Source: Daejeonella sp. JGW-45 (lineage in GTDB: Bacteria; Bacteroidota; Bacteroidia; Sphingobacteriales; Sphingobacteriaceae). From it: a stretch of 64,000 nucleotides of DNA. The notes beneath the pieces were generated by a model. That model was not told the DNA's origin and did not search any database. It saw nothing but the letters and a program-made list of their open reading frames with translations. A program made the translations under genes and the position numbers. This document shows positions 1 to 64,000 of this stretch, in pieces. Position 1 is the first letter of the stretch; every line of letters begins with the position of its first letter. The stretch lies in NCBI RefSeq assembly GCF_029360805.1, contig NZ_JARKNC010000010.1:671287-735286 (forward strand), given 5' to 3'.

Positions 1-940
1 TCTCAAGCGGTACCGATGTTCCATCGACCATAAAGTGGTCGGGCTGCGATGTCGAAACCTGGAAAGAGTAGATCTCATCTGTATCAGGATCATTGTTGGT
101 GGTCGAAAAACCCAGCCGTTCATTATAACCGCCAATAGTTATTAGTGGGCCACCAATCCGGAAATCACCGTAAAAGTTCAAAACGCCGGGTATTTCCAGC
201 TGAGCTTCGTAATAGCCTGCGTTCCAGCCCAGGTGGGGGTTCCGGAGCAGGATAGCTCCACCTGAAGTTGTCCGGCTGGGTGCAAGCGCAAAGGCGTTTG
301 AACCCTCGTCAGGGTGTGGTACTTCATAATGATCTGCTAAACGCGCCCAGACGGTGCTCCCTTCTGTGGAGAGCATTCCCGTACGATCGGGGTTGCGAGC
401 GGCTGTCGAGCGTTGAAGTGTGCGCATGAACGATGATACTGCCCCGGCATTATGGCCGCCAATATCGTTGGCATGAACATCATAGGCGGTGAAGTCTGGT
501 TTGATCCACTGCGGAAATTCATCCCCGTGGCGCTCAATATACCGGTTCATCCCGGCAGCAAAGCCAATTAAAATATCCTGGGTCTCCTTTTTCAGCAATG
601 GAAATGTTTCTACCGCCCGGGCATATCTTAATTTAGCGGAAGCGTCCCTGTCTATAGCCGGACTTCTTTCCTGGGCCGTGAACTCGTTATACTTGCTCCA
701 CTCGCCGCGCGCCCGGACCATACCGTCCACAACTCCGCGGCCATAATCTTCTAACTGCACATAAGCCAGTGCATATCCCGCAGCCTGCACGTTGTCTGCG
801 GTAATATGAGGCACGCCGTATGCCGTTCGGCGGATGATTACCTGGTCTGACAGATCCTGGGCACTAACAGATGGCAAGCCTATCGCTCCAAGGATAATTA
901 AAAGGCCCGGTAGTGCCGGATGAATGAAACGTGATCTCAT
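1..940 (-). CDS. Penicillin acylase / acyl-homoserine-lactone acylase family protein (C-terminal part outside window)
   Basis: The reading frame starts with ATG at 940 and stays open to the window edge (313 codons seen). A signal peptide ending in VSAQ covers about residues 1-28, so the product is probably periplasmic. The segment GSNAFALAPSRTTSGG at about residues 213-228 matches the start of the beta chain in N-terminal-nucleophile hydrolases of the penicillin amidase family; Ser214 would be the autocatalytically exposed nucleophile, followed by the typical NPHLGW. Family members hydrolyse amide bonds in beta-lactams, acyl-homoserine lactones or other N-acyl compounds. The substrate cannot be told from sequence. 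The usual length is about 700-800 residues, so more than half is missing here. Confidence 0.88.
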   Translation of the reverse strand, partial: MRSRFIHPALPGLLIILGAIGLPSVSAQDLSDQVIIRRTAYGVPHITADNVQAAGYALAYVQLEDYGRGVVDGMVRARGEWSKYNEFTAQERSPAIDRDASAKLRYARAVETFPLLKKETQDILIGFAAGMNRYIERHGDEFPQWIKPDFTAYDVHANDIGGHNAGAVSSFMRTLQRSTAARNPDRTGMLSTEGSTVWARLADHYEVPHPDEGSNAFALAPSRTTSGGAILLRNPHLGWNAGYYEAQLEIPGVLNFYGDFRIGGPLITIGGYNERLGFSTTNNDPDTDEIYSFQVSTSQPDHFMVDGTSVPLE

Positions 941-1032
941 TAGAAAGAATTTTTAACTCCACAGTTTCGCCGCTTTGACGCTCTTACCCTGAATTTATAA
1001 AAATTTAAGGTGGTAAGAATTTGTGAAGGATG

Positions 1033-2205
1033 TTATTTGAACTTTGGTATCAAGGGCGAAGCCAGCTTCTTAGAGAAATCACTAAGGTATTTGTCCCATT
1101 CATCAGCTGTTTTGAAATGGCCGCTTTTTCCCCAGGCGTATCCCGCATAAAATGTTGATTCATTTCCTGTCAGCTTGGTAAAAACAAGCAAATGGCTCTG
1201 ATTTTTAGCCTTCGTCCTGTAATCTTTGAAACTGCTAACGCTCTCCGGCACAGCCACGATAGCGGTTCCTAACCATGAATCGTTGAGAGGCTCCCAGTAT
1301 CTGTACCATCCCTCTTTTTCATTTACTTTCACCTGACCTTTCTTATCATTAAGAGAGATCCCTGCTGTTATACCAGGTAAAGGCTTATCAAAGTTTATTA
1401 TTTCGGTAACCCGGCTCAAATTGCTGCCAAGGTCCAGGCTAACCCTTTTTATTTCTTTGATTGTGCGGCCATTAGCCTCCCATGGTGCGAAAGTAAGCTC
1501 GAAAATTGTTCTTAGCGGTCCCACAGCAATTGTTTTAGAGCTGATAAAGTTCGCAGAGGTATACAGTGTGTCCCTGTCCCAAATACCGATACCGCCAATT
1601 CCCCTGCTGTCGCCTATCAGGTAGGGATCGTGCCCTTCGCCTGTGTCGATGTGATACGCACCTTCTTTTTCAGCATTATTCTTGTACCACCGGTCGATGA
1701 TCGGATAGCTAACACGCTTCATAAATGCATCGACACCCCCGCCCGTTGGCCTGACGCTGACCCTGCCGGCAGCTGTACCATAAATGCGGAACGCAACACG
1801 GTCGTTTTCCCAGGCGTAATCATTTTGCCGCTCGGGAACGAAGCGGGAGAAAGTAGTCAGGCCGCTTTTTGCTGTTTGAGAAACCGTTTTTGTTTCTATA
1901 AAAAAAGTCTCTGTCTGTTTTGGTCCGAGCGATGCCAGAAACAGGATCTCATCTGTTTTACCATCGAGGTTATTGTCCACCTGTTGAGTCAAAAGATAAT
2001 CCTTTCCGTCTTTCTGCCTGATCTGGATCTGCGAGATTTTATCCCGGGGGACTTTTTTTAGAAGATCCTTTACCTGGATGCTGACAACCTCAGCTTTTCG
2101 GGCGATGTCGAGCCTGTTCGTTACAGTAAATACCTGTGCGTTACCCGGCTTAGCCGGAAAGCAGGTTGCGATAAATGTAATAAGGTATAAAAAGTGCTTT
2201 ATCAT
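1033..2205 (-). CDS. DUF4861 family secreted protein
   Basis: This 390-residue protein is read from ATG at 2205; an in-frame TTG five codons upstream is a less likely start. Residues 1-24 form a signal peptide ending in GNAQ, so it is exported. The body contains segments I associate with DUF4861 (AWENDRVAFRIYG, GVDAFMKRVSYPIIDRWY, the GEGHDPY region and the C-terminal FYAGYAWGKSG). Members occur widely in Bacteroidota, often near polysaccharide-degrading enzymes, and their biochemical role is not well settled. It is followed by the SPFH/NfeD genes on the same strand, but nothing suggests a functional link. I infer a carbohydrate-related periplasmic or surface function only weakly. Confidence 0.8.
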   Translation of the reverse strand: MIKHFLYLITFIATCFPAKPGNAQVFTVTNRLDIARKAEVVSIQVKDLLKKVPRDKISQIQIRQKDGKDYLLTQQVDNNLDGKTDEILFLASLGPKQTETFFIETKTVSQTAKSGLTTFSRFVPERQNDYAWENDRVAFRIYGTAAGRVSVRPTGGGVDAFMKRVSYPIIDRWYKNNAEKEGAYHIDTGEGHDPYLIGDSRGIGGIGIWDRDTLYTSANFISSKTIAVGPLRTIFELTFAPWEANGRTIKEIKRVSLDLGSNLSRVTEIINFDKPLPGITAGISLNDKKGQVKVNEKEGWYRYWEPLNDSWLGTAIVAVPESVSSFKDYRTKAKNQSHLLVFTKLTGNESTFYAGYAWGKSGHFKTADEWDKYLSDFSKKLASPLIPKFK

Positions 2206-2224
2206 ACGTATAACGCACAACGTC

Positions 2225-3178
2225 CTACTTCTTCGCCGGAAGGATTGTCGTACCCTCGGGCAAATTCGATTTATTTAATACCGTAGTGATGCTTGAGATC
2301 ACACCAGCGATGTCTGAGAGGTCTGCCGGTACGATCATCGTATTATTCGTTTTCGCAAGCTTCCCAAATTCGTTGAGGTATTGCTCGGCAACACGGAGGT
2401 TAACCGCATTCATTCCTCCTTCTGCATTGATAGATTTGGCTATCTCGGTGATTCCTTTCGCGGTTGCAATGGCCACCATTTCGATCTCCGACGCTGTACC
2501 GCTGGCCTCATTGATCTTGCGCTGTTTCTCGCCTTCAGACCTGGCGATCATTTCCTGCTTGTCGCCTTCCGCCCGGTTAATTTTAGCCTGTTTATCACCC
2601 TCAGATTCAGCGATCATGGCCCGTTTCTCACGTTCTGCGCGCATTTGTTTCTCCATCGCATCCCGGATACTTTGCGGCGGAGAAATATTTTTAACCTCAT
2701 ATCTTGAAACCTTGATACCCCACGGCTCACTGGCTTTGTCAACCGCACTTACTATCGTACCGTTTACAGTCTCACGTTCTTCGAAGGTTTTATCCAGCTC
2801 CATTTTACCGATAACGCTTCTCATGGTAGTCTGGGAGATCTGGATCACTGCAAAGCGATAGTTGTCGATACCATAAGAAGCTTTCTGAGGGTCCATTACC
2901 TGCAGGTAAAGGATACCATCCACCTCGACGGCGATATTGTCCTTAGTGATACAAATTTGCGACGCAACATCTATAGCCTGTTCCTTTAAATTTTGCTTAT
3001 AAGCGATTTTGTCAATAAAAGGAATTAGAATATGAAAGCCTGCATCGAGTGAGCGGCTGTATTTACCAAGACGCTCAACGATAAATACCGAACGCTGCGG
3101 CACTACTTTGAAGGTAGAAAGAAACGCCACGAGGACGAACACTATCAGGATGACTAAAATAACGGTGGAGGATGTCAT
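2225..3178 (-). CDS. SPFH/band 7 (stomatin/slipin-like, QmcA-type) membrane protein
   Basis: Starting at ATG 3178, the 317-residue protein has one N-terminal membrane segment (about residues 4-22, STVILVILIVFVLVAFLSTF). The SPFH domain follows (VVPQRSVFIVERLGKYSR, then DNIAVEVDGILYLQV), and after it a long charged helix with repeated EGDKQ/EGEKQ units. Proteins of this type oligomerise into membrane microdomain scaffolds and may regulate FtsH-type proteases. The preceding gene on this strand encodes an NfeD-like protein and ends five bases upstream, the standard slipin-NfeD partnership. A longer open frame running up to 3277 exists but would overlap the NfeD gene, so the ATG just before the membrane segment is preferred. 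Confidence 0.92.
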   Translation of the reverse strand: MTSSTVILVILIVFVLVAFLSTFKVVPQRSVFIVERLGKYSRSLDAGFHILIPFIDKIAYKQNLKEQAIDVASQICITKDNIAVEVDGILYLQVMDPQKASYGIDNYRFAVIQISQTTMRSVIGKMELDKTFEERETVNGTIVSAVDKASEPWGIKVSRYEVKNISPPQSIRDAMEKQMRAEREKRAMIAESEGDKQAKINRAEGDKQEMIARSEGEKQRKINEASGTASEIEMVAIATAKGITEIAKSINAEGGMNAVNLRVAEQYLNEFGKLAKTNNTMIVPADLSDIAGVISSITTVLNKSNLPEGTTILPAKK

Positions 3179-3183
3179 AATTT

Positions 3184-3624
3184 CTAAGTTAGTTTTACAA
3201 TTAAGAGAATACTTCTTGTTTCTATGATCTGCACCTGCTGGCCTGGTGCAATAGTATCTGCAGAGGAGGCATCCCAACTGGTACCTTTAAAGTCAACTTT
3301 GCCGTTCCTGCCCGGGGCAATTTCAGTTTCTGCTATCGCAGTTTTACCGATGAACTCATCTTCCAGTATTTTCGGCGTTTCACGGTACATGCCCAGCCTT
3401 TCTTTTAAATATTTCCGGAAAAGAGCCACGGTGATCAGGGCACTTCCCAGGAAAATCAAAAGCTGGATATCAAGGCTAATGTCAATGAAGAAAGTCAGGA
3501 TAGCTACGATCCAGGCGGCAATGCCGAAAAAGAACAAAATAAACCCTGGTACCAGGAATTCCAGCATAAAAAGTACAAATCCGATGATAAACCAAAGCAG
3601 GGAAAGATTCATGAATTTTTCCAT
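3184..3624 (-). CDS. NfeD-like membrane protein
   Basis: This 146-residue protein has two or three closely spaced hydrophobic helices (about residues 8-70) and a C-terminal OB-fold-like soluble domain (IGKTAIAETEIAPGRNGKVDFKGTSWDA), the short form of NfeD without the ClpP-like protease domain. NfeD proteins pair with SPFH proteins and are thought to help assemble membrane microdomains. The downstream SPFH gene starts five bases after its stop, supporting one transcript. Translation could start at 3624 or at the second Met at 3612. An inverted repeat with TACGAA/TTCGTA arms lies two bases upstream of the ATG. Confidence 0.88.
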   Translation of the reverse strand: MEKFMNLSLLWFIIGFVLFMLEFLVPGFILFFFGIAAWIVAILTFFIDISLDIQLLIFLGSALITVALFRKYLKERLGMYRETPKILEDEFIGKTAIAETEIAPGRNGKVDFKGTSWDASSADTIAPGQQVQIIETRSILLIVKLT

Positions 3625-3625
3625 A

Positions 3626-3644
3626 TACGAATTAAAGTTTCGTA
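3626..3644. promoter_or_regulatory. Inverted repeat upstream of the NfeD/SPFH operon
   Basis: TACGAA and TTCGTA form 6-bp arms separated by 7 bases. The repeat sits directly before the NfeD ATG and just downstream of an AT-rich stretch (ACTATATTG on the minus strand) that could be a -7 element. The arms equal those of the BlaI-type operators at 30168-30204, but the spacer is 7 instead of 3, so binding by the same regulator is uncertain. Confidence 0.35.
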
Positions 3645-3833
3645 CAATATAGTAAAAAAATGGCGTAACGATGAGGGGTTTTGAGTGTAATTATGGAAAC
3701 CGGTTATGAAGTCTTTCATCGCAGGCAAATCCATCTTCGTTGACAGTTTCTGTTAATCAGAATAAAATTTATATCTTGATTGCGTGAACGCAAAGAGCAC
3801 ATTTCCCATCAATCTGTAAGAAAATAATCCCAT

Positions 3834-5135
3834 ATGAAAAAAGATAAGCCTGAAGCAACAAATCGCAGATCATTTCTCAAAACCACCGGAGCAGTAGTTC
3901 TCGGCAGCAGCATGGGTTTAAACCTGGTTCTCCCCAGCACCACTTTTGCTCAAAGTAAGAGTGTATTAAAAGTAGGCCTGATCGGCTGCGGGGGCAGGGG
4001 TACCGGAGCTGCGAGCCAGGCTTTGAATGCCGACCCGAATGTGATTATCACCGCGATGGGTGATGTATTTCAAGACCGCCTCGATAAAACCTACGAGATA
4101 TTGCTTAAGATGCATCCCGATAAGGTAAAGATTGCCAGCGAGAATAAATTCATCGGATTTGATGCCTATCAGCGTGTCATTGATTCTGGGGTTGATGTGG
4201 TACTGCTGACCACACCTCCGGGCTTTCGCCCTGATCATCTTGAAGCAGCTGTGAAGGCCGGGAAGCATATCTTTTGTGAAAAGCCGGTGGCTGTGGATGC
4301 ACCGGGTGTGCGCAAGGTGCTGGCAGCTGCAAAAGCTGCGAAAGAAAAGGGGCTTTCGCTGGTTTCAGGATTTACCTTTCGATACGATCTACCAAAAAGG
4401 GCTTTATTCGGTAAGGTGCTTGATGGTGAAGTTGGGGATATACGGACCGTTACGTCTACCCGGAATGGGGGTGGACTGTGGTATTTCCCGCGCCAGGCTA
4501 ACTGGACAGATATGGAATATCAGATGCGGAACTGGTATTACTACAACTGGCTTTCAGGCGATTTTATAGTTGAAATGATTGTCCATAGCCTTGATATGAT
4601 GACCTGGGCCATGGGCGGCAAACTTCCGCTTAAAGCCACGGGGACAGGTGGCAGGCAGGCAAGGGTTGCCGAGAAATGGGGAAATATATACGATCACTTT
4701 GCGGTCGAATTTGATTACGCAAACGGCGTAAAAGGATTCAACTTCTGCAGACAGCAGACGGGATGCTCAAACAGAAACTCAGTGGAAGTGATCGGATCAC
4801 AGGGAAGTGCGTTAGTTGAAGGAAGTGTTCATAAAATTACCGGCAAAACAAATTGGCAATACCAGGGCGAAACCAAGGATATGTACCAGGTGCAGCACGA
4901 CGAGCTGTTTGCATCTATCCGGAGCGGCAAGCCACTTAATGATGGAGAATCTATGGCTAACAGTACTATGATGGGTATTTTGAGCAGGATGGCTGCGTAT
5001 AGCGGGCAAACCCTCACCTGGGACCAGGCGCTCAATTCGAATCAGGTTTTGGGACCGGCTTTTAATCAGTATAGCTGGGATTTTAAATACGCGGTTCCCG
5101 ACCCTGCCATACCTGGGTTTACTAAAGTTGTATAA
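3834..5135 (+). CDS. Gfo/Idh/MocA family oxidoreductase with Tat-like signal
   Basis: The 433-residue protein opens with a twin-arginine type leader (NRRSFLKTTG near residues 11-20, then a hydrophobic stretch ending in TFAQ), so it is probably exported folded with its nicotinamide cofactor. The Rossmann motif VGLIGCGGRGTG (about 48-59) and the EKPVAVD segment are typical of the Gfo/Idh/MocA family. Members oxidise or isomerise sugars and inositols. The next gene, 19 bases downstream, encodes a DUF1080 protein, the family now linked to cleavage of 3-keto-glycosides. I therefore infer that this enzyme may oxidise the C3 hydroxyl of a glycoside. The specific substrate is unknown. Confidence 0.9.
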   Translation: MKKDKPEATNRRSFLKTTGAVVLGSSMGLNLVLPSTTFAQSKSVLKVGLIGCGGRGTGAASQALNADPNVIITAMGDVFQDRLDKTYEILLKMHPDKVKIASENKFIGFDAYQRVIDSGVDVVLLTTPPGFRPDHLEAAVKAGKHIFCEKPVAVDAPGVRKVLAAAKAAKEKGLSLVSGFTFRYDLPKRALFGKVLDGEVGDIRTVTSTRNGGGLWYFPRQANWTDMEYQMRNWYYYNWLSGDFIVEMIVHSLDMMTWAMGGKLPLKATGTGGRQARVAEKWGNIYDHFAVEFDYANGVKGFNFCRQQTGCSNRNSVEVIGSQGSALVEGSVHKITGKTNWQYQGETKDMYQVQHDELFASIRSGKPLNDGESMANSTMMGILSRMAAYSGQTLTWDQALNSNQVLGPAFNQYSWDFKYAVPDPAIPGFTKVV

Positions 5136-5154
5136 ATAATTAGAAGAAATACAT

Positions 5155-5916
5155 ATGAAAAATCTCCTCACAAGGATTTGCACAGTCCTGTGCTTTTTAC
5201 TTATATCCGAAGGCTTATCAGCTCAGGCAACAAAAGCCATGTTTGAATTCGGTAAGCTCACGAGTTTCGATAATGTAGCGGCAGACAGGAAAGATAAAGG
5301 CAGCCCATTGAAATGGTTTGATGTGAACACCAGCAACGAGACCTGGACAGTAAGGAAAGATGGCTCTTTAATATCTACAGGTAAGCCTATAGGAGTGGTA
5401 AGATCTGAAAAGCAGTATGAAAATTTCATCCTGCATGTAGAGTGGAAACACAACGAGCCGGGAGGAAATTCCGGAGTATTTGCGTGGAGCAGCGCCGTCC
5501 CTGGATCAAATCGTCTTCCTGACGGGGTCGAGATTCAAATGCTGGAACTGGATTGGGTGAACAGGAATATACGCGATGGAGTGAAGCCACCAATTGCCTA
5601 TGTTCATGGTGAGCTGTTCGGGGTTGGGGGTGTAAAAATCGTTGCCGACAACCCGAGAAACGACCGCAGTAAGTCGATTGAGAACCGTGCCAAAGGAAAA
5701 GGAGAGTGGAATACCTATGATGTGATCTGCATAGATGGTGTTATTAAACTTTCCGTAAATGGTAAATTCGTGAACGGCATCAGTAAGTCGAGTCAAAAGA
5801 AGGGATATATCTGCCTGGAAGCTGAGGGTGCGGAGATCGAGTTTCGTAATTTAAAGGTCATCGAGCTGGCGCCGGGTGTAACCTCTGCTGAACAGACTGC
5901 GCCCTTGCTGCCATAA
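5155..5916 (+). CDS. DUF1080 (3-keto-disaccharide hydrolase-like) secreted protein
   Basis: The 253-residue protein has a signal peptide (residues 1-24, ending in LSAQ) and one concanavalin-like jelly-roll domain of the DUF1080 family. The marks are [30 protein letters not shown], the GELFGVGG loop and the final [20 protein letters not shown] strand pair. Family members hydrolyse or eliminate across glycosidic bonds of sugars already oxidised at C3. Pairing with the preceding Gfo/Idh/MocA oxidoreductase, on the same strand 19 bases away, fits a two-step route: oxidise the sugar, then release it. No activity on a named substrate can be asserted. Confidence 0.88.
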
Positions 5917-5938
5917 AACAGACAGAGTCTGAATTTGA

Positions 5939-6223
5939 ATGAAACCACTGATCACCATCGAATATTGCCCGAAATGTGGCTGGATGCTGCGTTCTGCATA
6001 TATGGCCCAGGAACTTCTCACTACCTTTACCGGTCAGATCAGGGGTGTTACGCTAGTTCCGGCTGAAACGGGCGGCACCTTTCTGGTTTCCGTTGATGAG
6101 AAACTGATCTTCGACCGGAAGGATCGGCAACGTTTCCCCGAGATCAAAGAATTAAAGCGTTTAGTGAGAGACGTGGTGAGCCCGGATATGGACCTGGGAC
6201 ACACGGACCGTCATGGCGACTGA
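5939..6223 (+). CDS. SelT/SelW/SelH (Rdx) family CxxC protein
   Basis: This 94-residue protein begins MKPLITIEYCPKCGW, with the CPKC redox motif at residues 10-13 in the first strand-loop position of the thioredoxin-like Rdx fold; bacterial members carry Cys in place of selenocysteine. LLTTF, GTFLVSVD and the terminal FPEIKELKRLVRD helix match the family. A thiol-redox function is likely, but partners are unknown. It starts 22 bases after the DUF1080 gene and its last 13 bases overlap the 3' end of the convergent gene at 6211-6549. Confidence 0.85.
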   Translation: MKPLITIEYCPKCGWMLRSAYMAQELLTTFTGQIRGVTLVPAETGGTFLVSVDEKLIFDRKDRQRFPEIKELKRLVRDVVSPDMDLGHTDRHGD

Positions 6224-6549
6224 GTAGCCTCCGGATTCTCCCTTTCTCCTCCATCCGTTTTTTCGCCCTGGCTCAGACCGGTTCCGGGGCCAGTGTGATA
6301 GGGTGCCTCAGGGTCATTAAACTCACTGCCCGGCTTTGATCCGGGTCCGGTATACTGGCTGATATCGAGTCCGCGTTTATCATCTGTAGGTTGCCCGCCT
6401 ATCAGGCCAATCGTTTCTGCTGGGTGGGGATGGCCGGTTTTCTTAGCCTGTGAAAGCTCAGGATCTTGATTTTCTTCCTTCTCCTGTTTATTGCCTATAT
6501 TTTTCCGGTTGTCGTGAAACTCACCTCTTGTCTTATTTTCAAAAGTCAT
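6211..6549 (-). CDS. Small hydrophilic protein of unknown function
   Basis: This 112-residue frame starts with ATG at 6549 and encodes a strongly hydrophilic protein rich in Gly, Pro, Glu, Asn and Thr, with no signal peptide, membrane segment or Cys. Two related Gly/Pro motifs occur in the second half (YTGPGSKPGSEFNDPEA and YHTGPGTGLSQGE), suggesting a disordered chain. I do not recognise a named family. It could be a stress-related disordered protein of the kind common in this phylum, but that is a guess. The 3' end overlaps the SelW-like gene by 13 bases. Nothing competes with it on either strand across most of its length. Confidence 0.55.
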   Translation of the reverse strand: MTFENKTRGEFHDNRKNIGNKQEKEENQDPELSQAKKTGHPHPAETIGLIGGQPTDDKRGLDISQYTGPGSKPGSEFNDPEAPYHTGPGTGLSQGEKTDGGERENPEATQSP

Positions 6550-6678
6550 GATCGTGAAATTAGTTCAATACTAATAAGACGCTTCGGGTTGAAATGTTTT
6601 AGATATAGTTAAATAGTGCTTAAAGATATCCCGTGCAGATCGTAAATCAATATTTCCCCGTAAATAGGAATATTTTTG

Positions 6679-7374
6679 TTATCCTGCCGAGGCAAATGCC
6701 TCCAGGTATTTGTCGATATAAAACTGCTTGCTTTTACTCTTATATTGCATGATAAACCTGGGATGTTCCAGGGGGATTATCTTTCTGAAAAAGCCATATT
6801 CGGCGTTCAGCTTACTCAGGAACTTCTCATTCTTGCCCGTGCCGAAACAGAAGCAGATATCGGTTTCGAGGCCAAGGCCGATCAGCTTCTGCAGGCTTTC
6901 AACCATAAATCCATAAACGGCGTTGACCAGGTCTTTGCTGTCGTAGTAATTATAGTTTGTTTCCTTGCCGTGCTTATCTATGGAAGTAAAACCTAAAGGG
7001 CATGGCGAATTGATATAGAACTTATCATAAAACGCCGCAGGCCCGCCGAATGCTTCGATAACTTCATATACAAAGACCGATGAGGGCTCGTGAGCCATTC
7101 TGCCGGTATACTCAATCTGCAATGCACTTTTCAGACGTTTGGGATCGGTAAACGGGATCCCTGTTAAGCCTGCACCAAGCCTGCTCGGGTTGATTCCGAG
7201 AATGATATGACGCAAATTATAGTCGTTATAATATTTATGATAAAATGATTCAACTATATCCATCGTGCCAGCAAACTCCTGGAATGGATTCATAATGCGG
7301 ATCCCCGGGGGCAGGGACTTGCCGGTATAAGTTATCTCCCTGTTGAATTGAATAGCCTTTTCTGCAAATGTCAT
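6679..7374 (-). CDS. SMUG2-type uracil-DNA glycosylase family protein (DUF4918)
   Basis: The 231-residue protein carries the uracil-DNA glycosylase superfamily pattern: the water-activating/uracil-binding segment ILGINPSRLGAG at about residues 58-69 and a late HPRFIMQYK motif equivalent to the HPS/HP intercalation loop. This arrangement matches the SMUG2/DUF4918 group of Bacteroidota. Such enzymes excise deaminated bases from DNA in the cytoplasm. The neighbouring DUF1810 gene is divergent, its ATG lying 69 bases away. Start chosen at ATG 7374. Confidence 0.82.
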   Translation of the reverse strand: MTFAEKAIQFNREITYTGKSLPPGIRIMNPFQEFAGTMDIVESFYHKYYNDYNLRHIILGINPSRLGAGLTGIPFTDPKRLKSALQIEYTGRMAHEPSSVFVYEVIEAFGGPAAFYDKFYINSPCPLGFTSIDKHGKETNYNYYDSKDLVNAVYGFMVESLQKLIGLGLETDICFCFGTGKNEKFLSKLNAEYGFFRKIIPLEHPRFIMQYKSKSKQFYIDKYLEAFASAG

Positions 7375-7443
7375 AGAATAAAATTAACGCTTAATATGGA
7401 AAATCATTTTTCAGGCGTTGTTGTTATCAGATATATGCCCGTG

Positions 7444-7869
7444 ATGATAACCCAGGAATTCGAACATTTTTATGTAGCCCAGAAACATAATTTTACCCGT
7501 GCGTTTAGTGAGATAAAAGACGGCCGGAAAGCCAGTCACTGGATGTGGTTTATTTTTCCGCAGCTCGCCGGACTCGGTTTCAGTGAGATGGCTCGGCAAT
7601 ACGCTATCCGTGATATTGCCGGAGCAAGTGTTTACTTGAAAGATCCGGTACTGGGCGAACGGCTGGTAAGTATAAGCAGGCAGCTGCTCGCTCATGGTGA
7701 TAAAACCGCTCATGATATCTTTGGATCGCCGGACGATATGAAACTGCGTTCCAGTATGACGCTTTTCAGTTTAGTCCCCGATGCCGATCCGGTGTTTCAG
7801 GAAGTTCTCAACCTCTTTTTTCAAGGTGAGCGAGATCCCAAAACCCTGGAGTTCCTGCAGCGCGGCTAA
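7444..7869 (+). CDS. DUF1810 family protein
   Basis: A 141-residue protein from ATG 7444. A longer frame begins at 7348 but would run antisense over the start of the SMUG2 gene, and family members begin close to a F-x-x-A-Q segment, as here (EFEHFYVAQ). The conserved pattern is clear: ALSEIKxGRKxSHWMWFIFPQ-like (FSEIKDGRKASHWMWFIFPQLAGLG), YAI, and a late DDMKLRSSMTLF. The fold is alpha-helical. The molecular function of DUF1810 is not established to my knowledge; it is often a stand-alone gene, as here. Confidence 0.87.
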   Translation: MITQEFEHFYVAQKHNFTRAFSEIKDGRKASHWMWFIFPQLAGLGFSEMARQYAIRDIAGASVYLKDPVLGERLVSISRQLLAHGDKTAHDIFGSPDDMKLRSSMTLFSLVPDADPVFQEVLNLFFQGERDPKTLEFLQRG

Positions 7870-7882
7870 TTTAAGCTGTGTC

Positions 7883-8608
7883 TTATTTGCATTCGCCATC
7901 CGGCGTGCATGATGGCCCTTCACTGACTTCAACAGTTATTTTTGGATTGGCCATCCTCCATTCTGAATGCGATTTTTCAAGAACCTGGGCAAATGACTCC
8001 GCGGGCTGAGCACCGGAAACGGCGTATTTGCCGTTGAATACAAAGAATGGCACCCCAGTGACGCCAATTTGCCTGGCCCTACGGATATCCTCATCCACCT
8101 GAACAGCATATTTACCGTTAGCAAGCGACTCTCTGACATCGGCTTCAGATAATCCTATCTTCCCGCCAATTTCAATCAGTATGCCTGTATCGCTAAAATC
8201 TTTCCCCTCTGTAAAGTTGGCATAAAACAACTGTTCTTCAGCTTCGTCGCCTAAACCCTTTTCTTTTGCCATCTGTAAGAAGCGATGCGCCTTGAAAGAG
8301 TTTACCATCTGGGTTTTGTCCATGTGATACTCAAGACCTGCTGCTGCGGCCATTTGTGTAACCTGCTCGTGCATCTGCACAACGTGGTCGCGGCTTATTC
8401 CTTTTCGGTGTGACAGATATTCAGCAGCCTCCATGCGTTCTTCGGGATCTTCGGAGATATCGGGATCCAGTTGGAAGCTTTTCCATACCAGTTCAATATC
8501 GTTTGAATCTGCGAACTGCTGCAAACCCTTTTCGTAATTTCGTTTTCCTATATAGCAGAATGGGCACATAACGTCGCTCCAAACTTCTACTTTCATTTTA
8601 TTATCCAT
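7883..8608 (-). CDS. DsbA family oxidoreductase, FrnE-like
   Basis: The 241-residue protein lacks a signal peptide and begins with the thioredoxin-fold strand KVEVWSDVMCPFCYIGK, with active-site CPFC at Cys15/Cys18. A helical insertion follows, and the later GVTGVPFFVFNGKYAVSGAQ carries the cis-Pro loop (GVP) typical of FrnE/2-hydroxychromene isomerase-like DsbA proteins. It probably acts as a cytoplasmic thiol-disulfide oxidoreductase. A second in-frame Met (8596) could be the true start. An extra Cys pair occurs near the C-terminus (SCTPDGEC), as in some relatives. Confidence 0.88.
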   Translation of the reverse strand: MDNKMKVEVWSDVMCPFCYIGKRNYEKGLQQFADSNDIELVWKSFQLDPDISEDPEERMEAAEYLSHRKGISRDHVVQMHEQVTQMAAAAGLEYHMDKTQMVNSFKAHRFLQMAKEKGLGDEAEEQLFYANFTEGKDFSDTGILIEIGGKIGLSEADVRESLANGKYAVQVDEDIRRARQIGVTGVPFFVFNGKYAVSGAQPAESFAQVLEKSHSEWRMANPKITVEVSEGPSCTPDGECK

Positions 8609-8771
8609 CTTACTGCAGTGTTTATTGCTTAAGGCGAGGTTTATTTCTACAAAGATCCTTAAAAAGCGGGCAGGCCGAAACCTGCTACTGTCATAAGGCG
8701 AAAGATTGCAGAATAATGATAATAAAAACGAATCAGTGCCAGGATTAGAAAAATGGGTTTAAGAAAGCGCC

Positions 8772-9068
8772 TTACTCCGCATCATAAATAACAACCCTTT
8801 CGAAGAACGCCCTGAACTCTTCCAGGAAAGCCTGATGAAGCGCATGCCCCTGGTATATATTGTGTGCATCCAGGTCATCGAATGCCAGGAACAAGCTATA
8901 AGTATAGCTGGTATCAACTACCGCACGCTCGATAGGGGCAGGAACGCCAACGTGGAAGAATTTTACAACTTCAATGTTCTGCAATGTTTCGAGGCTTTTA
9001 CGGAAGGCAGCTTTCTGATCAGATGTAGTGTCGGCTTTAAGCCAGAATAGTACGTGGTGGGCTATCAT
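8772..9068 (-). CDS. Dabb (stress-responsive A/B barrel) domain protein
   Basis: A 98-residue protein from ATG 9068; a TTG six codons upstream (9086) is a weaker start. MIAHHVLFWLKADTT opens the dimeric ferredoxin-like Dabb fold, and FDDLDAHNIYQGHALHQAFLEEF is the characteristic second half. These small proteins form homodimeric barrels; roles range from stress response to binding of small molecules, so no reaction is claimed. A TATATTTG box (minus strand, 9084-9091) lies 16 bases before the ATG and fits the Bacteroidota -7 consensus. Confidence 0.85.
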   Translation of the reverse strand: MIAHHVLFWLKADTTSDQKAAFRKSLETLQNIEVVKFFHVGVPAPIERAVVDTSYTYSLFLAFDDLDAHNIYQGHALHQAFLEEFRAFFERVVIYDAE

Positions 9069-9271
9069 ATTTTTAGATTTTTTCAAATATAATCATTTAA
9101 CGTGAGCCTCTGCAGGCGGTTTTTTAGCCTGAATCGGGGAGCTTTAATTTTCTCACTCATAATGTTACAGTCGATCAGGATACACTCAGGTTAATTTTAT
9201 CAATTAATTTCTAAATTTAAATTGTCATAGCTCCCTCACGGGGAACGTTCAATCACAAAATCAATAGTACG

Positions 9272-11059
9272 ATGGATAAGGTTTACCAGTCTCTTAACAC
9301 CCGCCGCATGCCGAAGATCTATCTCGCGGCTTTTATTATTTTCTTTGCAGTGTATGGCTTTACGCATTATCAAAGCAGTAAGCTGCCTCCTGCTGATAAG
9401 AACAACGCCGGTCTTTTCCTGCCGGATGGGTTTGAAGCATTGGCAGTGGTAGACAGCCTGCCCGGATTTGCCCGCCACCTGGCAGTAAACGCCAATGGCG
9501 ATATCTATGTTAAGACGAGGCTGCACGCCAGAAACAATGGTTATGGGAATATAGCCATGCGGGATACCGATAATGACGGTAAAGCAGATATTATCACCCC
9601 TTTTAACAAATACGAAAGCAGCCAGTACGGTACAGCGATGAAAATCCATAACGGGTATTTGTATTATAGCTCCAACCTGATAGTTTATCGCCAGAAACTG
9701 GAGCCTGGGAAATTAGTGCCCGAAGGAAAGATCGATACCATCGTTTGGGATATGCCACCGAGTCACGCACATCAGACCAAACCGATAGCATTTGATGGAA
9801 AGGGTTATATGTACGTTGGATGGGGCCAGGGAAGTGATGTTTGTACGAACGGACGCCCGGGTGCGATGGGTGCCGGGAAAGCTGATCCCGAAATACCTGG
9901 CGAGGGCTGCCCCGGCCTGATAGATCATGGCGGGATCTGGAAGTTCAGTGAAAGTACGCTCAATCAAAAGCAGGAACATGGTAAACGCGTAGCTACCGGA
10001 ATGAGAAGTATTGTGGGTATGGACTGGGATAAAAGCTCTAATGCATTATACGCTGTAGTGCATGGCCGCGATAACTTCCGGATGTTATGGCCAGGAATGT
10101 ACTCAGCCTGGGAAAGCGCTGTGCTTCCGTCAGAGGAAATGTTTAAGATCCATGATGGTATTGATGGGGGATGGCCATATTATTATTATGATCATATCAG
10201 GGGCAAAAAATACTTAAACCCTGAGTACGGCGGCGACAAAATGAAAGAGGGGAACGGTGCGAAACTTACCAAGCCAATTCTGGGCTTCCCGGGGCATTTC
10301 GCGCCAAACGACCTTTACTTTTACAAAGGCAATCAGTTGCCGGCACGTTATAAAAAGGGTGCTTTCGTGGTGCTTCACGGCTCAACTATCCGTCAGCCTT
10401 ATCCGCAGGGCGGGTATTTCGTAGCGTTCGTCCCAATGGAAGGCGGTAAAGTTACCGGCCCATGGGAAGTGTTTGCTGATGGCTTTATCCAAACAGATCC
10501 GGTATTAACTGCAAATTCTGCCGGTTACCGCCCGATGGGGATTACCGAAGGGCCGGATGGATCGCTTTATATAAGCGAAACTGAAAAAGGAAAGATATGG
10601 CGCGTAATGTATAAGGGCGATAAAACTAAGTTCGGCCCGGCACAGCTCGCAAAAATGGAGATCCGCAAGAAAACCGCCAGTAACATCAAAGATCCTGACC
10701 CGGTTAAAGACGATCTTGACAGGGGCAAGCCGGTCGTTGCTTCAGCGGTTTATTCTATGTATTGCGCAGCCTGCCACCAGAGAGATGGAAAGGGTGACGG
10801 CAGCCGTTTCCCGCCTCTGAACCAATCTGAATGGGTTAACGGTGAGAAGGGAAGGCTGATCAGCGTAGTGCTGAGCGGATTGTCAGGGCCAATCAAAGTC
10901 AAGGGGCAGGACTATAACGATCCTATGCCTGCGCACAATTTTCTTAGTGACGCTCAGATCGCAGAGGTGCTGACCTACATCCGCAAAAGCTGGGGAAATA
11001 ATTCAGATGCAATTAGTGTGGACGAAGTTGCAGCAATGAGAAAAGCGACGAAGAGATAG
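9272..11059 (+). CDS. Sorbosone-dehydrogenase-like quinoprotein fused to cytochrome c
   Basis: This 595-residue protein has an N-terminal hydrophobic anchor or signal (about residues 14-31). A six-bladed propeller of the glucose/sorbosone dehydrogenase type follows (LPDGFEALAVVDSLPGFARHLAVNANGDIYV, the GWPYYYYDH segment, YRPMGITEGPDGSLYISE). The C-terminal domain contains the haem c motif CAACH at residues 498-502 with a distal Met candidate in DPMPAHNF. It is probably a periplasmic, PQQ-type sugar or aldehyde dehydrogenase passing electrons to its own cytochrome. Oxidised substrate unknown. It is transcribed alone; the next gene starts 77 bases downstream and is unrelated. Confidence 0.85.
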   Translation: MDKVYQSLNTRRMPKIYLAAFIIFFAVYGFTHYQSSKLPPADKNNAGLFLPDGFEALAVVDSLPGFARHLAVNANGDIYVKTRLHARNNGYGNIAMRDTDNDGKADIITPFNKYESSQYGTAMKIHNGYLYYSSNLIVYRQKLEPGKLVPEGKIDTIVWDMPPSHAHQTKPIAFDGKGYMYVGWGQGSDVCTNGRPGAMGAGKADPEIPGEGCPGLIDHGGIWKFSESTLNQKQEHGKRVATGMRSIVGMDWDKSSNALYAVVHGRDNFRMLWPGMYSAWESAVLPSEEMFKIHDGIDGGWPYYYYDHIRGKKYLNPEYGGDKMKEGNGAKLTKPILGFPGHFAPNDLYFYKGNQLPARYKKGAFVVLHGSTIRQPYPQGGYFVAFVPMEGGKVTGPWEVFADGFIQTDPVLTANSAGYRPMGITEGPDGSLYISETEKGKIWRVMYKGDKTKFGPAQLAKMEIRKKTASNIKDPDPVKDDLDRGKPVVASAVYSMYCAACHQRDGKGDGSRFPPLNQSEWVNGEKGRLISVVLSGLSGPIKVKGQDYNDPMPAHNFLSDAQIAEVLTYIRKSWGNNSDAISVDEVAAMRKATKR

Positions 11060-11136
11060 GAAGATATTACCAAAAGATAACTCCGCGTTAACATTCTGGT
11101 TAACTCCTATGCCTTCCTTTGGAAAACCACAACTGA

Positions 11137-11988
11137 ATGGCGAAACGCGAAGTAGACCTCGTAGTAATATCCGACATCCACCTTGGCACCTATGGTTGCC
11201 ATGCGAAAGAGCTTCTTTCTTATCTGAAAAGCATTAGGCCTAAAAAGATTGTCCTTAATGGCGATATCATTGATATCTGGCAATTCAGTAAATCATACTG
11301 GCCGGAATCACACATGAAAGTCTTGCGACGCCTGATGAAGTTTGTTTCTGAAGGAGTGCCTGTCTATTATCTGACGGGTAATCATGATGAAATGCTGCGT
11401 AAGTTCGCCGACCTGAAGGTCGGGAGCTTCCGGCTTCTCAATAAGCTTGTTCTCAATCTGGACGGAAATAAGGCCTGGATCTTTCATGGCGATGTGTTTG
11501 ACATCACCATGCAAAATTCCAAATGGCTGGCCAAGCTTGGCGCCGTTGGCTATGATTCGCTGATACTGCTTAACAGCTTTGTAAACTGGTGCCTCACTTC
11601 GATGGGCCGGGAGAAGATGAGCTTTTCGAAGAGGATCAAAGCCCGGTTTAAGGACGCTGTAAAATTTATTAATGATTTTGAGATTACCGCCTCCGAACTC
11701 GCAATTGATCAGGGCTATAACTATGTGATTTGCGGTCACATTCACCAGCCCGAAATGCGCGAAATAACAACTGATGAGGGTAAGGTACTGTACCTTAACT
11801 CAGGCGACTGGGTTGAGAGCCTGACGGCGCTTGAATACCATAAAGGACAATGGAACATCTATACTTACCAGCCTGAACATTTTACTGAAAATGTACTGGA
11901 AAGCGAAGATCTGCTGGATAGTCAGGATCTGGAAGCATTGCTTGATGTTAAGTTGCTTTTCTCCCAGTTTAAGGCAAATACGGTTTAG
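11137..11988 (+). CDS. UDP-2,3-diacylglucosamine diphosphatase-like metallophosphoesterase (LpxH type)
   Basis: The 283-residue protein shows the calcineurin-like metallophosphoesterase signature: DIH (13-15), NGDIID (41-46), GNHDE (81-85), a HGD in WIFHGDVFD and GHIHQPEM. Length and the internal helical cap resemble the LpxH-related enzymes that Bacteroidota use in lipid A synthesis, where UDP-2,3-diacylglucosamine is cleaved to lipid X and UMP; here the protein is a little longer than proteobacterial LpxH. It ends inside the 3' end of the convergent GH1 gene (20-base overlap). With the glycosyltransferase and glucosidase next door, a role in glycolipid metabolism other than lipid A remains possible. 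Confidence 0.8.
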   Translation: MAKREVDLVVISDIHLGTYGCHAKELLSYLKSIRPKKIVLNGDIIDIWQFSKSYWPESHMKVLRRLMKFVSEGVPVYYLTGNHDEMLRKFADLKVGSFRLLNKLVLNLDGNKAWIFHGDVFDITMQNSKWLAKLGAVGYDSLILLNSFVNWCLTSMGREKMSFSKRIKARFKDAVKFINDFEITASELAIDQGYNYVICGHIHQPEMREITTDEGKVLYLNSGDWVESLTALEYHKGQWNIYTYQPEHFTENVLESEDLLDSQDLEALLDVKLLFSQFKANTV

Positions 11989-13354
11989 CAGGATCAGGCG
12001 CCTGCCCCAGGAATTCAGCATACCAGTTTCCCGAAGATTTAACTATCCGTTCCTGGGTCTCGAAATTTACGTAAACCAAGCCAAAACGAGGGTGGTACCC
12101 TTCCGTCCATTCAAAATTATCGGTAAGCGTCCAGGTGAAATAGCCTTCTACATTCAGGCCCTCATTACGTGCTCTCAGCACCTGTTTCAGATTTTCCTGT
12201 ATATAGTTAGTCCGTTCTACATCGTCGATCCGGCCATTAATCACGTGATCTGTAAACGAAGCACCGTTTTCAGTAATATAAAGTTTTTTAACACCTTCGT
12301 AAGCGTTAAATTTCCTGATCATCTGATAAATAGACTCCGGGTACACTTCCCATCCCATGGAGGTGAACGGGACATTCCTGTATTTTGCTTTTATCAATGA
12401 AGCCCTTACATAAGGCGTGAAAAAGGAATTCTTTACGATTTCGCGTGTATAGTTCTGAATTCCTATAAAATCAAAGTCAAATGCCATTTTATCCTCATCA
12501 CCCGGGTGATAATATTTTTTGATCTTCTTTAAGAACGAAAGTTCAGTTTCGGGATAGCCCAAACCAAGTACAGGTTCGATAAACATGCGGTTGAGCAAGG
12601 CGTCGATGCGTTTAGCGGCGCCAACATCCCTCGGACCATTGCTGTATGGTTCCACAAACGAACACGAAAAGGTAGTTCCTATTTCAGCAGACGGCAGCAT
12701 GTCCCGTAGGATACGCCCACCCTCACTTATACTCAGTACAGTGTGGTGAACGGCAGGTATGAAATTTTTGGCACCCGTTCTTCCCGGTGCATGGACGCCC
12801 AGGAAATATCCCGCTCCGGTGAAAGCCATCGGCTCATTCATAACCATCCAATGTTTTACCCGGTCGCCGAAATGTTTTGCACAAACCGTGGTGTATTCCC
12901 CAAACCAGGAAACGATATCGCGGTTGGTCCAGCCACCCTTTAATTCAAGCGCATGTGGCAGGTCCCAGTGATAGAGGGTAAGCCATGGGTCTGTACCGTT
13001 TTCAAGGCAGGTGTCAATTATCCGGTTATAAAAGTCTACCCCCTTTTGATTCACAGTTCCTGCTCCTGCCGGAATGATCCTCGGCCAGGATGTCGAAAAC
13101 CTGAAATTTGGGATGTTAAGCTTTTTTACAAGTGCGAGGTCCTGGGGATAGCGGTTATAAAAATCACAGGCAATATTTCCGTGATGGCCGTTCAGGATCT
13201 TATTTTTCCGGGCGGAAAACACATCCCATACAGAGCGGCCCTTGTCGTCGGCATCATGTCCGCCCTCAATCTGGTATGCAGCAGTTGAGACGCCCCACTT
13301 AAAGTCTTTACCGAACAGATCCCGCTTCAGTTCGTTGTCCGTACCATTTCCCAT
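11969..13354 (-). CDS. GH1 family beta-glucosidase
   Basis: The 461-residue enzyme has no signal peptide and shows all main glycoside hydrolase family 1 marks: the N-terminal FKWGVSTAAYQIEGG, the acid/base glutamate in NEP (Glu174), the nucleophile in TENG (Glu362) and the C-terminal WTLTDNFEWTEGYHPRFGLVYV. It should hydrolyse beta-glucosides or related short substrates in the cytoplasm by a retaining mechanism. It lies 10 bases downstream of a glycosyltransferase gene on the same strand, suggesting co-expression, and overlaps the convergent LpxH-like gene by 20 bases at the 3' ends. Confidence 0.95.
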   Translation of the reverse strand: MGNGTDNELKRDLFGKDFKWGVSTAAYQIEGGHDADDKGRSVWDVFSARKNKILNGHHGNIACDFYNRYPQDLALVKKLNIPNFRFSTSWPRIIPAGAGTVNQKGVDFYNRIIDTCLENGTDPWLTLYHWDLPHALELKGGWTNRDIVSWFGEYTTVCAKHFGDRVKHWMVMNEPMAFTGAGYFLGVHAPGRTGAKNFIPAVHHTVLSISEGGRILRDMLPSAEIGTTFSCSFVEPYSNGPRDVGAAKRIDALLNRMFIEPVLGLGYPETELSFLKKIKKYYHPGDEDKMAFDFDFIGIQNYTREIVKNSFFTPYVRASLIKAKYRNVPFTSMGWEVYPESIYQMIRKFNAYEGVKKLYITENGASFTDHVINGRIDDVERTNYIQENLKQVLRARNEGLNVEGYFTWTLTDNFEWTEGYHPRFGLVYVNFETQERIVKSSGNWYAEFLGQAPDPAKPYLP

Positions 13355-13363
13355 TCAGCCTCT

Positions 13364-14389
13364 TTAAATAAACATAGCTTCGTTACTGTCAAAGGTAGTA
13401 TCAGCCTGATGTTTTTTAACGATCATGTCGATAATTTCCTGAGTAATATCAGGATAATTAACAGGAATCCGTTCATTATTATCCAGCCACTCAGAAATTA
13501 CCGGGTAATGTTTGGGCTTCAGGCTCCTGACCACCGGTACGCCCATAGCCCGGAGGGCAGCAGCATTAAGGTACTGTTCATACTGGTTTTTCATAGGTAT
13601 CACCAAAAGTTTCTTGCCCAGAAACAGAGCTTCTGCAGGAGTTTCAAAGCCCGCACCGCAAAGTACTCCCGAAGAAGAAGCCATACTCGCTGTGAACCTT
13701 TCATTGTTTATCGGCTGTATGAAAACGTTCTTGGTTTTGAAGGGTTTAGCGTTATGCTTTGAAAATACATCCCAGTTAACATTCTTAAATTCTGACAAGC
13801 GTGAAATTAGTCTGCCGTCATCATAGGAGGGCAGGTAGACAGTATAATGCCCGGCGTCGCTTATCTCGCGCTTTCTAACCTGATAACGGATCACCGGAGT
13901 GAAAACACTTTCGTTAGATGCCGAAAAGTGAAAACCATATTGGAAACTTGAAGGCGCATAGTTATTCAGGATAAGCTTGCCGAGCATATCGGTATGTTCC
14001 GGTTTAGGAAATCCACGGCTGAGGACCGCAGACTGGTGGCTAAGAGCGATACATGCTTTGTTTTTAAAATAACATGCCCAGGCAGAAACCGGTTCGAAAT
14101 CATTGATGATGAGGTCATAGTTTTCTACGGGCAGGTTTCTTATAGATTTAATAAGCTTGCGCAGATTGGTACGCGTAAAGGTTTTCCAAAGATTAACTCC
14201 GCCGGTCTTCCCGAAGATAAAACTAAGCCCCGACAACTTATATTTTACGGGAAATGGCAATGTCAGGTCGCCCTGGATGCCGCTGACAAGGATATCCACC
14301 TGTCCGTGCTTTTGAAGGCAGGGGATGATATCAATCGCCCTGCTTAAGTGGCCGTTCCCGGTTCCCTGGATAGCATAGAGGATACGCAT
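13364..14389 (-). CDS. Glycosyltransferase of GT-B type (Glyco_trans_1_3-like)
   Basis: The 341-residue protein starts MRILYAIQGTGNGHLSRAIDI, the glycine/histidine loop typical of MurG-like GT-B transferases and of the family often annotated glycosyltransferase family protein in Bacteroidota. The nucleotide-sugar half includes SSGVLCGAGFETPAEALFLGKKLLVIPMKNQYEQYLNA, the classic donor-binding region (GGF-E-like). It probably transfers a sugar to a lipid or small acceptor at the inner membrane face. A 49-codon gene ends two bases upstream and the GH1 gene begins 10 bases downstream, so three genes form one transcription unit. Confidence 0.85.
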   Translation of the reverse strand: MRILYAIQGTGNGHLSRAIDIIPCLQKHGQVDILVSGIQGDLTLPFPVKYKLSGLSFIFGKTGGVNLWKTFTRTNLRKLIKSIRNLPVENYDLIINDFEPVSAWACYFKNKACIALSHQSAVLSRGFPKPEHTDMLGKLILNNYAPSSFQYGFHFSASNESVFTPVIRYQVRKREISDAGHYTVYLPSYDDGRLISRLSEFKNVNWDVFSKHNAKPFKTKNVFIQPINNERFTASMASSSGVLCGAGFETPAEALFLGKKLLVIPMKNQYEQYLNAAALRAMGVPVVRSLKPKHYPVISEWLDNNERIPVNYPDITQEIIDMIVKKHQADTTFDSNEAMFI

Positions 14390-14391
14390 AC

Positions 14392-14541
14392 TCAGCTCAC
14401 CCCGTTTTCGAACACATAAGCGTCTCTTTTATGGACCACATGTCTGAAGGGGGAGTAAAGCGATTTCATCCTGAACCTGAAAAGACCAAGTGAAATCCAG
14501 CGGAACCAGCTGTACGGATTTATGTATTTACCGATATTCAT
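14392..14541 (-). CDS. Small basic/aromatic protein, possible first gene of the glycosyltransferase operon
   Basis: A 49-codon frame from ATG 14541 to TGA at 14392-14394, two bases before the glycosyltransferase ATG. The peptide begins MNIGKYINPYSWFRWISLG and is rich in Arg, Lys and aromatic residues (three Trp/Phe clusters), with a short amphipathic first half but no clear membrane helix. Tight spacing and conserved-looking composition favour a real gene, but I do not recognise the family and no ribosome-binding signal helps, since this phylum rarely uses one. Confidence 0.45.
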   Translation of the reverse strand: MNIGKYINPYSWFRWISLGLFRFRMKSLYSPFRHVVHKRDAYVFENGVS

Positions 14542-14671
14542 GCTGCAAGTTAGCTATCGAAGGTTACCCCAGGGTTTAAGCGGTATTACCAGATTGTTAA
14601 TTAATTCCATCTTATCCTTCATAACGCGTCCCTGATTTGGTATTTTTACTGTTGTACCTTGTGATTTAATT

Positions 14672-16018
14672 ATGAAAAAGCTCAGTTATCTGTATCTGTC
14701 TTTGTTAGCTGTCTTGTCTGTTACTTCCGTCCAGGCACAAAGCCGGGAGAGGACACTCCTGAAGGGCATGACTCTGATCGACGGTAATGGCGGCCAGCCA
14801 ATTAATAATGCCGATATACTTATTGAAGGCGGGATCATTTCACAAATCGGCAAAAATATAAACTCCTCAGGGGCGCTTGTCATAAACCTGGAAGGTAAAA
14901 CTGTAATGCCCGCGCTTATAAGCTCTCATGTTCATGTAGGGGTAATAAAAGGCAATGAGGGAAGTGGAAGGTTCTACACCCGGGAGAACATCCTTTCGCA
15001 GTTAAAAAAATATCAAAGCTACGGACTGGCTCATGTTCTGGCCATGGGTACCGACAGGCCATTGCTTTTTGAAACAGGCCTGCGCGATTCATCTGTTAAC
15101 GGCTTGCTGCCTGGTGCCAGGCTGCATTCGGCAGGCTATGGTTTTAATGTGCCGGATGCTTCGGTAAGCCCTGACTCTTTTATGGGTAACCTTTACCGGC
15201 CGGCTGCGGCAGCCGAGGTTCCGGGAATGATGAACAGGCTGGCTCAGCTCAGACCGGAGATTGTGAAGATATGGGTCGACGGTTCGCCGGAAAATAAAAT
15301 GAAGCCCTCAGTTTACGAAGCCATCCTGAAGGAAGCCCATGCTCATAATCTGAGGGTACTGGCTCATGTTTACTATCTCTCCGATGCGCGTAAACTGGTA
15401 GATGCCGGAATTGACGCTTTTGGTCATAGCATTCGCGATAGCGTAGTGGATGACCGGCTTGTCGCACGGATGAAGGTGAAAAATATTCCTTATATACCAA
15501 CTCTTACCCTGGATATGTTTGCCCATGCTTATGCCGGTAAGCCTGATTGGATGAACGATGAGTTTTTTAAAGCGTCGCTTGAGCCTGGCGTTTATGAAAT
15601 GCTCAGTTCGGAAAAATACCGGAGCGACCAGAAAAAACTGGCAGCGAATGCACGCAGTGCAGCAGCCTATCAAATTGCACTGAAGAACGTAAGGAAGCTC
15701 CATGAAGCGGGTATCATGATTGCTCTTGGCACAGATTCGGGTGCTTTTCCGATACGGGCGCAGGGCTTTGCAGAACATCTTGAGATGGAATTGCTTGTGC
15801 AGGCCGGCTTAACTCCCCTTGAAGCGATCACTGCCGCTACCCGCAATGCCGCCAGGGTGCTGAGAATTGAAAAGAGCTTTGGAACACTGGAAAAGGGTAA
15901 GTCGGCCGATCTGATAATCCTGGGTGATGATCCTTCCGTGGATATCAGAAATACCAGGAAGATTGAAGGAGTTTATAAAAATGGTAAAGAGGTTAGCAGA
16001 GGGATAACCAGCAGATAG
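14672..16018 (+). CDS. Secreted amidohydrolase family protein (imidazolonepropionase-like)
   Basis: The 448-residue protein has a signal peptide (1-23, ending VQAQ) and the amidohydrolase superfamily pattern: a metal-binding SSHVHVG near residue 90, lysine-bearing EIVKIWVDG, HVYYLSDARKLVDAGIDAFGHSIRD, and the final metal ligand in ALGTDSGAFP. The C-terminal SADLIILGDDPSVDIRNTRKIEGVYKNGKEV is the small beta domain usual in imidazolonepropionase-like and prolidase-like hydrolases. It likely acts in the periplasm on a cyclic amide, dipeptide or similar compound. A TonB-type receptor gene follows after 64 bases on the same strand and could supply substrate. Confidence 0.9.
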   Translation: MKKLSYLYLSLLAVLSVTSVQAQSRERTLLKGMTLIDGNGGQPINNADILIEGGIISQIGKNINSSGALVINLEGKTVMPALISSHVHVGVIKGNEGSGRFYTRENILSQLKKYQSYGLAHVLAMGTDRPLLFETGLRDSSVNGLLPGARLHSAGYGFNVPDASVSPDSFMGNLYRPAAAAEVPGMMNRLAQLRPEIVKIWVDGSPENKMKPSVYEAILKEAHAHNLRVLAHVYYLSDARKLVDAGIDAFGHSIRDSVVDDRLVARMKVKNIPYIPTLTLDMFAHAYAGKPDWMNDEFFKASLEPGVYEMLSSEKYRSDQKKLAANARSAAAYQIALKNVRKLHEAGIMIALGTDSGAFPIRAQGFAEHLEMELLVQAGLTPLEAITAATRNAARVLRIEKSFGTLEKGKSADLIILGDDPSVDIRNTRKIEGVYKNGKEVSRGITSR

Positions 16019-16082
16019 TCTTTTTAATCAGCCTAAGCCTTTATATTAGCTCCGAAATTACATCGCCGCCATTAGCTGATTC

Positions 16083-18509
16083 ATGACCGGATACATCAAA
16101 GGTTTTCTGACAACCCTGCTCTTCATTTACTCTTTTTATTCATTTTCCCAGCCAAAGGTTTTTCATTTAAAGGGGCAAATTGTCGATGAAGCAAATACGC
16201 CTCTTCCATCCTCTACGATAGTGCTTCTCGATCAGCAGAATAAGGAGGTCGCCAAAGTCTCAGCTGACAGCAGCGGATATTTCGATCTTTCTTATTCCAT
16301 TGCGGGCAGGTACGTACTTAATATTAGTTTTACAGGATATAGCAGCTACCGGTCGGCAGTATTTGAATTAGCCCACAAAGATTTCGGCCTGATCAAATTG
16401 AATCCTGCCGATAACGCCCTTGCCGAAGTGGTGGTTCAGGCGAAGCAGGACCTGGTCGAATTAGATGGCGGGAACATAATTTATAATGTCTCAAAAAGCA
16501 TCGATGCCCAAGGCGCAACAGCGCTGGATGCTATTAAAAAAGCTCCGGGCATCTATGTAGATAACGACAATACCATTACGCTCAATGGCAGGCAGGGAGC
16601 TATGATACTGCTGGATGGCCGGCAAACCTATATGTCGGGAAAAGAGCTGACCGACTTACTGCGTTCCATGCCTTCTTCGGGGATCCGTTCCGTTGAAATA
16701 ATAAACAGCCCCACCGCTAGATTCGATGCCGCTGGTTCTGCAGGTATCATCAATATCAGAACAATTAAACCTCAAATCAAGGGCTTTAACGGTAACCTGA
16801 CAACGGGACTTGCTTATGGGATGAATGTCAGGCAGAACCTGGATATTTCACTCAATTACCGCAGGAATAATGTAAACGTTTACGGTACCTATAATCATTT
16901 TCTGGGCAGTTATTCTTATCTCTACGGGTCAGACCGGATCCAGAACAATAAGACCTATGATAGTTTTACCGACGACATTGACAAGCGACAGAGAATGGGA
17001 TCGCGGCTGGGTGCGGATCTGGCCCTTAATAAAAGAAATACACTGGGCATCTTGCTGACCGGCAATTTTATTTTCGGGGGAGGCCTCACAGATACCAGGA
17101 CGGATATCGGAAATACATCGTCGCCGGCGGTTTTGCAGGTACTCGATGCGGTGAACGATTACTACCAGCAGCAGACCCAGCGTTATAACATGAACCTTAA
17201 TTATAAATATGAGGATACGCTTGGGAGAATAGTTAATGTCGATGCCGACTATGGTTATTTTCAAAAAACAAACGGTAACCTGCAGTCCAATATTTACTCC
17301 GGCGACCGGAATAATGTAATTAGCAGGAGCTTTAACCGTACCCTTAATGCAATCAACATAAACCTTAAGGCATTCAAGTTTGATTATACAACAAGGCTTG
17401 GTAAAGCTATCCTCGAAACCGGCCTTAAGCTGTCTGACATCAGGGCTGACAACGATTCGAAATTCCTGCATGTCCTGGCCGCCCGGGATAGTCTTGACGA
17501 CAGGCGTTCTAACGCGTTCGGTTACAACGAACAGATTGCGAGCACCTACGTTAATTTGAAACGATCCTTTAAAAGGTGGAATGTGCAGGGCGGGCTGCGC
17601 CTGGAGAATTCCTCTTCCAGGGGGGCACTGTTCTTCAGGTCGGCAGGAATAGATTCCGCAGATAACATCAGAAGGACTTATCTAAACCTTTTTCCATCAG
17701 TCAGCGCCTCATTCAAAGCATCAGCTAACCATAATTTTTCACTGGGGTATTCAAGGAGGATCGACAGGCCAGCCTATCAGGACCTGAATCCTTTCGTCTA
17801 TATGCTTGACGAACTGAACTTCTGGCAAGGCAATCCATTCCTGCAGCCTCAGCTATCGCACAGGGCCTCCTTCACCTATGCTTATAAGAGTTCAACTATT
17901 CTGGGGCTGACCTTCTCACATACCGACCAGTTCAGTACGCAGATAACAGATACGCTTGATCTTAATAAAGTCATCATGGTTTTTCGTAATCTGGGAGTGC
18001 AGAATAACGCCGCACTTTCGATCACTCAGCATATCTATCCGGCCAAATGGTGGGACATTACATTTAATGGAACGCTGTACCAGCTTCGCAATAAGATCTC
18101 GTTTGATCAGTACCGTGATTTTGACCTGAAGCAGGCTGCAGCCCGGATGAACCTTCAGCAAAGCTTTAAGCTTCCATATAAATTCAGAGCTGAAGTCTCC
18201 GGCACTTTCACTTCCAGGCGACTCACCGGCGCTAATAATATAAGCCGTGCGGTAAGCCAGGTAGACCTGGGCCTGCAAAAGAGCCTGTTTAAAGACAAAG
18301 GTGTGTTACGGCTCGTTGTAAATGATATCTATCAGGGAAACAGGGGGAATGCTGTTCAGAGTTACGCCGGGTTTTATCTAAGGAGCTACAGTTATTATGA
18401 AAGCAGGCAAGTAAGGCTTAACTTTACCTATAAGTTTGCAGATTCAAGCGTGAAGGGACCCAGGACAAGGAATTCGGCGCTGGGCGATGAGAATGGCAGG
18501 ATTAAATAG
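16083..18509 (+). CDS. TonB-dependent receptor-like outer-membrane beta-barrel protein
   Basis: The 808-residue protein has a signal peptide (ending SFSQ), a carboxypeptidase-regulatory-like domain (about 28-105, GQIVDEANTPLPSSTIVLLD), a plug-like domain (ATALDAIKKAPGIYVDNDNTITLNGRQGAMILLDGRQTYMSG) and then a barrel of the OMP_b-brl_3 type found in Bacteroidota. These proteins sit in the outer membrane; some import peptides or siderophores, others lack a clear TonB box. The upstream amidohydrolase is the only neighbour suggesting a substrate. A tandem heptanucleotide array starts within its TAG stop codon. Confidence 0.9.
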   Translation: MTGYIKGFLTTLLFIYSFYSFSQPKVFHLKGQIVDEANTPLPSSTIVLLDQQNKEVAKVSADSSGYFDLSYSIAGRYVLNISFTGYSSYRSAVFELAHKDFGLIKLNPADNALAEVVVQAKQDLVELDGGNIIYNVSKSIDAQGATALDAIKKAPGIYVDNDNTITLNGRQGAMILLDGRQTYMSGKELTDLLRSMPSSGIRSVEIINSPTARFDAAGSAGIINIRTIKPQIKGFNGNLTTGLAYGMNVRQNLDISLNYRRNNVNVYGTYNHFLGSYSYLYGSDRIQNNKTYDSFTDDIDKRQRMGSRLGADLALNKRNTLGILLTGNFIFGGGLTDTRTDIGNTSSPAVLQVLDAVNDYYQQQTQRYNMNLNYKYEDTLGRIVNVDADYGYFQKTNGNLQSNIYSGDRNNVISRSFNRTLNAININLKAFKFDYTTRLGKAILETGLKLSDIRADNDSKFLHVLAARDSLDDRRSNAFGYNEQIASTYVNLKRSFKRWNVQGGLRLENSSSRGALFFRSAGIDSADNIRRTYLNLFPSVSASFKASANHNFSLGYSRRIDRPAYQDLNPFVYMLDELNFWQGNPFLQPQLSHRASFTYAYKSSTILGLTFSHTDQFSTQITDTLDLNKVIMVFRNLGVQNNAALSITQHIYPAKWWDITFNGTLYQLRNKISFDQYRDFDLKQAAARMNLQQSFKLPYKFRAEVSGTFTSRRLTGANNISRAVSQVDLGLQKSLFKDKGVLRLVVNDIYQGNRGNAVQSYAGFYLRSYSYYESRQVRLNFTYKFADSSVKGPRTRNSALGDENGRIK

Positions 18510-18570
18510 TTGAAAGTTGAAAGTTGAAAGTTGAAAGTTGAGAGTTGAAAGTTGAGAGTTGAGAGTTGAG
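18508..18570 (+). repeat. Tandem heptanucleotide array AGTTGAR, 9 copies
   Basis: Nine uninterrupted units of AGTTGAA or AGTTGAG run from the second base of the TAG stop codon of the receptor gene. The order is A,A,A,A,G,A,G,G,G at the last position. Each unit contains TGA, and because 7 is not a multiple of 3 the array places a stop in every forward frame within 21 bases. The reverse strand is free of stops, producing a spurious open frame. Confidence 0.95.
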
Positions 18571-18723
18571 AGGCAAAATGAATGGGGATACACCAATACG
18601 AATAGATTTGCGTTAATGCAATCATAGACCATCAATGGTTGACGCAACCCTCAGAGATAACTGCCAAGTCATGCGCGATCTCCGGCGGCAGGTTTAGCAC
18701 CGTAAAAGACAATAGATAATCAA

Positions 18724-19947
18724 ATGAAAAATTTAGTATTCCTGATCTTACCCCTTACGCTATTGACGGCCTGCAGTAACAGCGCCGGTACAAATACAAA
18801 TAAAGATTCTGTGTCATCAGTGTCTGATACCAGGCCGGATACAGGTATCGTTACCGGTGCTCAGCAGGTTGATAAATATTTGCCCTTGCTGGCAGGTAAA
18901 AATGTAGCATTGACTATAAATAACACCTCTGTCATTGACGGGAAGCTGAGCATGGATACCTTGCTGAAGCGCGGAGTGAAGATTGTCAAAGGCTTTGGGC
19001 CGGAACACGGATTCCGTGGTGAGGCAAGTGATGGCGCGAAGATCAGTGACGCAACAGATGAGAAAACAGGTGTTCCGCTTATCTCACTGTATGGTGCTAA
19101 GTATAAGCCAACAGCCGAAGATATGAAGGGCATCGATGTGATGATCTTTGATATCCAGGACGTGGGTGTGCGCTTTTATACCTACCTCTCGACCCTGCAT
19201 TATATCATGGAAGCCTGCGCTGAGAATAATGTGGAACTGATCGTGCTCGATCGCCCCAATCCGAATGACGGCTATATCGACGGTCCGGTGAGGGAACCAG
19301 ACCAGGAATCGTTTGTCGGGAAACACGCCATTCCGATTCTGCACGGACTAACCTTTGGTGAATATGCCGGTATGATAAACGGCGAAGGCTGGCTGCCTGG
19401 CAAAGCTAAATGCAAGCTTACCGTGATCAAGATGGAAAACTACAGCCATGGCAAGCCATATACTCTGCCCATTGCCCCATCACCGAACCTGAATACCCAG
19501 CAGGCTGTGCTGCTTTACCCTTCTTTATGTCTCTTTGAAGGAACTGCTATCAGCCAGGGCAGGGGAACCCAGCATCCATTTACCGTCCTCGGAAGCCCGG
19601 AACTTAAAGGGAAATACGAATTTTCATTCAAGCCGGTGTCCATTCCTGGCATGAGTGATAATCCGCCGCACAAGGATAAGATATGCTACGGCGTCGATCT
19701 CAGAGAATATGATACCAGTGTTTTCGTTGAATCCGGACGGATCAACCTGGCCTGGCTGAAAGAATTTTATGCCGCATATCCAAACAAAAAGGCGTTCTTT
19801 AGTGCTGCGCGCTTTGACCGCCTTGCAGGTACAAGCACGCTCAGGAATCAGATCATAGCCGGTAAACCGGAAGAGGAGATCCGTAAAAGCTGGGAGCCAG
19901 GCCTGGGACGGTATAAGGAGATGAGGAAAAAGTACTTACTTTATTAG
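18724..19947 (+). CDS. DUF1343 / NamZ-like lipoprotein (exo-beta-N-acetylmuramidase family)
   Basis: The 407-residue protein has a lipoprotein signal peptide with lipobox LLTAC (Cys17) and the NamZ/DUF1343 pattern: KNVALTINNTSVIDGK, KIVKGFGPEHGFRGEASDGAKISD, GVPLISLYG, MIFDIQDVGVRFYTYLSTLHYIMEA, the DRPNPN segment and LFEGTAISQGRGT. The founding member is an exo-acting N-acetylmuramidase that releases MurNAc from peptidoglycan fragments. It probably acts in the periplasm or at the outer membrane in cell-wall recovery or scavenging. It stands alone between the heptad array and a TMEM175-like gene. Confidence 0.9.
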   Translation: MKNLVFLILPLTLLTACSNSAGTNTNKDSVSSVSDTRPDTGIVTGAQQVDKYLPLLAGKNVALTINNTSVIDGKLSMDTLLKRGVKIVKGFGPEHGFRGEASDGAKISDATDEKTGVPLISLYGAKYKPTAEDMKGIDVMIFDIQDVGVRFYTYLSTLHYIMEACAENNVELIVLDRPNPNDGYIDGPVREPDQESFVGKHAIPILHGLTFGEYAGMINGEGWLPGKAKCKLTVIKMENYSHGKPYTLPIAPSPNLNTQQAVLLYPSLCLFEGTAISQGRGTQHPFTVLGSPELKGKYEFSFKPVSIPGMSDNPPHKDKICYGVDLREYDTSVFVESGRINLAWLKEFYAAYPNKKAFFSAARFDRLAGTSTLRNQIIAGKPEEEIRKSWEPGLGRYKEMRKKYLLY

Positions 19948-20046
19948 ACAGTTGATTGTCTTGTCATCGTATCTTAATGCTGAAATAGGCTGATTTTCTT
20001 TGAATGCAACTTTATTGTTATTTTGCTGAAACATATCAGCAAAACA

Positions 20047-20637
20047 ATGATCACAAAAGGAAGACTGGAAGCATTCAGTGATGGGGTTATCGCTATCATT
20101 ATTACTATTATGGTACTGGAACTGAAGGTTCCTCACAACACAAGCCTGGAGGCCCTCGAACCGCTGATCCCGGTATTCATAAGTTATGTTCTGAGTTTTA
20201 TTTATATCGGCATTTACTGGAACAACCACCATCATATGCTGCATGCCGTCAGATCAGTGAACGGCAAGATCCTGTGGGCTAATATGCATTTATTGTTCTG
20301 GTTATCGATGATCCCTTTTGTAACCGCATGGATGGGAGAGAATCATTTTGCCATGTGGCCGGTGGTATTTTACGGGATTATATTGCTTCTGAACTCGATC
20401 GCTTACTTCATTTTAGCACAAACCCTGGTCAGGCATCACGGAAAAGATTCCCTGATAGCCTTCGCTATGGGTCGAGATTGGAAAGGTAAGTTGTCAACAG
20501 GAATATATGCCGTCGCGATCGCCTTGTCTTTTATCAATGCCTGGATCGGAATAAGCCTTTATGCAGTCGTTGCCGCAGTCTGGTTGATTCCGGATACGAG
20601 AATTGAGAAGATATTGATCGAGGGGAAAGAGAATTGA
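20047..20637 (+). CDS. TMEM175-family potassium-channel-like membrane protein (DUF1211)
   Basis: The 196-residue protein starts MITKGRLEAFSDGVIAIIITIMVLELK, which holds the family signature RxxxFSDGVxAI in the first transmembrane helix. It has six predicted membrane segments, matching bacterial TMEM175 homologues, which assemble as tetramers and conduct potassium without the usual selectivity filter. ATG 20047 is chosen over an upstream codon at 20023 because family members begin just before this motif. Its TGA stop overlaps the TTG start of the following transporter (TTGA), suggesting coupled translation. Confidence 0.88.
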   Translation: MITKGRLEAFSDGVIAIIITIMVLELKVPHNTSLEALEPLIPVFISYVLSFIYIGIYWNNHHHMLHAVRSVNGKILWANMHLLFWLSMIPFVTAWMGENHFAMWPVVFYGIILLLNSIAYFILAQTLVRHHGKDSLIAFAMGRDWKGKLSTGIYAVAIALSFINAWIGISLYAVVAAVWLIPDTRIEKILIEGKEN

Positions 20638-21932
20638 ATTCCCAAATTTCAAAAAAGCGTCTCCGCGCGATCTTCGGCGGCTCCATCGGAAACCTGGTTG
20701 AGTGGTACGACTGGTACGCCTACTCCGCTTTTGCCTTATATTTTTCTGCATCTTTTTTCCCCTCAGGCGATAAGACGGCGCAACTGCTGAATACCGCAGG
20801 AGTTTTTGCACTTGGTTTCCTGATGCGGCCGATCGGGGGCTGGATGTTTGGGCGGATAGCTGATAAGGTGGGACGGAAGAAGAGCATGACTCTTTCGGTA
20901 TTGCTCATGTCGTTCGGATCTTTGCTGATCGCTTTCGTCCCTACCTATAAGGATATCGGTCTCATCGCGCCCGGCATACTTTTAGTTGCGCGCTTGCTGC
21001 AGGGCTTAAGCGTTGGAGGAGAATATGGCGTTTCAGCCACCTATCTCAGTGAAATGGCGAGCAGGAACCGGCGCGGCTTTTATTCCAGCTTTCAATATGT
21101 GACGCTTATCGGCGGACAACTCATCGCCCTGGGCATCCAGCTTATCCTGCAAAAAGTATTATTAACAGACGAGCAGCTTCACGAATGGGGCTGGCGTATC
21201 CCTTTTATTATTGGCGCCCTGCTATCCTTTATTGCTCTGTACCTCCGGCAAAGCCTTTATGAAACTCATGCATTCGAGGCACAGAAGAATAAACCTGACG
21301 ATCGCAAGGGCACCATCAAAGAACTGCTGAAGCACCCGCGCGCACTATTCACCGTAGTGGGCTTAACACTGGGAGGCACCCTGGCTTTCTACACCTACAC
21401 TACCTACATGCAGAAATTCCTGGTGAATACGGTTAACCTGAGCAAGGGCGAATCTACTCTCATCTCCTTCTGGAGCATGCTCATCTTCGCATTGATGCAG
21501 CCCGCTTTCGGGGCTTTGTCCGATCGCATAGGCCGCCGCCCTCTGCTTATCGGCTTCGGCGTTTCAGGGACGATCTTTACTGTTCCCCTGCTCAGCACCC
21601 TCAGTCATACCCAATCACAGTACCAGGCCTTTTTCCTGCTTCTTGCAGGCCTCATTATCGTCAGCGGCTATACCAGCATCAATGCCATTGTAAAAGCCGA
21701 ACTCTTCCCTGCCCAGATCCGGGCGCTCGGAGTCGGCCTACCATACGCCCTTACGGTTGCGTTGTTTGGCGGCAGCGCCGAATACATCGCGCTATGGCTT
21801 AAAGGGATCGGCTACGAGCCTTATTTCTATTGGTATATCACAGGCTGTATCTTTTTGTCGCTGATAGTTTATGTGACGATGAGAGATACGAAAGAGACTT
21901 CAGAACTGGAAAAGGAGCTGAAGAGTAATTGA
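20634..21932 (+). CDS. MFS transporter, metabolite:H+ symporter (MHS) family
   Basis: This 432-residue protein has 12 predicted membrane helices and MHS-family marks: GGSIGNLVEWYDWYAYSAFALYF in helix 1, GRIADKVGRKKSM in the loop 2-3, and GLSVGGEYGVSATYLSEMASRNRRGFYSSFQ in helix 4-5. Relatives move dicarboxylates, betaines or aromatic acids with protons. The start appears to be TTG at 20634, overlapping the previous stop by four bases; no ATG occurs before the conserved helix 1. The related transporter at 36151 shares family and motif but is not a recent duplicate. Confidence 0.88.
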   Translation: MNSQISKKRLRAIFGGSIGNLVEWYDWYAYSAFALYFSASFFPSGDKTAQLLNTAGVFALGFLMRPIGGWMFGRIADKVGRKKSMTLSVLLMSFGSLLIAFVPTYKDIGLIAPGILLVARLLQGLSVGGEYGVSATYLSEMASRNRRGFYSSFQYVTLIGGQLIALGIQLILQKVLLTDEQLHEWGWRIPFIIGALLSFIALYLRQSLYETHAFEAQKNKPDDRKGTIKELLKHPRALFTVVGLTLGGTLAFYTYTTYMQKFLVNTVNLSKGESTLISFWSMLIFALMQPAFGALSDRIGRRPLLIGFGVSGTIFTVPLLSTLSHTQSQYQAFFLLLAGLIIVSGYTSINAIVKAELFPAQIRALGVGLPYALTVALFGGSAEYIALWLKGIGYEPYFYWYITGCIFLSLIVYVTMRDTKETSELEKELKSN

Positions 21933-22013
21933 CAACGAAGGCGTAGTCCCAGACTAATGGAAACTTGGCCTTATAATAATCTACTACTCTCTCTTATTTT
22001 ATGCCTGTTTTTA

Positions 22014-22021
22014 TAGATTTG
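22014..22021 (+). promoter_or_regulatory. Candidate -7 element for proB
   Basis: TAGATTTG matches the Bacteroidota -7 consensus TAnnTTTG and ends 16 bases before the TTG start of proB, implying a very short leader. The -33 region is AT-rich without a clear TTTG, so this is only a plausible promoter. Confidence 0.35.
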
Positions 22022-22037
22022 TGCAAACAAAATCGCT

Positions 22038-23072
22038 TTGGCAAAACCTATACTCGTATTAAAATTCGGAACAGCATCCATTACCACCGGCAAGGGGGAG
22101 CTTGATGAGATCGTCATCGCGGAGATTGCGCGACAGGTAGCGGCTATACACGAGCAGTACAACCTGGTGATCGTATCGTCAGGCGCAGTGGGAGCAGGAA
22201 AGAAATTCCTGAAGAATTATACCGGCACGCTGAATGAAAAGAAGGCTGCTGCTTCCATTGGCAACCCGCTGCTGCTTAATACCTACGCGCGTTATTTTTC
22301 GCCTTATGGAATTGCCATTGCGCAGAGTCTTTGTGAGCGGCACCATTTTTCGAACCGCGACCAGTTCCTGCAGTTGAAAAAGACCTATGAGAAATTATGG
22401 GCAAGCAATATCATCCCGATCGCCAATGAAAATGACGTGGTAAGCAGCTTGGAATTAAAGTTCTCTGATAATGACGAACTGGCTACCCTGATAGCGGCCG
22501 GCTTCGGGGCGGAGCAGCTCCTGTTCAGCACGTCAGTGCCCGGTGTGCTCAACGCAGAAGGGAAAGTTATACCGGAGCTGGATACAGCTGATAAGAAAGT
22601 CCTCCTGTTAGCCAATAAAGAAAAATCGGCTGTCGGTTTAGGGGGAATGACGTCGAAGCTCAACTTCGCGCGCATGGCCAATGTGATGGGTATCGGAGTC
22701 GTGATCTTCGGCGCAAGGACGGAGGACGGCATACTGAAAGCCCTTGAGGGCAAGACAGGTACGTTATGCCTTGCTCAGAAGATCAACCTGCCTGCACGTA
22801 AAAAGTGGCTTGCGAGCGGCAGCCTGGTCAGCGGCCGGATCCAGATCGATGCAGGCGCGTGCAAGGCGCTGCTGAAACGGCACAGCCTGCTCGCGGTTGG
22901 TATCAAAAAGATCCTTACGGGATTTGAGAATGGCGAGATCATCGAGATCCTGGATGAGGAGAACAACGCGATTGCCGTTGCGAAGGCTAAGATCGCTTCA
23001 TCCGCGCTGGGGAACGATCTTAAGGTGAGGAATCTGGAGGTGGCGCACGCGGATAATATTGTGCTTCTTTAA
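22038..23072 (+). CDS. proB: Glutamate 5-kinase
   Basis: The 344-residue enzyme phosphorylates glutamate at the gamma carboxyl, the first step of proline synthesis. The amino-acid kinase fold is plain: KPILVLKFGTASIT, VIVSSGAVGAGKKFL, NENDVVSSLELKFSDNDELATLIAAGF and GLGGMTSKLNFARMANVMGIGVVIF. The last 80 or so residues (KKWLASGSLVSGRIQIDAGA...) form the PUA domain. The start is TTG at 22038. The next gene on the strand, proA, encodes the second enzyme 129 bases downstream. Confidence 0.95.
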   Translation: MAKPILVLKFGTASITTGKGELDEIVIAEIARQVAAIHEQYNLVIVSSGAVGAGKKFLKNYTGTLNEKKAAASIGNPLLLNTYARYFSPYGIAIAQSLCERHHFSNRDQFLQLKKTYEKLWASNIIPIANENDVVSSLELKFSDNDELATLIAAGFGAEQLLFSTSVPGVLNAEGKVIPELDTADKKVLLLANKEKSAVGLGGMTSKLNFARMANVMGIGVVIFGARTEDGILKALEGKTGTLCLAQKINLPARKKWLASGSLVSGRIQIDAGACKALLKRHSLLAVGIKKILTGFENGEIIEILDEENNAIAVAKAKIASSALGNDLKVRNLEVAHADNIVLL

Positions 23073-23144
23073 TTGAGAATGGGGAGTTGAGAATCGGCAC
23101 TTCGATTCTTACATTCATATTATCCAACCTTCCTTTTAACATCA

Positions 23145-23152
23145 TATATTTG
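23145..23152 (+). promoter_or_regulatory. Candidate -7 element for proA
   Basis: TATATTTG is an exact match to TAnnTTTG and lies 49 bases before the proA ATG. No strong -33 TTTG is visible. It would let proA be transcribed independently of proB. Confidence 0.35.
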
Positions 23153-23201
23153 GCTATCGAACAAGCACAATGGAGATCTTTCTCCATAATTTATTATTCA
23201 C

Positions 23202-24449
23202 ATGGAAAATATTCAGGCTCTTCTTGAACAGGCATCTCTCGCCACTACTGCCGCGCGGGGGCTAAGCGATGAAAAGAAAGGGCTGATCTTAAATTCCCTG
23301 GCAGCTAAGCTCAGGGATAACGCAGCGGCTATCATCAGGGAAAATAAGAAGGATCTGGACAAGATGCCGGATACGGATCCCAAGAAGGATCGCCTGCTGC
23401 TGTCTGAAACAAGGATTAACGATCTCGCTAAAAGCGTGGAAGAGATCAGTTCTTTGCCCGACCCGTCGGATCATTTGCAATATGAGAGTACGCTGGCAAA
23501 TGGCTTGTCGGTGAAAAAGATCACCGTTCCTTTGGGAGTGGTCGGAATCATTTATGAATCGCGTCCGAATGTTACCGTGGATGTAGCGGCACTATGCATC
23601 CGATCGGGAAATGTGTGTGTGCTGAGAGGCGGTACAGATGCGTTTTTTACGAATAGCTTCCTGGTATCACTGATACAGGGAGTTCTTACCCAATACGGTG
23701 TTAGCGAAAATATCGTTCAGCTTTTACCAGCCGACAGGAAATTTATGCCTGAGCTGTTGACGGCTACAAAATATGTGGACATCCTCATCCCGCGCGGTTC
23801 GCAGCAACTGATCGACTATGTACGTGAACATGCTTCTGTGCCGGTAATAGAAACGGGGGCAGGGGTGTGCCATACCTATGTGGAAAGTACTGCAGACCTG
23901 GTTAAAGCAGCAGATATTGTTACCAATGCGAAAGTGAGCCGGCCTTCTGTTTGTAATTCGCTGGATACGGTGCTTGTTGATAAAAAGGTAAGTGCTGACC
24001 TGCTGGAATTGCTTGCTCCAAAGCTGCTCGGTTATAATGTAGAGATCTTTGCAGATGAGCTCAGTTACAGCATACTGCATGGGTTGAATTACCCGTACCT
24101 TAACAGGGCCGTGGAGGAAGACTTCGGCCGTGAGTTCCTGGATTTTAAATGTTCTGTTAAAACCGTTGAAAATGCTGATGAGGCCTTGAAGCACATCCGT
24201 AGCTTCTCGTCCAAGCACTCCGAAGCTATAATCTCTGAAAATAAAGAGCTCTGCGAGCGCTTTCTTAAAGAGGTAGACGCCGCGGCCGTGTTTGCCAATG
24301 CTTCCACCCGCTTTACCGACGGTGGTGTCTTTGGCCTCGGCGCCGAAATAGGCATCTCCACCCAGAAATTACACGCAAGAGGACCTTTCGCGCTGGAAAA
24401 ATTGGTTACGGAGAAATGGGTGGTTAGAGGGGATGGGCAGGTCAGGTAA
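23202..24449 (+). CDS. proA: Gamma-glutamyl phosphate reductase
   Basis: The 415-residue enzyme reduces gamma-glutamyl phosphate with NADPH to glutamate semialdehyde, the second step of proline synthesis. It carries the aldehyde-dehydrogenase-like fold: PLGVVGIIYESRPNVTVDVAALCIRSGNVCVLRGG, PRGSQQLIDYVREHASVPVIETGAGVCHTYV and the catalytic cysteine in RPSVCNSLDTVLVD, then the conserved ASTRFTDGGVFGLGAEIGISTQKLHARGP near the end. It works with the upstream proB product, and full length agrees with the family. Confidence 0.97.
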   Translation: MENIQALLEQASLATTAARGLSDEKKGLILNSLAAKLRDNAAAIIRENKKDLDKMPDTDPKKDRLLLSETRINDLAKSVEEISSLPDPSDHLQYESTLANGLSVKKITVPLGVVGIIYESRPNVTVDVAALCIRSGNVCVLRGGTDAFFTNSFLVSLIQGVLTQYGVSENIVQLLPADRKFMPELLTATKYVDILIPRGSQQLIDYVREHASVPVIETGAGVCHTYVESTADLVKAADIVTNAKVSRPSVCNSLDTVLVDKKVSADLLELLAPKLLGYNVEIFADELSYSILHGLNYPYLNRAVEEDFGREFLDFKCSVKTVENADEALKHIRSFSSKHSEAIISENKELCERFLKEVDAAAVFANASTRFTDGGVFGLGAEIGISTQKLHARGPFALEKLVTEKWVVRGDGQVR

Positions 24450-24454
24450 ATTTC

Positions 24455-25234
24455 TCAAAGCATATACGCTTTCAACCTTCCATGCGCCCAGTCGCCCCAG
24501 TTTTTCATAACCGACTTCATCGTGGCCATTAATCCGTTATTATCGGTCGGTTTGCCTTTTTTAGGAGGGGTCATGGCATTAGCCGCCAGCGCTTTCGGGT
24601 TTACCATCTTGGCAAACCAGGTGACATTCTCATGCGGCAGCGCAACACCGAGTATCATGCCCGGGAGACCGGTAAAAGATTCAGGGCCGCCTGATACCGG
24701 GATTTCGTCGGTATAGAAAGCAACAACATAAATAGAATCCATGATAATGGCATTTGCCCTGCGGCAGGTGTACCCGGCGATATCACGCGTTTCCGAGGTT
24801 ATCTTCCAGTTGATCTTGCGGACACTGTCTGTAACCAGGAAGTTCTCCTCATAAATTTTCTTTTGAGCAATGCTCTTGCTGTTTGAAAGATCGGTATAGA
24901 TAGTATTGTTTTGAGGAGCTATTGCTACATTCTCGTTAAATAGGTTTCGCGGGCCAGCTTCAGGTTCGATCGGAGTAAACAGGGTTTTGTCTTTGGTAAA
25001 TAACAGGGTGCTTTTTAAGATCCTGAATTGTGGTTGTGTTGTTTTGTACTGATCAAACGCCGGACGAAGAAAGGTTTCGTTATCCTTGGTCATCATCCTG
25101 GGGATCTGCGCATGCATATTGACGCTTTTCTCAAAATCAATAGATCCTTCAAAAGCAAAATTTGCGTGCTGGGCAAACCCTGTATTCACTAAAGTGAGAA
25201 GAACTATAAAAGGGATATATTTTAGAACTTTCAT
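24455..25234 (-). CDS. GLPGLI family protein
   Basis: The 259-residue protein has a signal peptide (1-21, ending GFAQ) and the motif that names the family near its C-terminal half, here GLPGMILGVALPHENVTWFAK, preceded by a cysteine-bearing DIAGYTCRRANAI. GLPGLI proteins are known only from Bacteroidota, are exported, and usually lie next to a TonB-type outer-membrane protein, exactly as here (5 bases after the barrel gene). Their function is unknown; a role with the barrel partner in surface uptake or assembly is an inference from context. Confidence 0.9.
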   Translation of the reverse strand: MKVLKYIPFIVLLTLVNTGFAQHANFAFEGSIDFEKSVNMHAQIPRMMTKDNETFLRPAFDQYKTTQPQFRILKSTLLFTKDKTLFTPIEPEAGPRNLFNENVAIAPQNNTIYTDLSNSKSIAQKKIYEENFLVTDSVRKINWKITSETRDIAGYTCRRANAIIMDSIYVVAFYTDEIPVSGGPESFTGLPGMILGVALPHENVTWFAKMVNPKALAANAMTPPKKGKPTDNNGLMATMKSVMKNWGDWAHGRLKAYML

Positions 25235-25239
25235 GATTT

Positions 25240-28032
25240 CTATTTTTTTGGTTGAGGGCCGCCCATTTTACTCAGGTCATAAATAACAGAGAACATCGCA
25301 TACCGGCGGATCGTGGTATAGCTGTTCTGAGTGATCATATTACTTGTCGCTCTTCTGTTAAAGCCTGTATTTTGATTGAGCAGGTCGTTGCCGGAAAGCT
25401 GGAGCTTAAGACCCTCACTCTTCATAAAGCTTTTGGTCAGGGTGGTGTTTATCAGCAGGCGATCGAAATCTTCATTAAACGACTGAGTTCTCTCCTGGAA
25501 AAGATAGTTGCCATTCAGGCCGATCTTGATCTTGCCCGGAAGCTCCCAGTTGGCACCGAAATAGGAGTTCACCACCCAGCCATTATTATTGACGTTTTTC
25601 TGCAGATCAGACTGGCTTTTGTTGTAGCCAGGGCCGATGCCTATGTAAAAATCATATTTTTTAGGTACGTATTTATTGACACTAAGCTGGGTACTGTAGC
25701 TTGCAGAAGTAGTTTTATTTAATATCGAATTGATCATGTTGTAATATGTATTAAAAACAACATTAGCATTTAATCCTACGCGGATGTCTGTTGTCGGTAT
25801 TTTGCGACCAAAATATCCATACACAAACATATTAACGGGCGACTTGCCATTTAAGTTAATAGACTGGTATGTACTCTTTCCTGCAGCGTCTGTAATTGTA
25901 TTGCTGACAATAGCATTGGATGTAAATGAATAAGACGTACTAACATAAATACTCCGATCAGATATTACCTTATAGCTGTTGAAGTTTATGTTAAACCGAT
26001 TATTGAATGAAGGTCCCAGGTCCGGATTTCCAAGAGTAATATTTAATGGATCCGTATTCACGCGGATCGGCTGTATCTGACTCATATTAGGCTGGGTTGT
26101 GTTTCCATTATATCGGATACTAAATGATTTCTGGGTTGAAAAGTTATACTGGTAAGTTGCCGTAGGGTTCCAGTTCATGAAATTCCTGTCGTACTGTTTC
26201 TTAGTATACAAATCGGTTTGATCAAAGTTTACGAAACTGGCTTTTGAACCGAAAGTAAGAACCGTTTTCTTTTGCCGGTAGCTAAAGACTGCACCTGCCT
26301 GGTTTGATGTCTGAGCCAGGTCAAAGTTATTGCTGAACTGATTATCGAGAATATCGTAATTGCCGGTTACCGATTTATTGAAGGATTTCCTGTCGGAATT
26401 GCTCTCAGAATAATTCAATCCATAGTTTACGATCACCGATAATACTTTGGACAATGGTTCGGTATAAGCCAGGTTGGAATTGAACCCTGACATGGTCATC
26501 AGGTTGGTCTTATACTGATCAATATTCTGGATGCTGTCGATGGATCCGGCGGTATTATAGAACCTGTTGCTGGAGCTCAGATAGCCGTCATTATCCTCGT
26601 TACTATACCGCTGACCAAGACTCAGGGATAAGGTCCGGCCTTTTTTCTTTAGCTTTTTATTCCAAAGGAGCGAGGAGTTAAACAAGCGCTGGTCGCCGGC
26701 TGTAGTCACTGAACGCGTGCCTCCGTTTAATGCGGTTCCGTCCCCCCTGAGACTCGAAGACAAATAGTTACTTTCCGTAGTATTATTCTTAAGCGTGCCG
26801 TCGGCCATTATCTTTATTTCTGAAGTCGAGTCGACCTTGACGATATACGTGGCATCGAGCTTGTGCCTGAACATATAGTTGTCAAAATTCTGCCCTGAAT
26901 TGCTGTTGATAATACCCGTTGGAAGGTTGTTCTGGTTCAGGGTATTGTTGGAGCCCGCAACGCCGATCGAACCTATTTTATAATTAAGGTTGATCGATTG
27001 TTTATCCTCTTTCCATTTGGTATCGTAATGAACGCCGCCGCTCCGCGTTACAGGTATCCCCTCGCCATTAAAGCGGCCATCGTAAGAATCGAGGTCATCG
27101 CTTCCCCCGCCGCCGAAATATATATAGCCCTCTTCACTTACCTGGGTAGAACTTGAGCCGTACTTACTGCTTTCTTCCCAGCCCAATCCGGTTTTCGCAG
27201 TGTTCCCTACTGTTCCATATGCCGATAATTTTTTCTTTCCCTTAAATACATTGAACATGGCTTGACCTTGGTAGAATTCGTCATTACCGCCGCCCGCTTC
27301 AGCTTTTCCGAAGTAGCCGCTTTTCTTATCCTCCTTGAGCTTAATATTTATGGTTTTCGTCTTTTCGCCGTCGTCAATCCCGGTGAATGCCGCCTGATCG
27401 CTCTTCTTGTCATAAACCTGGACTTTATCTACCATGTCGGCACGGATATTTTTAGTTACCAAAGTGGGGTCATCACCAAAGAACTCTTCCCCGTCAACCA
27501 GTACCTTATTAACCGTCTGACCCTGGGCAGTGATCTTTCCATCCTTATCGATCTGCATGCCGGGCAGCTGTTTCAGGAGGTCTTCTACCTTTGCGTTCGC
27601 CTCCGTTTTAAAGGCTGCCGCATTGAACTCCGTGGTGTCGCCCTTGATGACCATTTCCGCGACTGTGCCTTTGACGATCACCTCCTGCAAAAGTCGGGCG
27701 CTCAGTATCATCCGGATCTTGCCGAAATTCATAGCGCTTTTTGCGGCATCCAGGCTGAAGTGCTCAACGTAGTCGGCATAGTCAGGATAGGAAACCAGTA
27801 ATATGAACTTGCCTTCCTTCAGGTTGTTAATACTAAAGTTCCCATCGCTCCCGGCCCTGGTATATTTAACCAGCGTAGAGTCTTTGGAATTCAGGATTAC
27901 GATACTTGAATTAACAAGAGAGACGTTAGATGCGGTATCGGCAACCGAGCCCTTTACCGAATAGGAGTTCTGGCCGTATGAATAGGCAGCGCAAAGGCAG
28001 ATGAATGCTATTGCCAGGAAAAGTTTCCTCAT
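25240..28032 (-). CDS. TonB-type outer-membrane beta-barrel protein with carboxypeptidase-like domain
   Basis: The 930-residue protein has a signal peptide (ending SYGQ), a carboxypeptidase-regulatory-like domain (about 25-110), a plug-type domain (EDLLKQLPGMQIDKDGKITAQGQTVNKVLVDGEEFFGDDP) and a long barrel rich in aromatic beta-strands. It resembles the OMP_b-brl group paired with GLPGLI proteins, whose gene follows after 5 bases on the same strand. It probably sits in the outer membrane; whether it imports a ligand is not known. The blaI-M56 operon lies upstream but a 219-base gap and different start region argue for separate transcription. Confidence 0.9.
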   Translation of the reverse strand: MRKLFLAIAFICLCAAYSYGQNSYSVKGSVADTASNVSLVNSSIVILNSKDSTLVKYTRAGSDGNFSINNLKEGKFILLVSYPDYADYVEHFSLDAAKSAMNFGKIRMILSARLLQEVIVKGTVAEMVIKGDTTEFNAAAFKTEANAKVEDLLKQLPGMQIDKDGKITAQGQTVNKVLVDGEEFFGDDPTLVTKNIRADMVDKVQVYDKKSDQAAFTGIDDGEKTKTINIKLKEDKKSGYFGKAEAGGGNDEFYQGQAMFNVFKGKKKLSAYGTVGNTAKTGLGWEESSKYGSSSTQVSEEGYIYFGGGGSDDLDSYDGRFNGEGIPVTRSGGVHYDTKWKEDKQSINLNYKIGSIGVAGSNNTLNQNNLPTGIINSNSGQNFDNYMFRHKLDATYIVKVDSTSEIKIMADGTLKNNTTESNYLSSSLRGDGTALNGGTRSVTTAGDQRLFNSSLLWNKKLKKKGRTLSLSLGQRYSNEDNDGYLSSSNRFYNTAGSIDSIQNIDQYKTNLMTMSGFNSNLAYTEPLSKVLSVIVNYGLNYSESNSDRKSFNKSVTGNYDILDNQFSNNFDLAQTSNQAGAVFSYRQKKTVLTFGSKASFVNFDQTDLYTKKQYDRNFMNWNPTATYQYNFSTQKSFSIRYNGNTTQPNMSQIQPIRVNTDPLNITLGNPDLGPSFNNRFNINFNSYKVISDRSIYVSTSYSFTSNAIVSNTITDAAGKSTYQSINLNGKSPVNMFVYGYFGRKIPTTDIRVGLNANVVFNTYYNMINSILNKTTSASYSTQLSVNKYVPKKYDFYIGIGPGYNKSQSDLQKNVNNNGWVVNSYFGANWELPGKIKIGLNGNYLFQERTQSFNEDFDRLLINTTLTKSFMKSEGLKLQLSGNDLLNQNTGFNRRATSNMITQNSYTTIRRYAMFSVIYDLSKMGGPQPKK

Positions 28033-28251
28033 TTGGACAATGAATTTGTGTTCGTTTAATTATACCTCAGTTTATTCCTGTCATTGCCCTTACACGGTCA
28101 GCAAGTTACCTATTTGCCTTATTATTTCTTATCCCTAACACCGGTGATTTGGTTAAAAAGTGTTAAAGATCAGTATGGTTATGTTAAATGATGCAAAAAA
28201 TGCCCGGATTCCATAACACGGGAAATACATATTACTGCTAAGCAGCGAAAG

Positions 28252-29802
28252 TCAGTCCTTTTTTGTTTTGATTACAACGACACCATCTTTTGCTTTTTCA
28301 CCATACCGGTCAACAGCTGAATTTCCCTTAAGCACATTAATACTTTCAATATCTGCAGGCTTTATTCCCGCCAGCCGGATTTTGTCAATTTCTTCTCCGT
28401 CCAGGATCAGCATTACGGCCGGATCCTGAACGGCCGTAATGTTTCTGCTTTTATTGTAGTTATAAGATATTGCCGGTATCTTTTCCGTATCCGGACCTTT
28501 ATAGGATTTGGTTTTAATATCGATAATATCATTCTCCACTTCAAGCTCATTAATAGTAGCTTTTCCCTGGACCCTGTAGACATTAACGGTTGCAATGCTG
28601 TCGGGCTGAATAGCAATTGCATTCTTGAGCGTACGAGCACCATCAATAATATAAATGGGCTCTTTGCCATGAATTCCGGGCTTGCTCAAATCCTTTATCA
28701 GTTTTTTTACACCGTAGGGATCATCTGACGTTCTGATGTGAATTATTTCCAGTTTGTTGGTATCGGGCTGCTGCGCAACCCTGCGGACTACCGGTTTTGC
28801 AGTATCCGGGTTGCTGGCTTCTGGCGATGCGGATATATAACTATCCGTACTTGTAACGGATGGCATGTCTTCCGCTGAGAAGGTGAAATTTTCTAATGCT
28901 TTCACCAGCCTGGTTTCATTCAGTCTCGCTTTTGAGTTTCCCACCACTAACATGAATAGCATGGCTACGGGCAACAGGAGGTACTTGCCCAAGTTGAGCC
29001 TGTTCGAAGGTTTTTTGTTGATCATAGCAATTCTTTTTTTAATGGTCAGGAAATTGAAGTTATTAACAGGTATGGGATTCTGTGGAAGGATATGAGTTTT
29101 GAGCATCGCGTACTGGTATTCTTTGCTATCGACACCCGATCTCAGGACTTCCCTGTCGGTGATATATTCAAGATTGGCTTTTATCGCTTGTTTCATCAGC
29201 CATACGCCAGGGTTAAACCAATAGAATATCGTGCTGATCTCGGCCAGCAATACGTCTGCCGTGTGAAGCTGCCTGACGTGAACCTGCTCGTGTTCCAGTA
29301 TTGATCGGAGCTCAGCGGTTTCATGACATTCGGGATTAAGGTAGATCGTGCGCCAGAATGAGAATGGATTTACAGCTTTTGAGACCTTGCGGAATCTGAA
29401 ATTATCTAGAGTGAAGGCGCATGATTGAAAATGCAGGATTAAAAGAGATATTAATTGGATCAGCAGGCGGAGCGACATAAACGCTACACCCACCCAAAAG
29501 ATAAGTAATAGTATCTGCCAATAATTTCCGGTGCTGTCTTCAGCTTGGCCGATTGCATAAGTTACCGGGCTCTGCCAGTCTGGTGTGAGCGAACTGATCT
29601 GTTGTGTCAGCTGCTGATTTTGGTTTAGGATCTTTGACAGATCGATAAGCGGGTAAAAGGCCGAATAAATGAGTCCCGTCAGCAGGTAGAAACGGTTGAG
29701 TGTATGAAAAGTATAACGCTGCAGTAAGAAGCGGTAACCTGCATAAAACAGGAGCAGGGCAAGGTTCACTTTGAGCAGATAAAGGATCATTTCCGGCATC
29801 AT
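28252..29802 (-). CDS. M56 (BlaR1-like) membrane metallopeptidase with two C-terminal plug-like modules
   Basis: The 516-residue protein has three to four membrane helices in its first 130 residues and a zinc-protease motif HEQVH at 171-175, typical of peptidase family M56, which senses a signal outside and cleaves the cognate BlaI-type repressor. A further membrane helix lies near residue 275. The C-terminal half has no penicillin-binding sensor. Instead it shows two segments like TonB-receptor plugs: one with IYIIDGARTLKNAIAI and IIDIKTKS, the other with MLILDGEEIDKIRLAG, DIESINVLKG, YGEKAKDGVVVIKTK. Start ATG overlaps the blaI stop (ATGA), so the two genes are co-translated. Confidence 0.9.
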   Translation of the reverse strand: MMPEMILYLLKVNLALLLFYAGYRFLLQRYTFHTLNRFYLLTGLIYSAFYPLIDLSKILNQNQQLTQQISSLTPDWQSPVTYAIGQAEDSTGNYWQILLLIFWVGVAFMSLRLLIQLISLLILHFQSCAFTLDNFRFRKVSKAVNPFSFWRTIYLNPECHETAELRSILEHEQVHVRQLHTADVLLAEISTIFYWFNPGVWLMKQAIKANLEYITDREVLRSGVDSKEYQYAMLKTHILPQNPIPVNNFNFLTIKKRIAMINKKPSNRLNLGKYLLLPVAMLFMLVVGNSKARLNETRLVKALENFTFSAEDMPSVTSTDSYISASPEASNPDTAKPVVRRVAQQPDTNKLEIIHIRTSDDPYGVKKLIKDLSKPGIHGKEPIYIIDGARTLKNAIAIQPDSIATVNVYRVQGKATINELEVENDIIDIKTKSYKGPDTEKIPAISYNYNKSRNITAVQDPAVMLILDGEEIDKIRLAGIKPADIESINVLKGNSAVDRYGEKAKDGVVVIKTKKD

Positions 29803-30164
29803 GGCTGTTTCCCTTTCTCAATCATTTGAATGATCTCTTTCAAATCCTCTGCACTGATCTTTTCCTGGCTCGCAAAAAAACTAACCAGCTCTTTATAAGA
29901 ATTGCTGAAATAATTATTCACGAACGCTCCCATAAAGGTCCTTTTGTATTCCTCTTCTTTGATAAGAGGGGTATAACAAAAGGTGTTGCCTATCTTCTTC
30001 CCGGCAATGAATTTTTTCCTTTCGAGATTTTTTACTGTAGAAGCCAGGGTGGTATAGGGAGGCTTAGGATCAGGTATCAGTTCTAAGAATTCTTTAATTG
30101 TTCCTGTCTCCGAATTCCATACAGCCTGCATTGCTTCTTCTTCATTTGGGGTTAGCTTTTCCAT
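29799..30164 (-). CDS. BlaI/MecI/CopY family transcriptional repressor
   Basis: The 121-residue protein begins MEKLTPNEEEAMQAVW and continues through the winged-helix region with PPYTTLASTVKNLERKKFIAGKKIGNTFCYTPL, the recognised BlaI/MecI DNA-binding signature. The C-terminal helices (ISAEDLKEIIQMIEKG) mediate dimerisation. It should repress its own operon until the co-encoded M56 protease, whose ATG overlaps this stop codon, cleaves it. Two palindromic operators lie directly before the ATG. Confidence 0.94.
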   Translation of the reverse strand: MEKLTPNEEEAMQAVWNSETGTIKEFLELIPDPKPPYTTLASTVKNLERKKFIAGKKIGNTFCYTPLIKEEEYKRTFMGAFVNNYFSNSYKELVSFFASQEKISAEDLKEIIQMIEKGKQP

Positions 30165-30167
30165 ATC

Positions 30168-30211
30168 TACGAACTTTTCGTAAATGTATTACGAAAGTTT
30201 CGTAGATGCAA
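30168..30211 (-). promoter_or_regulatory. blaI promoter with two BlaI-type operators
   Basis: Two 15-base palindromes occur: TACGAAAGTTTCGTA at 30190-30204 (perfect arms) and TACGAACTTTTCGTA at 30168-30182 (one mismatch), with centres 22 bases apart, about two helical turns. On the minus strand a TTG at 30209-30211 and TACATTTA at 30181-30188 are spaced by 20 bases, fitting a Bacteroidota -33/-7 promoter. One operator lies between the two boxes and the other touches the -7 box and start, a layout suited to autorepression by BlaI. Confidence 0.65.
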
Positions 30212-30366
30212 TTTTTTTTGTTTTTATTTTTAATTATTGAGTGACTATGGGTGTTAGCCCGTTTCAGATGGCTTGTTAACCTGCGTTAAAATTGCTGGTT
30301 GATTAATAAATTATATAATGTAATTACTTGATATTTCGTAATTTGTATTGGATACTAACCGGTATT

Positions 30367-30957
30367 ATGATAAAATCTGTCAGGACGCGGGAAAGCATTA
30401 TAGAGAATGCATTCGATCTGATCTATTTAAAAGGCTACCAGGCTACCAGCATAGACGATATTCTAAGCAGGACAAAAGTAACCAAAGGGGCATTTTATTA
30501 TCATTTCAAGAGCAAGGATGCTATGGGTTTAGCTGTGATAAGCGAGATCATTTATCCTGAGATTCATAATTCTTTAATATTGCCCATAAAGAATTCGTCA
30601 AAACCTGTGAAAGATATTTACAGGACGATAGAGCAGACACTCTTCAAGGCTTCATTTTTTAAGGCGAGCCTTGGCTGCCCGCTTTCGAACATGATCCAGG
30701 AAATGTCGCCACTGAATGCCGATTTCGTTCTTGCTCTTGGCAAAATAAAGGAAGAATGGCGGGAAACATTGATGCATAGTATAAGAAGTGGAAAAAAGGC
30801 AGGCAGGATCCGGCCGGGATTGGACGAGTCCGGGATTGCAGATTTTATTATTTCGACGTATTGGGGCGTAAGGAACCTGGGCAAGCTTGAAAAAAGTGCA
30901 GTCTGCTATATCCACTATCTGGACGAGCTTAAGCGTTATTTGAAATCCCTGCAGTAA
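30367..30957 (+). CDS. TetR/AcrR family transcriptional regulator
   Basis: A 196-residue protein from ATG 30367, whose first 50 residues form the TetR helix-turn-helix (RESIIENAFDLIYLKGYQATSIDDILSRTKVTKGAFYYHFKSKDAMG). The C-terminal ligand domain resembles the TetR_C_6 type (ASFFKASLGCPLSNMIQEMSP). It probably represses a nearby or distant gene until a small ligand binds. An upstream codon at 30328 is in frame but poorly placed. No obvious target operator was found in the short gap before the HipA-like gene. Confidence 0.9.
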   Translation: MIKSVRTRESIIENAFDLIYLKGYQATSIDDILSRTKVTKGAFYYHFKSKDAMGLAVISEIIYPEIHNSLILPIKNSSKPVKDIYRTIEQTLFKASFFKASLGCPLSNMIQEMSPLNADFVLALGKIKEEWRETLMHSIRSGKKAGRIRPGLDESGIADFIISTYWGVRNLGKLEKSAVCYIHYLDELKRYLKSLQ

Positions 30958-31002
30958 GCGGTCCTGCTTGTTCATCTCCGAATTTTACCCGACTTTAGCG
31001 TC

Positions 31003-31791
31003 ATGTTATCACCCCTCAGATCTGTTAATGTTACGCGCTACGTTACCCCGCTTCGCGAAGGGGGATCTATGCCGGCTATTGCCGAGGCAGACGATGAGTT
31101 TTTGTATGTAATAAAATTCAGGGGTGCGGGGCAGGGGCCGAGAGCTCTGATAGCAGAGCTGATCGGTGGCGAAATCGCCCGGTTACTGGGGTTCAGCGTA
31201 CCCGAGCTTGTATTTGCTACTCTTGACGAGGCCTTCGGCCGTACTGAGGCAGACGAGGAGATCCAGGATCTGCTGAAGTTTAGTGTGGGCTTGAACCTTG
31301 GCCTTCATTATTTATCGGGTTCAATAACTTTTGATCCGGTGGTTAATGATGTCGATCCACTATTGGCCTCTAAAATTGTCTGGCTCGACTGTTTGCTCAC
31401 CAATATGGATCGTACCTGCCGCAATACAAATATGCTCATCTGGCACAAAGAGCTGTGGTTGATAGACCATGGTGCTTCACTCTACTTTCATCATTCCTGG
31501 CTAAACTGGGAAGAGCAGGCAACCAAGCCTTTTGTCCTCATTAAGGAGCACGTTTTATTATCGCAGGCTTCAGAGCTTGATGCGGTGGATGCCGAATTCA
31601 GAAAACTGCTCAGCCCGGATATCATCCGCTTTGTTGTGTCGCTTATCCCCGATGAGTGGCTTGATGACGAAAGTAAATTTAAAACCAAACAGGAATACCG
31701 TGATGCCTACGCACTTTTTTTAGAAACACGTATTGCTCATTCAGATATTTTTGTAAATGAAGCCCAAAATGCAAGAAAAGCACTTATTTGA
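31003..31791 (+). CDS. HipA-like kinase family protein (HipA_2 type)
   Basis: The 262-residue protein resembles the stand-alone HipA-type kinase domain. YVIKFRG (Lys38) fits the ATP-contacting lysine, ALIAELIGGEIARLLGFSVPE fits the conserved helix after it. DRTCRN (Asp136 to Asn141) equals the catalytic D-x4-N of HipA, and LIDHG (Asp155) the metal-binding aspartate, so kinase activity looks intact. It is shorter than HipA and lacks its N-terminal regulatory subdomain. No HipB-type repressor is nearby. The DUF3037 gene overlaps its 3' end by at least 23 bases, a pairing I have reason to think is recurrent. Target unknown. Confidence 0.8.
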   Translation: MLSPLRSVNVTRYVTPLREGGSMPAIAEADDEFLYVIKFRGAGQGPRALIAELIGGEIARLLGFSVPELVFATLDEAFGRTEADEEIQDLLKFSVGLNLGLHYLSGSITFDPVVNDVDPLLASKIVWLDCLLTNMDRTCRNTNMLIWHKELWLIDHGASLYFHHSWLNWEEQATKPFVLIKEHVLLSQASELDAVDAEFRKLLSPDIIRFVVSLIPDEWLDDESKFKTKQEYRDAYALFLETRIAHSDIFVNEAQNARKALI

Positions 31792-32149
31792 GTACGCTGT
31801 TATTCGTGTGGTGCCCAGGGTAGAACGCGAGGAATTTCTGAATGTGGGAGTAATACTCTATTGCAAGGATAAAAAGTTCCTGCAGTCGAAATGCTACCTT
31901 GACGAGGAACGCCTGACAACTTTCTCTAAAGATATAGATGTGGATGGCATCAGGGAAGGCTTGCGGGCTTTCGGTCAGATAAGTGCAGGCAAAGAGGGCG
32001 GGCCTATAGGAAAGCTTGATAATGCCTCGCGATTCCGGTGGCTTACCGCAACCAGGAGCACCATGGTTCAGACTTCCAAAGTGCACCCCGGTTTTACCAG
32101 CGATCCCGAGAAGACGCTGGAGAGGTTATTAGGTGAATTGGTTCTTTAG
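31769..32149 (+). CDS. DUF3037 domain protein, partner of the HipA-like kinase
   Basis: A 126-residue protein from ATG 31769 (an in-frame ATG four codons upstream at 31757 is an alternative). The opening FEYAVIRVVPRVEREEFLNVGVILYCKDKKFL is the DUF3037 signature and RFRWLTATRSTMVQTSKVHPGFT the conserved C-terminal part. Both starts lie inside the kinase gene, so the two proteins are translationally coupled. The biochemical role of DUF3037 is unknown; a regulator, substrate or antitoxin of the kinase is an inference from the coupling alone. Confidence 0.82.
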   Translation: MQEKHLFEYAVIRVVPRVEREEFLNVGVILYCKDKKFLQSKCYLDEERLTTFSKDIDVDGIREGLRAFGQISAGKEGGPIGKLDNASRFRWLTATRSTMVQTSKVHPGFTSDPEKTLERLLGELVL

Positions 32150-32303
32150 CGATCTTTCAATATAAGAATTAGAGTCTCACGCTGGCCCCGGAGGAGCCTC
32201 CTGATAACAGGCCTTTCCTGAATATCAGTGATTGTCCATTGCAATTGAGGTTCCCATAATAATAAGGTACCTTCACTGTCTTATTAAGTACGCTCACACA
32301 ATC

Positions 32304-34133
32304 ATGAATATAGCCATTACAGATACATACAGGGCAAGTATTGCAAGTTGCAATACAGAAATTAAAAGGTATGAAGCATTAATAAACAGGTATTCAGTTC
32401 TTAGGCTGCTGGTTATTGGAGCAGGCATCTTTTTGTTTTACCAGTCCCTAAAGCCAGAGCAAACCTGGATCCCGGTACTGGTTCTTTTTACAGTAATATT
32501 TATTTTTTCGTTGCTGGTCAGGCAACAGAATCGTTTCGAAAAGAAGCGCGACTACTACCGGGACCTTGCTGCTGTCTGCCAGAACGAAAATGACAGCATC
32601 GACGACAGAAAGAATATTTATAAGGATGGCTCTGAGTGGATGGACGAATTACATCCATACTCGGCCGACCTGGATATCTATGGCAAGCGATCCCTCTATG
32701 AACTTATAAACCGTTGTGCAACCAGCCTGGGGACTGCAAAACTTGCGGAGTGGCTGGGCATGAGATCTTCTGCTGTCGTCATCAGAGAACGGCAGGCTGC
32801 TGTAGAAGAGCTTAGTGAAAAGCAGAATTGGAAATTTAATTTTCAGGCGGTCTTGCTTTTTTGTAACCGGGATAAGGAAGACCAGATACAGAATATCTTT
32901 CGTTATCTGCGTTCGGCTCCCGGAGAAGGATCAAATTTTGTCAGGCGTTATATCACCTGGATTCCCTGGGTATTTCTTATTTCTGTAACCCTTGCCTGGT
33001 TTTATCCAGTGTTCACGCTCCTGGTCATTGCTCTCGTTATTATTAATTTATTATTGACTCAATCGTACAGCACCGTGGTAATGAAGACAGACGGGCTTAT
33101 CGGCAAAGTTAGCCGTCTGCTAAACACGTTTTCTGAGGCTATGGAGGCCATCAGAGCCGAAGACTGGAAGTCACCACTTTGCCGGGAGCTCGCTGCAGGT
33201 CTGAAGGACAACCAGCATGGCAAATTGCCACAGCAGATAAAGCAACTTTCAGTACTGATCAACCAGCTCGCTTTCGGACTTAGTTCAATAGGCCCTGTGT
33301 TAAATGCGGTAGTGGCCTGGAACGTCAGGCAGTATTTCGCGATAGAGGACTGGAAGAGAACAAATCAGGTTAACCTGGAAGCCGCCTTCGATGTTATCGC
33401 GGATTTTGAGGCTCTTGTCAGCCTGAGCAGTTTGAAAAGTAACTATTCCGACTGGGCTTTCCCGGAAATTATAGAGGGCGAACATTACACATTAAGCGTG
33501 CAGGCAGCCGGTCACCCGCTGATCCGGTCTGATCTGCGAGTAGTTAACGATTACACGCTTAATAATGAGTTAAAGATCGACATTATAACTGGCTCTAACA
33601 TGGCGGGAAAAAGTACATTTCTCCGGACCTTAGGGATAAATACAGTGTTGGCGTTATCAGGTGCCCCGGTGTGTGCCAGGCAGATGCGGGTTAGCTCCAT
33701 GCTTGTCTTTAGTTATATGAGAATAAAAGATTCGCTGAATGAAAGCACTTCTACCTTTAAAGCTGAGCTAGACAGGCTTCAGGCCCTGCTAGGCATCCTG
33801 AAAACAGAGGACAAGGTGTTCTTTCTGATCGATGAGATGTTACGGGGTACTAATTCAGTCGATAAGTACCTGGGCTCTAAGGCGGTTATTGAAAAACTGA
33901 TCGCACAGGAAGCTGTAGGTATCATTGCTACACACGATCTTCAGATCGCCGAACTGGAAGCACAGTACCCGGATTACATCCGGAATTTCTATTTCGATAT
34001 CCAGATTGAAGGTACGGAGATGAGGTTCGATTATAAACTTAAGAAGGGGGAGTGCAAGACGTTTAATGCTTCGATATTGTTAGAGAGGCTTGGGATTTAT
34101 TCTGAAATCGGAGGTCCAAGGCCGGGAGCCTGA
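32304..34133 (+). CDS. Membrane-anchored MutS family ATPase
   Basis: The 609-residue protein carries the MutS core and ABC-type ATPase only: lever helices (about 130-390), Walker A TGSNMAGKS (429-437), a Walker B in FFLIDEMLRGTNSVDK and ATHD. It lacks the N-terminal mismatch-recognition domain of MutS1. Two membrane helices lie near residues 32-48 and 54-72 and another pair near 215-252, so it is membrane-bound. This type occurs in Bacteroidota and is usually annotated as DNA mismatch repair protein, although repair is unlikely from its location. The longer upstream frame from 32232 gives no conserved extension, so ATG 32304 is used. Confidence 0.85.
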   Translation: MNIAITDTYRASIASCNTEIKRYEALINRYSVLRLLVIGAGIFLFYQSLKPEQTWIPVLVLFTVIFIFSLLVRQQNRFEKKRDYYRDLAAVCQNENDSIDDRKNIYKDGSEWMDELHPYSADLDIYGKRSLYELINRCATSLGTAKLAEWLGMRSSAVVIRERQAAVEELSEKQNWKFNFQAVLLFCNRDKEDQIQNIFRYLRSAPGEGSNFVRRYITWIPWVFLISVTLAWFYPVFTLLVIALVIINLLLTQSYSTVVMKTDGLIGKVSRLLNTFSEAMEAIRAEDWKSPLCRELAAGLKDNQHGKLPQQIKQLSVLINQLAFGLSSIGPVLNAVVAWNVRQYFAIEDWKRTNQVNLEAAFDVIADFEALVSLSSLKSNYSDWAFPEIIEGEHYTLSVQAAGHPLIRSDLRVVNDYTLNNELKIDIITGSNMAGKSTFLRTLGINTVLALSGAPVCARQMRVSSMLVFSYMRIKDSLNESTSTFKAELDRLQALLGILKTEDKVFFLIDEMLRGTNSVDKYLGSKAVIEKLIAQEAVGIIATHDLQIAELEAQYPDYIRNFYFDIQIEGTEMRFDYKLKKGECKTFNASILLERLGIYSEIGGPRPGA

Positions 34134-34531
34134 GGTCGCAAGCCTGATGGATTCCGGCATCTGATGGACTGAAGCTTTGATATATATCTTCCCCGACTGG
34201 ATCGGGGATCTCGTTATGATACCGCGGCTTCCGCCGCAGGTATTACCGGGACATTCAGCCTGAGCGTCTAGTTCACTTTCAGCTTTCAGCTTTCAGTTTG
34301 AGATCCCCGACTAAATCGGGGAAGAGTCTCTCCGGCGAGATCCTTGTACAGCGTCTAGTTCACTTTCAGTTTTCAGTTTGAGATCCCCGACTAAATCGGG
34401 GAAGAGTCTCTCCGGCGAGATCCTTGTACAGCGTCTAGTTCACTTTCAGTTTTCAGTTTGAGATCCCCGACAAAACCGGGGAAAAGTCTCTCCGCCCAGT
34501 TCCGGCCTCCGACCCCAGGCCCAGACTTCAA
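34134..34531. other. 398-bp intergenic region filled with repeats
   Basis: No gene is seen here. The stretch holds one TCCCCGA-ctgga-TCGGGGA hairpin (34190-34208), a GCGGC-ttcc-GCCGC hairpin (34224-34237) and then three copies of an 80-bp direct repeat, each carrying another TCCCCGA hairpin. A promoter for the ABC gene may be inside but cannot be picked out. Confidence 0.8.
34264..34510 (+). repeat. 80-bp tandem repeat, three copies, each with a hairpin
   Basis: Copies start at 34264, 34351 and 34431 with GCGTCTAGTTCACTTTCAG. Copies 1 and 2 agree except that copy 1 is 87 bp long, having an extra CTTTCAG unit. Copy 3 is degenerate in its last 20 bases and in one hairpin arm (CCGGGGA for TCGGGGA). 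Each copy includes GAGATCCCCGA-n5-TCGGGGAAG. The 7-base length difference shows slippage of an internal CTTTCAG heptamer. Confidence 0.93.
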
Positions 34532-36055
34532 TTGAAAATTCATAAATTACGCTCCGTGACTAAGATTATACTTTCATTCCATAACATCTCGATCCGAAAA
34601 TATGATAAACTGGTTTTTGAGAAGATAGATTTCGTGCTCAGACCGGGCGAGCACTGGGCGATCATCGGCAAAAGCGGCTCGGGGAAAAGTGTCCTGCTGG
34701 ATGCATTCGCAGGGAAGTGCTCCTTTCCGCAAGGTGAAGCCAAGTACCCTGGCTTTGATCTTTATATTGCTGAACGTCAGTCGGGCGATCCGCTTTTTAA
34801 CCGGTATAAGTTAATTTCGCAGGTCTCCTCACGGCACAGCTTTACCAATCTTTCCCATACCACCGACCTTTACTACCAGCAGCGATTTAATTCGATGGAC
34901 TCAGAAGATTCGCAGACGGTAAAGGAATATTTAACGGACATAAAAACACACAGCCCTGAAGGATATTGGACATACGAGCGGGTAGTCGACAGCCTGAAGC
35001 TTGATCATCTGCTCGATAAGCAGCTGATCAAGCTGTCGAACGGGGAGACCAAAAGAACTTTACTCGCTGCGGCGCTAAAGCGGAACCCACTGCTGCTGCT
35101 GCTCGATAATCCATTAACCGGCCTGGATGCCAGGTCAAGGGCAGAACTTAATCTGTTGTTAACAGAAGTAGCCTCGTCGGGTACCAGCATCATTATTGTA
35201 ACTTCTCCCACAGAAATCCCCGATGCAATAACGCATGTCGCCAGCGTGGGAGACGGAAGAATGATCCGGCAGGAAAGTAAGGCAGATTTTAAAGCTGAAC
35301 AGGATGAGGGACATTATAAATCGTTTAATAAAAGCGAACTTGAGGAGCTTTTATGCCTTACGCCAATGCCTGAATACAAGGTTATCACGAGTTTGGAAAA
35401 TGTAACGATCAGGTACGGCAGCAAAACCATTCTTGACAACATAAGCTGGCAGATAAAGCAGGGCGAGCGCTGGATGTTGGCAGGCTCAAACGGGGCAGGT
35501 AAATCGACTCTGCTGAGTCTCATAAATGGTGACAACCCGCAGGCATTTGCCAATAAGATCGTTCTTTTCGACAAGCCTAAAGGCGCTGGAGAAAGTATCT
35601 GGGATATAAAAAGGAAGATCGGGTTTGTATCGCCGGAGCTGTTCCAGTATTTTCCTACAGGAATTTCGTGTATACAAGTGATCGAGTCAGGATTCTATGA
35701 CACGATGGGGCTGTTCAGGAAACCCGTTGAAAGCAAAACAAACCTGTGCAGGCGTTGGATGAAGTTGCTGGAGATAGACCATTATGAAAGCACGTTATTC
35801 AGAAACGTACCGGTCAGTATTCAACGGCTCTGCCTGCTTGCCCGGGCGTTGGTAAAGAATCCGCCGCTGCTGATCTTTGATGAGCCCTGCCAGGGCATGG
35901 ATGCCGATCAGCAGGAGCGGTTCAAATACCTGGTTGATGAGATCTGTAAAAGAAGCAAAGTAAGCCTGATTTATGTAAGTCATTATGAATCGGAGCGGCC
36001 CCGGTGTGTTACAAAATTGTTGCGATTGCAAAACGGGAAAATAATCGCCGGTTGA
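34532..36055 (+). CDS. Tandem ABC ATPase protein (ModF-like)
   Basis: A 507-residue protein with two ABC nucleotide-binding domains and no membrane segment. Domain 1 has Walker A GKSGSGKS near residue 50 and signature-like LSNGETKRTLLAAAL with Walker B LLLLDNPLTGLD. Domain 2 has GSNGAGKS near residue 323 and Walker B LLIFDEPCQGMD. The architecture matches ModF/PhrA-type cytoplasmic tandem ATPases rather than ABC-F ribosome factors, which have a characteristic linker. The start codon is uncertain: TTG at 34532 or GTG at 34556, with no ATG nearby. It lies directly after the repeat-filled gap, alone on the strand. Confidence 0.82.
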   Translation: MKIHKLRSVTKIILSFHNISIRKYDKLVFEKIDFVLRPGEHWAIIGKSGSGKSVLLDAFAGKCSFPQGEAKYPGFDLYIAERQSGDPLFNRYKLISQVSSRHSFTNLSHTTDLYYQQRFNSMDSEDSQTVKEYLTDIKTHSPEGYWTYERVVDSLKLDHLLDKQLIKLSNGETKRTLLAAALKRNPLLLLLDNPLTGLDARSRAELNLLLTEVASSGTSIIIVTSPTEIPDAITHVASVGDGRMIRQESKADFKAEQDEGHYKSFNKSELEELLCLTPMPEYKVITSLENVTIRYGSKTILDNISWQIKQGERWMLAGSNGAGKSTLLSLINGDNPQAFANKIVLFDKPKGAGESIWDIKRKIGFVSPELFQYFPTGISCIQVIESGFYDTMGLFRKPVESKTNLCRRWMKLLEIDHYESTLFRNVPVSIQRLCLLARALVKNPPLLIFDEPCQGMDADQQERFKYLVDEICKRSKVSLIYVSHYESERPRCVTKLLRLQNGKIIAG

Positions 36056-36150
36056 CACAGGGGTGGATAAAGCTCCATTTAAGACTTAAGCTTTAAATAA
36101 CAGAAAAAATTTATAATTTACTTTCCGATTTATATTTTCCAAAAGAACAC

Positions 36151-37515
36151 ATGAGCGAAGCAGTAGCCCTCCCCCCTGAAAAGAAGAATAATCTGAAGCT
36201 GGTAATTATAGCTTCCTGCGTCGGAACGCTGATAGAATGGTACGACCTGTTTCTTGCCGTGATCCTGGCAAGTATATTATCGACACAACTATTCCCCGAA
36301 GGCGAGAACAAGTTCATTGAAACTTTGGCGATAGTAGCTACAACCTATTTGATCAGACCTTTCGGTTCCCTGCTATTTGGAAAGATGGGCGATAAATCCG
36401 GTCGCAAGCAGTCCTTTTTGATCTCCCTCCTGTTAATGGGAGCAGCGACATTTCTGATCGGGTGTATCCCAACCTTCAATCAGGTCGGGTGGCTTGCACC
36501 TATCATGTTCCTTGTTCTGCGTTTGGCTCAGGGATTGGCAATCAGCGGGGAGTATTCAGGTGCGGTAATTTACGTTGCTGAGCATGCACCTGAGAATAAG
36601 AGAGGTTTCTACACCGGATTTATTCAGACAACTTCCTCCATAGCGCTGATCGTTTGTCTGGTAGTTGTTTTTGCAACAAGGAGCGTTATGTCTGACGAAA
36701 GCTTCACATCATTCGGCTGGAGGATCCCGTTTCTGTTTAGTGCCGTACTTGTTTTTATCAGCTATCTTATCCGCAGGAAACTGCATGAGAGCCCGGTGTT
36801 CGCAGAGCTTAAGAAAGAGGGTAAAACCAGTAGCGCACCTATTAGAGAAACGTTCAAAACGAAAAAGAATGTAGGCTTGATCTTATCGGCGATCTTTGGT
36901 GGCAATGCTGCTCAAAGTGCTATACAACAAACCAATCAGTTTGTTGCTTTATTCTTCCTGCAGCGAACGGTAAAATTAACCGACACCACCTCCATTTTGA
37001 TACTCGCTGTCGGAATCCTGCTTGCAGGTCCTTTGTTCCAGATATTCGGTGCCCTGAGTGATAAGGTCGGACGGAAAAAGGTGATCCTTGCAGGACTCTT
37101 TCTGGGGCTGGTCACTATCCCGCTTACATTTTATACCTTCCTTGAAATGGGCAACCCGATGCGTTTGGATACCATCCAGCATATAGACACCCAGACCACG
37201 CTGATCTTTATTGGCCTGACCTTCCTGCTCACAGTAGCCAGTGCTCTGGTATATGGCCCGATGGGCGCTTTTCTGATGGAGCTTTTCCCAACCAAGATCA
37301 GGTATACCAGCATGGGCTTTACATATAATGTTGGTAATGGTGCGATAGGCGGTTCTACCCCCGTTATTACGGAACTGATCAGGTCGTCGGTCGTAATCAG
37401 TTTTGCCTTTGCGCCTTATACAGGATTAATTTACCCCCTGGCACTGATCGTGATCGGGATATTTGTCAATATTTTCTTTGTAAAAGAGACAAATATGAAT
37501 AACCTGAGGGATTGA
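36151..37515 (+). CDS. MFS transporter, metabolite:H+ symporter (MHS) family
   Basis: The 454-residue protein has 12 predicted membrane helices. VGTLIEWYDLFLAVILASIL in helix 1, GKMGDKSGRKQS after helix 2 and RLAQGLAISGEYSGAVIYVAEHAPENKRGFYTGF at helices 4-5 are MHS-type marks. A second cytoplasmic loop motif, GALSDKVGRKKVILAG, is also present. It differs from the transporter at 20634 through most of its length, so the two likely carry different organic acids or osmolytes. Its TGA stop is the beginning of a heptanucleotide array. Confidence 0.88.
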   Translation: MSEAVALPPEKKNNLKLVIIASCVGTLIEWYDLFLAVILASILSTQLFPEGENKFIETLAIVATTYLIRPFGSLLFGKMGDKSGRKQSFLISLLLMGAATFLIGCIPTFNQVGWLAPIMFLVLRLAQGLAISGEYSGAVIYVAEHAPENKRGFYTGFIQTTSSIALIVCLVVVFATRSVMSDESFTSFGWRIPFLFSAVLVFISYLIRRKLHESPVFAELKKEGKTSSAPIRETFKTKKNVGLILSAIFGGNAAQSAIQQTNQFVALFFLQRTVKLTDTTSILILAVGILLAGPLFQIFGALSDKVGRKKVILAGLFLGLVTIPLTFYTFLEMGNPMRLDTIQHIDTQTTLIFIGLTFLLTVASALVYGPMGAFLMELFPTKIRYTSMGFTYNVGNGAIGGSTPVITELIRSSVVISFAFAPYTGLIYPLALIVIGIFVNIFFVKETNMNNLRD

Positions 37516-37542
37516 GTTGAGAGTTGAAAGTTGAGAGTTGAA
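37515..37542 (+). repeat. Tandem heptanucleotide array AGTTGAR, 4 copies
   Basis: Four units of AGTTGAG/AGTTGAA alternate, starting with the last base of the TGA stop of the transporter; a fifth unit is degenerate (AGTTGTC). The same unit occurs at 18508-18570. Confidence 0.92.
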
Positions 37543-37559
37543 AGTTGTCGGAAATCCAG

Positions 37560-37608
37560 AGCTCATATCTCACATCCCAGAGCTCATATCCCATATCTCA
37601 CATCTCAT
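37560..37608 (-). repeat. Second heptanucleotide array, ATGAGAT/GTGAGAT type, 7 copies
   Basis: Read on the minus strand the seven units are ATGAGAT, GTGAGAT, ATGGGAT, ATGAGCT, CTGGGAT, GTGAGAT, ATGAGCT. The array starts inside the last codons of the L,D-transpeptidase gene, and the TGA stop of that gene is in the second unit. Five of the seven units contain TGA. Confidence 0.85.
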
Positions 37609-38665
37609 CATGCCCGTAAATATCGTCCCGGAAGTTGACAAGTCCCGAGCTGTCGACCCAGGCGGTATAATAAATTATCGATACGGGGATCTTATTAAGG
37701 AGCCTGACCCATTTCTCAGTGCCGGCATTCATGGCTGCCCTGATCTCGCTTTCATCCCATCCAGGCTGATCTTTAAGAAGGTATTGAGCGAGTTCAAAGG
37801 GTTGGCTCAGGCGAATGCAGCCGTGGCTGAAAGCGCGGTTCTTCTTATCGAATAAACCTTTGGCAGGCGTGTCGTGAAAATAGATGTTATACTGATTGGG
37901 AAAAAGAAATTTGACTAATCCAAGTGAATTGTCTGGACCTGGCTTTTGACGAATGACAGGAAGCCCGTCAACCTTACCGGTAATCTCCATATTGTTCTTC
38001 TGCAGATAGGAGCTGTTTTTGCTTATGGCCGGCAGGATCTCATTTCTTACGATACTGGCCGGAACATTCCAATAGGGACTGAAAACAATATTCTCTAGAG
38101 TGTCAGAAAAAACTACCGTCGGGTTGCTGATCTTGCCTACGACAATATCCATCGAAAGGACCTGGGTATTTTTTTCGTAAACGTAAAGTTTGTAGTTGGG
38201 TATGTTAGCAATTATCCTCGTTCCATTCATCTCGACGGTGTCCATCATGATCCTGTCCAAATTAGCACTCATTTGTGTGATACGTTTCCCGAGGGGAATA
38301 TTCAGCGCTTTCATAAATGCCGGTCCGATGATTCCGTCATCTTCAAGCCCATGCCGCAGCTGGAACTGCTTTATAGCATCTTCGAGCCTGTCCGTATAAA
38401 CATCGTCATCGCGTACGCGGCGAAGGTCACCAAGTAATTTGAGGCGTTCTTTAATTGCGGGGAGGCTGGATGACCTGTCGTTGAGCCTAATGACAGGTTT
38501 ATCGTTAAGGTTTATTTCAGGCCAGTTGTTTCTGTCGTTAAGTTTTTGATACTCTTCAATTGCGGCCTGCAGCGCTTTTTGTTGCCTTTCTTTAGGCTCC
38601 TGGGAATAAGCCGGAAAAACACGGGAAAGTGTGGTCAGGAGCAGGAGTATCAGGTAATTTTTCAT
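37598..38665 (-). CDS. Murein L,D-transpeptidase (YcbB-like, YkuD domain)
   Basis: A 355-residue protein with a signal peptide (about 1-21), a peptidoglycan-binding-like helical region (about 60-125, RLEDAIKQFQLRHGLEDDGIIGPAF) and an L,D-transpeptidase catalytic domain. The catalytic segment is HDTP at 264-267 and SHGCIRL with nucleophile Cys283. These enzymes form 3-3 crosslinks in peptidoglycan or attach proteins to it in the periplasm. The last three codons and stop are made of heptanucleotide repeat, so the natural C-terminus may have been altered by repeat growth. Confidence 0.92.
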   Translation of the reverse strand: MKNYLILLLLTTLSRVFPAYSQEPKERQQKALQAAIEEYQKLNDRNNWPEINLNDKPVIRLNDRSSSLPAIKERLKLLGDLRRVRDDDVYTDRLEDAIKQFQLRHGLEDDGIIGPAFMKALNIPLGKRITQMSANLDRIMMDTVEMNGTRIIANIPNYKLYVYEKNTQVLSMDIVVGKISNPTVVFSDTLENIVFSPYWNVPASIVRNEILPAISKNSSYLQKNNMEITGKVDGLPVIRQKPGPDNSLGLVKFLFPNQYNIYFHDTPAKGLFDKKNRAFSHGCIRLSQPFELAQYLLKDQPGWDESEIRAAMNAGTEKWVRLLNKIPVSIIYYTAWVDSSGLVNFRDDIYGHDEM

Positions 38666-38736
38666 GCCGTGAATTGATATGTAAAAATATCAATTTTCAA
38701 GCCAGCATTGTGTGCCTGTTTTTTTGCCTGTAATAT

Positions 38737-39915
38737 TCAACAAACCGTACCCGAAGGGTTCTCATGCAGTTTTACAGATATGATCGCCCCTTTTGCCGGT
38801 TCTGATTTGACATGGATGCTTCCACCATAAATGCGGAGCCGGTTTTTGATACTGCTTAATCCCGAACCAGTTGGGGCATGTTCCTGTGCTTTTACATTGA
38901 ACCCCTTTCCATTATCTTTTACCACTATCAGAATGTATTGGCTCCTGGTGACCTCAACAGTTATCTGGCTGGCTTCTGAGTGTTTCATGCTATTGTTTAC
39001 CAGTTCCTGGATGATCCTGTAAATATTTGTTTCCAAAAGGATGTCCATTCGTTTCAAAAAGCCGTTTACCTGTACTTTGATCTTTAGGTTCCTGGAGGAT
39101 AGCCTTTTTGCCAGTTCTTCAAGCGTCGCACTTAAACCAAAGTCGGTCAGTATCGAGGGGGCAAGTTCAAAGGATATATTCCGTGTTTCATTGATAGCCT
39201 GATCCAGCAGTTTTCTAATCGTTTTAATGCCTGACGCCTGCATTGTTTTTTCCAGCTGATCCAGTTGCATCCTAACCCCATAAAGAAGCTGGCTCACACT
39301 GTCATGCAGTGAGCTGCTGATCCGTCTCCGTTCATTTTCCTCAACATTTATCATGGCAGCGGCAATCTTTCTCTGATATTCTTCGCGCAGCATTGTGGAC
39401 GATCTCTCCATCTGCGTTTTCTCAGTTATGTCAAGCATTATTCCCCCAAAGCGCTCATGAAGGTGAGCGGACGGAATAACGTGTCCGCGGATAACAGTAT
39501 AGCATTCTTTGTCTTGCGGTTGTCCGAAGCGGCAGGTCAGGTCGATTTCTGTATGACTGTTTATTGATTTGCGAAAGCGGTTTTCCACTTCTATTCTATC
39601 AGCCGGATGTATAAGCTCAAGAAAATCATTGAAGTGTCCAACAAATCCACCCTCAGGCATATTGCAGATTTTTTGGCAGTTCTCATCCATGAAGAAGCTC
39701 ATTGTGCTGAGGTCAAGTTCCCAGGTTCCGGCGAGTGACACCTGGAGAGAAAGCTCAAGCCGGTCTTTAATTTTGGCCAGCTCCAGTTCGGCATTGATCC
39801 GGTCGTTTTGCTTTTCCAGATCTGCCGGGTGGACCTGCAGCTCCTGGAAAAGAGTTTTTATATCTTTGTTTTCTGGTGCAGCCCGGATATTAGATTTCTT
39901 TACTTTCCTATTCAT
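38737..39915 (-). CDS. PAS sensor histidine kinase (HisKA_3/NarL-partner type)
   Basis: A 392-residue cytoplasmic protein without membrane segments: a coiled N-terminus, a PAS/PAC domain (about 45-175, MDENCQKICNMPEGGFVGHFNDFLELIHPADR), then a HisKA_3 dimerisation domain with the phospho-acceptor His in RRRISSSLHDSVSQLLYG. The HATPase domain has NNSMKHSEA and DNGKGFNVKAQ...TGSGLSSIKNRL. It likely responds to a cytoplasmic cue and phosphorylates a LuxR-type response regulator, for which the NarL-like gene at 40754-41419 on the same strand is the best candidate. Confidence 0.9.
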   Translation of the reverse strand: MNRKVKKSNIRAAPENKDIKTLFQELQVHPADLEKQNDRINAELELAKIKDRLELSLQVSLAGTWELDLSTMSFFMDENCQKICNMPEGGFVGHFNDFLELIHPADRIEVENRFRKSINSHTEIDLTCRFGQPQDKECYTVIRGHVIPSAHLHERFGGIMLDITEKTQMERSSTMLREEYQRKIAAAMINVEENERRRISSSLHDSVSQLLYGVRMQLDQLEKTMQASGIKTIRKLLDQAINETRNISFELAPSILTDFGLSATLEELAKRLSSRNLKIKVQVNGFLKRMDILLETNIYRIIQELVNNSMKHSEASQITVEVTRSQYILIVVKDNGKGFNVKAQEHAPTGSGLSSIKNRLRIYGGSIHVKSEPAKGAIISVKLHENPSGTVC

Positions 39916-40297
39916 GATTCGTTAATTACAATCATTATCAGTACTATCCTCTTTGGATTTTCTATCAACAAACGGATTCGCAGTTAGTTCAAAATTTTTT
40001 CCGATGATCACCTTAGTTGCAATAGTGGATGTATTTGCAGTCGATAACTATCACACCAGATAATGGGATGTTCTTAAAGCAAAAAAGCTTCATCAGGGGG
40101 AACTAATTGTCAATTTAGCTTTTTTGTTTGATAAACAGGTATTTAACACCGAAAATTTCGTGACATAACACAGGGAATTTCTCCGTTGCTTAATGTAACT
40201 TTGTTATGCAGCCCAGCTCGCTATCATTTTATATTTCCATGTGACCTCATCGTTCAGGCTGCCCCGTTTCGCTATTCTTCTACCAAAACTGCGCATT
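39916..40297. other. 382-bp divergent intergenic region
   Basis: No gene is seen. An inverted repeat has arms AAAAAAGCT (40081-40089) and AGCTTTTTT (40117-40125) around a 27-base loop. TAACTTTG at 40196-40203 is an exact TAnnTTTG -7 box about 95 bases before the response-regulator ATG. The histidine kinase promoter on the minus strand is not recognisable. Confidence 0.45.
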
Positions 40298-40735
40298 ATG
40301 GGAAAGAAAATTCTAATTATGGATGATGATAAGGATGTCCTCGAAATGCTAAAGGAGGTACTTACCTATGAAAACTTTGAGGTTGACACCGTCTCCGATC
40401 TGGCGCTATTCTTACAGTACTTTGAGGAGGGCTGTCAGCCAGATCTGGTTATTATTGACTATCTCCTGAGGGGTATCAATGGCGGAGAGGTTTGCTATCA
40501 GTTAAAGGTCAATGAACAGACCTGCAGGATACCTGTTATACTGATGTCTGCATATCCCCAGGTGTTTAATTCGCTCGGCGATTACAAGTGTGACGAATTT
40601 ATAGCCAAGCCTTTTGATCTGTATGACCTGGTTGAGACCATTCATAGTCGTATCAGGGTGGCGGAATCCGCAGCCAATCCTCACAGGCTCCGGAAAAGCA
40701 AAGGAGCCCGACGGTTCACAGCTTTTCGGGCATAG
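40298..40735 (+). CDS. Single-domain response regulator
   Basis: A 145-residue receiver-domain protein from ATG 40298; an earlier in-frame codon at 40241 adds unrelated sequence. ILIMDDDKDVLEML holds the acidic pocket, Asp54 in VIIDYLLRGINGGE is the phospho-acceptor and FIAKPFDLYDL has the conserved lysine. A basic tail (about 25 residues) follows without an output domain. The segment DYLLRGINGGEVCYQLK is close to one in the regulator at 63496, so the two are paralogues. Located between the histidine kinase and NarL-like genes, it may relay or compete for phosphate. Confidence 0.87.
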   Translation: MGKKILIMDDDKDVLEMLKEVLTYENFEVDTVSDLALFLQYFEEGCQPDLVIIDYLLRGINGGEVCYQLKVNEQTCRIPVILMSAYPQVFNSLGDYKCDEFIAKPFDLYDLVETIHSRIRVAESAANPHRLRKSKGARRFTAFRA

Positions 40736-40753
40736 TCATTTTGAGTGGCCGGC

Positions 40754-41419
40754 CTAGCTGACAATGCCACGAAGTACGGCATAACGGATTAGGGCCGCCG
40801 AATTTCTTGACTGAGTCTTGTCAATTAGATTTTGACGGTGACCTTCCACCGTGCGTTTACTGGTAAAGATCTTATCAGCGATTTCCTGGTTTGTATATCC
40901 ATCTGCGATCAGGGACAAAATTTCCATCTCGCGCTTAGATAGATCCACTTCCGCAGCATCGCCGCTAACTGCATGCGACCGCCCTAATTGGCGGTCGAGA
41001 AGTTCGAGGGAAAGTTCCACACATAAATAGCGGTTCCCGGTAGAAGAGATGTGTCTGATCCCGAAGAGGAGCTCTTCCGAACTGACATTTTTTAGCATAT
41101 AACCTTTAGCGCCCTCGTTGAAAGCTTTCAATACATATTTTTCATGCGAAAGCATAGAAAGCACTATCGTATTCAATCCCGGGTACGTTTGCGCCAAACC
41201 AGATAACATATCAATACCGTTAATACCAGGCATATTGATATCTGTTATTAGAATAACCTCGTTAGCATCAACAGCACCACTTTTAAACAATTCCAGTAAT
41301 TCAGCTCCATTGCAGGCTTCACCTACAATACTGATATCTGCTTCATTTTCCAGCAACGATCTTATACCGCTTCTAACTATTTTATGATCTTCAGTTAATA
41401 CAACTTTTATTTCCGGCAT
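40754..41419 (-). CDS. NarL/LuxR-type response regulator
   Basis: The 221-residue protein has a receiver domain with Asp60 in LITDINMPGINGIDML as the phosphorylation site and a LuxR C-terminal helix-turn-helix (VDLSKREMEILSLIADGYTNQEIADKIFTSKRTVEGHRQNLIDKTQSRN). It probably activates or represses genes on a signal from the HisKA_3 kinase at 38737. It ends 18 bases from the convergent single-domain regulator. Confidence 0.93.
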   Translation of the reverse strand: MPEIKVVLTEDHKIVRSGIRSLLENEADISIVGEACNGAELLELFKSGAVDANEVILITDINMPGINGIDMLSGLAQTYPGLNTIVLSMLSHEKYVLKAFNEGAKGYMLKNVSSEELLFGIRHISSTGNRYLCVELSLELLDRQLGRSHAVSGDAAEVDLSKREMEILSLIADGYTNQEIADKIFTSKRTVEGHRQNLIDKTQSRNSAALIRYAVLRGIVS

Positions 41420-41545
41420 TTCAGTCCAAAGGTTAATCAGGTAAATGTAACCCTATTAATTTATACACTCCTATACACGTATTTATACGGGATTGTTTGC
41501 TCTTTAACAGAAATGATGATTAACAGAAATATTAAACGGGTTTTT

Positions 41546-41725
41546 CTACATGGTATCTGTAAGAAGAGTATCTCTTACGGCTGTGGTATCAACAATTACG
41601 CTGTCGACCGGCATAATCGTGTCTACGATCGCTGAATCGGTAACCTGGTCAGTCCTGCTGTTTGAGTTGCATCCTGCGAAAGCCGTCCCGGCCAGCGACA
41701 GGATAAATATGATTTTCAGTTTCAT
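41546..41725 (-). CDS. Small Asp/Thr-rich lipoprotein
   Basis: A 59-codon frame from ATG 41725 to TAG at 41546. Residues 1-18 form a lipoprotein signal with lipobox TAFAGC (Cys19). The mature part is rich in Asp, Thr and Val (for example DSVIVDTTAVRDTLL), a composition common among tiny Bacteroidota lipoproteins. No family is recognised. It has no close neighbour on the strand and probably has its own promoter. An antisense frame of similar length exists but has no signal peptide. Confidence 0.65.
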   Translation of the reverse strand: MKLKIIFILSLAGTAFAGCNSNSRTDQVTDSAIVDTIMPVDSVIVDTTAVRDTLLTDTM

Positions 41726-41842
41726 ATGTTCCTTGGGTTAATGCATCTTAATTGGCGTTTTGCGACACCGGTGGAGCGTCTGCAATCTTCCTATCGTATA
41801 ACAAACAGGTCTGATTAGGGTTTGATAAAAATATTCAGCTTG

Positions 41843-42949
41843 CTAATCCGGAAACTGACTTTTATCAATCCCGGGAATAATCCGGAGTGCATTTTTATAG
41901 TAAATTTTCTTCAGCACCTGGTCGCTTAAACCCATACCATACATTTTCCAGTATGCATGGTACTTTTTATGGTATGGAAAGTATTCATCTTCTGTTTCCA
42001 GCACCCTGAAATAGGTTGCGTACTCTGCCGGCACCCAGCTGTCCTTCCCGAAAAGAATACGGTCCTGGTATTTTTCAAAGAACTGCTTAGCCCTGCGCGG
42101 CTGACGTCCCAGTTCGGCAATGATAGCGCCGAACTCGACATTAAAGTTCGGGTAGGTGTCGAGTAGTTTACCGAGGTGGTCGAGATCATTTGCATACCAT
42201 CCAAAATGTGCGATGATAAACGTTGTCTTAGGGTGCTTTTTCACCAGATTATGCTGCTGCTGTATAAGCTGTTCCCATGAATAGCCGTCAGACGCACTGC
42301 GGTTTCTGCCCGGCTGTGTTAAAAGCTCGAGCCAGCGTTCGTTGTTCGCATCGGGTTTATCCCAAAACTGTTTAGGGTCGGCGGTATGGATGAGTACGGG
42401 AATGCCGAGCTGCGCACATTTCTGCCATATCGGATCAAGCCTGGCATCATCTACCGCCACGACTTTCCCGGTTTTGTCTTTGACCGAAAAGCCCAGGCTT
42501 TTAAATATTTTCAAGCCTTTCGCTCCTGCTTTCACATCATCTTCCAGTTGTTTTACTGTTTTCTGGATCCAGCCTTCTTCACCAAGTCCATCGAATGACA
42601 CATTTGTGAAAACCAGCAGACGGTTAGGAGTGACGCCAGCAATATTCTTTACTGAAGACGCGAGATACTCGCCTCCCCGGCCGCTCAGGTTGACCATCAC
42701 GCGCATATTTAATTTGTCCATTTCAGAAAGCAGATTGCTCAGGTTTTGCGATGCCATATTATTCTGGTGATTGTGCACATCAATAAAAGGGAATTTTGCA
42801 CGGGTAATCACATGTTCCGGTACCACCAGGGAAGAAGGAGGGTTGTATGTCTCAAAGTAGATCCTGTTTTTATCTGTTTGAGCCAGGCTGCAGTGACTGA
42901 ACCCTATCAACGCAACAAAATAGAAGTATTTCATTTTTAGGATGTTCAT
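41843..42949 (-). CDS. Secreted amidohydrolase-superfamily metal hydrolase (TIM barrel)
   Basis: The 368-residue protein is exported (signal ending SLAQ; the second Met at 42934 is an alternative start). It shows the amidohydrolase_2 pattern: FIDVHNHQNN (metal-binding HxH), PVLIHTADP, FIIAHFGWYANDLDHL, and the late metal-ligand region ILFGKDSWVP. These enzymes hydrolyse or decarboxylate ring substrates using one zinc or manganese. Substrate unknown. It lies 56 bases after the next amidohydrolase gene on the same strand. Confidence 0.88.
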   Translation of the reverse strand: MNILKMKYFYFVALIGFSHCSLAQTDKNRIYFETYNPPSSLVVPEHVITRAKFPFIDVHNHQNNMASQNLSNLLSEMDKLNMRVMVNLSGRGGEYLASSVKNIAGVTPNRLLVFTNVSFDGLGEEGWIQKTVKQLEDDVKAGAKGLKIFKSLGFSVKDKTGKVVAVDDARLDPIWQKCAQLGIPVLIHTADPKQFWDKPDANNERWLELLTQPGRNRSASDGYSWEQLIQQQHNLVKKHPKTTFIIAHFGWYANDLDHLGKLLDTYPNFNVEFGAIIAELGRQPRRAKQFFEKYQDRILFGKDSWVPAEYATYFRVLETEDEYFPYHKKYHAYWKMYGMGLSDQVLKKIYYKNALRIIPGIDKSQFPD

Positions 42950-43005
42950 GATAAACGTTTAATGATATATGAAATAAAATATGTTAGCGACACAACGGGT
43001 ATAGA

Positions 43006-44247
43006 TTACGGATTTTGACCGCGGCGGGTAGTGACTACGACCGGGTTTGTTATCCCGTTGAGGTTATAAACGATCTTCCCTGCGCGCATTGTCAGTTCGC
43101 ATTCCAGTTTCTTGTTTGCGTTCATTTTGTGACCGGTGTAATCCCAGAACCCAAACCTTCCTTCTCGCATATTAAATATGGCAATGTCGGCTATTGATCC
43201 TGCTGAGAGTGTGCCGAGATCCGACCGGTTAATTTGCTCAGCCGGATTCTGCGTGGTTGCCTTTACTACCGCAGGAAGGTCCATTCCCATAGCGATAAAC
43301 TTCGACATCACATCCAGTATGTTTTTCATTGCCCCGTTTGTTGCGCCTTTATTCATGTCGGTACTGATGGAGTTGGGATAGAAGCCCTGTTCAAGGGCTG
43401 GGATCGCCTGCGAATAGGCAAAGCTTATCCCACCGAATCCAACGTCAAAGAGGATTCCCCTCTTTTGTGCTTCTACAACAAAAGGTTTTATCTTTTTAGT
43501 TTTCGGATCGACTATACTTTCTCTCGACGCGCCAAGCTCGGCAAAGCAATGGGTAAATACATCGCCGGGACGAAGATGCTTAAAGAAAAGCTCCTCGAGA
43601 GAGTGCGCCGGTACCGTACCTCCGAAATCTACCATTACCGGGATATTTGCAACTTTACCGGCACCAACAGCCCGGTCTACAGCAACCCAGTCGGGCCGGT
43701 TGTAGTGAGCGGTTTTGATCCCCACGATGTATTCTTTGTTTTTAATAGCGAACTCACCGGTGAGTTTTGAATCCATGTCGTTATTATCCTGTTCGAATGC
43801 TCCCCCTTTATAGCCTTCGCCGACAATATTAAGCCATGCAAGAACCCTGGTTTCTGACCTGTCGATCGTTTCGGCTTTAAATCGCGGGAACGATTTCCGG
43901 CCTGAACTTCCTGCATCAACGGTGGTCGTTATACCGGTTCTGAATGTAAACCCATCCGGCACCGGATCGCCCGCCCTGATTCCATGGAAATTATGAGAGT
44001 GTATATCAATAAGTCCCGGAGTTACGTAAAGTCCGGCAGCTTCGACAAGCTGCCTGGCAGATTTCGGGTCGATGTTCTTCGCTACCCGGACGATCTTGTC
44101 GCCGCTGATAGCAATGTCCATCACTTCGTTTATATTGTTTACAGGGTCAATAACGTGGCCTCCTTTGATAACTATGCTGTAGGTTTGGGCATAGCCGGAG
44201 AGTTTGAATGCACAAACTGTAAGTATTATAAGGAATAGTTTTTTCAT
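43006..44247 (-). CDS. Amidohydrolase/deacetylase family metallohydrolase
   Basis: A 413-residue exported protein (signal ending GYAQ) of the cyclic amidohydrolase type: TPGLIDIHSHNFHG for the first metal ligands, TVDAGSSGRKSFPRF, VGIKTAHYN carrying the bridging lysine position, MVDFGG, VFTHCFAEL, and the last ligand region SISTDMNKGA. The closing SIADIAIFNMREGRFGFWDYTGHKMNANKKLEC is usual for the amidohydrolase/deacetylase group. It may act on an N-acyl or cyclic amide compound in the periplasm together with the next gene. Confidence 0.88.
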   Translation of the reverse strand: MKKLFLIILTVCAFKLSGYAQTYSIVIKGGHVIDPVNNINEVMDIAISGDKIVRVAKNIDPKSARQLVEAAGLYVTPGLIDIHSHNFHGIRAGDPVPDGFTFRTGITTTVDAGSSGRKSFPRFKAETIDRSETRVLAWLNIVGEGYKGGAFEQDNNDMDSKLTGEFAIKNKEYIVGIKTAHYNRPDWVAVDRAVGAGKVANIPVMVDFGGTVPAHSLEELFFKHLRPGDVFTHCFAELGASRESIVDPKTKKIKPFVVEAQKRGILFDVGFGGISFAYSQAIPALEQGFYPNSISTDMNKGATNGAMKNILDVMSKFIAMGMDLPAVVKATTQNPAEQINRSDLGTLSAGSIADIAIFNMREGRFGFWDYTGHKMNANKKLECELTMRAGKIVYNLNGITNPVVVTTRRGQNP

Positions 44248-44399
44248 TTCAGATCAAATCGATTAATCAGAGTTCAAGATAAACATTTGACTCTGTTTCA
44301 ATTGATGGCTAAATGTCTCAATTTAGATACTATAGCTACTGGCCTGAGCTCATTGCCTTAATTTTTAATACGAGTCAGAACCGTGCGGCGGGAGGTTGT

Positions 44400-44418
44400 T
44401 CCCCGATTTATTCGGGGA
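44400..44418. repeat. Dispersed hairpin TCCCCGA-n5-TCGGGGA
   Basis: TCCCCGA-tttat-TCGGGGA, 7-bp stem and 5-base loop, followed by TCTCG as at 34208-34213. Confidence 0.85.
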
Positions 44419-44588
44419 TCTCGTGCGGGCATGCGTAGCATATGCTTGGCGAGAGATCTGAATGTAGCAGCTATTAAAAGTCCAGCGCAGCCGCAAATCA
44501 GGTACACCAGACTGTTGCGGTTAGTTTGTATGCAATTCTTTGGAAACTTAAAAGGCTTCCTGACCCAGCGGCTTTAGCCGCGTGTCAT

Positions 44589-44627
44589 TAAGGAGATCCC
44601 CGACCCAGTCGGGGAAGGGTCTCCTTA
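44589..44627. repeat. Nested hairpin with TCCCCGA core
   Basis: Outer arms TAAGGAGA and TCTCCTTA (8 bp) enclose inner arms TCCCCGAC and GTCGGGGA with a CCA loop; a four-base AGGG bulge lies on one side. The core equals the other five copies. Confidence 0.85.
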
Positions 44628-44684
44628 GCCACGCCTCTTAAATCGTCTTTGAGACATATAAGTTGGTTTCAGCGGAACCTTAAT

Positions 44685-44722
44685 AAAAAAAACGCAGCAC
44701 TTGATCACTCAAATGCCGCGTT
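44685..44722 (-). terminator. Rho-independent terminator of the susC-susD operon
   Basis: On the minus strand a 14-bp stem (AACGCGGCATTTGA with TCAAGTGCTGCGTT, two wobble pairs), a GTGA loop and at least eight Ts directly follow the SusD stop codon 22 bases upstream. Confidence 0.85.
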
Positions 44723-44743
44723 CGATAAAAGAAAAAATTACTA

Positions 44744-46066
44744 CTAGTACCCCGGATTTTGAGGCAATAATTTAGGGTTACGTGCGATCTCTGCAGAAGG
44801 CACCGGCCATATGGATTTGTTGTTGTCCGTAATGCCAAGAATCTGCTGGAGTCTTCCGGTCCTTACAATATCGAACCACTCGTGTCCTTCAAAGGAAAGC
44901 TCAAGTCTTCTCTCTTTGTAGAGGGCGGTTCTGAAATCAGCTAAAGTAGCCGGGGCTATGGCTCCCAATCCCGCTCTTCTTCGAACTTCGTTTAGGAGTT
45001 TAAGCGCATCGGCGTTAGGGTAGCTGGTTTCTGCGAGTGCTTCAGCTTTGCTTAACAGTACTTCTGCCAGGCGTAATACGATGATATTATCATCTTTTGT
45101 ACCTGGCCTGGAGTACTTTTTAAGATAATTATCAGCATTTGCGAATCCCAGGGTAGCGTCTTTCCTTAGATCACCTGTTTCATAAGCTGCAACAAGGTTT
45201 GGATTGATCTGGATAGTACGTGTTCCGCTTAAACTGGCAGGTAAAAATGTAGTTGCCAGGTTGTTTTGCAGCTGGGTGTCGTAATTTATTTCGAAGATAG
45301 ATTCAGCAGAATTCTTCGTAAGGAATAAATTAGCATACGCTACGCTTAACGTTTCGCCTTTTCTTGAAATTACCTGATTTGCATCAGCAATAGCCAGTGC
45401 CCAGCTCTTTCTGGTTAGGTATATTCTGGCGCCCAGCGCGTATGCCGCTGCCTTGGTCGCACGGCCGGTCCGGCCAAGACCTGCATGAGTTTCAGGCAGG
45501 TTGAGCTTGGCAAAATCCAGGTCTTCCAGGATCTGCTTATAGATTGCATCAACAGGAGCACGCGGAACCTGAAGAGCTGCCACATCAGGGCTTTCAGTAG
45601 GGCTTGTGATCAAGGGTACAGGACCGAAATACCTGACCAGGTTAAAATAGGTAAATGCCCGCAGAAAGCGAGCTTCCGCGATAATTGCATTTTTAGCAGC
45701 ATCCGCCATTCCCGGGATCCCGGGAACCTTAGCGATCACTACATTAGCCGAATTTACCAAAACGTATTGCTGATCCCAAAGTATGCCGAACTGAGAATTA
45801 TCCGCCACGAAGATCAGGTTATTCATTTGCTCAAACTGCCTGTTTAGAGCATTTCCAACCGTGTTTTTTGTGGGAAGTTCAGCAAATACGACATAATTAA
45901 GTCCGGTATTTGCCAGGTTGCGGTATGTTCCCACTATTGCAGCTTCCGCATCTGATGGCCGTACGAATAGCTCCTGTGTGGAAACTGCATCTATCGGCTC
46001 CTGCTCAATTACGTCGCATGACGCAACAGTCAGGTATATACAGAGTAAAAGAATTATTTTTTTCAT
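44744..46066 (-). CDS. SusD/RagB family nutrient-binding lipoprotein
   Basis: The 440-residue protein has a lipoprotein signal (Cys17 in VASC) and SusD marks: FVRPSDAEAAIVGTYRNL at the start, AEARFLRAFTYFNLVRYFGPVPLI, RATKAAAYALGARIYLTRKSWALA and the closing KERRLELSFEGHEWFDIVRTGRL. SusD caps the SusC barrel at the cell surface and captures ligand. It lies 10 bases after the SusC gene and ends with a strong terminator. Ligand unknown; the flanking genes are not glycoside hydrolases. Confidence 0.95.
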   Translation of the reverse strand: MKKIILLLCIYLTVASCDVIEQEPIDAVSTQELFVRPSDAEAAIVGTYRNLANTGLNYVVFAELPTKNTVGNALNRQFEQMNNLIFVADNSQFGILWDQQYVLVNSANVVIAKVPGIPGMADAAKNAIIAEARFLRAFTYFNLVRYFGPVPLITSPTESPDVAALQVPRAPVDAIYKQILEDLDFAKLNLPETHAGLGRTGRATKAAAYALGARIYLTRKSWALAIADANQVISRKGETLSVAYANLFLTKNSAESIFEINYDTQLQNNLATTFLPASLSGTRTIQINPNLVAAYETGDLRKDATLGFANADNYLKKYSRPGTKDDNIIVLRLAEVLLSKAEALAETSYPNADALKLLNEVRRRAGLGAIAPATLADFRTALYKERRLELSFEGHEWFDIVRTGRLQQILGITDNNKSIWPVPSAEIARNPKLLPQNPGY

Positions 46067-46076
46067 GAGTCTTGAT

Positions 46077-49000
46077 TTAGAATGTTGCGTTTAAGCCTAA
46101 TGAGAACGACCGCGCCTGCGGATATGAACTCATGTCAAATCCAAAATTGGTATCATTACCATACGCATTAACTTCAGGGTCGTAGCCGCGATATTCTGTC
46201 CAGGTAAAAATGTTTTGTCCGGCGCCATAAATCCGGATGCTCTGGATCCCTGCTTTGCGCAGTGCTTCATTTTTCAGGTTGTAACCAAGACTGATATTTT
46301 TCACCCTCAGGAACGAGCCGTCCTGTAACACCCGGTTGGAAACAGAACCGTTCCGGTTCGGATCAGCCCATGCGGCACGGTGCAGGGTCGTAATATCTCC
46401 TGGCTTTCTCCAGCGTTCTCTCGCCAGGGTCGATGAGTTAAACCAGGTATGAAGCCTGCCGTACGAATACTCCGCCTGATTGAAGATCTGGTTCCCGTAA
46501 ACAAAATGTAAGAAAACCGACGCGTCGAAGTTTTTGAACTGAACGGAGTTAGTGAAGCCTCCTGTAAATTTCGGCTGTGCGCTGCCCAGTACCTGGTTGT
46601 CTTCAGTCGTAGACGTTAATGGAATGTTCTTATCTCCATTGATATCAACGAAGTCATAGTCGCCTGTTTGGGGATTTACCCGGATGATCTTCCAGCCATA
46701 GAAGGTGCCCAGGGGATAGCCTTCTTTAACAATACTGGCGTAACCATTAAAGCCAAGAGGTATTTGCCCTCCCGGCAAGTTGGTTACCTTGTTCTTATTG
46801 AACGAGATATTAAAATCGGTTGACCACTTAAAGTCAGTTTTGTTAATATTTACGGTGTTCAGTGAAAGTTCAACTCCCTTATTCTCAACGTTTCCGACAT
46901 TCTGAAGTGAACTTACGAAGCCCGATGACCTCGGCAAAGACACAGCAAGCAACAGACCTGAAGTGTTCTTTTTGTACACGTCTGCTGTGAAGTTTAGCCG
47001 GCCCTTAAAAAAGCTCAGGTCTAACCCTACATTCGTTTGCTCGGTGCTTTCCCAGCTCAGGTCAGGATTCGCTAATTGCGTTTGGGCCAGCCCGCTTAAG
47101 CCTATATAATTAAAGCCTCCGCCGAATAATCCCCTTGAGGTGAAGTTACCGATCTCCTGATTACCCGTCTGGCCCCAGCTTGCGCGGATCTTCACGTCTT
47201 CAACCCAGCTGAGATCTTTCATAAAACCTTCCTGTCCGAGACGATAGGCTGCAGAAATAGAAGGGAAGCTTCCATATTTATTGTTTTCACTGAAACGTGA
47301 CGAACCGTCTACCCGGTAGCTTGCGGCAAGGTTAAACTTATCCTTGAATGAATAATTCAACCTGCTGAAGTAAGATGTTAATCCCCAGCTACTGCCTGTA
47401 GAAGTAGAATTTTTTATGGATGCAGAACCCAGTGTCTGGATCGCTTCAAGCGCGAAATTCGTTGCTGAGGCAACGGTACGGCTGAATTTTGATTCCTGGT
47501 TAGAATAACCAAGCAGGAGGTTGAAACGGTGGTTTTCCGATATGCTCTTGCTGTAGTTTAAAGTATTTTCGTTGATCCATCCAATATCCTGGGTCATGCT
47601 GTTGGTTCCGGATCCGTTAGTTGCCCTTCCTAATACAGTTAATCTGTTTGGCGGTACAAAATATACCTCTTCTAAACTCAGGTAATCCAGGCCGATGCTG
47701 CTTCTTAGATTAAGGCCTTCCAGGATCTTAAATTCAACAAATGCATTTCCCAGCGCCCTGTTATTAAATGCATCGTTGGTAACCTGGTCTGCAATGATCA
47801 GCGGGTTGTCGATATTGGCAATATATGGATCGTCAGGGTTGAGTGAACCATCCGCATTCCGGGCCGGCACTGCCGGCGACTTTACGATAGCCACAGCAAC
47901 GATTCCATCACGGTCGCCCTGACTCACCCGGTCGGTTTTAGACCGGTTCATGCTTACGTTAATTCCGGCCTTCAACCGGTCGTTGATCGTCTGGTCAAAA
48001 TTGAACCTGAAATTCCCCCGGCTGAATCCGCTGCCGATAACTACCCCGGTCTGACCTAAGTAGCTGCCTGACAGGAAGTATCTTGTTTTCTGGCTTCCGC
48101 CCGAAAGAGATATCTCATTGTTATGGATCGGCGCTCTTCTGAAAATTTCGTCCTGCCAGTCGGTAGTTGGCAACGCAGACGGATTAGCGATCGGTGCCGG
48201 CCGGCCTACATTGGTGTTCGCCTCATTGACAAGCTCGCCCCACTCCGGACCGCCTAAAAGCGGGATCCGTTTCGCAACTTCCTGGTAACCCACATAAGCG
48301 TTATAACTGATCTTCGTCTGGTCTTCTTTACCTCTTTTTGTTGTGATCACAATTACACCGTTGGAAGCTCTTGATCCGTAGATTGCCGCCGCTGATGCAT
48401 CTTTTAAAATGTCGATACTTTCGATATCATTCGGGCTGATATTTGACAGCGGGTTCTGAGGCATGGAACCAGCTGCGGCACCGGCATAATTACCGGTATT
48501 CACCGGGATGCCATCAATAACATAAAGCGGGTCATTACCCCCGGTGATTGAGCTCGCACCCCTGATACGCACCGTCGTGCGGCCACCGGGGGTACCCGAA
48601 TCCTGGGTAATGTTCACACCGCCAACCCGGCCCTGCAGTAATTGTTCAGGACTGGTGATCGGAAGGTCAGCCAGCTTTTTGTTTGCTACAGAAAGTGAAC
48701 CAATAGCACTGGACACATCCTTTTTGTTCTGTGTACCGTAACCAACTACGATAACCTCGTTCAGGGCCTGCTGATCTTCTTCCATTGTCACATCGATAGC
48801 CGTGCGGGTGCCTGAAGCTATTTCCTTCTCGAGGAATCCTAAGTAACTAAATACCAGTATTCCCGGTTCCGGTATCGTAAGCGTATAATTTCCTTCCACG
48901 TTAGTTGTTGTACCGATCGTTGTATTCTTTAACCTTATACTTACGCCCGGCAGGGGTGCACCTTTCGAATCCGTTACGCGGCCCTTTATTTCCTGCGGAG

Positions 49001-49400
49001 GGGCGGGCGCTTCCATAATTTTCTGTTCCCGGGCCATAACAGGTTGCTTCCGTGAGATGATGATGGTTTCATCAACGATCGACGAACTGAGAGCCTGGTT
49101 TTCAAGAACAGAGCGAAGAGCCTCCTCAAGTGATGCGTTGCTGACGTTAACGCTGACGGGCTTAGCCATCTGAAGCATCTGGGTATTATACAGGAAAGTG
49201 TATTTTGTTTGTTTCTGTATCTCCCTGAATGCTTTTTCAAGTGGAGCATTTTTCATTGAAAGGCTGATGCGCTGAGCATAACTGGCAGCATTCACCTGCA
49301 AAAGCGCGGTGAGCAACAGAATAAACGCAACTTTCATAACCCTTATGAATTTAAGCGGAATGCAGGGTATTCTGCATTTTAGTAATATATTGAGTTTCAT
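46077..49400 (-). CDS. SusC/RagA TonB-linked outer-membrane protein with STN domain
   Basis: The 1107-residue protein starts at ATG 49400, giving a long signal region. Domains in order: secretin/TonB short N-terminal (STN) domain (about 50-115, SMKNAPLEKAFREIQKQTKYTFLYN), carboxypeptidase-regulatory-like domain (GRVTDSKGAPLPGVSIRLKNT), SusC signature (EVIVVGYGTQNKKDVSSAIG), plug (RGASSITGGNDPLYVIDGIPVNTG; IESIDILKDASAAAIYGSRASNGVI) and a barrel. The STN domain is what lets such transporters signal through FecR and an ECF sigma factor, whose genes lie directly upstream. Confidence 0.97.
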   Translation of the reverse strand: MKLNILLKCRIPCIPLKFIRVMKVAFILLLTALLQVNAASYAQRISLSMKNAPLEKAFREIQKQTKYTFLYNTQMLQMAKPVSVNVSNASLEEALRSVLENQALSSSIVDETIIISRKQPVMAREQKIMEAPAPPQEIKGRVTDSKGAPLPGVSIRLKNTTIGTTTNVEGNYTLTIPEPGILVFSYLGFLEKEIASGTRTAIDVTMEEDQQALNEVIVVGYGTQNKKDVSSAIGSLSVANKKLADLPITSPEQLLQGRVGGVNITQDSGTPGGRTTVRIRGASSITGGNDPLYVIDGIPVNTGNYAGAAAGSMPQNPLSNISPNDIESIDILKDASAAAIYGSRASNGVIVITTKRGKEDQTKISYNAYVGYQEVAKRIPLLGGPEWGELVNEANTNVGRPAPIANPSALPTTDWQDEIFRRAPIHNNEISLSGGSQKTRYFLSGSYLGQTGVVIGSGFSRGNFRFNFDQTINDRLKAGINVSMNRSKTDRVSQGDRDGIVAVAIVKSPAVPARNADGSLNPDDPYIANIDNPLIIADQVTNDAFNNRALGNAFVEFKILEGLNLRSSIGLDYLSLEEVYFVPPNRLTVLGRATNGSGTNSMTQDIGWINENTLNYSKSISENHRFNLLLGYSNQESKFSRTVASATNFALEAIQTLGSASIKNSTSTGSSWGLTSYFSRLNYSFKDKFNLAASYRVDGSSRFSENNKYGSFPSISAAYRLGQEGFMKDLSWVEDVKIRASWGQTGNQEIGNFTSRGLFGGGFNYIGLSGLAQTQLANPDLSWESTEQTNVGLDLSFFKGRLNFTADVYKKNTSGLLLAVSLPRSSGFVSSLQNVGNVENKGVELSLNTVNINKTDFKWSTDFNISFNKNKVTNLPGGQIPLGFNGYASIVKEGYPLGTFYGWKIIRVNPQTGDYDFVDINGDKNIPLTSTTEDNQVLGSAQPKFTGGFTNSVQFKNFDASVFLHFVYGNQIFNQAEYSYGRLHTWFNSSTLARERWRKPGDITTLHRAAWADPNRNGSVSNRVLQDGSFLRVKNISLGYNLKNEALRKAGIQSIRIYGAGQNIFTWTEYRGYDPEVNAYGNDTNFGFDMSSYPQARSFSLGLNATF

Positions 49401-49486
49401 ACATTTGAGTTTGGTTGAGTGTTGATTGTAGTTACTAAAGGCCAATCTCCTGCACTATCTTTCCGGGCCTGAATATATCTGGTAAA

Positions 49487-50659
49487 TTATGGCATAACAG
49501 TTATCCTCCTTCCTTTGCCCGAAGAGTCTTCCTGGACAATTTTAAAATGAATAGCGCCTGTTAACTCAAGCATCCGTAATAATTCAGAGACATTTTTATT
49601 CCGGGATATCGTACCTGTAAAATCCTTATTGCTCATATCCCCTTTATAGACGACTTCCACATCGTACCATCTGGATACTTTCCGCATGATGCTTTCAATG
49701 CTCTCGTCAACAAAAATGAATTGCCCGTTTTTCCAGGCCACAGCCTGGTCAGGATCGGCGGCTGCAACTGTTATTTTCTCAGTAGCCTTATTTAAAGTTG
49801 CAGACTGGCCCGGTCTGATCATTACTTTATCCGCTCCCTTCAGGATCTGCACCGAGCCTTCCAGCAGGGTAGTGCTCATTTGCTTTTCATCATCGTAGGC
49901 CATTACGTTAAAATGAGTTCCCAATACCTTGATCTCAGAGTTATTCGTCACGACTTTAAAGGGCATTGCGGTGTTCCTGGCAATCTCAAAATAGGCCTCA
50001 CCTGTAAGTTCCACTTTTCTTTCTGCGCCGGCGAAAAGTGTGGGGAAGCGTAATGAGGATCCTGCATTAAGCCATACGCGGCTGCCATCGGGAAGGGTGA
50101 TCTGGAACTGCCCGCCGCGCGGCGTCGCTACGGTATTGAATCTTACTCCGGCACCGGCTTTTGGTATGCCGGAAACATAGTGCAGCTGGCCGTCCGGCAA
50201 TTTTTTGATCGTTGTATTGCTCTCATGTGCTATCAGGCCGCTGGCCGCATCGTCAAGGTTTATACGGGAACCGTCGTCAAGGATAAGTATCGCCTTATTT
50301 TCACCCGGCAGGATATCATCGCTCACAACCGAGGGTTTATCAGTTCGCGTAAGCCCAGGCTGTTCATTGTCGATGCTCAAATAAATGGAAACAGAGAAAA
50401 AAAGAAATATGACAGACGCAGCAACATACCAGGTTTTCAGGCTCACAACCTTCCGGCGTTCTGAACGCCTGATACTCCTTTGCAGGTTCTTCGCGATTTG
50501 CTGCCTCGCATGTTCGGACTTTCCCATTTTGTCTTCGTCCCAGGGAGCGTTGCTTAGCTGAAAGGAATCTGTGTATTCCTCCAGTAGTTTGCACTCTTCT
50601 TCTGTGCAATCTCCCGCGATATATTTTTGGTATAAGACTTCGTATTCGTTTCTGGTCAT
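49487..50659 (-). CDS. FecR family anti-sigma factor
   Basis: The 390-residue protein from ATG 50659 begins with an N-terminal anti-sigma region (EYEVLYQKYIAGDCTEEECKLLEEY), has one membrane helix near residues 90-108 (WYVAASVIFLFFSVSIYL), and a periplasmic FecR domain (TPRGGQFQITLPDGSRVWLNAGSSLRFP, EAYFEIAR, GTHFNVMAYDDE). The DUF4974-like end follows. It should hold the divergently encoded sigma factor inactive until the STN domain of SusC signals that ligand is bound. An earlier in-frame start at 50701 adds unrelated residues. Confidence 0.95.
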   Translation of the reverse strand: MTRNEYEVLYQKYIAGDCTEEECKLLEEYTDSFQLSNAPWDEDKMGKSEHARQQIAKNLQRSIRRSERRKVVSLKTWYVAASVIFLFFSVSIYLSIDNEQPGLTRTDKPSVVSDDILPGENKAILILDDGSRINLDDAASGLIAHESNTTIKKLPDGQLHYVSGIPKAGAGVRFNTVATPRGGQFQITLPDGSRVWLNAGSSLRFPTLFAGAERKVELTGEAYFEIARNTAMPFKVVTNNSEIKVLGTHFNVMAYDDEKQMSTTLLEGSVQILKGADKVMIRPGQSATLNKATEKITVAAADPDQAVAWKNGQFIFVDESIESIMRKVSRWYDVEVVYKGDMSNKDFTGTISRNKNVSELLRMLELTGAIHFKIVQEDSSGKGRRITVMP

Positions 50660-50797
50660 AGCGCCACTTTGTAGTATAGAGACATTTGAGAGGAACAACA
50701 CACATGGATTTTCGAAAAAAGCTGGTTGATCACCTATTCTTTTTCTTACTTATTAGTCTTAATTTTAGGAGAATATAAGTGTGACAACCGCTAACCT

Positions 50798-51385
50798 ATG
50801 ATCGATAGATCGTCTTCCGATGAAATATTGGTGGAAGCTATGAAAAATGGCGATCCTGTTTCATTTGATATCCTTTTTAACCGGTATTGGCAAACCCTTT
50901 ATACCACAGCCTATACCATTTCCCGGGATAATGAAGCTTCGTCAGGAATTGTCCACGATATATTCCTCAACCTTTGGTTAAAGCGCGAAAAGCTGCAGAT
51001 CGGATCATTTAAGGGATATATTACTGCCTCTGCACGGTACCACGTTTACAGGTACATGAGGACGGTTAAGCGAAATATGCTGGAATATCGCGATGTATTG
51101 GATGATGATAACAGCATATCGGTGAACGATGGCGAGCTGCTTATCCGGCAACAGGAACTGCAGCGAAAGGTTGAGCGGCATCTGGAAGGCTTGCCGAAAC
51201 GATGCAAAGAAATTTTTACCTTAAGCAGGAGAGATGAGCTATCCAACGATGAAATAGCCAAGCGCCTGGCGATCTCCAAGCGGACCGTAGAGAATCAGCT
51301 GACCAATGCTCTCCATCATTTGAGGCTATCGCTGAAAGACATCTCGTGGTTTTTAATTCTGGTTGCTTTGGGTCGCTACTTCTAA
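50798..51385 (+). CDS. ECF-type RNA polymerase sigma-70 factor
   Basis: The 195-residue protein has sigma region 2 (FDILFNRYWQTLYTTAYTISRDNEASSGIVHDIFLNLWLKRE) and region 4 (KRCKEIFTLSRRDELSNDEIAKRLAISKRTVENQLTNALHHLR), the pattern of Bacteroidota ECF sigma factors paired with FecR. It ends in a short hydrophobic tail (SWFLILVALGRYF), common in this group. It is divergent from fecR with 138 bases between the starts and likely transcribes susC-susD. Confidence 0.94.
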   Translation: MIDRSSSDEILVEAMKNGDPVSFDILFNRYWQTLYTTAYTISRDNEASSGIVHDIFLNLWLKREKLQIGSFKGYITASARYHVYRYMRTVKRNMLEYRDVLDDDNSISVNDGELLIRQQELQRKVERHLEGLPKRCKEIFTLSRRDELSNDEIAKRLAISKRTVENQLTNALHHLRLSLKDISWFLILVALGRYF

Positions 51386-51408
51386 ACAATCGGGCATACG
51401 TAAAAAAT

Positions 51409-51437
51409 AAGCGGCCATCCATTAAAGATGGCCGCTT
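51409..51437. terminator. Bidirectional terminator between sigma and PQQ dehydrogenase genes
   Basis: An 11-bp perfect stem (AAGCGGCCATC / GATGGCCGCTT) with a 7-base loop lies between the convergent genes. On the minus strand it is followed by TTATTTTTT, so it fits best as the terminator of the dehydrogenase gene. Confidence 0.85.
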
Positions 51438-51489
51438 TATAAGTTGTCCCGGTGTTTAGTTTGCCGCCTGAAACAGGTTGCGAATGTTA

Positions 51490-53706
51490 TTATTCCGCCA
51501 AGGCGAAAGCCATCATATACCCGGCTGGATTAGCAGCGTCTCCAGCTACAGAAATTGCTATGTATTGCTTGCCGTTGCTCCAGTAGGTGCTCGGATTGGC
51601 ATTAGCGATCCCCGGAAGGGTGTATTCCCAAACTACTTTTCCTGTTTTTTGGTCGATCGCCCTCAACTTGCGGTCGCGTGTGCTGCCGATAAATAATAAG
51701 CCCCCTTTTGTGACCAAGGGACCCGCCGAGCCACTTGCCCCGGTTTCGGGTGCTCCAGGTAATTGGCTGTCAGGCGTATTGCCCAGGGTTATGGTCCACT
51801 CAAATTCGCCTGTATTTAAATTGATAGCATGCAGCTGTCCAAAAGGAGGTTTAATACCCTGGCGCCTCTGATTATCTGTAAACTGTCCGTAGGCTGTAAG
51901 GTTTAAATACTGGTCGTCCGGTTTGATATCGGCTACTTTGTTGGCAGCGTTATTTGCCTGAATTTCCTTAAGAAAGCTTTGTTCCCTTCCGGCGCGCGGC
52001 GCTGCAGGCTCCTTTTCAAAAAGGAAGGAAATAATCCCTTCCTCCTTGCCGGCGATAACACTTGCAAAGGACGGCATTTTGCCGCCGCCTCTTTTAATCT
52101 TATTAAGGGCGTCCTCACGGCTCATCCTGTTTTCGATTCCCACCAGGGAAGGATTGCCGGACTCGTCGCCATTTTTATCAGGCATGTGGCAGGCAACGCA
52201 GTAGGTCATGTACAGCGCCTTGCCCTGCTCAAACTTTGAAAGATCGGCGGTTTCCTGGACCACCTTTTTCATGGTAGCAATCTCAGGCGAATCGTTTGAT
52301 TTTACATAGATGATGCCTTTTCCGGGATCAACAGCACCGCCGCCCCAGCTTGAACCACCACGACTTCCGGGCATCATAAACGTACCTTTAATGGATGGCG
52401 GGGTAAACGGCCCTTCGTATCGGAAAGACCGGAACCGTTGAAGCAGGCTATCATGAGATCCCTTAGAATAATTAGCTATATCGGCCTCTGTAATGATCTG
52501 ACGTGAATAAGGTTTTGGCTTAGTAGGAAATGGCTGGGTGGGAGATGTCACCTCACCCGGAATGTCTGATGCAGGAACAGGGCGTTCCTCTATCGGCCAC
52601 AATGGTTCCCCCGTGTCCCGGTTAAAGGTATAGATGTATCCCAGCTTAGAGGTTTGAGCTACTGCATCGATCTTTTTACCATTATGAACGACAGTGATTA
52701 AGTTAGGTGCTGCCGGGAGGTCATAATCCCACAGGTCATGATGGACAGTTTGAAAATGCCATTTGTATTTACCGGTCCTGGCGTCAAGTGCTACTACAGA
52801 ATTCCCAAACAGATTGTCGCCTGCCCGGTCTTTCCCATAGTAATCATAAGTAGGTGATCCTGTGGACAGAAATACCATTCCCCGTTTTTCGTCGAGGCTT
52901 ATCCCTCCCCAGCTATTGGCCCCGCCAACATACTTCCAGGCATCCTTAGGCCATGTTTCATATCCAACTTCTCCCGGTTGCGGAACCGTGTGAAAAGTCC
53001 ATACCAATGCACCGGTTTTTACATTATATGCCCGGATGTGACCGGGTTCGGCTCCATAAAGCTCAGAAACTTCATTCCCTATAATATACAGATCCTGGTA
53101 TATAGTTCCGGGCGTGGTAGGTATAACAGAGATTTTATCCGGGTCGCCGCGCATCCCCACATTCATGCTGACTTTGCCGCCCTTGCCAAAGCTGGTTATC
53201 AGCTCACCTGTAGCTGCATTTACTGAAAAAAGCTGATCGCCCCCGGTGAACATTATCCGCTTATCCGCCCCATCCTCATAATAAGTGACGCCTCTTCCAA
53301 CTCCGCCGCCGGCAGCTCCGTCAAAGGGGTCAAAGGCCCATATCTGCTCGCCGGTAGCTGCATTCAGCGCATATACCCGGTGCCTGGCAGACATGGTATA
53401 CATCACACCATCTATGATAATAGGGTTGCTTTCACTGTTCCCGCCTCTCGATCCCTGAGGCGCATCGCTGAACTTATGCGACCAGGCCAGTTGAAGCTTA
53501 TTAATATTGGAGAGGTTTACCTGATCGAGAACCGAATAGGCGGTACCTTCACTGTCGGCTTTATAAATGCTCCAGGTGCGGTTGATATCAGCGGATTTCC
53601 CCCCTGCCAGTTCTGGATAAACCTTGCATCCGGTATAGATCAGGGTTGCTGTGAGCGCTAACAGGAATGCCGGTCTCTTGCTGAGCAAGGTCTTGGGATT
53701 AGTCAT
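51490..53706 (-). CDS. PQQ-dependent dehydrogenase with inserted cytochrome c domain, lipoprotein
   Basis: The 738-residue protein has a lipobox (YTGC, Cys27) and an eight-bladed quinoprotein propeller: repeated W-docking motifs such as RHRVYALNAATGEQIWAFDPFDG and YTLPGIANANPSTYWSNGKQYIAISVAG. A cytochrome c insertion holds CVACH at 503-507, which would accept electrons from PQQ. It resembles quinoprotein glucose/alcohol dehydrogenases of the GCD group. It probably oxidises sugars or alcohols at the periplasmic face. It is transcribed separately from the Sus operon, with its own terminator. Confidence 0.9.
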   Translation of the reverse strand: MTNPKTLLSKRPAFLLALTATLIYTGCKVYPELAGGKSADINRTWSIYKADSEGTAYSVLDQVNLSNINKLQLAWSHKFSDAPQGSRGGNSESNPIIIDGVMYTMSARHRVYALNAATGEQIWAFDPFDGAAGGGVGRGVTYYEDGADKRIMFTGGDQLFSVNAATGELITSFGKGGKVSMNVGMRGDPDKISVIPTTPGTIYQDLYIIGNEVSELYGAEPGHIRAYNVKTGALVWTFHTVPQPGEVGYETWPKDAWKYVGGANSWGGISLDEKRGMVFLSTGSPTYDYYGKDRAGDNLFGNSVVALDARTGKYKWHFQTVHHDLWDYDLPAAPNLITVVHNGKKIDAVAQTSKLGYIYTFNRDTGEPLWPIEERPVPASDIPGEVTSPTQPFPTKPKPYSRQIITEADIANYSKGSHDSLLQRFRSFRYEGPFTPPSIKGTFMMPGSRGGSSWGGGAVDPGKGIIYVKSNDSPEIATMKKVVQETADLSKFEQGKALYMTYCVACHMPDKNGDESGNPSLVGIENRMSREDALNKIKRGGGKMPSFASVIAGKEEGIISFLFEKEPAAPRAGREQSFLKEIQANNAANKVADIKPDDQYLNLTAYGQFTDNQRRQGIKPPFGQLHAINLNTGEFEWTITLGNTPDSQLPGAPETGASGSAGPLVTKGGLLFIGSTRDRKLRAIDQKTGKVVWEYTLPGIANANPSTYWSNGKQYIAISVAGDAANPAGYMMAFALAE

Positions 53707-53790
53707 TTTTGATTTTAATTTAAGGGTTCAATTTAAGTAAGAATTCATCATAAGCCCTGAGGGAGAGGTAAAATTTATCTTACAATATCC

Positions 53791-53822
53791 ATAAAAAAAG
53801 GCGATACTTAAATGCATCGCCC
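53791..53822 (-). terminator. Rho-independent terminator of the phosphatase gene
   Basis: On the minus strand GGCGAT and ATCGCC form a 6-bp stem extended by flanking AAAG/CTTT pairing, with a 10-base loop and seven Ts. It lies 22 bases after the stop codon of the gene starting at 55506. Confidence 0.8.
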
Positions 53823-53844
53823 TTTCTAAATAATATTCGAAAGC

Positions 53845-55506
53845 TTACTTATAGGCTTCAATAACAGCCTTCCCAATATTCCCGTTCGGCTCCTGGATCT
53901 TCAGCAGCCCGGTAATTGTTGGAGCAATATCTGACATGTTATAAGGTGTGTTAGTCTTCCCCTGCTTAATACCCCAGCCCATCAATACGAAAGGAATATG
54001 GGTGTCATTGGGACTGAGGGTACCATGGGTTGCACCTGTACCCCCTGATCCTGAATACCAGGCCGGTTTAAGAACGATCTGGATTACGCCGCTCCTTTCA
54101 CGGTTGTATCCGTTAATTATACGCTCCCTGTAGTTTTCAGGGATATTTGTTGTCTGGGCTTCTTCCATGTCAACGACAAAAGCTACGCCTTCCTTTTTCT
54201 GAAGGAACTCAATGATCCTTTTTTTGATATCAGCCAGACTGCCTTTTCCTGACTCTATAGCAGGGTAATTTAAGCTTACGTTGTAATTGCTGAAGCTTCG
54301 AACAGCATTTTTTACTTTAAACTCGTTCTCCAAAACAGTATTCAGCTCGCGCATAATTGCGGATGTCTGGAAAAACCCGGCCGGCATCTTATTATCCAGC
54401 ATATAATTAGCATTCTGTTGTACTGCATGGTCAGCAGTAAGGAATGCAGTGTAATTACCTTTCCCAACCTTAGAATCCAGGTATGCGAAGAAAGCTGCCA
54501 GGTCGCGATCCAGTCTTAAATAAGTATCTTCTACTTCAATAGAATTCGGTCCAAACTGATGCCCTATATAATCTGGTGGGGATACGCTTATGGCAAGGAA
54601 GTCGGTTATCGCATCCGCACCGAGCTGCTCATTCTCAACAGCTGCTTTCGCCAGATCAAGTGTTAAGCTTGAGCCATAGGGAGTACTTGTAAGGATACCG
54701 AAACCGCGATCTATCATCGCAGAAGTTTTTACAGGAAATGTGGGAGTTGTGGCTCCGGCAAACTTCCCTTCGTAGCGTACATCGTCTTTCGTGCTCTGCA
54801 CATACGTGTCAATAGGATAGAGGGTATTCCAATCTTGCTTCAGATACTTTTCAGGATATTTCTGTGCATTAAAATTACTAACCCAGGCGGGAAGCTCATT
54901 CATATAATAGGTACTGGTGATCCAGTTACCAGATGGGCCATCATACCAGTAGGCAGCATTGGCTGTGTGGCCGCCGGGGAGTATACTGCCCCGGTCTTTA
55001 GAAGCAACGGCAATTACCTTCGACCGGTAATTCGTAGCCATCCGCAGCTCATCAGTCATCGTTGTTACAAGAAGATTGCGTGGCGACATCTGGCCGGCCG
55101 CAACCGTACTGCTTCCAACGGTTGATACCGTTGAATCTCCTGCACAATACAGGGTTTTGCCTGTGGCCTGAACTATAAAATCGTTACCGGCTATACCATG
55201 AATGGCAGGTACAGAACCTGTATAAACCGTGCTGTGCCCGATCCCGGTTACACTTGGGAGATAATCTATATAGGTGTTTTCTACTGAAAACCCTTCATTA
55301 AGCATCCTCTTAAAGCCGCCGTTGCCGTAACGCTCATAAAAGCGGTATAAATAATCCCAGCGCATCTGATCAACCATGATGCCTACCATCAGTTTAGGAC
55401 GCGGTACCGCGTTGCCTGCTGTCGTGGCAAGGGGCTTTTTCTGTTGAGCGCTAGCCGATAATGTGACAATAGTGAATGCAGAAATTAAAAGAGTCTTAAT
55501 TTTCAT
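53845..55506 (-). CDS. Alkaline phosphatase family protein, PafA-like
   Basis: The 553-residue protein has a signal peptide (ending SAQ) and the alkaline-phosphatase-superfamily metal site of PafA-type enzymes: LMVGIMVDQMRWDYLYRF (first metal Asp), LPSVTGIGHSTVYTGSVPAIHGIAGNDF with the likely Thr nucleophile, ISVSPPDYIGHQFG and FLTADHAVQ for the second metal set, and GATHGTLSPNDTHIPFVLMG near the end. PafA enzymes release phosphate from many phosphomonoesters in the periplasm and are not strongly inhibited by phosphate. Confidence 0.93.
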   Translation of the reverse strand: MKIKTLLISAFTIVTLSASAQQKKPLATTAGNAVPRPKLMVGIMVDQMRWDYLYRFYERYGNGGFKRMLNEGFSVENTYIDYLPSVTGIGHSTVYTGSVPAIHGIAGNDFIVQATGKTLYCAGDSTVSTVGSSTVAAGQMSPRNLLVTTMTDELRMATNYRSKVIAVASKDRGSILPGGHTANAAYWYDGPSGNWITSTYYMNELPAWVSNFNAQKYPEKYLKQDWNTLYPIDTYVQSTKDDVRYEGKFAGATTPTFPVKTSAMIDRGFGILTSTPYGSSLTLDLAKAAVENEQLGADAITDFLAISVSPPDYIGHQFGPNSIEVEDTYLRLDRDLAAFFAYLDSKVGKGNYTAFLTADHAVQQNANYMLDNKMPAGFFQTSAIMRELNTVLENEFKVKNAVRSFSNYNVSLNYPAIESGKGSLADIKKRIIEFLQKKEGVAFVVDMEEAQTTNIPENYRERIINGYNRERSGVIQIVLKPAWYSGSGGTGATHGTLSPNDTHIPFVLMGWGIKQGKTNTPYNMSDIAPTITGLLKIQEPNGNIGKAVIEAYK

Positions 55507-55600
55507 TTGTTTGTAATAAGTGCAGGGTAAATTAGAAAATTAGTATTAATTAAATAGTGCCAATGTGAATTATCGTATGATAGTTACAATGGGGGTATTT

Positions 55601-55740
55601 AGTAATCGGTAATCAGTAATCAGTATTTAGTAATCGGTAATCAGTAATCAGTGGTTACGCCAAGTGATCAGTATTTAGTAATCAGTATTTAGTAATCGGT
55701 AATCAGTGATCAGTGGCTACGCCAGGTAATCAGTATTTAG
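55601..55740 (+). repeat. GTAATCR heptanucleotide array with a higher-order repeat
   Basis: Units such as AGTAATC, GGTAATC and AGTATTT follow each other in 7-base steps. Two longer, roughly 60-bp copies (from about 55623 and 55685) each include TACGCCA plus flanking heptads. This array lies about 95 bases upstream of the phosphatase start and is complementary to the array at 55771-55826. Confidence 0.85.
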
Positions 55741-55770
55741 AAGCTCTCTTAACCGTTAGGTACGTTGGCA

Positions 55771-55826
55771 CCGATTACCGATTACCGATTACCCATTACC
55801 GATTACCCATTACACATTACCCATCA
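55771..55826 (-). repeat. TAATSGG heptanucleotide array, 8 copies, containing the bactofilin stop
   Basis: Read on the minus strand: TGATGGG, TAATGTG, TAATGGG, TAATCGG, TAATGGG, then TAATCGG three times. The first unit opens with the TGA stop codon of the bactofilin gene, so the array starts exactly at the stop. Every unit holds a TAA or TGA. Confidence 0.95.
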
Positions 55827-56198
55827 CTTAACCGCTACCAGATGCTCAATGGTGGCTTCTTTTGCCATACTGACGGTACCGGTGTAAACAGCACCTTTCT
55901 CTACCTGAAAGGTTTTTGTATGGATCTCGCCAAGAATCTTTCCCGAGCTCTTAATATCGATAGATTCGGCTTTTACAGTTCCGTTCACGGTGCCATAAAC
56001 TACAATTTCCCTGGTGTTAATATTACCTTCAATCAGGCCATCTTCACCGACTATTAAACCCTCTCCAATGAACAGGTCTCCTTTTATATGGCCGTCAATC
56101 CTGACAAAAACGTCAGACTCTATTTTGCCTGTTACGACACAGCCTTTGCTGATAAGAGTAGGTGTTGCCGAAGAGTGTCCGTTCTTTGGATTTGCCAT
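55824..56198 (-). CDS. Bactofilin (polymer-forming cytoskeletal protein)
   Basis: A 124-residue protein built of one bactofilin beta-helix domain (about 17-110). Successive right-handed helix turns are seen: GCVVTGKIESDVFVRIDGHIKGDLFIGEGLIVGEDGLIEGNINTREIVVYGTVNGTVKAESIDIKSSGKILGEI. Bactofilins polymerise without nucleotide and localise cell-wall enzymes. It lies six bases after the M23 peptidase gene on the same strand, a common partnership (as with CcmA and its peptidases in Helicobacter), and 1.1-2.5 kb from the actin-like gene and second bactofilin. Confidence 0.96.
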   Translation of the reverse strand: MANPKNGHSSATPTLISKGCVVTGKIESDVFVRIDGHIKGDLFIGEGLIVGEDGLIEGNINTREIVVYGTVNGTVKAESIDIKSSGKILGEIHTKTFQVEKGAVYTGTVSMAKEATIEHLVAVK

Positions 56199-56204
56199 GG
56201 GTTT

Positions 56205-57053
56205 CTAATTAAAGCTCAGGTAACTTCCGGGGTTGACGGGTTTTCCGTTCTTCCGTACTTCATAATGAAGGTGATTCCCCGTAGAGTGTCCGGTCGATCC
56301 GACCCGCCCTATTACCTGTCCGGTGCTTACCATCTGGCCAGCTTTAACATTTACTTTTGAAAGGTGACCATACAGGGTTTCGAGGTTGTTTTTATGACGT
56401 ATCTTAACGCACTTTCCGTAACCCTGGAACCATCCGGCAATTATGACTTTTCCGTCGGCAGTGCTTTTAACCGCATCGCCCCGGCGCCCTTTAAAATCTA
56501 TGCCCGGGTGGAACTCGACGCGCCCCCGTCTGATCGGGTCGCTCCGGTAACCAAAGCGCGAATTTACCGCAAAATTAGATGGATAGCCTATAGGCGTAAA
56601 GGCTACCCCCGAAAGGATGTCCTCCAGCCGTTCGTTATATAGGGCATAAGTTTCTTCAGGGCTAAGGTCTGTATTGGCGTCGTCATTTCCGCCGATATCA
56701 TTTGTAGCAAATCCTTCAATGCCCCGCTTTCTTAGATACTGGTTTATTTTTTTTAGCTTATTTTCTATATTCTGGATATAGTTCCGGGCCTGGGTAGTGT
56801 CGCTGGCCACAGGTATCTGGCTTTTCAAATGGGCTATCTCACGATGATAAGCCTTTCTTTCCTCATTGATTTTGCTGACTTCAAGAGAAAGAAAAACAAT
56901 GGCAACCGTCAATAAAAGTAAGGTCAGGCATATCGTGAACGCATATTGTCTGATCCTGTTAATATGTTTAGTTTTTATGCGAAGAGACTTGGTTTCCCCC
57001 TTGGTGGTGCCAACAACTAGTACCGTGCTGAAGTCTGATTTAGGAAATATCAT
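56205..57053 (-). CDS. Membrane-anchored M23/LytM peptidase
   Basis: The 282-residue protein from ATG 57053 (a GTG at 57086 is the alternative) has a cytoplasmic N-terminus of about 36 residues, one membrane helix (37-58), a coiled-coil stretch (60-112) and a LytM domain. Zinc ligands HPGID (His182, Asp186) and HLHYE (His261, His263) are complete, so it should be an active DD- or LD-endopeptidase on peptidoglycan. The cytoplasmic tail could bind the bactofilin encoded six bases downstream, as inferred for bactofilin-peptidase pairs elsewhere. Confidence 0.95.
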   Translation of the reverse strand: MIFPKSDFSTVLVVGTTKGETKSLRIKTKHINRIRQYAFTICLTLLLLTVAIVFLSLEVSKINEERKAYHREIAHLKSQIPVASDTTQARNYIQNIENKLKKINQYLRKRGIEGFATNDIGGNDDANTDLSPEETYALYNERLEDILSGVAFTPIGYPSNFAVNSRFGYRSDPIRRGRVEFHPGIDFKGRRGDAVKSTADGKVIIAGWFQGYGKCVKIRHKNNLETLYGHLSKVNVKAGQMVSTGQVIGRVGSTGHSTGNHLHYEVRKNGKPVNPGSYLSFN

Positions 57054-57316
57054 CTTTGAAGTTAAAAAAGAGCCTGGTAGATGCACTTCTAATTACGAAG
57101 CTATGATACTACAATTTATTGTTTTTAAAAAACATTTTATCATTTTAATTGTATGTTTACCCCAATTCAATAATAATATCTATTTTAGGGTTCGGTTGTG
57201 GGAAAAGTCTGCTCAATAGCCTTTGAAAGTGGGGTTGATATTAACTTAATATTGAGACCGGAATATTAAAAATATGTCAAATTAACGTAAAACATACACT
57301 TTAAACTAACCTGATA
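57054..57316. other. Divergent intergenic region of the cytoskeletal cluster
   Basis: About 263 bases separating the M23 start and the actin-like start, AT-rich, with no gene. It must hold promoters in both directions, but no TAnnTTTG box matches well. An in-frame TAA 15 bases before the actin-like ATG excludes an N-terminal extension of that protein. Confidence 0.6.
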
Positions 57317-58333
57317 ATGTTTGCAATTCAGTCTTTTTCAAGCTTAATAGAAAACAGTAACGCCAATTTAAGCAATACGTCAAAGGACCTTTTGAACGGT
57401 TTGAAGATCTTCCACGAAAACCAGTGGTACATCTGTGGGAACCTGGCAATAAATGAAGGCCAGCTGCCACATAAGTTTATTAACTCTTCGCCATCCGACC
57501 TTGATTACCAGCTGCTGGTTAAATCGGCGCTTTTGCTGGTTGCAGACTCTGTTGAACAGCCGATTACCATTACCACCGGGTTTCCATATTCTACATATAG
57601 GATTTATAAAGATATGGCAACCGACTTCCTGAGAAAAACCCATATCATAGAATTTGACGCGTCGACGCACAGCAGCAGTACTAAACGCTCAGTGATCCTG
57701 GATGTTCAGAATGTTGAGGTGATCCCGGAGATCGTTGGATGTACGATCGCTCTTAGAAAGGGCGAACAGCAGGCCGAGGGCAGCTTCTTCGTGCTTAGCT
57801 GTGGTTTCGGAACCTTCGAATCTGTTTTAAGCATGGATTCAGGTATCGTGGAACAAACGATGGTAAGTACCCACGGAATGAAATATGCGGTGAACATGCT
57901 TATAGCTGAACTTGAGAAAACTCACTACCTGGGTTTCAGGAATGCTCATTTAATAGACGAGGCATTCCAGAAAGGTTATATCATTTTGAACAGGAAGAAT
58001 GTTGATCTGAGGGAAATGAGAAAAAATGTGCTTCGTTCTTATTATAACGAAGTGATCTCCCCGAACCTGCGAAACGTAATCAATGACCAGAATTTAATGA
58101 AGACCAACAAGGTCTACCTGTGCGGGGGAGCAATGTACTACCAGGATCTTGTGGATTGCTTTAAAGAGGAGTTTGGCGATGTGGCACAACTTGAGTTTGT
58201 AGCTGAACCGGCAAGCCTCGCCAGTAAAGGATATGCACTGAACTCACTCCGGGTTTCAGGTGGTAAAAAGAATTCGTCCGTAGGCCTGGATATCGGTAAT
58301 GCAACAACAGTAGTAACTACAATAACAGCATGA
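57317..58333 (+). CDS. Actin/ParM-like protein with circularly permuted nucleotide-binding motifs
   Basis: This 338-residue protein follows the ParM/archaeal-actin pattern but out of order. Near the start, FAIQSFSSLIEN resembles the FPS segment that normally follows phosphate-1, then WYICGNLA (37-44) resembles the GelA segment and ITTGFPYSTY (85-94) the GLP segment. The phosphate-2 region is FFVLSCGFGT (157-166) with Ser161 where Asp is usual. The adenosine motif is YLCGGAMYY (267-275), then EPASLASKGYA. The phosphate-1 loop GLDIGNATTVV, which should open the chain, is at 323-333, five residues from the end. No frameshift is evident. It may form filaments with the downstream bactofilin (4-base ATGA overlap). 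Function inferred only. Confidence 0.72.
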   Translation: MFAIQSFSSLIENSNANLSNTSKDLLNGLKIFHENQWYICGNLAINEGQLPHKFINSSPSDLDYQLLVKSALLLVADSVEQPITITTGFPYSTYRIYKDMATDFLRKTHIIEFDASTHSSSTKRSVILDVQNVEVIPEIVGCTIALRKGEQQAEGSFFVLSCGFGTFESVLSMDSGIVEQTMVSTHGMKYAVNMLIAELEKTHYLGFRNAHLIDEAFQKGYIILNRKNVDLREMRKNVLRSYYNEVISPNLRNVINDQNLMKTNKVYLCGGAMYYQDLVDCFKEEFGDVAQLEFVAEPASLASKGYALNSLRVSGGKKNSSVGLDIGNATTVVTTITA

Positions 58334-58953
58334 TCGGAAAGGCGGTAGGTTTTATTCAGAAGTTTCTAGATAAAAAGGACAGCCGGCAGGAGACCATTGC
58401 AGATTTTCATACCACGATCATACGCGTGGATGATAATTTTATTTCATCGAGCTCCATTATCCTTGATGAAGTTTTAGTGGGTAATATTTATTCACTTAAA
58501 GAGGTTATCGTTGCCGGCACAGCCGAAATTTCAGGAAACGTGACATCCCGGATCGCTTCGATCAGCGGGAGGGTTTATGGGGATATCATCTCAATAGATT
58601 ATGCTGACATAAAAAAAACTGCAGTTATTAGCGGGAGTATCCGCGCTAAGTCTATATCCATTGAGCCGGGTGCTATTATAAATGGATCGGTCCGCGTAGA
58701 AGGAGATATTGATGAACGCGATCTCCTTGAAAAAGTTGGGAACAGGCTTCCTTCCAATACTTCCAGGGAGCCTGCTTTTGTTACCTATATACTTCCGGAA
58801 GAAACGGTTAAAGAACCGGGTGTTAAACCCGAGATCAGGCCTGCTGAAATCAATAAGCGGGTTGCTGCGTCTGCCGCTCCGAAAAGCAAGCCGGTTAAAC
58901 CAGCTGAACCTGAAAAGGAAAGCAAAGCGGCTGCACCCAATAGCTGGTATTAA
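58330..58953 (+). CDS. Second bactofilin-domain protein
   Basis: The 207-residue protein has an N-terminal helix (GKAVGFIQKFLDKK), a bactofilin-like beta-helix domain (about 40-130: TIIRVDDNFISSSSIILDEVLVGNIYSLKEVIVAGTAEISGNVTSRIASISGRVYGDI...) and a Lys/Pro/Ala/Glu-rich tail ending in WY, likely disordered. Its ATG overlaps the stop of the actin-like gene, so both are co-translated. It differs from the short bactofilin at 55824 in having long extensions, so the two may hetero-polymerise or serve as core and adapter. Confidence 0.85.
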   Translation: MIGKAVGFIQKFLDKKDSRQETIADFHTTIIRVDDNFISSSSIILDEVLVGNIYSLKEVIVAGTAEISGNVTSRIASISGRVYGDIISIDYADIKKTAVISGSIRAKSISIEPGAIINGSVRVEGDIDERDLLEKVGNRLPSNTSREPAFVTYILPEETVKEPGVKPEIRPAEINKRVAASAAPKSKPVKPAEPEKESKAAAPNSWY

Positions 58954-59027
58954 GATCAACCTGAACGCCGCCTGTATGAAAATGCATAAATTTCCCAAAC
59001 TGCGGTAGCAGATCATGCCTGCTCCCG

Positions 59028-59066
59028 CCCGCGGCAATTTTACATTTTGCGGGTTTTATTTTTACT
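59028..59066 (+). terminator. Possible terminator after the actin-bactofilin operon
   Basis: CCCGC (59028-59032) pairs with GCGGG (59049-59053) across 16 bases and is followed by TTTTATTTTTAC. The stem is short, so the call is weak. Confidence 0.4.
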
Positions 59067-59160
59067 TTCAAATTATACCCTTTCCCTGCTTTGGCCTCCC
59101 TAAGTCTTATTTTTGTAAGCTAACATTTGGACCGTCTTCAGACCGATCTTTTAAAATTTT

Positions 59161-60192
59161 ATGGCTTCAAATTCACAAGACAGCAGCCGGCTGCCTTTAT
59201 CTGTACTCGACCTGGTTCCTGTGGTTTCCGGTAAGACTCCCGGCGACTCGTTTAAAAATACACTTGACCTGGCCCGCCATGCGGAGCGTTTGGGGTACAC
59301 CCGCTATTGGATGGCCGAGCACCATAATATGGCCGGGATAGCAAGTTCGGCAACCTCCGTTCTTATTTCTCATGTTGCCGCCGGTACATCAACCATACGC
59401 GTAGGCTCTGGCGGGATTATGCTTCCCAATCATGCCCCGCTGGTTATCGCTGAGCAGTTCGGTACATTGGAGTCGCTATATCCGGGCAGGATAGACCTGG
59501 GATTGGGCCGGGCGCCCGGAACGGACCAGCTTACAGCTATGGCGCTACGCCGTAACCTGGAGGGTGCTGGCGAAGACTTTGCGCAGAATTTAGCAGAACT
59601 AAGACAGTATCTTTCCATTGAGAATGCAGGTTCTAAGGTAAGGGCTATTCCGGGTGAGGGCCTGGATATTCCAATATGGTTGCTGGGATCAAGTACCTAT
59701 AGCGCTCAGCTGGCAGGACTGCTTGGTTTACCCTTTTCTTTTGCCAGCCATTTCGCCCCCAATCTTCTCTTCGCTGCTTTACAGGTTTACAGGGATAGCT
59801 TCCGTCCATCCGGCGTACTCCGCGAGCCTTATGCTATGGCCTGTGTTAATGTGATTGCTGCCGCTACAGACAAAGAAGCTGAAAGCATTGCAACATCGCT
59901 ATATACAGCTTTTCTGAATGTTATTAAAGGAACAAGGACGACCCTGAAGCCCCCGGTTGAAAACATGGACTCTGTGTGGAATGAAGCTGAGCGTTATGCC
60001 GTGCAGCAAATGTTGAGTTATACTTTCGTTGGGTCGCGGGAAACAGTAAGAGCTAAAATTCAGGCGTTTGCGGATGATACCCGGGTGGATGAGATCATGG
60101 CAGCCGGAATGATCTATGATCATGATGCGAGGTTGAAGTCGTATGAGATATTGTCAGAATTGAATCTTCAGAAAAATGAAGTGTATATTTAA
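59161..60192 (+). CDS. LLM class flavin-dependent oxidoreductase
   Basis: The 343-residue protein has the luciferase-like TIM barrel of the MsnO8-type group: [45 protein letters not shown] at the N-terminus, [41 protein letters not shown] and [15 protein letters not shown] near the end. It probably uses reduced flavin for a monooxygenase or reductase reaction. Substrate unknown. It lies 27 bases before the DACNV gene on the same strand, which may or may not mean co-expression. Confidence 0.93.
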
Positions 60193-60219
60193 ACTATAAA
60201 TCAGTTGCAGAGCGTAAAT

Positions 60220-61377
60220 ATGTCTGAAGTAAATACCATATTCGGCGAATCAACTTATAAAGCTGCCGCGGCGGTTTCCGGTACTGTTGAAAAGATCTTT
60301 ACAAAGCATTTGAGTGATGCGGTTGATAGAGGCGAGACCGATCTGGCTTCCGTACCCTGCGCCCAGCATATCGAATATATGCTGGATACTGCTTTTTGGG
60401 CGAGCCTGCGGAGAGAAGAGGGCAACTCGCCAAAGATTTCCCTTGCATTTCTATCGCCTGAGCAGGCCGGCCTGCCTCTGCGTTTCGAACATAAGCTTAC
60501 TTTCAGCCCGAATGTACTCACAAAGCTTGGCCCCGGTGTAGAACGCCCTGGAGTGCACTTGGGCGTCTGGTACGACGACAATGGCTTATATATATGGGGT
60601 ACCACTCACAAAATCCCGAATGGATGTTTTGTGCTCGACGTATCTGAGCCGGGGCTTCTGGTTATTAAACATCGCGGGGCAACGGGCTTTGGCAAGTTTA
60701 CCAACGTGGTGGTATTAATCGGCGACCAGGTAAAGATCGTAGACGGCAATTCCCGTAATTTGCCTGATTGTCCTTTGCTTCTGACTTCCTTGCTTGGATT
60801 CAGTCCTGACTCAACAGATCATTCAGTGAATGTCCTGATACAGATAGCGACTTCCATGCGTGCTCATAAGCACGGCGGCTCTTTACTCGTAGTTCCCTCG
60901 GGCAGTACCTCATGGCGGAATTCCATTATTCATCCTATAAAATATTCAATTTACCCGGCGTTCTCAGGGCTGTCGGAACTGATGAAGCAGGGCAGTGAGA
61001 ACTGGACTGATGGGCTATGGCAGGGAGAACTTAGCCGGGAGATCGATAGCATTGCAGGGCTTACGGCTATAGACGGGGCTACGATTATCACGGACAGGCA
61101 TGAGGTGCTTGCTTTCGGTGCAAAGATCAGCCGCATTGAAGGAAACCCGAGAGTAGAGCGGGTGCTCAATACCGAACCGATCATAGGTGGCGATGGTGTT
61201 ACCTTAAATCCCGCAATGAACGGAGGCACACGCCACATGTCAGCGGCACAGTTTGTTCACGATCAGCGCGACTCGATTGCCCTGGTTGCCTCGCAGGATG
61301 GTATTTTTACGATCTTTGCCTGGTCGCCGTGTGAGAACATTGTGCACGCACACAGGATTGATAGCTTGCTGTTGTAG
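60220..61377 (+). CDS. DACNV sensor plus diadenylate-cyclase-like domain protein
   Basis: A 385-residue protein from ATG 60220 (an upstream in-frame TTG is less likely). The N-terminal 200 residues resemble the DACNV sensor-type domain that accompanies some DisA_N-like domains. The C-terminal half resembles a diadenylate cyclase: HGGSLLVVP (218-225), DGATII (285-290), GGTRHMSAAQF (335-345) and SIALVASQDGIFTIF (352-366). The DGA motif is kept, but the RHR motif reads RHM (338-340), so activity may be altered or lost. Such proteins would make c-di-AMP or a related signal. Convergent aguA follows after 58 bases. Confidence 0.82.
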   Translation: MSEVNTIFGESTYKAAAAVSGTVEKIFTKHLSDAVDRGETDLASVPCAQHIEYMLDTAFWASLRREEGNSPKISLAFLSPEQAGLPLRFEHKLTFSPNVLTKLGPGVERPGVHLGVWYDDNGLYIWGTTHKIPNGCFVLDVSEPGLLVIKHRGATGFGKFTNVVVLIGDQVKIVDGNSRNLPDCPLLLTSLLGFSPDSTDHSVNVLIQIATSMRAHKHGGSLLVVPSGSTSWRNSIIHPIKYSIYPAFSGLSELMKQGSENWTDGLWQGELSREIDSIAGLTAIDGATIITDRHEVLAFGAKISRIEGNPRVERVLNTEPIIGGDGVTLNPAMNGGTRHMSAAQFVHDQRDSIALVASQDGIFTIFAWSPCENIVHAHRIDSLLL

Positions 61378-61408
61378 GGATCAGGCAGCAAGTATCACCC
61401 TACTTAAA

Positions 61409-61434
61409 TTGGCACGCTTCGCTCGCAATGACAA
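61409..61434 (-). repeat. Dispersed short element, GTCATTGCGAGCGAAGCG type
   Basis: Read on the minus strand the sequence contains GTCATTGCGAGCGAAGCG followed by TGCCAATT, a short motif I recognise as a widely dispersed intergenic element in Bacteroidota and other phyla. Only this one copy is in the window. Confidence 0.55.
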
Positions 61435-61435
61435 G

Positions 61436-62476
61436 CTATTCTGGTATTTGTTGAGATAGACAATGTAGCGTCCCAAAACCCCATATTAAGTCAATGGCAT
61501 TTATAGGAATGATCTCTCGATCCGGAAAACAATCTGCTATAATATTTAACGCATGCCGGTCATTCGGGTCGTTAAAAACCGGAACCAGGATGCAGTTATT
61601 CAGGATCAGGAAGTTCGCATAACTCGCCGGCAGGCTGAGATTTTCAAATTCCAGCTTTTGCGGCATGGGTAACTGTACGATCTTTGGTTTCCTGCCTGTC
61701 TCAAGTTTTGAATTTTCCAGTCGTCTTAAGTTATCCTGCAATGGTGCATAGTTGTGTGATGAAGGGTCAGACTCGACTACAGTTACGATAGTATCCTCAT
61801 TTACAAAGCGGCAAAGATCATCTATATGTCCGTGGGTATCGTCACCCTCGATACCGTCGCCCAGCCAAATGACGTTCGTTACTCCAAGATATTCCTTAAA
61901 GACCGCTTCATAATCGGCCTTAGTGAACCCCGGATTCCTGACCTGGATCCGCGGATCCATCAGACATTCTTCGGATGTCAGTAAGGTTCCCTTTCCGTTC
62001 ACATCAATGGCTCCGCCCTCAAGGATCACCGGTTTACCTTTATACATCACCTGGGTTAATGGAACCTTCAGAAATTCGGCAACCTTAGCCGGTACATGCC
62101 GGTCGAGCTGATAGTTTTTATATTTCGCCCAGCCATTGAAATTGAAGTTCAGTGCTTCCCTCTTACCGTCGTTATAAACTAAGATCGGACCAGAGTCTCT
62201 CATCCAGCTCCGGTTGGTACGATGGACAATAAAGGAAACCTTCTTAAGATTAATATGCGCAGCTTCAAGTAGTGAGGTAACACCATTCTGCTGTTTTTGA
62301 TCAGCAACAATGAGAAATACCTGTTCAAACAGGCTGACCTTTTTGATGAACTCAACAAAATCCCACTTGATAGCTTCGTATTTACCCGGCCAGTCTCTAC
62401 CGCTGTGGGGAAAGCAAAGCAGGATGCCCTGCTGTTTCTCCCATTCGGCAGGAAATCTTCTATTCTGAGCGCTCAT
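61436..62476 (-). CDS. aguA: Agmatine deiminase
   Basis: The 346-residue enzyme converts agmatine to N-carbamoylputrescine and ammonia. The guanidino-group hydrolase fold is clear: PAEWEKQQGILLCFPH at the start, RSWMRDSGPILVYNDG, FNGWAKYKNY, VILEGGAIDVNGKGTLLTSEECL, GDDTHGHIDDLCRFV and the catalytic cysteine in GFGTLHCLSQQIPE (Cys339). The next enzyme of the pathway is encoded immediately upstream on the same strand (2 bases apart). No arginine decarboxylase gene is in the window. Confidence 0.95.
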   Translation of the reverse strand: MSAQNRRFPAEWEKQQGILLCFPHSGRDWPGKYEAIKWDFVEFIKKVSLFEQVFLIVADQKQQNGVTSLLEAAHINLKKVSFIVHRTNRSWMRDSGPILVYNDGKREALNFNFNGWAKYKNYQLDRHVPAKVAEFLKVPLTQVMYKGKPVILEGGAIDVNGKGTLLTSEECLMDPRIQVRNPGFTKADYEAVFKEYLGVTNVIWLGDGIEGDDTHGHIDDLCRFVNEDTIVTVVESDPSSHNYAPLQDNLRRLENSKLETGRKPKIVQLPMPQKLEFENLSLPASYANFLILNNCILVPVFNDPNDRHALNIIADCFPDREIIPINAIDLIWGFGTLHCLSQQIPE

Positions 62477-62478
62477 AT

Positions 62479-63363
62479 TCAGCGTGCTCTCTTAGTTATG
62501 TCTTCGTACGAGTCAATCCTGCGGTCTCTGAAGAACGGCCAGTTTTGGCGCACATTCTCCTGGACGTCGAGGTCAACTTCAGCGATCAGGATCTCTTCCT
62601 TATCTTCCGATGCCTGTGCCAGGATCTCCCCCTGCGGTCCGCAGATGAATGAAGAACCCCAGAACTGGATGCCATCTGTTCCGGGAACATACTGTTCCAG
62701 CCCAACGCGGTTGGCAGCCGCGACGTAAACGCCATTTGCAACCGCATGGCCTTTCATGACTGTCATCCACGCATTTTGCTGCTTCTCTCCGTATTCAGCC
62801 TTTTCTTTGGGATGCCAGCCAATTGCCGTCGGGTAGAATAAGACATCTGCACCCTGCATCGCCGTAAGGCGTGCCGCCTCCGGATACCATTGGTCCCAGC
62901 AGATCAGCGTGCCGATCTGGCCTTTATTGGTAGGGAATGTTTTGAAGCCGATATCACCCGGAGTAAAGTAGAATTTCTCGTAAAAATGAGGGTCGTCAGG
63001 AATATGCATTTTGCGGTATAATCCCGCTTCCGTGCCGTCGGTATTAATGATGTAAGCACTGTTATGATAAATGCCTGCCATTCGTTTTTCAAAGAAGGGA
63101 ACAATAATGACTACGCCCAGTTCTTTAGCCAGTGCGCTGAATGCGGTGAAAGATGTGCTGTACAATGGCTCAGCCAATGCGAACGCATCGGTATTCTCAT
63201 CCTGGCAGAAGTAGTGCCCGCTGTAAAGTTCAGGGATACAAATGACTTCAGCGCCCTGCGATGCGGCATCCCGAACCCATTTGAGACATTTTTTAAGATT
63301 GTTCTCAGGAATATCGTTCAGGCCAACCTGGACCACAGCAATTTTATATTTCTTATTCGGCAT
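62479..63363 (-). CDS. aguB: N-carbamoylputrescine amidase
   Basis: The 294-residue carbon-nitrogen hydrolase has the Glu-Lys-Cys triad: Glu45 in VICIPELYSG, Lys118 in RKMHIPDDP and Cys155 in LICWDQWYPEAARL. It follows N-carbamoylputrescine amidase closely, including DPHFYEKFYFTPGD. It splits N-carbamoylputrescine into putrescine, CO2 and ammonia, completing the agmatine route with aguA, which starts two bases downstream. Together they make polyamines from arginine. Confidence 0.95.
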   Translation of the reverse strand: MPNKKYKIAVVQVGLNDIPENNLKKCLKWVRDAASQGAEVICIPELYSGHYFCQDENTDAFALAEPLYSTSFTAFSALAKELGVVIIVPFFEKRMAGIYHNSAYIINTDGTEAGLYRKMHIPDDPHFYEKFYFTPGDIGFKTFPTNKGQIGTLICWDQWYPEAARLTAMQGADVLFYPTAIGWHPKEKAEYGEKQQNAWMTVMKGHAVANGVYVAAANRVGLEQYVPGTDGIQFWGSSFICGPQGEILAQASEDKEEILIAEVDLDVQENVRQNWPFFRDRRIDSYEDITKRAR

Positions 63364-63455
63364 AATGATCTGTACTTACAAAGAGTACAAAATTACTCAA
63401 AATATTGTTTGGGGAAAGTCATATCAGAAGGAGCCAGGATTGAACGGCCGTAGAC

Positions 63456-63478
63456 GATTTTTATAGGTTATAAAAATC
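63456..63478. repeat. AT-rich perfect inverted repeat downstream of the response regulator
   Basis: GATTTTTATA and TATAAAAATC form 10-bp perfect arms around GGT. It lies 18 bases after the response-regulator stop and 93 bases before the aguB start on the same strand. It could stop transcription weakly or bind a regulator of aguB; neither is shown. Confidence 0.6.
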
Positions 63479-63495
63479 ATTTTTATTAAGCCCTG

Positions 63496-63882
63496 TTATT
63501 CCTCCTTCACTTCCTTAACCCCCTTCGCAAGACAATCTTTAATAACCTTCATGAACTCATCCAGCTCAAAGGGCTTGCTGATAAACGCATCGCTCTCATA
63601 CGTGCCAAGCGACTGGATGACCTTGGGGTACCCTGAGAAAATAATGACGGGCAAATGTGATGTAGAAGGCTCAGATTTGATCATATGGCAAAGCTCTCCG
63701 CCGTTAATACCGTAAAGGAGGTAATCTATAAGTATGAGATCAGGATTCTTTTCCCGGATCATTTCAAATATGTCTTCGACTATAGGGCTGGTCTCAACAG
63801 AATAGTTTTCCATTGTGAGCGCAGCCTCGACTGCTTCCAGGATATCCTGATCATTGTCAATGACAAGAATGCGTTTTTGCAT
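63496..63882 (-). CDS. Single-domain response regulator
   Basis: A 128-residue receiver domain: ILVIDNDQDILEAV with the acidic pocket, phospho-acceptor Asp53 in LILIDYLLYGINGGE, and KPFELDEFM with the conserved lysine. It has no output domain, only a short acidic tail. It shares the unusual DYLLxGINGGExC block with the regulator at 40298. No histidine kinase is adjacent in the window. Confidence 0.88.
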   Translation of the reverse strand: MQKRILVIDNDQDILEAVEAALTMENYSVETSPIVEDIFEMIREKNPDLILIDYLLYGINGGELCHMIKSEPSTSHLPVIIFSGYPKVIQSLGTYESDAFISKPFELDEFMKVIKDCLAKGVKEVKEE

Positions 63883-63953
63883 GGATGTGAATTTTATAGC
63901 TTAACAAAGCCTTTCGGTATTTGTTAGCATACACACAAAAAAGATACCCAGGT

Positions 63954-64000
63954 ATGACAGAAGGGCTATTTGAAAGTGATACCCAACCCGATACGATAGG
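63954..64000 (+). CDS. Possible start of a gene cut by the window edge
   Basis: ATG at 63954 opens 15 codons (MTEGLFESDTQPDTI) with no stop before the edge. It is divergent from the response regulator. Too short for any family call and possibly not a gene. Confidence 0.3.
   Translation, partial: MTEGLFESDTQPDTI

Follow-up and report, generated by a model that had tools for sequence, protein, structure and literature searches.

In a 64,000-nt stretch of DNA from Daejeonella sp. JGW-45 (the window), an actin-like protein encoded beside two bactofilins and a LytM peptidase is circularly permuted, with its chain broken between strands 2 and 3. Its family, permuted ParM/Alp-type actins spread across the Bacteroidota, has apparently not been described before. 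The conserved core around this family is the actin with a tailed bactofilin, not the set of four genes.

The Daejeonella locus

The cluster, which occurs in the genus Daejeonella (Sphingobacteriaceae), has two divergent arms (Table 1). The short bactofilin BacA and the M23 peptidase lie on the minus strand; the permuted actin and a second bactofilin, BacB, lie on the plus strand. A sequence-only reading of the window had placed the four genes here, with 6 nt separating BacA from M23 and an ATGA overlap between the actin and BacB genes, and the open reading frames confirm all of these particulars. Pfam likewise upheld its two bactofilins, both above the Bactofilin cut-off of 27.9 bits, and its M23 peptidase. 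BacA ends in LVAVK and lacks an aromatic end. The M23 reading frame (56205-57086, minus strand) opens at a GTG at 57086; because relatives begin MIFSKSD, translation probably begins at the ATG at 57053. The peptidase has a short N-terminus, then one hydrophobic segment (a putative transmembrane helix, judged by eye) and a C-terminal M23 domain in which the motifs HPGID and HLHYE can be read. This 4.1-Mb genome has two bactofilins and both sit in the cluster, so the clustering is far above chance. No promoter site of the form TTTG-n17-24-TAnnTTTG was found between the arms, and the window gave no hit in Rfam or tRNA scans. A reading of the locus as a defense system was set aside; PADLOC gave a single weak match, located in the coiled stretch of the M23 protein.

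Table 1. Features of the cluster, in window coordinates
Feature	Position	Strand	Basis and remarks
BacA, short bactofilin, 124 aa	55824..56198	-	PF04519 81.8 bits; partner of M23 gene
M23/LytM peptidase, 282 aa	56205..57053	-	PF01551 128.2 bits; probable start, taken from relatives
Divergent intergenic region between arms	57054..57316	.	ORF layout
Circularly permuted ParM/Alp-type actin, 338 aa	57317..58333	+	Motifs, model, fold match, relatives
Relocated phosphate-1 hairpin codons (actin residues 322-338)	58280..58330	+	Model strands, alignment ends, ALP_N
BacB bactofilin, 207 aa	58330..58953	+	PF04519 56.2 bits; N-terminal MIGKAVGFIQKFLDKK, bactofilin core, long tail
BacB tail, last ~41 residues, end NSWY, proposed actin-docking element	58828..58950	+	Absent in eight actin-less Daejeonella

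A circularly permuted actin fold

The window actin gave nothing above cut-off in Pfam or NCBIfam. ALP_N (PF17989) was unmatched even at E ≤ 1, and the sole Pfam match was to PF21522 (18.3 bits, cut-off 27.8). The fold assignment rests on the ALP_N matches of its relatives and on a confident model. ALP_N was matched by 31/39 family members at E ≤ 0.01 and was above cut-off in nine of ten members scanned singly. The predicted structure (pLDDT 90.5, pTM 0.90) has the two-lobed actin/ASKHA fold. It matches ParM (Dh-cParM1, VIA Z 26.9, rmsd 3.0 over 300 residues; pCBH ParM, Z 25.5), Ta0583 (Z 25.2), and F-actin (VIA Z 20.8).

The protein starts at strand 3 and carries its P1 motif, GLDIGNATT, at the C-terminus, after the P2 motif SCGFGTFE, Glu138, and the adenosine motif LCGG. 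The order P1 - P2 - adenosine is not kept in the family; the phosphate-1 hairpin residues are C-terminal in all 87 members of a set that excludes a broken Azobacteroides copy (L184) and two remnants. Model residues 1 to 311-318 align with actin-fold chains from about residue 17-29 (49-60 where the N-terminus is longer), and the predicted strands 321-326 and 330-336 would supply the missing pair (residues 321-336). In nine of ten members the ALP_N match opens at profile position 17 or 21 rather than 1, at protein residue 2-7. HMMER aligned the C-terminal end of the profile, weakly, to the N-terminal P1 of the Hsp70 SSB1. When nine sequences were de-permuted in silico and compared with the PDB, the best ParM score gained little (26.0 to 27.7 bits) and the match start moved from ParM chain residue 58 to 20, a weak result that is consistent with permutation. 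The case is built on the SSB1 alignment, the fold alignments, and the ALP_N offsets, not on this last test. The word "permuted" in the sequence-only reading was thus well chosen, given P1 in all members, the model, and the ALP_N offsets.

The phosphate-2 Asp is replaced throughout the 87 members (Ser in 84, Gly in two, Asn in one, and Asp in none). The 74 named loci were found with a pattern that includes this Ser; the 39 rows from full-model searches, which used no Ser pattern, likewise hold no Asp at P2. ATP hydrolysis and polymer dynamics may therefore be weak or absent, and with this Asp missing the nucleotide-dependent filament proposed in the sequence-only reading stays putative. The protein could accordingly be a non-polymerizing nucleotide sensor or pseudo-ATPase that binds the BacB tail and regulates BacB assembly, and the very different partners found in the family (a bactofilin or a receiver protein) would suit a switch no less than a filament. 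However, Glu138, which we take to be the position of the ParM catalytic Glu, is invariant (87/87), and the closest folds among the matches listed are the polymerizing ParM, CorM, and MreB. We regard a sensor as unlikely, though it is the strongest of the alternatives. An MreB match was present in 27/27 genomes tested; the permuted actin therefore comes on top of MreB. A literature search found no description of naturally permuted actins.

Gene neighborhood and the BacB tail

Neighborhoods were counted in 70 of the 74 named loci, four with <1500 nt downstream being dropped; the loci share ancestry, so the counts are not independent. One dropped locus, L151, has an adjoining bactofilin that ends in LEW. 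A same-strand bactofilin lies ≤400 nt after the actin in 33/70 loci, across genera and classes, and 32/70 have none within ~7 kb. M23 genes are near the actin in 13 loci and absent within the same ~7 kb from the other 57. All four genes occur together in nine of the 70, in two gene arrangements, and these loci belong to Daejeonella with a near relative, to Parapedobacter, and to Sphingobacterium. Three more loci, two of them in Melioribacteraceae, have the version M23-actin-TPR-bactofilin. The proposal that the four genes form a conserved module therefore survives in part. Several genera do keep the four together, but the core is only actin and tailed bactofilin, and as a general unit the quartet fails on the rarity of M23, on the loci with no nearby bactofilin, and on eight Daejeonella genomes that lack the actin.

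It could be argued that the actin merely travels with an ordinary bactofilin-M23 pair, without any functional connection. Such pairs are common in actin-less relatives, and all eight actin-less Daejeonella retain M23 and both bactofilins, from which it follows that the pair works without the actin. Passive co-location is nonetheless very improbable: genomes carry only about one or two bactofilins, yet one adjoins the actin in nearly half of the loci and across classes, and the BacB tail was lost together with the actin. The tail is truncated in 8/8 Daejeonella genomes without the actin and kept in 7/7 loci with it intact, a pattern that implies two or more changes along the tree, forced by well-supported branches. 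(In genome G007, contig ends cut bacB, and its tail comes from a different contig.) The eight actin-less genomes are mostly small, and other causes might shorten disordered tails there.

Actin-linked bactofilins carry a Trp within their last two residues in 32/33 cases; the remaining one ends in LLF. A terminal aromatic residue was found in 0/31 control bactofilins (30 loci, 31 ORFs, chosen as the best-scoring PF04519 matches and hence canonical) and in 0/12 bactofilins of other actin-less Sphingobacteriaceae. Background frequency is low, with Trp in the last two residues of 20/692 ORFs of ≥100 aa, two of these 20 being the receiver proteins described below. The notion that BacB merely has a longer disordered tail is countered by the aromatic end and by its co-loss with the actin. 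We infer from these sequence patterns that the actin is anchored, via this tail, to a bactofilin scaffold bound at the membrane.

The motif is found on other carriers. In polysaccharide-operon loci, an unrelated receiver protein upstream of the actin ends in KRWW (4/4), and in three bactofilin-less loci the actin's own tail ends in GMW or GTW. For one such actin, AlphaFold predicts, beyond a linker with pLDDT below 50, a partly ordered helix over the last ~12 residues (block mean pLDDT 71); confidence in this helix is moderate.

Known systems and a proposed model

The permuted actin shares its fold, the ALP_N domain, the adenosine motif, and a catalytic-type Glu with ParM/Alp actins. It differs in chain order, in the P2 Asp-to-Ser replacement, in being chromosomal in the loci seen, and in having a bactofilin or receiver protein as neighbor rather than a recognized ParR. 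An offshoot of ParM-type segregation would position DNA or some other cargo; BacB would be its ParR-like anchor and the wall enzyme a bystander. The top structural and sequence matches are indeed plasmid and chromosomal ParMs, and Mucilaginibacter loci have actin and BacB without M23. The long disordered bactofilin tail of Myxococcus xanthus is a hub recruiting the NTPase complex PadC-ParA, which serves segregation (BacNOP-PadC-ParA, PMC5703909), much as we propose for BacB. That system uses a Walker-type ParA reached via the ParB-like PadC, unlike an actin at BacB, and its tail motif is KKKVVVKK (PMC12448750), not a C-terminal tryptophan. Against a segregation role, plasmid records gave no covering match and one weak partial match; phages and viral contigs gave no relative, all 18 pattern stretches from the viral scan failing confirmation; and M23 was brought in by two separate arrangements. 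ParR itself has no searchable signature. We think this origin of function quite improbable.

Among chromosomal relatives, the Dh-cParM1 paper (PMC12270681) mentions neither permutation nor bactofilins. FcmB of filamentous cyanobacteria is also, by the accessible text of its report, ParM-derived and chromosomal with an adjacent partner gene, and that partner, FcmC, is required for membrane localization and cell shape (PMC12645912); the same text mentions neither permutation nor bactofilins. The window actin did not match the NCBIfam FcmB family (NF052678) or any other NCBIfam family at E ≤ 0.01; NF052678 was matched weakly by 3/39 members, at best with 5.5e-4. CorM (CorM/CorR, PDB 9rmi), likewise of filamentous cyanobacteria, lies close in structure (Z 24.5); a literature search found no paper on it. 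MreB shares the actin fold and a wall/shape context, with a different motif order. PMC7203096, at first a promising lead, has in its accessible part no passage on permutation or bactofilins. LmdC-BacA (PMC10945521) resembles the window pair in that an M23 gene adjoins a short bactofilin and the enzyme has a membrane segment and an M23 domain. That unit has no actin; the tailed, actin-linked BacB is an extra bactofilin. The sequence-only reading had thought the joining of an actin-type NTPase and a second bactofilin to such a pair undescribed, and our literature search found no paper on an actin-bactofilin unit.

On balance, we favor a composite cytoskeleton in which a partner protein docks the permuted actin through a disordered tail with an aromatic end. 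The model joins the computed permutation, family breadth, linkage, tail motif, and tail loss to direct tail-actin binding, membrane binding, actin polymerization, and a wall function, which we infer. The actin would be a chromosomal, ParM/Alp-derived protein and BacB its docking partner here. BacB would probably sit at the inner membrane via its N-terminal hydrophobic/basic peptide, polymerize without nucleotide, and tether the actin to the membrane. In the Daejeonella lineage, this scaffold would be joined by M23 and BacA, which together make up the familiar wall hydrolase guided by a bactofilin, and the actin could influence the placement of LytM cuts. A tie to wall cleavage is plausible for part of the family only. 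A wider reading is appealing but stays short of an even chance. It envisages a Bacteroidota cytoskeletal system in which the permuted actin and clients with a portable C-terminal tryptophan tag (bactofilin, pseudo-receiver protein, or the actin itself) are plugged, by species, into wall remodeling (bactofilin and LytM) or polysaccharide synthesis, and in which the relocated chain ends (between strands 2 and 3), together with the unusual P2 site, alter nucleotide control.

Phylum-wide permuted actins would show that the fold tolerates moving its nucleotide-binding P1 hairpin, and an actin-bactofilin link would directly bridge nucleotide-dependent and nucleotide-free cytoskeletons. The BacB tail is a short, testable candidate docking motif. 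Between Daejeonella species, the actin gene is better conserved than the other three (87-93%, against 57-77% for BacB), and the Daejeonella genomes with and without it constitute a natural experiment.

A circularly permuted actin in a divergent cluster

The host genome is 4.1 Mb in size and contains exactly two bactofilins, both of which lie in the window. The gene layout described in the sequence-only reading was confirmed: the M23 peptidase gene is followed after 6 nt by BacA, the actin-like gene overlaps BacB (ATGA), and the two arms diverge from ∼260 nt apart. Pfam confirms both bactofilin assignments and that of the M23 peptidase. The actin gave no match above cut-off in Pfam or NCBIfam; it is 93% identical to that of D. 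lutea and 87–89% identical to those of other Daejeonella.

Coordinates of the cluster, its flanks and selected loci (L###) of relatives
Feature	Position	Strand	Description
Intergenic repeats	55590-55820		Beyond BacA; repeated TAATCAGTATTTAGTAATCGG-like units, both orientations
BacA	55824-56198	-	Bactofilin, 124 aa, left arm
M23	56205-57053	-	Peptidase, left arm
Actin-like gene	57317-58333	+	338 aa, right arm
BacB	58330-58953	+	Long-tailed bactofilin, 207 aa, right arm
DACNV sensor domain protein	60205-61377		Just downstream of cluster; 115 bits; weak DisA-like DAC match near end
Second permuted actin, genome G009	L038:7618-9253		67-68% identical; own W-tailed bactofilin
Candidatus Azobacteroides actin	L184:6983-8046		Reading frame in three pieces, possibly decay
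Receiver-domain proteins	L046:2253-2951; L055:9215-10009; L056:7358-8089		Read DIVITEMHM

Relatives of the actin were taken from genomes, at first as a 39-row alignment (A3) and then as an enlarged set of 87 distinct proteins, each exceeding 280 aa. Of the 39, 31 match Pfam ALP_N, which models the N-terminal domain of ParM-like actins. In single scans of ten members, nine matched from protein residue 2–7 and profile position 17 (21 in one); the phosphate-1 (P1) part is therefore absent from the front of the protein. When an AlphaFold model (22-row alignment A2; pLDDT 90.5, pTM 0.90) was superposed with VIA-align, residues 1 to 311–318 paired with Ta0583 from residue 19, MreB from 22, Dh-cParM1 from 23 and actin from 24, and the P1-bearing strand pair 321–326/330–336 was left unaligned. 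A profile search, with weak scores, aligned the last 25 positions of the family with the N-terminal P1 of Hsp70 SSB1 (residues 4–28) and matched the P2 and adenosine regions to later parts of the chain, in their usual order. The family is circularly permuted on these three lines of evidence, as first read from the sequence, and they place the new chain ends between strands 2 and 3. The P1 residues G323, D325, G327 and N328 are C-terminal in 87/87 proteins. The family opens with an FPSV stretch, which we equate with FPSIV in strand 3 of actin.

Glu138 and Glu168 are invariant among the 87 proteins, and the position of the P2 Asp is occupied by Ser (84), Gly (2) or Asn (1). The 74 named loci are no test of this Ser because the pattern used to retrieve them contained it; the A3 rows came from full-model searches, and none of the 39 has Asp. 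For the putative polymerization of the permuted actin, the missing P2 Asp must be set against the retained catalytic-type Glu.

Distribution and gene neighborhood

Occurrence of the family is patchy. It was found in 18/201 genomes at family level (5/25 genera; two of the 18 hold only remnants), 16/250 at order level, 5/395 at class level and 24/395 at phylum level (12/170 genera; one match is a fragment). All 74 named loci belong to Bacteroidota in the broad sense, ranging over Mucilaginibacter, Sphingobacterium, Parapedobacter, Pedobacter, cyclobacteria, Odoribacter, Balneolaceae, Salinibacter, Melioribacteraceae and Ignavibacteriaceae. No member was found in the phages and viral contigs searched, and plasmids yielded a single weak, partial match, to ParM. 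MreB is also present in all 27 genomes tested.

Actins, bactofilins and M23 proteins in the loci were identified with local profiles, and neighborhoods were counted in the 70 of 74 with at least 1500 nt downstream. The proposed four-gene neighborhood is conserved only in part: the set is complete in 9/70 loci (L111–L114, L122, L128–L130, L132) and a same-strand bactofilin follows the actin within 400 nt in 33, but 32 have no bactofilin, including those of Odoribacter, several Bacteroidales and a Parapedobacter paralogue. A bactofilin occurs anywhere in 38 loci and an M23 gene in 13, all 13 also with a bactofilin; by comparison, 129/198 genomes of the phylum encode bactofilins, mostly one or two each. 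In Daejeonella and a near relative, the two arms of the four-gene loci diverge; in Parapedobacter koreensis and three Sphingobacterium species, all four genes run in one direction in the order M23-BacA-actin-BacB. Another three loci (L158, L165, L167), two from Melioribacteraceae, have the order M23-actin-TPR protein-bactofilin.

In Bacteroidales and Odoribacter (L138–L145, L152–L156), the permuted actin is kept but a bactofilin is absent; in those Odoribacter-type loci that were inspected, the adjoining genes are presumably phosphotransacetylase and acetate kinase. In Parapedobacter (L048–L052), a longer permuted actin with a different C-terminus and no bactofilin lies beside an lpdA-like gene, which we assume to be dihydrolipoamide-dehydrogenase-like.

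The C-terminal tail of BacB

BacB differs from BacA in its long tail. Intact actin is present at seven loci in six Daejeonella genomes, and at 7/7 of these BacB is 198–211 aa long and ends in SWY or SWW. Eight other Daejeonella genomes have lost the actin: a 95-aa remnant survives in G007 and G011, its start joined to its end and its P1 decaying, and no trace of actin was found in G001, G002, G008, G010, G016 and G017. All eight keep M23, BacB and a second bactofilin match, but their BacB stops early (163–179 aa where complete) and has an aromatic end in 0/8. The last ∼40 residues of BacB are therefore kept only with actin. On a tree of the M23 and BacB core (14 rows), two changes are needed, and two are forced by well-supported branches. 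This co-loss is the strongest hint of a direct tie. It also shows that the hydrolase pair does not require actin, in whose absence M23 and the remaining part of BacB are retained. G004, G005, G012 and G015 have neither actin nor any bactofilin.

Across all loci counted, W stands at the last or second-last position in 32 of 33 adjacent bactofilins (20/692 background ORFs), and the remaining one ends in LLF. A terminal W, F or Y was found in 0/31 control bactofilins, and a terminal aromatic in 0/12 from other actin-less Sphingobacteriaceae. Among four near but non-adjacent bactofilins, one ends in LFF and three, from the M23-actin-TPR loci, lack an aromatic end.

Aromatic ends also occur on other proteins. 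Four polysaccharide-type operons (L046, L054, L055, L056) encode, by eye, a receiver-domain protein, actin, a HEAT-like membrane protein, a family-2 glycosyltransferase and a large TPR-like protein. The receiver-domain protein, directly upstream of actin (split over two ORFs in L054), bears in 4/4 a long, variable tail that terminates in KRWW; two of the genomes, G306 and G217, have no bactofilin. In three bactofilin-less loci, the actin itself carries an extra tail ending in KFLKTGMW or KFLISGTW. Because KRWW ends receiver-domain proteins and W-ended tails occur on bactofilin-less actins, the comparison suggests that the aromatic end concerns actin rather than bactofilins. In an AlphaFold model of one of these three tailed actins, residues 344–418 mostly score <50, and 421–428 are helical (block mean pLDDT 71, last residues 63), resembling what a docked peptide might do. 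In the DIVITEMHM stretch of three receiver-domain proteins, we take Glu to occupy the site where the phospho-acceptor Asp is expected; these are perhaps pseudo-receivers locked on.

A candidate actin–bactofilin scaffold

The BacB N-terminus (MIGKAVGFIQKFLDKK) is hydrophobic and basic. We propose that the BacB tail most likely tethers actin to a membrane-bound bactofilin scaffold, to which BacA would bring the M23 enzyme, much as LmdC (M23) pairs with BacA in other bacteria (PMC10945521). N-terminal membrane-targeting peptides are reported to be common in Bacteroidota bactofilins (PMC12448750). Each link has a precedent: a bactofilin tail recruits an NTPase complex (PMC5703909), and FcmB is a ParM-derived actin put to cell-shape use (PMC12645912). 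No description of the family or the unit came up in literature searches on actin–bactofilin combinations, permuted actins and similar topics, which were thin in coverage of subscription papers and bioRxiv. The permuted family is a variant of the ParM/Alp actins in what appears to be a new partnership.

Follow-up and report, generated by a model that had tools for sequence, protein, structure and literature searches.

A natural circular permutation of the actin fold, almost certainly, in a Bacteroidota protein encoded next to bactofilins

Several proteins with an actin fold are available for comparison with the protein described here. Ta0583 of Thermoplasma acidophilum (PDB 2fsj/2fsk) is a filament former of canonical order, with the phosphate-1 motif at the N-terminus. 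The ParM/Alp proteins are represented by the profiles ALP_N (PF17989) and phrog_691 and by the structures of pCBH ParM (6ixw) and Dh-cParM1 (8x1i), and CorM of Anabaena (PDB 9rmi) is a ParM-like filament protein that was solved with its partner CorR. MreB places the same fold in a cell-wall context. To our knowledge, no naturally occurring circular permutation of this fold has been described, and a full-text search of open-access papers found none; a first-pass annotation of the DNA studied here, made from the sequence alone, had likewise known of no actin-fold protein with such an order. Bactofilins form a second, separate point of comparison. The BacA-LmdC pairing of a bactofilin with an M23 peptidase is a widely reported arrangement, and bactofilin-M23 modules have been proven morphogenetic in Hyphomonas (PMC10945521).

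The window (the whole 64,000-nucleotide stretch of Daejeonella sp. JGW-45 DNA that was analyzed) encodes an actin-like protein, here termed cpActin (circularly permuted actin-like protein), that is almost certainly a natural circular permutation of the actin fold cut at the β2-β3 turn. The gene and the parts of its product are:

57317..58333, + strand: cpActin coding sequence, 338 aa (ORF, alignment and model)
57302..57304, + strand: in-frame TAA, 15 bases 5' of the cpActin ATG at 57317 (the stop-to-stop frame has 342 codons)
57320..57352, + strand: residues 2-12, FAIQSFSSLIE, the canonical β3/FPS segment, now the N-terminus (alignment)
57728..57730, + strand: Glu138, invariant in 52/52 homologues (BiP alignment, VIPEIVGC with INEPTAAA)
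57794..57814, + strand: phosphate-2 loop LSCGFGT, residues 160-166, with Ser161 at the Asp position (sequence and alignment)
58121..58141, + strand: adenosine loop CGGAMYY, residues 269-275 (aligned in homologues with the adenosine region of MreB and of BiP)
58256..58276, + strand: residues 314-320, short linker from the canonical C-terminal helix to the canonical N-terminal β1 (DSSP of the model)
58277..58330, + strand: residues 321-338, β1-β2 hairpin, the canonical N-terminus placed at the C-terminus (alignment and model)

The length and coordinates of the reading frame given by the first-pass annotation proved exact, and the in-frame stop codon that it placed 15 bases before the ATG was found; this stop excludes a hidden N-terminal extension. 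All of the actin-fold motifs that it listed were located, in canonical order save one: FSSL (residues 7-10), CGNLA (40-44) and TGFPYSTY (87-94) precede the phosphate-2 and adenosine loops, and the phosphate-1 motif GLDIGNATT (323-331) lies within the C-terminal hairpin. This order is kept in 52 of 52 aligned homologues. G323, D325, G327 and N328, all near the C-terminus, are invariant across the same 52 proteins, none of which has a G/A-x-D-x-G motif within its first 60 residues or a second, N-terminal phosphate-1 motif. The segment that now opens the chain was aligned to pCBH ParM from residue ~25-28 on, and homologues read FPSVIE here. Other invariant positions are GFP 88-90, E138 (which we take to be the position of the catalytic Glu in MreB, ParM and Hsp70), G163/G165/E168 and G270/G271. 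The serine that the earlier annotation had seen in place of the phosphate-2 Asp was also confirmed; this position is Ser in 46 homologues, Asn in three, Gly in three and Asp in none, so the serine at 161 belongs to the family as a whole rather than being a local mutation.

Further evidence for the cut came from profiles of relatives with the canonical order, which were scored against natural sequences and against copies in which the last ~20 residues had been placed in front. With Pfam ALP_N (the N-terminal domain of actin-like proteins; cut-off 26.3 bits), nine of 10 natural cpActin sequences scored 34-54 bits, the tenth, below the cut-off, being the window protein itself. The match in these nine began only at profile position 16-21. 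After permutation, scores over the nine were 36.0-64.8 bits and the match started at position 1 in eight, with gains of +10.5, +3.7, +8.1, +9.8, +9.4, +5.2, +9.9 and +8.1 bits. The remaining sequence, L015, carries a long C-terminal tail; it gained only +1.1 bits and its match still started at position 15. The whole-length ParM-like profile phrog_691 behaved similarly: natural sequences started at profile positions 26-45 and permuted copies at 6, with scores rising from 82.2 to 96.0, 97.2 to 108.1, 67.1 to 72.4 and 66.1 to 74.2 bits (+13.8, +10.9, +5.3 and +8.1). The canonical ParM/Alp profiles begin about 16-25 positions ahead of cpActin starts. When a canonical-order profile was searched against 395 Bacteroidota genomes, each main body was matched from position ~8-23 on, and in seven genomes a second match, from position 2 to 21-29, lay directly downstream of the body; this search turned up no protein of canonical order in the 395 genomes. 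ALP_N matched 11 proteins in 296 Bacteroidota genomes, all of them cpActin family members. The C-terminal segment also aligns to the N-termini of Hsp70/BiP/DnaK: in profile A1, residues 315-338 align to BiP 17-40, and residues 97-178 and 249-287 align farther along BiP.

Divergence keeps the window protein itself from scoring in these tests: it missed ALP_N and phrog_691 in either order and reached only 18.3 bits, below the cut-off, against MreB-like_C. The case for its own permutation therefore rests on homologues, which are 37-93% identical and aligned end to end (the 93% being to the D. lutea DSM 22385 protein). Single-sequence PDB searches with the window protein and L021, natural or permuted, gave nothing useful, and when one set of nine sequences was used as a profile against the PDB, the natural and permuted orders scored almost alike (pCBH ParM, 31.8 versus 33.1 bits). 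Rotating the family profile through all possible cut points and matching it to MreB, DnaK and FtsA of this genome was uninformative and gave no support for the cut: weak local matches (≤ ~12 bits) dominated, the expected site did not stand out, and the total had its minimum near residue 281, with another low value around the expected site. Weak Pfam matches to an astrovirus capsid and eRF1 were dismissed as noise.

The AlphaFold2 model of the window protein (36 sequences; pLDDT 93.3, pTM 0.92) has the two-domain actin (ASKHA) fold, with the phosphate-1, phosphate-2 and adenosine motifs all present but not in the ASKHA order of phosphate-1, phosphate-2, adenosine, phosphate-1 being last in 52/52. 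DSSP assigns strands to residues 2-8 at the N-terminus and to 321-326 and 330-336 at the C-terminus, a predicted layout that fits a chain nicked at the β2-β3 turn. Foldseek matched the model best to Ta0583 (E 2.4e-14), pCBH ParM (E 4.9e-14) and CorM, and also to Dh-cParM1, MreB and Hsp70, with TM-scores of ~0.7 that come from sequential alignment only; CorM ranked high for the Odoribacter cpActin as well. Ta0583 was also the best match of the Odoribacter cpActin model (E 2.9e-15), so that it is the nearest fold for both (sequential TM 0.62-0.73) and shares the motif set; in the Odoribacter model the linker joining the old ends is longer (~311-340, pLDDT 61-75). The permutation proposed in the first-pass annotation thus withstood both structure prediction, which returned an actin-like fold, and comparison with Bacteroidota homologues, and it gained the support of canonical-order profiles that place the C-terminal segment ahead of residue 1. 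Its fixation across part of Bacteroidota shows that the actin fold can be re-cut at the β2-β3 turn with its nucleotide motifs kept, and the permutation gives the chain its free ends at a different site.

Within the same family, 10 of 101 genomes had a homologue; the figure was 24 of 395 for sampled Bacteroidota genomes, nine of 164 for one other order and 31 of 245 for one other class. These samples overlap and the tallies count the query genomes too. Carriers include Daejeonella spp., a Sphingobacteriales MAG and Odoribacter sp. Z80, and some genomes of 65% GC have two copies. No relatives were found in viral contigs, phages, plasmids or a defence library. The host genome carries a separate MreB (G000:C7:209952, E 6.8e-130), distinct from cpActin, and cpActin homologues match MreB_Mbl over the adenosine region only, below the cut-off.

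Both bactofilins found in the host genome flank cpActin; among 70 sampled Bacteroidota genomes, 51 have a bactofilin, mostly in single copy. The neighboring features in the window are:

58330..58953, + strand: bactofilin, its start overlapping the stop of cpActin (ATGA), with a long tail ending SWY (Pfam Bactofilin, E 4.3e-15)
58942..58950, + strand: C-terminal Ser-Trp-Tyr of this bactofilin (sequence)
56205..57086, - strand: M23 peptidase, divergent from cpActin (Pfam Peptidase_M23, E 1.4e-37)
55824..56198, - strand: second bactofilin, lacking the aromatic tail and adjoining the M23 peptidase (Pfam Bactofilin, E 4.6e-23)

The overlap of the cpActin stop and bactofilin start is seen in Daejeonella, where the operon is conserved and a bactofilin likewise lies next to the M23 peptidase. 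The locus contains the same pair as the BacA-LmdC module but, unlike it, adds cpActin and a second, aromatic-tailed bactofilin in divergent orientation. An imperfect 16-base inverted repeat (57143-57158 and 57290-57305) between the divergent M23 and cpActin genes may be a chance product of AT-rich DNA.

Of 54 loci, a set that includes close relatives, 41 have a bactofilin in the vicinity of cpActin; 37 were identified by ORF calls and four by reading frames, and about one-quarter of loci have no adjacent bactofilin. At L075, L076, L111 and L118 the linked bactofilin apparently has a start codon other than ATG and escaped ORF calling restricted to ATG. In the cpActin tree, which still scored the four frame-read loci as unlinked, bactofilin-linked loci occur on both sides of the midpoint root and linkage changes state six times, against a mean of 16.5 after shuffling; the pairing therefore probably arose early and was lost several times. 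Fewer loci have the M23 peptidase close by; they belong to Daejeonella and its relatives and to some members of another family.

The bactofilins directly downstream of cpActin share an unusual ending. An aromatic residue occupies one of the last two positions in 32/32 proteins (Trp in 30) and in 19/19 clusters at 50% identity, with endings that include SWY, GWW, RFW, IEW and NIW; examples are at L050, L058, L065, L102 and L112. Unlinked Bacteroidota bactofilins have an aromatic end in two of 28 cases and Trp in none, a difference (Fisher p 5e-15) that ignores shared ancestry and is descriptive, since the trait was spotted and tested on the same linked set. The four frame-read bactofilins, found afterwards, all end LW, providing a small independent check. 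Sampled cpActin genomes without a directly linked bactofilin have ordinary bactofilins only, with no Trp tail. The simplest reading of the aromatic tail is that it would serve as a docking peptide for cpActin, a hypothesis to which we give slightly less than an even chance.

Collectively, these observations make it fairly likely that cpActin is a permuted ParM/Alp-like actin that binds nucleotide, probably forms filaments, and is partnered with bactofilin in envelope morphogenesis. The β1-β2 hairpin with its phosphate-1 loop, moved from the N- to the C-terminus by the cut at the β2-β3 turn and tied to the old C-terminal helix by the short linker, would most likely complete the same nucleotide pocket, as judged from the model. 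With no variation at Glu138, at the phosphate-1 Asp or at the two adenosine glycines, nucleotide binding is likely, with ATP or GTP as the probable ligand. Hydrolysis is uncertain, and would probably be slowed or altered because the phosphate-2 Asp is Ser, Asn or Gly throughout the family. Assembly of cpActin into filaments is somewhat more probable than not. The genomic linkage is observed; in most lineages joint function with the bactofilin encoded directly downstream is likely, and it may involve cpActin gripping the aromatic C-terminal tail of that bactofilin. A nucleotide-controlled filament would thereby be coupled to a bactofilin scaffold and, in Daejeonella, also to an M23 cell-wall endopeptidase at the inner membrane. 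The conserved pairing, which the first-pass annotation had not noticed, suggests that the actin-like and bactofilin cytoskeletons are physically coupled, and it sets cpActin apart from Ta0583, which is not bactofilin-linked, and from CorM, whose partner is CorR.

The same tail and the same missing Asp bear on a different function, that of a non-polymerizing nucleotide switch or adaptor, comparable to FtsA or PilM, that merely recruits bactofilin via its C-terminal peptide. A conserved aromatic end on the partner resembles peptide docking of the kind by which the C-terminal tail of FtsZ docks on FtsA, and loss of the phosphate-2 Asp in 52/52 homologues would suit a switch; however, the closest structures (ParM, CorM and Ta0583) are filament formers, and although fold likeness does not prove polymerization, we regard an adaptor as unlikely, if a serious contender. 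It is improbable that the permuted actin segregates DNA or positions the chromosome, as ParM or chromosomal ParM-like proteins do, with bactofilin as the scaffold of the segregation system. The nearest folds and profiles are those of ParM/Alp segregation proteins (phrog_691 'partition protein', PRTRC_D and ParM PRK13917), and bactofilins organize ParABS in Myxococcus xanthus (Lin et al. 2017, as cited in PMC10945521). Against this, cpActin is chromosomal, with no match in plasmids, phages or viral contigs, and an M23 peptidase adjoins it in Daejeonella and a few other lineages. In addition, the directly linked gene is a bactofilin and not a small DNA-binding ParR-like gene. Ordinary gene annotation of the window locus recognized no ParR-like adaptor. 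Within the preferred reading of a bactofilin-partnered filament, a donor-hairpin exchange seems highly improbable; here each hairpin would dock into a neighboring molecule, so that two subunits together complete the nucleotide pocket at the filament interface, under the control of the aromatic bactofilin tail. An unpermuted protein that lacks its canonical N-terminus and carries a C-terminal GxDxGN by chance or as an unrelated motif is scarcely credible, for although the window protein on its own gives nearly no profile match, the motif is invariant in 52/52, canonical profiles gain with the segment in front, the segment aligns to Hsp70 N-termini and the models are confident.

Some loci depart from the arrangement in the window. 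In one family (L067, L068 and L070) the order is M23 peptidase, cpActin, TPR protein, bactofilin without an aromatic tail, and an AtpZ-like gene. A paralogous cpActin group without bactofilin neighbors (L053-L057) has an acidic C-terminal tail with a recurring hydrophobic end motif (SAFLE/SEFLE/VFMEE), which may be another docking peptide. The cpActin at L112 (1363-2748, - strand) has ~120 additional residues, for a total of 461 aa, at least partly as an N-terminal extension.
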